Shown here: positions 1 to 14,551 of the stretch, piece by piece
How the letters are laid out: each line of letters starts with the position of its first letter
How positions within the stretch are numbered: the stretch's first letter is position 1
Source of the DNA: Gemmatimonadota bacterium
Lineage (GTDB): Bacteria; 4572-55; J002
NCBI GenBank assembly: GCA_003697105.1
Contig: RFFQ01000149.1
Coordinates: 1 to 14,551 of the forward strand
Reading direction: 5' to 3'
DNA length: 14,551 nt
Notes under the pieces: generated by a model
What the model saw: only the letters and a program-made list of their open reading frames with translations
Databases searched by the model: none
Told to the model about the DNA's origin: nothing
Position numbers and translations under genes: made by a program

Positions 1-1
1 T

Positions 2-112
2 GAAATCAGTTTGTTTCGATACGGGCTTGATGAATTACAATCAATCATTGCCTATATACATCTGAAACCCATTGAATTCAAAAGAGTTATTACACTTTTA
101 ACATGTACTTAG
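2..112 (+). CDS. 3' end of an unidentified upstream gene (partial)
   Basis: One plus-strand frame is open from base 2 to a TAG stop at 110-112, giving 36 residues that end ...KRVITLLTCT. The stop lies 19 bp before the cheB ATG, a spacing typical of an operon, which suggests this is the C-terminus of a gene co-transcribed with cheB. The other two plus frames stop earlier. The visible residues (LDELQSIIAYIHLKP and so on) match no family I can name. With so few codons the open frame could be chance. Confidence 0.35.
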   Translation, partial: EISLFRYGLDELQSIIAYIHLKPIEFKRVITLLTCT

Positions 113-131
113 AATATGGATACCCGGTATC

Positions 132-1232
132 ATGAAACGTAAAGACCCGATTAAAGTCGTGCTGGTGGATGATTCACCGATAGCACTGGCGATTTTGAAG
201 CGCATTCTTTCCACCGATGAGGAAATCGAAATTGTGGGTACGGCGATGAACGGTAAAGATGCGCTGGATGTTATCCGATCCACGTTGCCGGATGTGATTT
301 GCACCGACCTCCACATGCCCCGCATGAATGGCTTGGAATTAACACGGATCATCATGGCGGAATTACCCCGCCCCATTTTGGTGATCAGCAGTGCGGTGCA
401 AGCTGAAGACAAACAAAATGTGTTTCAATTGCTGGAAGCCGGGGCGGTGGATGTGTTCCCCAAACCGCGTGGGGGCTTAGGCTTACGTTCAGATTATGAT
501 GCTCTCTCGGAACAACTCATTCAGAAAATTAAAACAGCCTACACGTTGCAACAGTCCCAACCTGCTGCCGCTAAACCTGCTGCCGCTAAACCTGCTGCCG
601 CTAAACCCACGCCGCTGACACATCCGGCCTCTGATGATACGCGTTGGACGGATATCATCACCGGAGTCCGGGTGGTAGCTATCGGGGCTTCCACGGGTGG
701 TCCCCAAGCCGTAAAAACCATTTTAACCCAACTTCCATTTAATTTTCCGGCGCCCATTATCTGTGTGTTACACTTAACCGAAGGCTTTTTAGGTGGCTTG
801 GTGGATTGGTTGGCAGCCCGCTGTAAATTAAAAGTGCGGATTGCCCAAGGCGGCGAATCCCCCATGCCCCGCACGGTTTATTTTCCGCCGGAAGGCAAAC
901 ATCTGGAAGTAGATAATGCCGGACGCTTTGTGGTTTCATCGGCGCCGCCTCATAAAGGGCATCGACCCTCCATTACGGTAACCTTTAATTCCATTGCTCA
1001 CCACTACGGCGCGGATGCTGTCGGTATTATTCTGACCGGTATTGGGAGTGATGGTGTGGAGGGCATGAAATCGATCCACCGCTCGGAAGGCATTACGATT
1101 GTTCAGGACGAAGCGAGTAGTATGGCATCGTTGCTACCCAAACAGGTTATTGAACTGGGGATTGTCTCGCATGTCGTACCTCTTGACAACATGGTATCTA
1201 CCTTAATGGCGGTACTCGCCTATCATCAATAG
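132..1232 (+). CDS. cheB: Chemotaxis response regulator protein-glutamate methylesterase CheB
   Basis: CheB is a cytoplasmic enzyme that removes methyl groups from (and deamidates) chemoreceptor glutamates, and is activated by phosphorylation from CheA. The 366-residue protein has an N-terminal receiver domain (about 6-120) with the acidic pair D13/D14, phosphoacceptor D59 and conserved K111. A linker with three PAAAK repeats (144-158) leads to the methylesterase domain (about 178-365). The catalytic triad is visible as S187 in GASTGG, H214 in VLHL and D307 in TGIGSDG; the GHRPS motif is also present. Length is normal for the family. The ATG at 132 places the first beta strand correctly, with only a weak GGAT ahead of it. 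The next gene starts 19 bp downstream, so the two are probably co-transcribed. Confidence 0.96.
   Translation: MKRKDPIKVVLVDDSPIALAILKRILSTDEEIEIVGTAMNGKDALDVIRSTLPDVICTDLHMPRMNGLELTRIIMAELPRPILVISSAVQAEDKQNVFQLLEAGAVDVFPKPRGGLGLRSDYDALSEQLIQKIKTAYTLQQSQPAAAKPAAAKPAAAKPTPLTHPASDDTRWTDIITGVRVVAIGASTGGPQAVKTILTQLPFNFPAPIICVLHLTEGFLGGLVDWLAARCKLKVRIAQGGESPMPRTVYFPPEGKHLEVDNAGRFVVSSAPPHKGHRPSITVTFNSIAHHYGADAVGIILTGIGSDGVEGMKSIHRSEGITIVQDEASSMASLLPKQVIELGIVSHVVPLDNMVSTLMAVLAYHQ
561..605 (+). repeat. Three perfect 15-bp tandem repeats in the cheB linker
   Basis: The unit CCTGCTGCCGCTAAA occurs three times head to tail with no mismatch and is followed by a partial copy (CCC). Each unit encodes PAAAK. 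The array sits exactly in the linker between the receiver and methylesterase domains and keeps the reading frame, so copy-number changes would alter linker length without disrupting the protein. Confidence 0.95.
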
Positions 1233-1251
1233 CGCATTGGGAGAGATCATC

Positions 1252-2370
1252 ATGGCAAACAAAAAAATTCTAGTTGTGGAAGATGAACATATTACGGCGG
1301 AATATCTTGGGTATCGCTTAAAGCATCTGGGATATGAGGTACTGCCTATTCTCAAGCGTGGGGAGGATGTTATCGAACAGGTGGGTGACCTGCAACCTGA
1401 TCTTATCTTGATGGATATTATGTTGGAGGGTGATATGGATGGGATTGAAGCCGCCGAACGAGTTCAGCAAACCCATGATATTCCAGTAATCTATTTAACC
1501 GCCCTTTCAGACCCCCGTACATTTGAACGGGCAAAAGTTACCGGTTCCTTTGCCTATCTGGTCAAACCGTTTGATGATACCCAGTTACACCGGACTATTG
1601 AGATGACTCTGTATAAAAATATGCTGGAACAGCAGATCAAAGAAAGCCAGAAGTGGTTCTCCACAACCCTGCGTAGTATTGGAGATGGGGTGATTGCGTC
1701 TGATGATACCGGACGGGTCAAATTTATCAATCCAGCGGCAGTTACGATTCTGGAAACGGCGGCAGAAGAGTTGACCGGGCAATCGTGGTACACGTTTTGT
1801 CATCTCATCGATGCCGATACCGGCGAGCGCCTGTCAGACCCGGTCGAGCAGGTACTTTCCTCCAAACAGCAAGTTGATCTGGACGACCGCGCCGCTTTAG
1901 TCCTCGCTGATGAACGCCAGAAATTTGTCGAGGTCAATGCCTCGCCGATTATGGTAAAGCCGGGTATCGTAAACGGTGTGGTCATGGTCATCCGTGACAT
2001 CAGCCGGAAAAAAGCGGTGGAAGAAGACCTTCGCATCAAGGATATGGCAATTGCTTCTTCCATTAATGCAATGGTTATCATGGATTTAAGTGGCAATTTG
2101 ACGTATGCCAACCGCTCGTTTAGGGATCTCTGGGGCTATGACCACCCTGAGGATTGGATGGGTGTGCCGAGTACCCATTTCTGGAAAATGGAGGAAAAAG
2201 CGGATGAGATTGTGGAATCCTTGCTGGAAGATGAAAGCTGGAGCGGCAAATTGACCGCGATCCGGCGGGATGGCTCGACGTTTGAGGTGCAATATTCAAT
2301 GACAATGGTGGTGGATGACACCAACAGACCGATCTGCCTGTTGGCATCCTTTGTCGAACTTTCCGCCTAA
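1252..2370 (+). CDS. Response regulator with two PAS domains (REC-PAS-PAS), no visible output domain
   Basis: The 372-residue cytoplasmic protein begins with a receiver domain (about 4-120): acidic pocket E10-D11, phosphoacceptor D55, T83 in LTALSD and K105 in LVKPF. A short helical stretch follows, then PAS 1 (about 134-240, SIGDGVIASDDTGRVKFINP) and PAS 2 (about 255-368, SSINAMVIMDLSGNLTYAN). This front end is common in hybrid histidine kinases, but no H-box, HATPase, GGDEF, EAL or DNA-binding domain follows before the TAA. I chose the ATG at 1252 because GGGAGAG lies 6 bp upstream; an in-frame TTG at 1237 would add five residues. It follows cheB by 19 bp. It probably relays a phosphosignal by protein contact, or is a remnant of a larger kinase. 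Function beyond signalling is not known. Confidence 0.88.
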   Translation: MANKKILVVEDEHITAEYLGYRLKHLGYEVLPILKRGEDVIEQVGDLQPDLILMDIMLEGDMDGIEAAERVQQTHDIPVIYLTALSDPRTFERAKVTGSFAYLVKPFDDTQLHRTIEMTLYKNMLEQQIKESQKWFSTTLRSIGDGVIASDDTGRVKFINPAAVTILETAAEELTGQSWYTFCHLIDADTGERLSDPVEQVLSSKQQVDLDDRAALVLADERQKFVEVNASPIMVKPGIVNGVVMVIRDISRKKAVEEDLRIKDMAIASSINAMVIMDLSGNLTYANRSFRDLWGYDHPEDWMGVPSTHFWKMEEKADEIVESLLEDESWSGKLTAIRRDGSTFEVQYSMTMVVDDTNRPICLLASFVELSA

Positions 2371-3554
2371 AATGACCATTTCAGGCGCGCATAAACGAAA
2401 TTGCCGGTATCTCCGAATTCAGTACCCGGCTCGCCGCGGTAAAATTGACTGATCAGCAATACGTCCCAATTTTCCCAAGCAGACCATGCCAAAGCTGGAC
2501 TTGCAAGAAAGGATTTATCATGAGGGTTCATCATCATTGCCATGGTACCGGTTACCAGCGGTGAAAATTGGTATCGCATTTCGCCAAACAGGGAGTGCCG
2601 TGCCCGTGATAGCTGATTTGCCGGTAAGGGGTCTAACCGCAGTGCCCCGCCGGCTTTTTTAGTAGTACCTCGTTCGTTGTAAAGTGCTTCTAAGTGCACA
2701 TAAAGCGAATTGCTGAACGTGTAATCGGCGGAAAGTGCTCCCACCAGATACGGCGCACCCTCTGCCTTCTCCTGCGGGATAAAATACGAAAATTCACCCC
2801 GAAACCCGCCTCCCCGGATGTCACCCGCCCAGCCGAAACCGGCAACCCATTGTTTCTGCAGATATTGCCCGCCAATAATCTGAAAATCATAGTTCCACCG
2901 GTTGAGTTGCACCAAACCGGCATAGACCTGATCCCTTTCTGCCTCTGCCAACCGGATTGCCGTTTCTATTTTGGAGGCAATACCCGTGTAGTACTGTACT
3001 CGCACACCATCCGTGCCGGGTCGTTCCTCGTAATCAAAATCGGCGTAGGAATAGGTGTTAAATAGATCATGAGGATTCCAAACGAGATTGATCCCCCAAT
3101 TCACCCGTTGTCGCCCGATTCGTACTTGCAGATTATCCCGGTAATAATCACACCACAACCGGTCAACCATTGTGTGGATGAGCAGGTTATCCTGTTCCAG
3201 CCAAACCGTGGATAAATCCACATAACCGGTATCTTTTTCCAACATTTCGGCTAAAAATGGATTTTCTTTAACACTGTTACCCCCAAATGCCCGGTTACGG
3301 ATTTCCACGGCGGCAGTCCAGTTCAGATTGGCGTACCACTTAAAATTGAGCCGGTTGTGTACGAGCGCATCAAATGTCGGTTCTTTCCAATCCCGGTCAT
3401 AGGCGACACGGGGCAGAATTTTGAGATAACCGTTGTACGTGTAATCCAGCGTCCACCCGTTGTCCCAAGGGGTCAGGATCAGGCAACATAACGCAAAATA
3501 GGCCATCACCTTGCGTTTTTGTGCCTTTGGGGTAACATCACATTTTGGTTTCAT
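2367..3554 (-). CDS. Outer-membrane beta-barrel protein, DUF1302/porin-like (hypothetical)
   Basis: The 395-residue product has a basic start (KAQKRK), a hydrophobic stretch (VMAYFALCCLIL) like a Sec signal, then many alternating aromatic/polar strands and a C-terminal ARLKWSF. A terminal phenylalanine is typical of proteins assembled by the Bam machinery. A central motif (RIGRQRVNWGINLVWNPHDL, then FNTYSYADF and ERPGTDGVRV) resembles the GRQ..WG...NP.D signature of DUF1302-like and related barrels. It is the last gene of the transporter operon and overlaps the ATPase gene by 17 nt. I start at the ATG at 3554, with GGA about 9 bp upstream; a longer frame to 3605 has no signal-like beginning, and an internal ATG at 3506 is a second option. 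Its stop overlaps the stop of the convergent response-regulator gene. It is likely the outer-membrane component; substrate unknown. Confidence 0.8.
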   Translation of the reverse strand: MKPKCDVTPKAQKRKVMAYFALCCLILTPWDNGWTLDYTYNGYLKILPRVAYDRDWKEPTFDALVHNRLNFKWYANLNWTAAVEIRNRAFGGNSVKENPFLAEMLEKDTGYVDLSTVWLEQDNLLIHTMVDRLWCDYYRDNLQVRIGRQRVNWGINLVWNPHDLFNTYSYADFDYEERPGTDGVRVQYYTGIASKIETAIRLAEAERDQVYAGLVQLNRWNYDFQIIGGQYLQKQWVAGFGWAGDIRGGGFRGEFSYFIPQEKAEGAPYLVGALSADYTFSNSLYVHLEALYNERGTTKKAGGALRLDPLPANQLSRARHSLFGEMRYQFSPLVTGTMAMMMNPHDKSFLASPALAWSAWENWDVLLISQFYRGEPGTEFGDTGNFVYARLKWSF

Positions 3555-4224
3555 CCGAGAGAATCCTGCCGTCTTCCAACCAGACCACGCGCCGGGCACG
3601 GTCAATCACCCGTTGGTCATGGGTGGAAAAAATAAAGGTGACTTTTTCCTGCTGATTCAATTCTGCCATCAAATCTAAGAGGTTTGCTGTGGAGGTAGAA
3701 TCCAGATTGGCGGTTGGTTCGTCGGCTAACACAAATTTGGGTTTTGCGGCCAGTGCCCGTGCCACCGCGACCCGTTGTTGTTGCCCGCCGGAAAGCTGTC
3801 CAGGGCGGTTATGAGCCCGATCTTTCAAGCCAACGGCGTTGAGGAGTTCCAACGCACGCTGTTGCCGCTCTTTTTTGGGGCGTTTTTGCAAAAGCATGAT
3901 AAATTCGATGTTTTCCTGTGCGGTCAAGACGGGAATCAGGTTGTATGCTTGAAAGACAAAGCCAATGGACTTTAGCCGGAAATCGATCAAATCATTGCCT
4001 TTCAGTTGGGTAATTTCCGTTTCTTCCACCCAGACTTTGCCGGAGGTTGGCTGGTCTAAACCGCCGATCAGGTTCAGGAGTGTCGTTTTCCCCGATCCGG
4101 AGGGTCCAACCAGCGCGGTAAATTCTCCTTTTTCAATGGTTAAGTCGATGCCATTCAGGGCATGGACAGGCACCATACTACTGTTATAGGTTTTTTTCAG
4201 GTCTTTTGTGCGAATAACTGCCAT
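3538..4224 (-). CDS. ABC transporter ATP-binding protein, LolD/MacB type
   Basis: A cytoplasmic nucleotide-binding subunit that would power the FtsX-type permeases of this operon. The 228 residues hold a complete ABC domain: Walker A GPSGSGKTT (40-48), a Q-loop (FVFQAYNL), signature LSGGQQQR, Walker B FVLADEPT with D-loop NLDS, and the switch histidine in FSTHD. The spacing, and phrases such as ADEPTANLDS, are typical of the LolD/MacB/FtsE group that pairs with MacB/FtsX-fold permeases. The ATG at 4224 has GGAG 7 bp upstream and starts the usual first strand; a 23-residue upstream extension lacks support. It begins 14 bp after the glycosyltransferase stop and its end overlaps the barrel gene, so the three are likely translated from one mRNA. 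A symbol is withheld because the cargo need not be lipoprotein. Confidence 0.95.
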   Translation of the reverse strand: MAVIRTKDLKKTYNSSMVPVHALNGIDLTIEKGEFTALVGPSGSGKTTLLNLIGGLDQPTSGKVWVEETEITQLKGNDLIDFRLKSIGFVFQAYNLIPVLTAQENIEFIMLLQKRPKKERQQRALELLNAVGLKDRAHNRPGQLSGGQQQRVAVARALAAKPKFVLADEPTANLDSTSTANLLDLMAELNQQEKVTFIFSTHDQRVIDRARRVVWLEDGRILSDETKM

Positions 4225-4238
4225 CGTGTTGCTCCGTT

Positions 4239-5441
4239 TTACGGGTCGAGAGTTTCGATAAATTCGATCAGTCGTTTGCCGCGATTTTGCCACGAGTAGT
4301 ATTTGGCGGCGGCTAATGCCGCCTGTTGCATGCGCCGGTATTCCACCGGATCGGCAAATAGGCGATGGAGGGCGTCCGCCAAGGAGGCGGCATCCTGCGG
4401 AGTGAACATCACACCTTGCTCACCATCGGTCATCACATCCTCGACGGTGGGCATCCGCGAGGCTACGACGGGCAGACCGGCGCGGTAATAATCAAAAATT
4501 TTGGTGGGGCAGGTCACCCCAGCACTACGGAAGGTCGGTTTGTAATTCACCAGCCCGGCACTGGCGTTTTTACGGATAAATTCCATCATCTCTTTGTGTG
4601 GTAACCATGTTTTCAGTTGCACAATTCCTGTCAGACCTTTTTCTGCCACTTTGGGGGCGATTTCTGCTTTGTCCTGATCACGCAGACCGAGCCACGTAAA
4701 GGTGATGCCACTATGGCGACACAGGTGTATCGCCTCCAGAATCCGATCCACGTCAATATGGGCTGTCAACCGCCCGATATACACGAGGGATTTTCGCTCG
4801 TATTGGGGTAGTTGGTTGGGATCGACCTCGTCTCCGCTCACATGGGCACCCAGCGGTAAAAATCGGGTGGGGATACGCACAAAATCCGCCAGATAGAGCC
4901 GTTCTTGAGGGCGAGTGATGCAAACCAACCCATCACAGCGATTTAAACATAGGTGTTCAATAAGGCGATAGGCGGAAAACCGTTCCACCAAACGGCGGGG
5001 CGGTCGCGGGGGTAAGTCCGGCAAATTTTGGTCGCCGTGATAACCGTGTGCTTCAAAAATAACGATGAGTCCCAGCCATTTTTTGAGCCCGATCAAATAG
5101 GGCAGCAACGTAGAGTTCCGGGTAATGACCACCGGCTTACCGCAGGTGCGATGGCGGGCAACATACCGTAAGGCTTGCCCGTAAAACCATGCCGTCCATT
5201 TGAATTTCCCCAGAATTTGGCGGCGGAAGCAGACCACCCGAAAATTGGGCAAAGGGTCTAAGCCGAATTTTTCACGCAGAAGGGCATCCGTCTGGATCGC
5301 CGGTTCGCCTTCTACAATGAGGGTAGTAGGAATTCCGCCAAGCGCCAGCCCGTAGGTCGATTGAGTTGAAACCGTCGTCATGGGGGAGCTGGAAATCCAT
5401 CGAAACTTATTGATAAAAAATATGTGATATGGTGATGTCAT
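4239..5441 (-). CDS. Glycosyltransferase family 4-like protein
   Basis: The 400-residue protein has the two-Rossmann-fold GT-B layout of GT4 enzymes, which move a sugar from a nucleotide donor to a lipid, protein or glycan acceptor, usually at the inner face of the cytoplasmic membrane. The N-terminal strand (HIFFINKF) is followed by a helix ending GGIPTTLIVEG. The C-terminal half opens with SLVYIGRLTAHIDVDRILEA and holds CPTKIFDYYRAGLPVVAS (311-328), the donor-site signature; the usual glutamate after KxF is aspartate (D317). No signal peptide or clear membrane helix is seen. The ATG at 5441 keeps the first strand, although no Shine-Dalgarno is visible. It sits between the second permease (95 bp upstream) and the ATPase (14 bp downstream), an unusual place. 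Donor and acceptor are unknown. Confidence 0.85.
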   Translation of the reverse strand: MTSPYHIFFINKFRWISSSPMTTVSTQSTYGLALGGIPTTLIVEGEPAIQTDALLREKFGLDPLPNFRVVCFRRQILGKFKWTAWFYGQALRYVARHRTCGKPVVITRNSTLLPYLIGLKKWLGLIVIFEAHGYHGDQNLPDLPPRPPRRLVERFSAYRLIEHLCLNRCDGLVCITRPQERLYLADFVRIPTRFLPLGAHVSGDEVDPNQLPQYERKSLVYIGRLTAHIDVDRILEAIHLCRHSGITFTWLGLRDQDKAEIAPKVAEKGLTGIVQLKTWLPHKEMMEFIRKNASAGLVNYKPTFRSAGVTCPTKIFDYYRAGLPVVASRMPTVEDVMTDGEQGVMFTPQDAASLADALHRLFADPVEYRRMQQAALAAAKYYSWQNRGKRLIEFIETLDP

Positions 5442-5536
5442 GGCGGTTGTGTTGATGTTTTTGTGGGTACAAAAATATGAAATACCGTATAAAATTGCGT
5501 TATGTTGTCAGGATGTTACCGGACTGCCTGCCCGTA
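5442..5536 (-). other. 95-bp intergenic gap inside the transporter operon
   Basis: This is the only sizeable gap in an operon whose other junctions overlap or lie within about 25 bp. It is rather AT-rich in the middle. I see no convincing hairpin terminator. Only weak promoter-like pieces occur on the minus strand (CTGACA followed by TATACGGTATT at poor spacing), so it may hold a minor internal promoter for the glycosyltransferase-ATPase-barrel half, or nothing. Confidence 0.4.
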
Positions 5537-6754
5537 TTAAATTGTTCGGATGGCTTCTGCCGGATGTAGTTTTAATGCCTTCCAAGCTGGATACAGCGCC
5601 GAAAGTATCGCGGTGATGAAGACCATCAGGCCGACTTCAAGATAGAATTCTGGAGCCAGCACTGGATAAATCACGGTGTCATAACCAAAATCTCGTAACC
5701 CTTCGGCAAAGACGGACAGATCAATACCGGTACGAGCAACCAACCAGACCGTACCCATAGAGACCAACGTGCCTACTATTCCGCCCGTGGCAGCTAAAAA
5801 GAGGGTTTCCAGCAAAATCATACTAAACAAGCGAAATTTATTCATTCCGACGGCCATGAGCATACCGAGTTCGCGCACCCGCTCCAAAATTGCCATCAAC
5901 ATGGTGTTGATAATGCCAAACGCTAAGGCAACAAGGATAATCAGCATGAAAATCGACGAGGTTTGATTCATAATTTCATTAATGTAGTCCAATTCCGGTG
6001 CAGTCTCTTTCCATGTTTCCACTTTCAGAGCGGGCAACTGGGTTCTCAGGGTGGTGGCAACGGGGTCAACGGCTTCAACGTCGTGCAGAATCAGGGCAAT
6101 CTCATGGATGGCATTTTCTGTATCTAACAAGTGATTGAGGTCTTCTGCCCGCACATACACTTGATGTTCATCGAACCGGGAGGAGATGGTCTCAAAGATA
6201 CCCACCACGCGAAACGCGCCGGCGGTGATGTTTCCGTGCCGGTCTTGCAGGGTCAAGATGATTTTAGACCGCACGTTTACTTTAAGTTTAGTTGCCAATT
6301 TTTTCCCGATGAGGATGGGATTTCGTTTTACACTCTCATCAAAATAGGCGCCTTCGGTGATCTTCTCGTATATTTTGCTGACCTGCCGTTCTGCGGCGGG
6401 GATGATGCCATCAATTTGCACGCCGGAACCCGCTGCTGCTGAAGAGACCATCCCCATGACCACCGTTCGTCCGGCGGCGGCGCGAACTTCCGGCAGGCGT
6501 CGTAAGCTGTCTATAAGTGCCTGCCCCTTGGGAATGACCCATTTCACCTGCTGATTATCGGCAAATTGGGGATGGTGAATTTGCAGATGTGAAATGCTCG
6601 TTTCGATCAATGCGTCCATCCGTTGGTTGACCATCCCTTGCGAGAGCGCAATGACGAACAAACCGCCCCACAACCCCAAGGCAATGGCAAACATAATCAC
6701 CAAACTGCGCAATTTACTGCGCCAGATGTTGCGCCACGCGATTAAAAACAGCAT
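5537..6754 (-). CDS. ABC transporter permease, FtsX/LolC-E/MacB fold (second permease)
   Basis: The 405-residue inner-membrane protein has the four-helix FtsX/MacB topology: one helix near the N-terminus (about 17-39, after AWRNIWRSKLRSL), a large periplasmic domain (about 40-265), and three C-terminal helices (about 267-290, 315-338, 370-392). The segment NTMLMAILERVRELGMLMAVGM is the cytoplasmic coupling region typical of the FtsX domain, and the end (YPAWKALKLHPAEAIRTI) is also diagnostic. Such permeases extract or push substrates at the outer leaflet by mechanotransmission rather than classical channel transport. GAGG lies 5 bp before the ATG at 6754. It starts 12 bp after the DUF2834 gene and is clearly related to the other permease of the operon, so the two probably form a heterodimer with the ATPase. 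Confidence 0.93.
   Translation of the reverse strand: MLFLIAWRNIWRSKLRSLVIMFAIALGLWGGLFVIALSQGMVNQRMDALIETSISHLQIHHPQFADNQQVKWVIPKGQALIDSLRRLPEVRAAAGRTVVMGMVSSAAAGSGVQIDGIIPAAERQVSKIYEKITEGAYFDESVKRNPILIGKKLATKLKVNVRSKIILTLQDRHGNITAGAFRVVGIFETISSRFDEHQVYVRAEDLNHLLDTENAIHEIALILHDVEAVDPVATTLRTQLPALKVETWKETAPELDYINEIMNQTSSIFMLIILVALAFGIINTMLMAILERVRELGMLMAVGMNKFRLFSMILLETLFLAATGGIVGTLVSMGTVWLVARTGIDLSVFAEGLRDFGYDTVIYPVLAPEFYLEVGLMVFITAILSALYPAWKALKLHPAEAIRTI
6718..6739 (-). repeat. 22-bp identical run shared by the two permease genes (copy in second permease)
   Basis: These 22 bases are identical to 8283-8304. They encode the same part of both proteins, the AWRNIWR motif just before the first membrane helix, so they reflect paralogy of the two permease genes rather than a mobile repeat. 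Confidence 0.85.
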
Positions 6755-6766
6755 GTTTTCCTCGTA

Positions 6767-7078
6767 TCAAGTGGGTTTGGAAGATTCTCTCAGGTACAAA
6801 AATAAGGGTAATCCGAACGACACGCCCACAACAACCGTACCTATCAGGGGCAACCACACTAATTTTACCGGTTGCCGTTTATGTTCGTGGATGATCCAGA
6901 TCATCAGCACCGTGGCAGAGATGACAATATCCAACCCGAAAGCGGCGCTGATGGGATTGGCAAACAACAAATCGATTATCCGTGGCAAATCAAGCCCGTT
7001 TTGGAATAACCACGGGATTGCTTGAGAATAGGGCAAAATGCCGCCGATAATAGTTAAGGTTAAGTATAGTTTTTTCAT
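6767..7078 (-). CDS. DUF2834 family small membrane protein
   Basis: The 103-residue product has three probable membrane helices: an N-terminal one (LYLTLTIIGGILPY), a middle one (FGLDIVISATVLMIWII) and a C-terminal one (LVWLPLIGTVVVGVSFGLPLFLYLR). The pattern of LPY near the start, a FANPISAAFGLD stretch and the closing GLPLFLYLRE matches my memory of DUF2834 (PF11196), a family of about 100 residues with no known function. The ATG at 7078 has AAGG 7 bp upstream; an upstream in-frame ATG at 7105 would overlap the previous gene's stop and adds no conserved sequence. It sits 23 bp after the first permease and 12 bp before the second, so it may be an accessory subunit of the transporter. That role is inferred from position alone. 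Confidence 0.82.
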   Translation of the reverse strand: MKKLYLTLTIIGGILPYSQAIPWLFQNGLDLPRIIDLLFANPISAAFGLDIVISATVLMIWIIHEHKRQPVKLVWLPLIGTVVVGVSFGLPLFLYLRESSKPT

Positions 7079-7101
7079 GGGATTACCTTTAGGGTTTCCG
7101 T

Positions 7102-8325
7102 TCAATACCGCATGGCATCCACTGCCCGCAACCGTAACAAGCGCACCACTGGGTAGATTGCCGCCAAGCCGGCTAATAGTAACACGGCACCGGCTTGGGC
7201 AAAAAATATCCCCGGTTCCACGGAAAAGGGTAAGACCGGTTCCATTCCGTAGCTAGCAACGGCTTCTGCGGCTTCCCCCGTCAGATGGATGGGGTGATAG
7301 TGCATGTAGATCAACATGGGAATACCGGTGATCATGCCGGCGGTGACCCCGATCCATGCTAAGAAGATGGATTCAATCAGGATAACCCCCACCAGTTGTT
7401 TTTGGCGCATACCGACTGCCACCAGCACCCCAAATTCGCGCATTCGTTCGGCGATCATCATCACTAGAGTGTTAAAAATCCCAAAACCGATGATCAGATA
7501 GAGCAGCCAGAGCATGATCAGCCCGCCGGCGTTATCCAATTGGATGCTTTGGACAATTTCCGGCATTAGTTCCGACCAATCCATGATTTCGTATGTGGCG
7601 GTATCCAGCGTTGCGCGCAGGGTGTGCATCACCTCGCTTAGATATTTTTGATCCGTAATGTTGAGTGCCAAGGAAGTTAACCGGTTGGGGGCAGAATAGA
7701 ACCACTGGGCTTCGCTCAATGTTAGATAGACCAGTTGCCGGTTGAGTTCCGGTGTGGGGAACTCAATAATGCCACGAATGGGGTATTTTCCGGCGGCGCT
7801 CATGGCGTGGTAGCCTTGCCCAATTAAGACCAGCGTATCGCCCACACTCACTTGCAGATATTCCGCTAAGCCACTGACGACCAAAACACCGTTATCGTTA
7901 GCTTGCAGATAATCCCCTTTGATGCGTCGATCTTTTAAACCGGTCAACTGGTCTTCTTTCTCGGGGTCCACGCCGATGACAATGACTCCTTTGGTCAATT
8001 CCTCCGTAGCGGCAAGGGCAAACGACTCTAAACGCGGGATGACCTGTGTGACATGTTCTATCTGGGAGATCGTGCGGATCATCGTCGAGTCGGCTTCAAA
8101 GGTATTTTCCAGTGTTTGATCGTTCCAGTATCCAGCGGCATGGATTTGGGCGTAACCGGTGTTCAGGGTCACCACATTTTTGATCATGTGGTTATATGAA
8201 CCGAGTTGCATTGAGCGCATAAAAATTGCCAATAACACGGCAAAAAAGATCGATGAAATGGTGATTAGCGTCCGGCGTTTATTGCGCCAGATGTTGCGCC
8301 ACGCCAAATTGAGATACATGGTCAT
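7102..8325 (-). CDS. ABC transporter permease, FtsX/LolC-E/MacB fold (first permease)
   Basis: The 407-residue inner-membrane protein has one helix near the N-terminus (about 20-40, after AWRNIWRNKRRTL), a periplasmic domain of roughly 230 residues, and three C-terminal helices. The coupling segment FNTLVMMIAERMREFGVLVA and the tail (YPVVRLLRLRAVDAMRY) are typical of LolC/E and MacB permeases. It lacks the fused ATPase of MacB, so it must use a separate one, presumably the LolD-type protein of the same operon. Its ATG at 8325 overlaps the stop of the LolA-like gene by one base (TAATG), which implies translational coupling; the upstream Shine-Dalgarno is weak. A second ATG two codons in (8319) is possible. 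With the other permease it likely forms a LolC/LolE-like pair. Confidence 0.93.
   Translation of the reverse strand: MTMYLNLAWRNIWRNKRRTLITISSIFFAVLLAIFMRSMQLGSYNHMIKNVVTLNTGYAQIHAAGYWNDQTLENTFEADSTMIRTISQIEHVTQVIPRLESFALAATEELTKGVIVIGVDPEKEDQLTGLKDRRIKGDYLQANDNGVLVVSGLAEYLQVSVGDTLVLIGQGYHAMSAAGKYPIRGIIEFPTPELNRQLVYLTLSEAQWFYSAPNRLTSLALNITDQKYLSEVMHTLRATLDTATYEIMDWSELMPEIVQSIQLDNAGGLIMLWLLYLIIGFGIFNTLVMMIAERMREFGVLVAVGMRQKQLVGVILIESIFLAWIGVTAGMITGIPMLIYMHYHPIHLTGEAAEAVASYGMEPVLPFSVEPGIFFAQAGAVLLLAGLAAIYPVVRLLRLRAVDAMRY
8283..8304 (-). repeat. 22-bp identical run shared by the two permease genes (copy in first permease)
   Basis: Identical to 6718-6739. It codes for AWRNIWR at the N-terminus of the first permease. 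The flanking bases differ at once, so conservation is confined to the motif. Confidence 0.85.
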
Positions 8326-9077
8326 TAGCGAACCCGTTTCATGTTTTGTTGCGAGAAAAAGGTATCGTCAATATCGATATTGAAATCTGCCTCAAGATAC
8401 TCCACCACGGTTTTGTGTCCGGCTTTGTCTGGGTCGGCTGGGATCATTTCCAAGCGGGTGGGAATCGTCCGGTCATCCATTTTTTTGAATTCGGAAAGGT
8501 TCATGGTTTGGACTAAATAGCCGTCCTCGTCGTAGTATTCAACTTGAACTTGAAAATAGGTCTCTTTGGCAATCCAAATCCGAATTTTGCCCCATACAAC
8601 TGCGGCTTCGGGTTTGGGCGTCATTTCAATTTTGTAGCAATCGTAGCCCCGGATGGTTTCCGTCCCAAGTAGGGTGTGATGATAATCTTCGACGATGGAT
8701 GATTCTTTGATCAAGTCATCATTGGTGAAGTCCGAGCCCATCCATGACTGCATCATCATGGAGGGTGGGATTTTAATGGTGCGTTCAATGGAGGGCACCC
8801 AGTTCCAGATTTCCTTATCGCGCATCAAAAAGGTGGTGCCTTTATCCCGTGCGGGAGCGGTGATCACCATCAAGGACCGATCTCTGCCTTTTGACCACCC
8901 CTTTAGGGTCATTTCGCGCTGCCAATCAGGGCGAATGATGGTCATTTTCATTTCCATGTAACTGCTCTCCCCACGCATCAATTGGTCTGCTTTGCGGACG
9001 ATTTCAGTGGCGTCTTGGGCGTGGAGTGGTAACGTAACTACTAATATTATCAGTATATTAAGGTTTATTTTGTTCAT
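8325..9077 (-). CDS. Outer-membrane lipoprotein-sorting protein-like (LolA-fold, PF17131 type), periplasmic
   Basis: The 250-residue precursor has a Sec signal peptide (MNKINLNILIILVVTLPLHA, likely cut before QDATEI), so the mature protein is periplasmic. It has no lipobox cysteine. The body shows features of the family annotated as outer membrane lipoprotein-sorting protein (PF17131): ADQLMRGESSYMEMKMTI, APARDKGTTFLMRDKEIWNW, MGSDFTNDDLI and GYDCYKIEMTPKP. The fold is a LolA-like half-barrel that can shield acyl chains. Family members often sit beside FtsX permeases or MMPL/RND exporters, but their cargo is mostly unknown, and the name should not be taken as proof of lipoprotein transport. 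The start overlaps the tetR stop (ATGA), with GGAG 7 bp upstream, and the stop overlaps the permease start. It probably carries a hydrophobic substrate across the periplasm. Confidence 0.92.
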   Translation of the reverse strand: MNKINLNILIILVVTLPLHAQDATEIVRKADQLMRGESSYMEMKMTIIRPDWQREMTLKGWSKGRDRSLMVITAPARDKGTTFLMRDKEIWNWVPSIERTIKIPPSMMMQSWMGSDFTNDDLIKESSIVEDYHHTLLGTETIRGYDCYKIEMTPKPEAAVVWGKIRIWIAKETYFQVQVEYYDEDGYLVQTMNLSEFKKMDDRTIPTRLEMIPADPDKAGHKTVVEYLEADFNIDIDDTFFSQQNMKRVR

Positions 9078-9673
9078 GATGTTTCTCCCGAATGAAGGGG
9101 TTGGGCATATTTTTGTAGGAGTAATTGCTTGACGGCATCCAACGGGTAATGTTCTGGATCGAGCATGTAGTGTAACCCGATCCCATCAAAAATGGCGCCC
9201 AATACTTTGGCTTCGCTTTGCGGGTCTTCCGCATCAATCGCTTGAAAGTAGGCTTCAAGCCAGCTGAATATTTCCGCAAAAACCGTCGCCAAAGTTTCTT
9301 GCAGTGCCTGCATAACATCCGGTTGCACCAACAGCCGGCTGTAGAGTTTCCAAAATTCGATATTTTCCCTTAATGAGGTAAAATAGGCGTCCAGTAATAC
9401 CCTCATTTTTTCATACGGGTTGGTGGTGTCTTCGGGCATCTCGAACATCCCAGAAATTTGAGTACAGCCATCTAAGATGATGGCTTGAAGCAAGGCGTTT
9501 TTACTTTCAAAGTAATTGTAGATCAATCCCACAGAAATACCTGCCTGCTTGGCAATGGTATTCATAGAAGTGGTATGAAATCCATTATTGGCAAAGCATT
9601 CCAGTGCGGCGCGCAGAATTTTTTGCTGGCTCTTTTCGCGTAAGGCTTCAAATTGTTCGGGTGTACGCGGCAT
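9074..9673 (-). CDS. TetR/AcrR-family transcriptional regulator
   Basis: A 199-residue DNA-binding protein, first gene of the transporter operon. The N-terminal helix-turn-helix (about 12-58) is a standard TetR domain: KILRAALECFANNGFHTTS, then MNTIAKQAGISVGLIYNYF and ESKNALLQAII. The rest is a helical ligand-binding and dimerisation domain that I cannot assign to a ligand class. GGAG lies 7 bp before the ATG at 9673; a 10-residue upstream extension to 9703 would start inside the palindrome and promoter, so it is rejected. The palindrome over the -10 just upstream strongly suggests that it represses its own operon and is released by a ligand, perhaps the transporter's substrate. Its stop overlaps the LolA-like start by 4 nt (ATGA). 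Confidence 0.94.
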   Translation of the reverse strand: MPRTPEQFEALREKSQQKILRAALECFANNGFHTTSMNTIAKQAGISVGLIYNYFESKNALLQAIILDGCTQISGMFEMPEDTTNPYEKMRVLLDAYFTSLRENIEFWKLYSRLLVQPDVMQALQETLATVFAEIFSWLEAYFQAIDAEDPQSEAKVLGAIFDGIGLHYMLDPEHYPLDAVKQLLLQKYAQPLHSGETS

Positions 9674-9690
9674 CTTTTTTCTCCATTTTG

Positions 9691-9708
9691 ATTGAATGTT
9701 CATTCAAT
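9691..9708. promoter_or_regulatory. Palindromic TetR-type operator overlapping the -10
   Basis: ATTGAATG-TT-CATTCAAT has perfect 8-bp arms around a 2-bp centre. The TGAATGnnCATTCA core is the form of site used by many TetR/AcrR regulators. It covers the end of the -10 and the expected start point, so a bound regulator would block transcription. Confidence 0.8.
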
Positions 9709-9733
9709 ATAATCCGTGCAATGAATCTGTCAA
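9706..9733 (-). promoter_or_regulatory. Sigma70-like promoter of the tetR-transporter operon
   Basis: On the minus strand a perfect -35 TTGACA (9728-9733) is followed after 16 bp by TATATT (9706-9711). Transcription would begin near 9698, about 25 bp before the tetR ATG. The promoter lies in the 91-bp gap after the M23 peptidase gene. Confidence 0.75.
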
Positions 9734-9740
9734 GATTAAA

Positions 9741-9758
9741 ATTGAATGAGTCTTCAAT
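9741..9758. promoter_or_regulatory. Possible second, degenerate operator upstream of the -35
   Basis: ATTGAA-6 bp-TTCAAT matches the outer arms of the operator at 9691-9708 (6 of 8 arm bases on each side), while its centre is not symmetric. Its midpoint is 50 bp from that of the first site, close to five helical turns. It could be an auxiliary binding site or chance in AT-rich DNA. Confidence 0.4.
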
Positions 9759-9764
9759 CAACTA

Positions 9765-11492
9765 TTAATGGCACTGAAAATAACCGGATTTTTCAGCACG
9801 GTTTCCAGCACGGTCGGTGACTTGTATTTGGAAATCATATCGCCCGGGCGGGAGGTCAGGCGGGAGACTCACGTGGACGGAATGGCTTTCCGGATCATAG
9901 ATGGAAATTTGCTTTTTGCCATTGAGGTAGATATGAATGTCATCTTCAAAGATACCCGATGCGTTGTCCGTGAGTACCGCGCGGATCGATGGAGGTGTAC
10001 GGAACGTTTTGCCATTTGGCGGTGATAGGTGGGAGATTTGGGGCGGTAGGGTATCCGCAATCACGGCAAATGTTCCCAGATGGTAGATCGAGGCAGAGAT
10101 GGTACCCTCTAATACGTTCAGGATATTATTTTCAAACCGCCATTGTTTGCCGTCCCATTGATAAACACCTGATTGGCGCACCGGCAGGTGGGGGTCGTAG
10201 CGGAAACTGAGCCGAACATATTCACGAAACGGTACATCATCGGGTGACCACTGGAGGATCGGGCTGGCGAACTGCATTCCACGGGGCAGGGTATCGCTCC
10301 AACTTGATGCTGGTATTTCAATGGATGTTATTGCCAGATCACGATAAAGGGACCCTTCTGTCAGGTGGAGCCGGGCGGTGTGATTCGCGGAGAAAATGGT
10401 GTGAGCCTCTCCAGCCCGGGCGTTAGGCGGGTTTGCTACGGGAGCAACGGGGTTTGAATCCACGGGACAGGAAACATCGATTTTGAAATCAAGCGTTGCG
10501 GTATTGCCGCTCGCATCCGAGGCGACAATGCGGAAGGAGTGGCGTCCCGCGCCGAGTTTGCGAGTATCCAAAATGCCGTGACCGTAAGGTTGATCGCCAA
10601 AAACGGGCACATCACACCGGTATTCCCGGAAGAGGCGATAGTAACGACCTTTGCCACGCCGTTGCAGGCTAAAATCAATGATGGATTCAATTTGGAGGGT
10701 AGTGTCATAGGAAAATTCATCAAATTGAATAAAAAAACGGGATTGATTCTCCTGAAATAGTTCGATCCGGTAGGGTCCGTAACGATTATGAATCGCGTTT
10801 GACTGTTGGTCTGTCACGCGGACGCCGACAAAAAATTTGCCGCAAATTTCTGGTATGGTGCGGATTTTATCCGATCCCCACAAAATGAGGGGGCGATTCT
10901 GTCCGTTGATCGTAGTGGTTTCATCTACCGGGGTGAGGCTAATGGCTAAAAAGTTGGGGGCGATGCTATCCGGCACGGCAAAGCCATGAAGGAGCGGGTT
11001 CAGCGGATTATCATTTAATTTACGAAATTCAAAATGGAGATGGGGGGCGCCAATGCCGGTTGAGCCGGAAAACGCGATGATGTCCCCCTTTTGAACGGGG
11101 ATCGCGTTGGGGGGGAGTGTGATATCAAATCGATAGCGTTGAAGCCGTTGTTGTTCCTGCTTTGCTCGTTCTTCAATAACACCGGCAAAACGTTGCAAAT
11201 GGGCATAAACCGCAATATGCCCGTCTGTGGTGGTCAGATAGACTGCTTTGCCGTAGCCGGTGGCGGCGGCTCGCAAACGGGAGATATAGCCATCGGCGAT
11301 GGCATAGCAGGCGAAACCCTCCTGATTCCATGTTTTAAAGTCAAGCCCGGCATGAAAGTGACGAGGACGGTATTCGGCAAAGCTGGAGGTTAAATAGGGG
11401 GGATTTATATCGAGGGGCCAGTGGTAGTTTTCAGCACTCCAGAGGATACCGGTTGGGAGAAAGAGCAACAACGTAAACCAAAGATAGCGCAT
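9765..11492 (-). CDS. Exported M23-family metallopeptidase with Ig-like C-terminal modules
   Basis: The 575-residue precursor has a signal peptide (MRYLWFTLLLFLPTGILWSA, cut near residue 20) and an M23 (lysostaphin/LytM-type) domain at about 24-170. Zinc ligands are visible: H47 and D51 in FHAGLDF, and H153 with H151 in APHLHFEF; H98 in VYAHL is a likely catalytic residue. Family members cut cell-wall peptide cross-links or act as scaffolds; an intact motif set argues for activity. A long insert (about 100-130, rich in K, E, Q and R) separates two strands. The C-terminal 400 residues contain Ig/Big-like units, e.g. GRHSFRIVASDASGNTATLD (about 320) and GRYDFQIQVTDRAGNRAEKS near the end, preceded by PPQISHLSPPNGKTF. 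No Shine-Dalgarno is evident at the ATG. It begins 28 bp after the chemoreceptor gene and is probably co-transcribed with it. Confidence 0.9.
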   Translation of the reverse strand: MRYLWFTLLLFLPTGILWSAENYHWPLDINPPYLTSSFAEYRPRHFHAGLDFKTWNQEGFACYAIADGYISRLRAAATGYGKAVYLTTTDGHIAVYAHLQRFAGVIEERAKQEQQRLQRYRFDITLPPNAIPVQKGDIIAFSGSTGIGAPHLHFEFRKLNDNPLNPLLHGFAVPDSIAPNFLAISLTPVDETTTINGQNRPLILWGSDKIRTIPEICGKFFVGVRVTDQQSNAIHNRYGPYRIELFQENQSRFFIQFDEFSYDTTLQIESIIDFSLQRRGKGRYYRLFREYRCDVPVFGDQPYGHGILDTRKLGAGRHSFRIVASDASGNTATLDFKIDVSCPVDSNPVAPVANPPNARAGEAHTIFSANHTARLHLTEGSLYRDLAITSIEIPASSWSDTLPRGMQFASPILQWSPDDVPFREYVRLSFRYDPHLPVRQSGVYQWDGKQWRFENNILNVLEGTISASIYHLGTFAVIADTLPPQISHLSPPNGKTFRTPPSIRAVLTDNASGIFEDDIHIYLNGKKQISIYDPESHSVHVSLPPDLPPGRYDFQIQVTDRAGNRAEKSGYFQCH

Positions 11493-11520
11493 GCGTGGGG
11501 TTTATAAGAGTGTGTGTTTT

Positions 11521-12807
11521 TTAAGACGTACTGGATTTCACCGGAGTCAAAAAATTTTCCGTGAGGGATTTCATTTGATCGACATTTGCATGAACGGAAT
11601 GGGCGACATCGCGTTGTTGTTCCGTCGCCGATGCAATCTCAAAAATCATATTGAAATTTTCATCCGCACTTTGGGAAATCTGTTGGATCAATTCATCCAT
11701 TGTTTGTAAATTATGGCGTTGCCGGGTTGAGAGGTCGGCTATTTTTTGCAGTGCTTCTGCTAATCCGCGAATCTCTTCCACAATCGTTTGAAGTAATTTG
11801 GTGGCGGCGGTAATTACGGTATAGCCGGTGGTGATCTCATCCAGTTCCGCTTGGCTTTGGGTGATGGTTTCTTCCGCGATGGATTGAATTTCCAGCACTT
11901 GCTCGTCAATATTTCGCAATGAGATATGGGTTGTTTCGTTTAATTCCCGGATTTCGTCGGCAATAACGGCAAATCCTTTGCCGAATTCGCCGGCTCGGGC
12001 AGATTCGATTGCCGCATTGAGGGAAAGCAGGCTGGTTTGTTGCGAAATTTCACTGACTGTTCGTAGCACCGAGTCAATTTCGGACAGGCGCGAGGCGAGT
12101 TCCGAGATTTTCATCGTGGTGGTGGATGCCACGTTTGAGATGGACTCGATTCGCTCCAAGGCGTGTTGGGACGCCGTACCTCCTTCTTCCGCCGCATTGG
12201 AGATATGCCCGTAAATATCTTTTGCTTGCTCTACAGCCGTACTAACTTCTTGCGAAAAGTCGGAGATCTCTTTGGAAAGGCGAACCAATGACATTACGCT
12301 TTTGGATTGGCTGCTCAGGCTACGCGCCACATGTTGAACATGATCGGTGGTCTGGCGGGTTTGTTCGTCCAATGTATGGAACGTGTGCTGAAATTGATCC
12401 ATTGCCAGATGCAGTTGCCGGCTGTTTTCTTGAAAATTTGTCAGGGCGTACAGTTCCCGGTCAGAAAGGGTGTTTAGCCGGTGGAAAATCTGTGCAAATT
12501 CATCTGTGCCGTGGACGGGTAAGGGCGATAGTTGTGTATCATCTAACGTGAGGAGGGCGTCTAAATGGGTTTTCATCTGCTTCAGGGGCGTTTGTAACAG
12601 CCATCGGACAAACCCGTATTGAATCCCGCCGAGCACGCCACCAAGGATTGCTACGAGGACGTAGGATGTCATTTTGGGCGGGGAAACCCCGCTAATGGTG
12701 TGGAGCAGTAGTGTTAGCCCCACGGCGCAGAATATCCCTGTGACGACAAGCACCCCTCCCAAACGGTGGGAGAGATTCCACAATTTCCACGGTTGCCTAT
12801 CCGCCAT
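11521..12807 (-). CDS. Methyl-accepting chemotaxis protein without a sizeable sensor domain
   Basis: The 428-residue chemoreceptor has two membrane helices close together (about 16-38 and 47-68), joined by only about 8 periplasmic residues. A HAMP-like stretch (about 69-115) and a long coiled-coil signalling domain follow. The hairpin tip is clear: EISQQTSLLSLNAAIESARAG, then EFGKGFAVIADEIREL, matching the CheA/CheW-contacting consensus with small changes (S for N in QTN, S for A in EAA). With no extracellular ligand domain it may sense membrane state or an intracellular partner. The ATG at 12807 has GAGG 6 bp upstream; a 26-residue extension to 12885 would run into the -35 and is rejected. 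A strong promoter lies just upstream. Its adaptation enzyme could be the CheB encoded at the other end of the window. Confidence 0.92.
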   Translation of the reverse strand: MADRQPWKLWNLSHRLGGVLVVTGIFCAVGLTLLLHTISGVSPPKMTSYVLVAILGGVLGGIQYGFVRWLLQTPLKQMKTHLDALLTLDDTQLSPLPVHGTDEFAQIFHRLNTLSDRELYALTNFQENSRQLHLAMDQFQHTFHTLDEQTRQTTDHVQHVARSLSSQSKSVMSLVRLSKEISDFSQEVSTAVEQAKDIYGHISNAAEEGGTASQHALERIESISNVASTTTMKISELASRLSEIDSVLRTVSEISQQTSLLSLNAAIESARAGEFGKGFAVIADEIRELNETTHISLRNIDEQVLEIQSIAEETITQSQAELDEITTGYTVITAATKLLQTIVEEIRGLAEALQKIADLSTRQRHNLQTMDELIQQISQSADENFNMIFEIASATEQQRDVAHSVHANVDQMKSLTENFLTPVKSSTS

Positions 12808-12841
12808 CTGATGCCTCGTTTTGTTGTAAGTAAATACAGTA

Positions 12842-12859
12842 AATCCAGCAAGTTGGATT
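12842..12859. promoter_or_regulatory. Inverted repeat over the chemoreceptor -10/start region
   Basis: AATCCA-GCAAGT-TGGATT has perfect 6-bp arms around 6 bp and overlaps the first bases of the -10. It could be an operator for an unknown repressor or a 5'-UTR hairpin. No regulator gene is adjacent. Confidence 0.35.
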
Positions 12860-12885
12860 CTAAGGTGACGGTTATGAACTGTCAA
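12857..12885 (-). promoter_or_regulatory. Sigma70-like promoter of the chemoreceptor-M23 unit
   Basis: On the minus strand TTGACA (12880-12885) is followed after exactly 17 bp by TAGAAT (12857-12862), a near-consensus pair. The start point would be about 40-45 bp before the chemoreceptor ATG. This is a housekeeping-type rather than flagellar sigma28-type promoter. Confidence 0.75.
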
Positions 12886-12987
12886 GTGGAAAAATTTACG
12901 GAGGCTTTTATCTTTTTGATTTTGTTAAGGGGTTATCTTCTTATTTTTCATGCTGTTATGGGTTTATTCGCTTTTTCAAGAAAATGA

Positions 12988-13016
12988 TTGACATTTTTTA
13001 GGTTTTCGTATAGACT
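12988..13016 (+). promoter_or_regulatory. Sigma70-like promoter of the purine nucleoside phosphorylase gene
   Basis: TTGACA (12988-12993) is followed after 17 bp by TAGACT (13011-13016), with TATAGA two bases earlier as an alternative -10 at 15-bp spacing. The start codon is about 50 bp downstream. It diverges from the chemoreceptor promoter in the shared 259-bp intergenic region. Confidence 0.6.
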
Positions 13017-13066
13017 TACCCCAGTTTTCTCTAAATTCTGAAAATTTTTGTGTTGAGGTTTTTTTT

Positions 13067-13897
13067 ATGCAAAAGAGTCAACTTCGACAGCACATTGATG
13101 AGGCTGTAGCGTATATTCGCCAACATGTGACCGATGTTCCTGAGGTCGCGATTATTTTAGGTACTGGCTTGGGTGGCATTTCCGATGTCATTGAAGATAA
13201 AAAGGAGATTCCGTACAGCGATATTCCGCATTTTCCGGTATCCACCGTTATGAGCCATGCCGGGAATCTTGTTTTTGGTCAGATTAGCGGAAAATCCGTG
13301 GTGATGATGGCGGGGCGGGTGCATTATTATGAAGGTTACACGATGCAACAAGTGACGTTCCCCGTGCGAGTAATGAAATATTTAGGGGCGAACACCCTGT
13401 TTATTTCGAACGCTGTGGGTGGAATGAACCCTCAATATCGCAAAGGGGATATTGTGTTGACGACAGACCATATTAACTTGATGGGTGATAACCCGCTGAT
13501 TGGTCCAAATGATGATACCATTGGGCCGCGTTTCCCGGATATGTCTGCTCCGTATGACCGCGAACTTATTGATTTAGCGGAAGATGTCGCTTTGAATGAA
13601 AAGATTCGTACTCAGCGCGGGGTGATGGTCGCGGTGGCGGGTCCCAATCTGGAAACGCCGGCGGAGTACCGTTTTTTACGGGCGATTGGCGCGGATACGG
13701 TAGGGATGTCTTCTGTACCGGAGAATTTGGTCGGTGTGCATATGGGGATGCGGGTGATGACCTTTTCCATTGTTACGGATTTGTGTTTCCCGGATTTTCT
13801 CGCACCGGTCAATATTGAGGAAATCTTGCAGATCGCGGCAGAATCCGGTAAAAAATTAGAACGGCTCATCTGCAAACTTCTGGAACGGATGGAATAA
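13067..13897 (+). CDS. Purine nucleoside phosphorylase (trimeric, PNP/MTAP family)
   Basis: This cytoplasmic salvage enzyme cleaves purine (deoxy)nucleosides with phosphate to free base and (deoxy)ribose-1-phosphate. The 276 residues match the trimeric PNP family over the full length: phosphate loop ILGTGLGG (T33 at the usual serine), SHAGNL, GRVHYYEGY, NAVGGMN, the base-binding AGPNLETPAEYR with E196 (human E201), and GADTVGMSSVPE. At the position of human N243, which contacts the 6-position of the base, there is aspartate (D238 in IVTDLCFPD), with the E-to-D distance identical to the human E-to-N distance (42 residues). Aspartate there is also seen in MTAP-like enzymes, so adenosine-type substrates are possible. 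GAGG lies 8 bp before the ATG. A promoter is visible upstream and the YvlD-like gene follows 55 bp later. Confidence 0.95.
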   Translation: MQKSQLRQHIDEAVAYIRQHVTDVPEVAIILGTGLGGISDVIEDKKEIPYSDIPHFPVSTVMSHAGNLVFGQISGKSVVMMAGRVHYYEGYTMQQVTFPVRVMKYLGANTLFISNAVGGMNPQYRKGDIVLTTDHINLMGDNPLIGPNDDTIGPRFPDMSAPYDRELIDLAEDVALNEKIRTQRGVMVAVAGPNLETPAEYRFLRAIGADTVGMSSVPENLVGVHMGMRVMTFSIVTDLCFPDFLAPVNIEEILQIAAESGKKLERLICKLLERME

Positions 13898-13952
13898 TAC
13901 CCCCAGCCTGTGATTTTTTTCAACACTTTCGCAGAAAGTATGACAACGTGAC

Positions 13953-14297
13953 ATGAAATTTATTCTCGCCAATTGGTTTATCACCGCATTAGCGATTCTC
14001 GGAACTGCTTATATCTTACCCGGTATTTCGGTCAGCGGATTTGTCGCCGCGCTGATGGCGGCAGTTGTGCTGGGGTTTGTCAACGCACTGATTCGTCCGA
14101 TTCTTATCTTGTTGACTTTGCCGGTAACCGTTCTGACATTAGGTCTGTTTTTGTTTGTGATCAATGCGTTGCTGTTGCTTTTTGTTTCGGTTGTGATGGG
14201 CAATAGCTTTGTTGTGGATGGTTTTTTCAATGCAGTGATAGGCTCGTTTTTAATCAGCTTTATTAACTCAATGTTACACTGGCTGTTGGAGACCTAA
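13953..14297 (+). CDS. Small four-helix membrane protein, YvlD/DUF360 (phage holin family IV-like, PF04020)
   Basis: The 114-residue protein is almost all membrane-embedded, with four helices: about 5-25 (LANWFITALAILGTAYILPG), 29-50, 55-82 and 90-112. The pattern ANWFITALAI..LPGI near the start, then LGFVNALIRPIL, LTLPVTVLTLGLF and FVINALLL is the hallmark of the YvlD/DUF360 family (PF04020), found in many bacteria. Some databases call it a holin family, but no phage genes are nearby and a lysis role is unsupported; its function is unknown. No good Shine-Dalgarno precedes the ATG at 13953. A short hairpin (13925-13939) lies just before it. It may be read through from the phosphorylase gene 55 bp upstream. 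Confidence 0.88.
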   Translation: MKFILANWFITALAILGTAYILPGISVSGFVAALMAAVVLGFVNALIRPILILLTLPVTVLTLGLFLFVINALLLLFVSVVMGNSFVVDGFFNAVIGSFLISFINSMLHWLLET

Positions 14298-14440
14298 ACT
14301 AACGATTTGTCGGCATATTTCATGCGTAAAAATTCAGGTTCATCTCAAGTTCAAAATCTATTTAGGGATGAGCTGACATTTTCATGAATCCGGTGACTGA
14401 TTCGATTTGAAAGCTCCATTTTTAAGGAAGGATGCTCTCT

Positions 14441-14551
14441 ATGGAGAAAACATTTGAAGCTCGGCCCCGCTATGAAGATGGGATTGCGATTGTCGATCTG
14501 AAGGGCGAAATTAACATTTTTGCCGAAGATATTTTGACCCAACTCCATAAA
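14441..14551 (+). CDS. STAS-domain protein, anti-sigma factor antagonist-like (5' part only)
   Basis: The first 37 codons are visible before the window ends: MEKTFEARPRYEDGIAIVDL followed by KGEINIFAEDILTQLHK. The pattern of a short lead, then I-V-D-L-x-G-x-I and a helix, is the start of a STAS domain, as in SpoIIAA/RsbV-type antagonists that bind anti-sigma kinases in a phosphorylation-dependent way. The phosphorylated serine region would lie beyond the window, so activity cannot be judged. The Shine-Dalgarno is strong: AAGGAAGGA at 14424-14432, 8 bp before the ATG. The 143 bp between the YvlD-like gene and this start show no clear terminator or promoter. Confidence 0.72.
   Translation, partial: MEKTFEARPRYEDGIAIVDLKGEINIFAEDILTQLHK

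Follow-up and report, generated by a model that had tools for sequence, protein, structure and literature searches.

A repressor-linked, Lol-related ABC cassette with its own OprD-like barrel: a candidate trans-envelope shuttle exporter in a Gemmatimonadota bacterium

In a contig of a Gemmatimonadota bacterium (14,551 nucleotides, analyzed whole and here called the window), genes for a TetR-family regulator, a LolA-fold periplasmic carrier, two FtsX-type permeases, a LolD-type ATPase, and an outer-membrane barrel lie together. Is this set the housekeeping lipoprotein-sorting (Lol) machine of the cell, or does it carry something else across the envelope and, if so, in which direction?

The locus and its regulator

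The cassette runs along the minus strand from 9703 to 2367 and contains eight co-directional genes (Table 1). That there are eight genes of these kinds, in one direction and at these positions, had been predicted, and Pfam and NCBIfam matches together with the coordinates confirmed all of it; the match is 3.9e-31 for DUF2834 and 4.1e-15 for the GT4 enzyme (Glyco_trans_1_4). The further claim that gene ends overlap or nearly touch holds except at the GT4 gene, which follows the preceding permease gene after a gap of 95 nt. The TetR gene likely starts at the inner of its two candidate positions because its relatives begin M(S)PR. In the window, the cassette has two-component and chemotaxis genes on its flanks; these signaling genes are not conserved at related loci. 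Rfam and tRNA scans gave no matches.

Table 1. Features of the cassette, with positions counted from the first letter of the window
Feature	Position	Strand	Remark
Upstream operator-like palindrome ATTGAAGACTCATTCAAT	9741..9758	-	
Promoter-like TTGACA-16-TATATT	9706..9733	-	11 of 12
Predicted TetR operator	9688..9708	-	palindrome ATTGAATGAACATTCAAT 9691-9708; 20-bp conserved site TTGAATGAACATTCAATCAA 9688-9707
TetR-family repressor gene	9074..9673	-	ORF listed from 9703, likely start 9673
PF17131 LolA-fold periplasmic carrier	8325..9077	-	
FtsX/LolC-E-type permease 1	7102..8325	-	
DUF2834 small membrane protein	6767..7105	-	insertion, not kept in other cassettes
FtsX/LolC-E-type permease 2	5537..6754	-	
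GT4 glycosyltransferase	4239..5441	-	insertion, not kept in other cassettes
LolD/MacB-type ATPase	3538..4224	-	ORF listed from 4293, likely start about 4224
OprD-like outer-membrane barrel (predicted), distantly DUF1302-related	2367..3554	-	start 3554 or 3506

The regulator matches PF00440 at 1.1e-17, and its TetR_N domain scores 64 bits against a cut-off of 24. At the cassette promoter lies a predicted 20-bp TetR operator that is conserved across phyla; in a held-out test it was present in 59 of 68 upstream regions, and shuffled controls gave none. The promoter-like element is the top match of a scan in which the number of sites was not above chance. A TetR_N domain above its cut-off and a conserved palindromic predicted operator at its own promoter would, judged from sequence, mark an autoregulated operon, and the same predicted operator lends support to the ligand control that had been proposed. 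We rejected a wider TetR regulon: the genome holds a single exact copy of the operator, and weaker matches are few and barely above the control count.

A six-gene unit kept in many lineages

Named genomes of at least seven phyla gave 58 testable loci (testable meaning at least 6.5 kb downstream, with one or more permease genes accepted as complete); 55 of these have the order carrier–FtsX–FtsX–ATPase–barrel in full, and TetR lies upstream in 57 of 69 named-genome loci. A broader, more divergent set of 32 loci includes about 22 complete ones, and at some divergent loci (L054, L074, and L079) the ATPase or the barrel was not detected. A second ABC class (L086 and L087) has the same five genes in the order barrel–ATPase–FtsX–FtsX–carrier. 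When the barrel is searched alone, a PF17131 carrier lies within 8 kb in 50 of 67 cases, each with a chance expectation of about 0.6%. Co-occurrence across genomes had been set beforehand as a test of the prediction, which withstood it: the gene set is kept together in many lineages. In the sole other genome examined from the source phylum (G001), the carrier is missing and so is the barrel.

Six genes make up the conserved unit: TetR, carrier, permease, permease, ATPase, and barrel. This precise combination appears to be undescribed so far. The GT4 and DUF2834 genes, which had been counted as parts of the system, are local additions; about 110 related loci yielded no copy of either, the nearest GT4 relatives (25–29%) sit away from cassettes, and we reject both as core parts. 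Because they occur in no other cassette, the suggestion of a glycolipid substrate lacks support. No neighboring pathway that could serve as a clue to the substrate (biosynthetic, catabolic, or lipoprotein genes) is conserved beside related cassettes.

A Lol-type motor on a carrier–barrel pair shared with RND pumps

Both permeases carry FtsX and MacB_PCD domains above the Pfam cut-offs, and the ATPase, whose best NCBIfam match is LolD, has the Walker A, Walker B, and LSGGQ motifs. The FtsX C-terminal domain, MacB-like periplasmic domain, and intact ATPase motifs place the motor among type VII (MacB/LolCDE) ABC systems. Among solved structures, the permeases are closest to LolF, LolE, and LolC: the model of permease 1 matches LolE/LolC with Z scores up to 30 and MacB with 19 and below, and FtsX proper is a weaker match than LolCDE. 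At the position of the LolC Hook, the hairpin that recruits LolA, permease 1 has a short conserved hairpin (QGYHGxxAAGKYPI); the corresponding segment of LolF is longer.

The cassette shares with LolCDE–LolA–LolB two FtsX permeases, a LolD-type ATPase, and a LolA-fold carrier. Unlike that system, it falls below the equivalog cut-offs (the permeases score 126.3 and 119.2 bits against 362.45 for LolC/E, TIGR02212; the ATPase scores 236.6 bits against 307.75 for LolD, TIGR02211), has PF17131 in place of PF03548, is predicted to be under TetR control, and includes a barrel in the operon. Moreover, the same genome has separate Lol genes: a PF03548 LolA on another contig (C140) and LolC/E- and LolD-like genes. 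A separate permease (C145) reaches 347.2 bits, just under the TIGR02212 cut-off. LolB was looked for in the source genome and not found. Because separate LolA, LolC/E-like, and LolD-like genes exist, we reject the cassette as the housekeeping Lol machine, and the prediction of an accessory, TetR-regulated, Lol-related cassette with its own barrel passed the check for a housekeeping lolCDE. That the barrel replaces LolB, as also proposed, we only infer, because the housekeeping pathway here is likewise without a detected LolB.

The carrier matches PF17131 at 1.5e-62, has no PF03548 match at E up to 0.1, and has a weak MucB_RseB match (20.2 bits); among solved structures it matches the PF17131-type proteins 9tp6, 4z48, 3buu, and 3bk5. 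The barrel is predicted to be an OprD-like pore: its AlphaFold model (pLDDT 85.9) matches Occ/OprD porins along almost its entire length with Z 24, followed by AlgE. No sequence relatives of the barrel were found among solved structures at E up to 1. An Omp85-type fold, raised by work on Borrelia considered below, has no support, as Occ/OprD matches lead and Pfam scans of 26 barrels gave no Omp85 domain. Against DUF1302 (PF06980) the barrel scores 16.5 bits, below the gathering cut-off of 23.2, and a match at E 0.01 was seen for just 3 of 26 barrels; in profile comparison, 172 columns align with DUF1302 proper (E 1.8e-9). The profile comparison of ABC-cassette barrels with eight RND-cassette barrels, six of them from loci over the PF06980 cut-off, is full-length (345 columns, E 2.7e-38).

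The motor next to the carrier–barrel pair in the RND loci is MMPL, and on the carrier tree and the barrel tree alike each motor type forms one side of a branch. Because the barrels of the ABC and MMPL/RND cassettes are homologous, as are the carriers, the idea that the cassette is the ABC counterpart of LolA-fold/DUF1302/MMPL sets gains support. The MMPL–PF17131–barrel cassettes (L191 and L192, with TetR; L195, L196, L085, and L089) share the PF17131 carrier, the full-length homologous barrel, and often TetR, but they use an MMPL/RND motor, and no operator common to ABC and RND cassettes was found. PG1178-81 of Porphyromonas gingivalis is probably a cassette of this kind, the barrel homology coming from the loci just named and not from P. 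gingivalis.

A role in moving lipoproteins would suit the LolA fold of the carrier, the closest solved relatives of the permeases, and the failure to find LolB. We nevertheless consider it unlikely because the LolC/E and LolD scores fall short, the carrier belongs to PF17131 and not to PF03548, the neighborhood has no conserved lipoprotein gene, TetR control would be unusual in a housekeeping sorter, and the same carrier–barrel pair also works with MMPL pumps. MMPL pumps are not known as lipoprotein movers.

A candidate exporter and its alternatives

The original prediction is thus partly supported: an accessory Lol-related cassette, an ABC counterpart, and ligand control have support, whereas GT4 and DUF2834 as parts, and a glycolipid, do not. 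We favor, with moderate confidence, an inducible, ATP-driven exporter of the shuttle type, for a small molecule that would be hydrophobic or amphiphilic. By binding the conserved palindrome, an operator predicted from sequence, TetR would keep the operon to which it belongs repressed until a ligand frees it. The ABC motor would pull a greasy small molecule from the inner membrane, and the carrier, a LolA-fold protein by family, would receive it in a hand-over like that from LolCDE to LolA and take it across the periplasm. The OprD-like barrel, presumably in contact with the carrier, would be the dedicated outer-membrane end point, where the substrate exits or enters the outer membrane. The cassette is sister to the MMPL–PF17131–barrel cassettes, which use a proton-driven RND pump as motor and in some cases include TetR.

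Related systems are consistent with such export. AmeABCD of Castellaniella defragrans and other DUF1302–DUF1329–YCF48–RND cassettes have a barrel of the same distant superfamily, a LolA-fold periplasmic protein, and a single inner-membrane motor, and they are inducible, as ours is predicted to be; loss of AmeABCD makes cells less tolerant of monoterpenes and increases the influx of Nile Red (PMC6394551). They differ in their HAE3 RND pump and DUF1329 carrier, where our cassette has an ABC motor and PF17131, in an extra YCF48-like AmeC, and in a much longer barrel (PMC6394551). Borrelia BBJ23-29, proposed on computational grounds only as a trans-envelope export path (PMC13078400, February 2026), also combines a MacB-like type VII ABC, a separate ATPase, a LolA-like carrier, and an outer-membrane barrel, but its barrel is Omp85-type, its permease a homodimer, and the described cluster has two TPR proteins and no TetR. 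The type VII system YbbAP is a proposed extractor of hydrophobic compounds (PMC12646458). MacAB–TolC and YbbAP–TesA share type VII mechanics with the cassette, which lacks a MacA-type adaptor, TolC, and TesA and has a carrier and its own barrel instead. We counted against export the uptake habit of Occ/OprD porins, the lack of a conserved biosynthetic flank, a LolC Hook that is not clearly present, and some incomplete divergent loci.

Occ/OprD porins mostly serve uptake, and the fold of the barrel would suit a retrograde route: a hydrophobe would enter through the barrel, travel on the carrier to the inner membrane, and be accepted or sensed there by the ABC complex. An alkane-induced MMPL–LolA fusion with a neighboring porin in Thalassolituus has been interpreted as alkane transport (PMC6304351), and Porphyromonas operons of TetR, MMPL, and carrier, PG1178-81 among them, are raised under iron or haem limitation (PMC10434189, PMC10470040). 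Such uptake seems quite improbable, however, because the permeases group with LolCDE, catabolic genes are not conserved nearby, and characterized type VII ABC transporters either work in the outward direction or draw their substrates out of the inner membrane (PMC12646458). A sensing complex, with mechanical signaling as in FtsEX and the carrier as an RseB-type sensor, could draw on the FtsX domains, the weak MucB_RseB match, and the flanking signaling genes, but it is very improbable: those flanks are not conserved, FtsX proper is structurally the weaker match, and a dedicated pore conserved with the carrier and RND pumps that can stand in for the ABC motor fit transport.

Beyond the export reading itself, we suggest tentatively, as possible rather than probable, that these cassettes form a distinct and widespread exporter class, in which an ABC motor, a soluble shuttle, and an OprD-like pore discharge hydrophobic small molecules without a TolC conduit or LolB, and in which carrier and pore form a single module that either motor can drive, the ATP-driven LolCDE type or the proton-driven RND type. 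To our knowledge, ABC efflux over two membranes goes through TolC-type tubes, and LolA-type shuttles serve lipoproteins. If true, a six-gene, repressor-controlled combination of LolCDE-type motor, LolA-fold shuttle, and substrate-type pore, found in many phyla, would be another layout, and a large set of proteins whose sole annotation is "outer membrane lipoprotein-sorting protein" would gain a function. It also points to a conserved carrier–pore pair on which one motor can be exchanged for another.

Composition of the cassette and its place in the genome

The eight-gene minus-strand cassette that the original prediction described is indeed present. By Pfam and NCBIfam, its genes encode a TetR regulator (PF00440), a PF17131 carrier, an FtsX/MacB_PCD permease, a DUF2834 protein, a second FtsX/MacB_PCD permease, a GT4 glycosyltransferase, a LolD/MacB-type ATPase, and a barrel whose sole match, to DUF1302, falls below threshold. 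In the sequence itself, the Walker A, signature, and Walker B motifs of the ATPase are all intact, the carrier begins with a signal sequence that lacks a lipobox, and Phe is the last residue of the barrel. There is an ATGA overlap between tetR and the carrier gene, the carrier and first permease genes also overlap, and relatives are similarly tight (median gaps of 4-32 nt). Chemotaxis and signalling genes lie on both flanks; M23-like genes, as directly upstream of tetR here, occur near cassettes at three related loci (L064, L067, and L093).

Features of the window and of related loci
Feature	Positions	Remark
CheB-like gene	132-1232	flank
Response-regulator/PAS gene	1237-2370	flank
Cassette	9703-2367	minus strand
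Second palindrome	9691-9708	overlaps end of -10
Promoter-like TTGACA-16-TATATT		before tetR ORF
Upstream palindrome	9741-9758	upstream of TTGACA-16-TATATT
M23 peptidase with Ig-like domains	9765-11492	directly upstream of tetR
Methyl-accepting chemotaxis protein	11521-12885	flank
Second PF17131 protein	C192:1444-2250	window's own genome (L013)
DUF1302-type barrel	L199:5630-6937	window's own genome (C150)
Secreted CAP-domain protein (PF00188)	L105:12406-13068	related locus

The cassette also proves to be accessory rather than housekeeping, as predicted: the same genome has, on other contigs, a separate PF03548 LolA (C140), a LolD-LolC/E pair (C145), and a further LolC/E-like permease (C111). 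PF03550 LolB was not found in this genome. In profile searches, LolF, LolE, and LolC rank ahead of MacB for both permeases, and a model of permease 1 (pLDDT 91.7) scores up to Z 30 against LolE/LolC and no more than Z 19 against MacB. The permeases and ATPase fall below the LolC/E and LolD equivalog cut-offs. The carrier profile matches solved PF17131-type proteins (9tp6, 4z48, 3buu, and 3bk5). The second PF17131 gene of this genome has a divergent TetR gene and, on its short contig, no transporter beside it.

The barrel model (AlphaFold, mean pLDDT 85.9) is one large beta-barrel, closest among solved folds to Occ/OprD porins (Z ~24), then to AlgE and sugar porins; no sequence relative was found in the PDB. 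Its most constant part is the stretch GRQRINWGxxxVWNPNDLFN...EERPG. When barrels alone were searched for, 50 of the 67 recovered lay within 8 kb of a carrier, several of these genomes having also supplied query rows. The DUF1302-type barrel gene elsewhere in the genome adjoins a response regulator and histidine kinase near an lpxC-fabZ fusion; neither a carrier nor a pump lies there.

Conservation of the cassette and probable exchange of its motor

The carrier, permease, ATPase, and barrel genes stay together in other genomes. A carrier search of 290 genomes gave 32 loci at ~37-47% identity, all but the window outside its phylum; about 22 are complete in the order carrier, two permeases, ATPase, barrel, and contig ends cut several of the others. 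A named-genome search gave, among the matches listed (588 places matched), 80 loci at 53-64% identity, by titles and taxonomy from Bacteroidota, Calditrichota, Ignavibacteriota, Balneolota, Rhodothermota, Zixiibacteriota, and Delongbacteria. Among these listed matches, 58 loci extend far enough downstream to be judged, and the cassette is complete in 55 of them (at least one permease gene being accepted); TetR lies upstream in 57 of 69. Both sets were chosen by carrier closeness, and the counts describe the cassettes of this carrier clade rather than all PF17131 proteins. One other genome of the window's phylum was searched and had neither carrier nor barrel.

In a second ABC class (L086 and L087; partial in L084 and L088), the genes run barrel-ATPase-FtsX-FtsX-carrier, and the carriers of this class branch as a sister group. 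Because linkage survives this rearrangement, we argue that the five genes work together. Permease number and length vary: two cassettes (L103 and L161) have three permease genes, and two loci (L054 and L062) have permeases of 611-618 aa, ~200 residues longer than usual, with the extra sequence between the MacB_PCD and FtsX domains; no ATPase was detected beside those of L054. At two others, near contig ends (L068 and L072), a single permease gene was found beside the ATPase, possibly a homodimeric version.

The GT4 and DUF2834 genes, proposed as parts of the system, are found in no other cassette; across 192 genomes, the most similar GT4 sequences (25-29% identical) lie away from cassettes. 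Other lineages have further insertions, namely DUF6713, four-helix proteins, and, in ~14 loci, mostly Prolixibacteraceae, a CAP-domain protein encoded between the ATPase and barrel genes.

Searches with DUF1302 and with the carrier yielded RND sisters. An MMPL pump accompanies a PF17131 carrier and barrel, with TetR (L191 and L192) or with none detected (L195, L196, L085, and L089); two loci (L203 and L205) have TetR, MMPL, and barrel with no carrier detected, and AmeABCD-type sets were also found (L200; by layout, L198 and L201). Compared with hhalign, ABC-cassette barrels match RND-cassette barrels from end to end (E 2.7e-38, 345 columns), versus 172 columns (E 1.8e-9) for cassette barrels against DUF1302 proper. 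One branch separates the motor types in both the carrier tree (100/100) and the barrel tree (81/77); these sequence trees fit a single motor exchange, a reading to be taken with caution because the ABC rows were picked by nearness to the window.

Probable regulation by TetR

A 20-bp matrix built from other tetR upstream regions (consensus TTGACYGAMCGKTCRGTCAA) scores the window site, excluded from training, at 20.9 bits. In a five-fold held-out test, 59 of 68 tetR upstream regions reach 14 bits, and shuffled sequence reaches at most 10.7. Because its site is the only exact operator match in the whole genome, the window TetR would appear to be a local repressor. The operator was not found at tetR genes of RND cassettes.

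A proposed mechanism

A full-text search, with most subscription journals outside its coverage, returned no published description of the cassette. The nearest published idea is the Borrelia BBJ23-29 cluster (PMC13078400), which differs in that its barrel is Omp85 and its permease homodimeric. The anchors for function are indirect: AmeABCD is linked to monoterpene tolerance (PMC6394551) and YbbAP to hydrophobic compounds (PMC12646458), Porphyromonas TetR-MMPL-carrier operons respond to iron or haem (PMC10434189, PMC10470040), and a Thalassolituus MMPL-LolA fusion with a porin is alkane-induced (PMC6304351).

Composition, folds, linkage, and operator are all shown here; for the scheme that we favour, we infer the substrate class, direction, and every hand-over. 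Some eukaryotic CAP proteins bind lipids, and thus the inserted CAP-domain protein may be a clue to the substrate. In the favoured scheme, a ligand would induce the cassette, a hydrophobe would be pulled out of the inner membrane at the expense of ATP, the LolA-fold protein would carry it, and the barrel would receive it.
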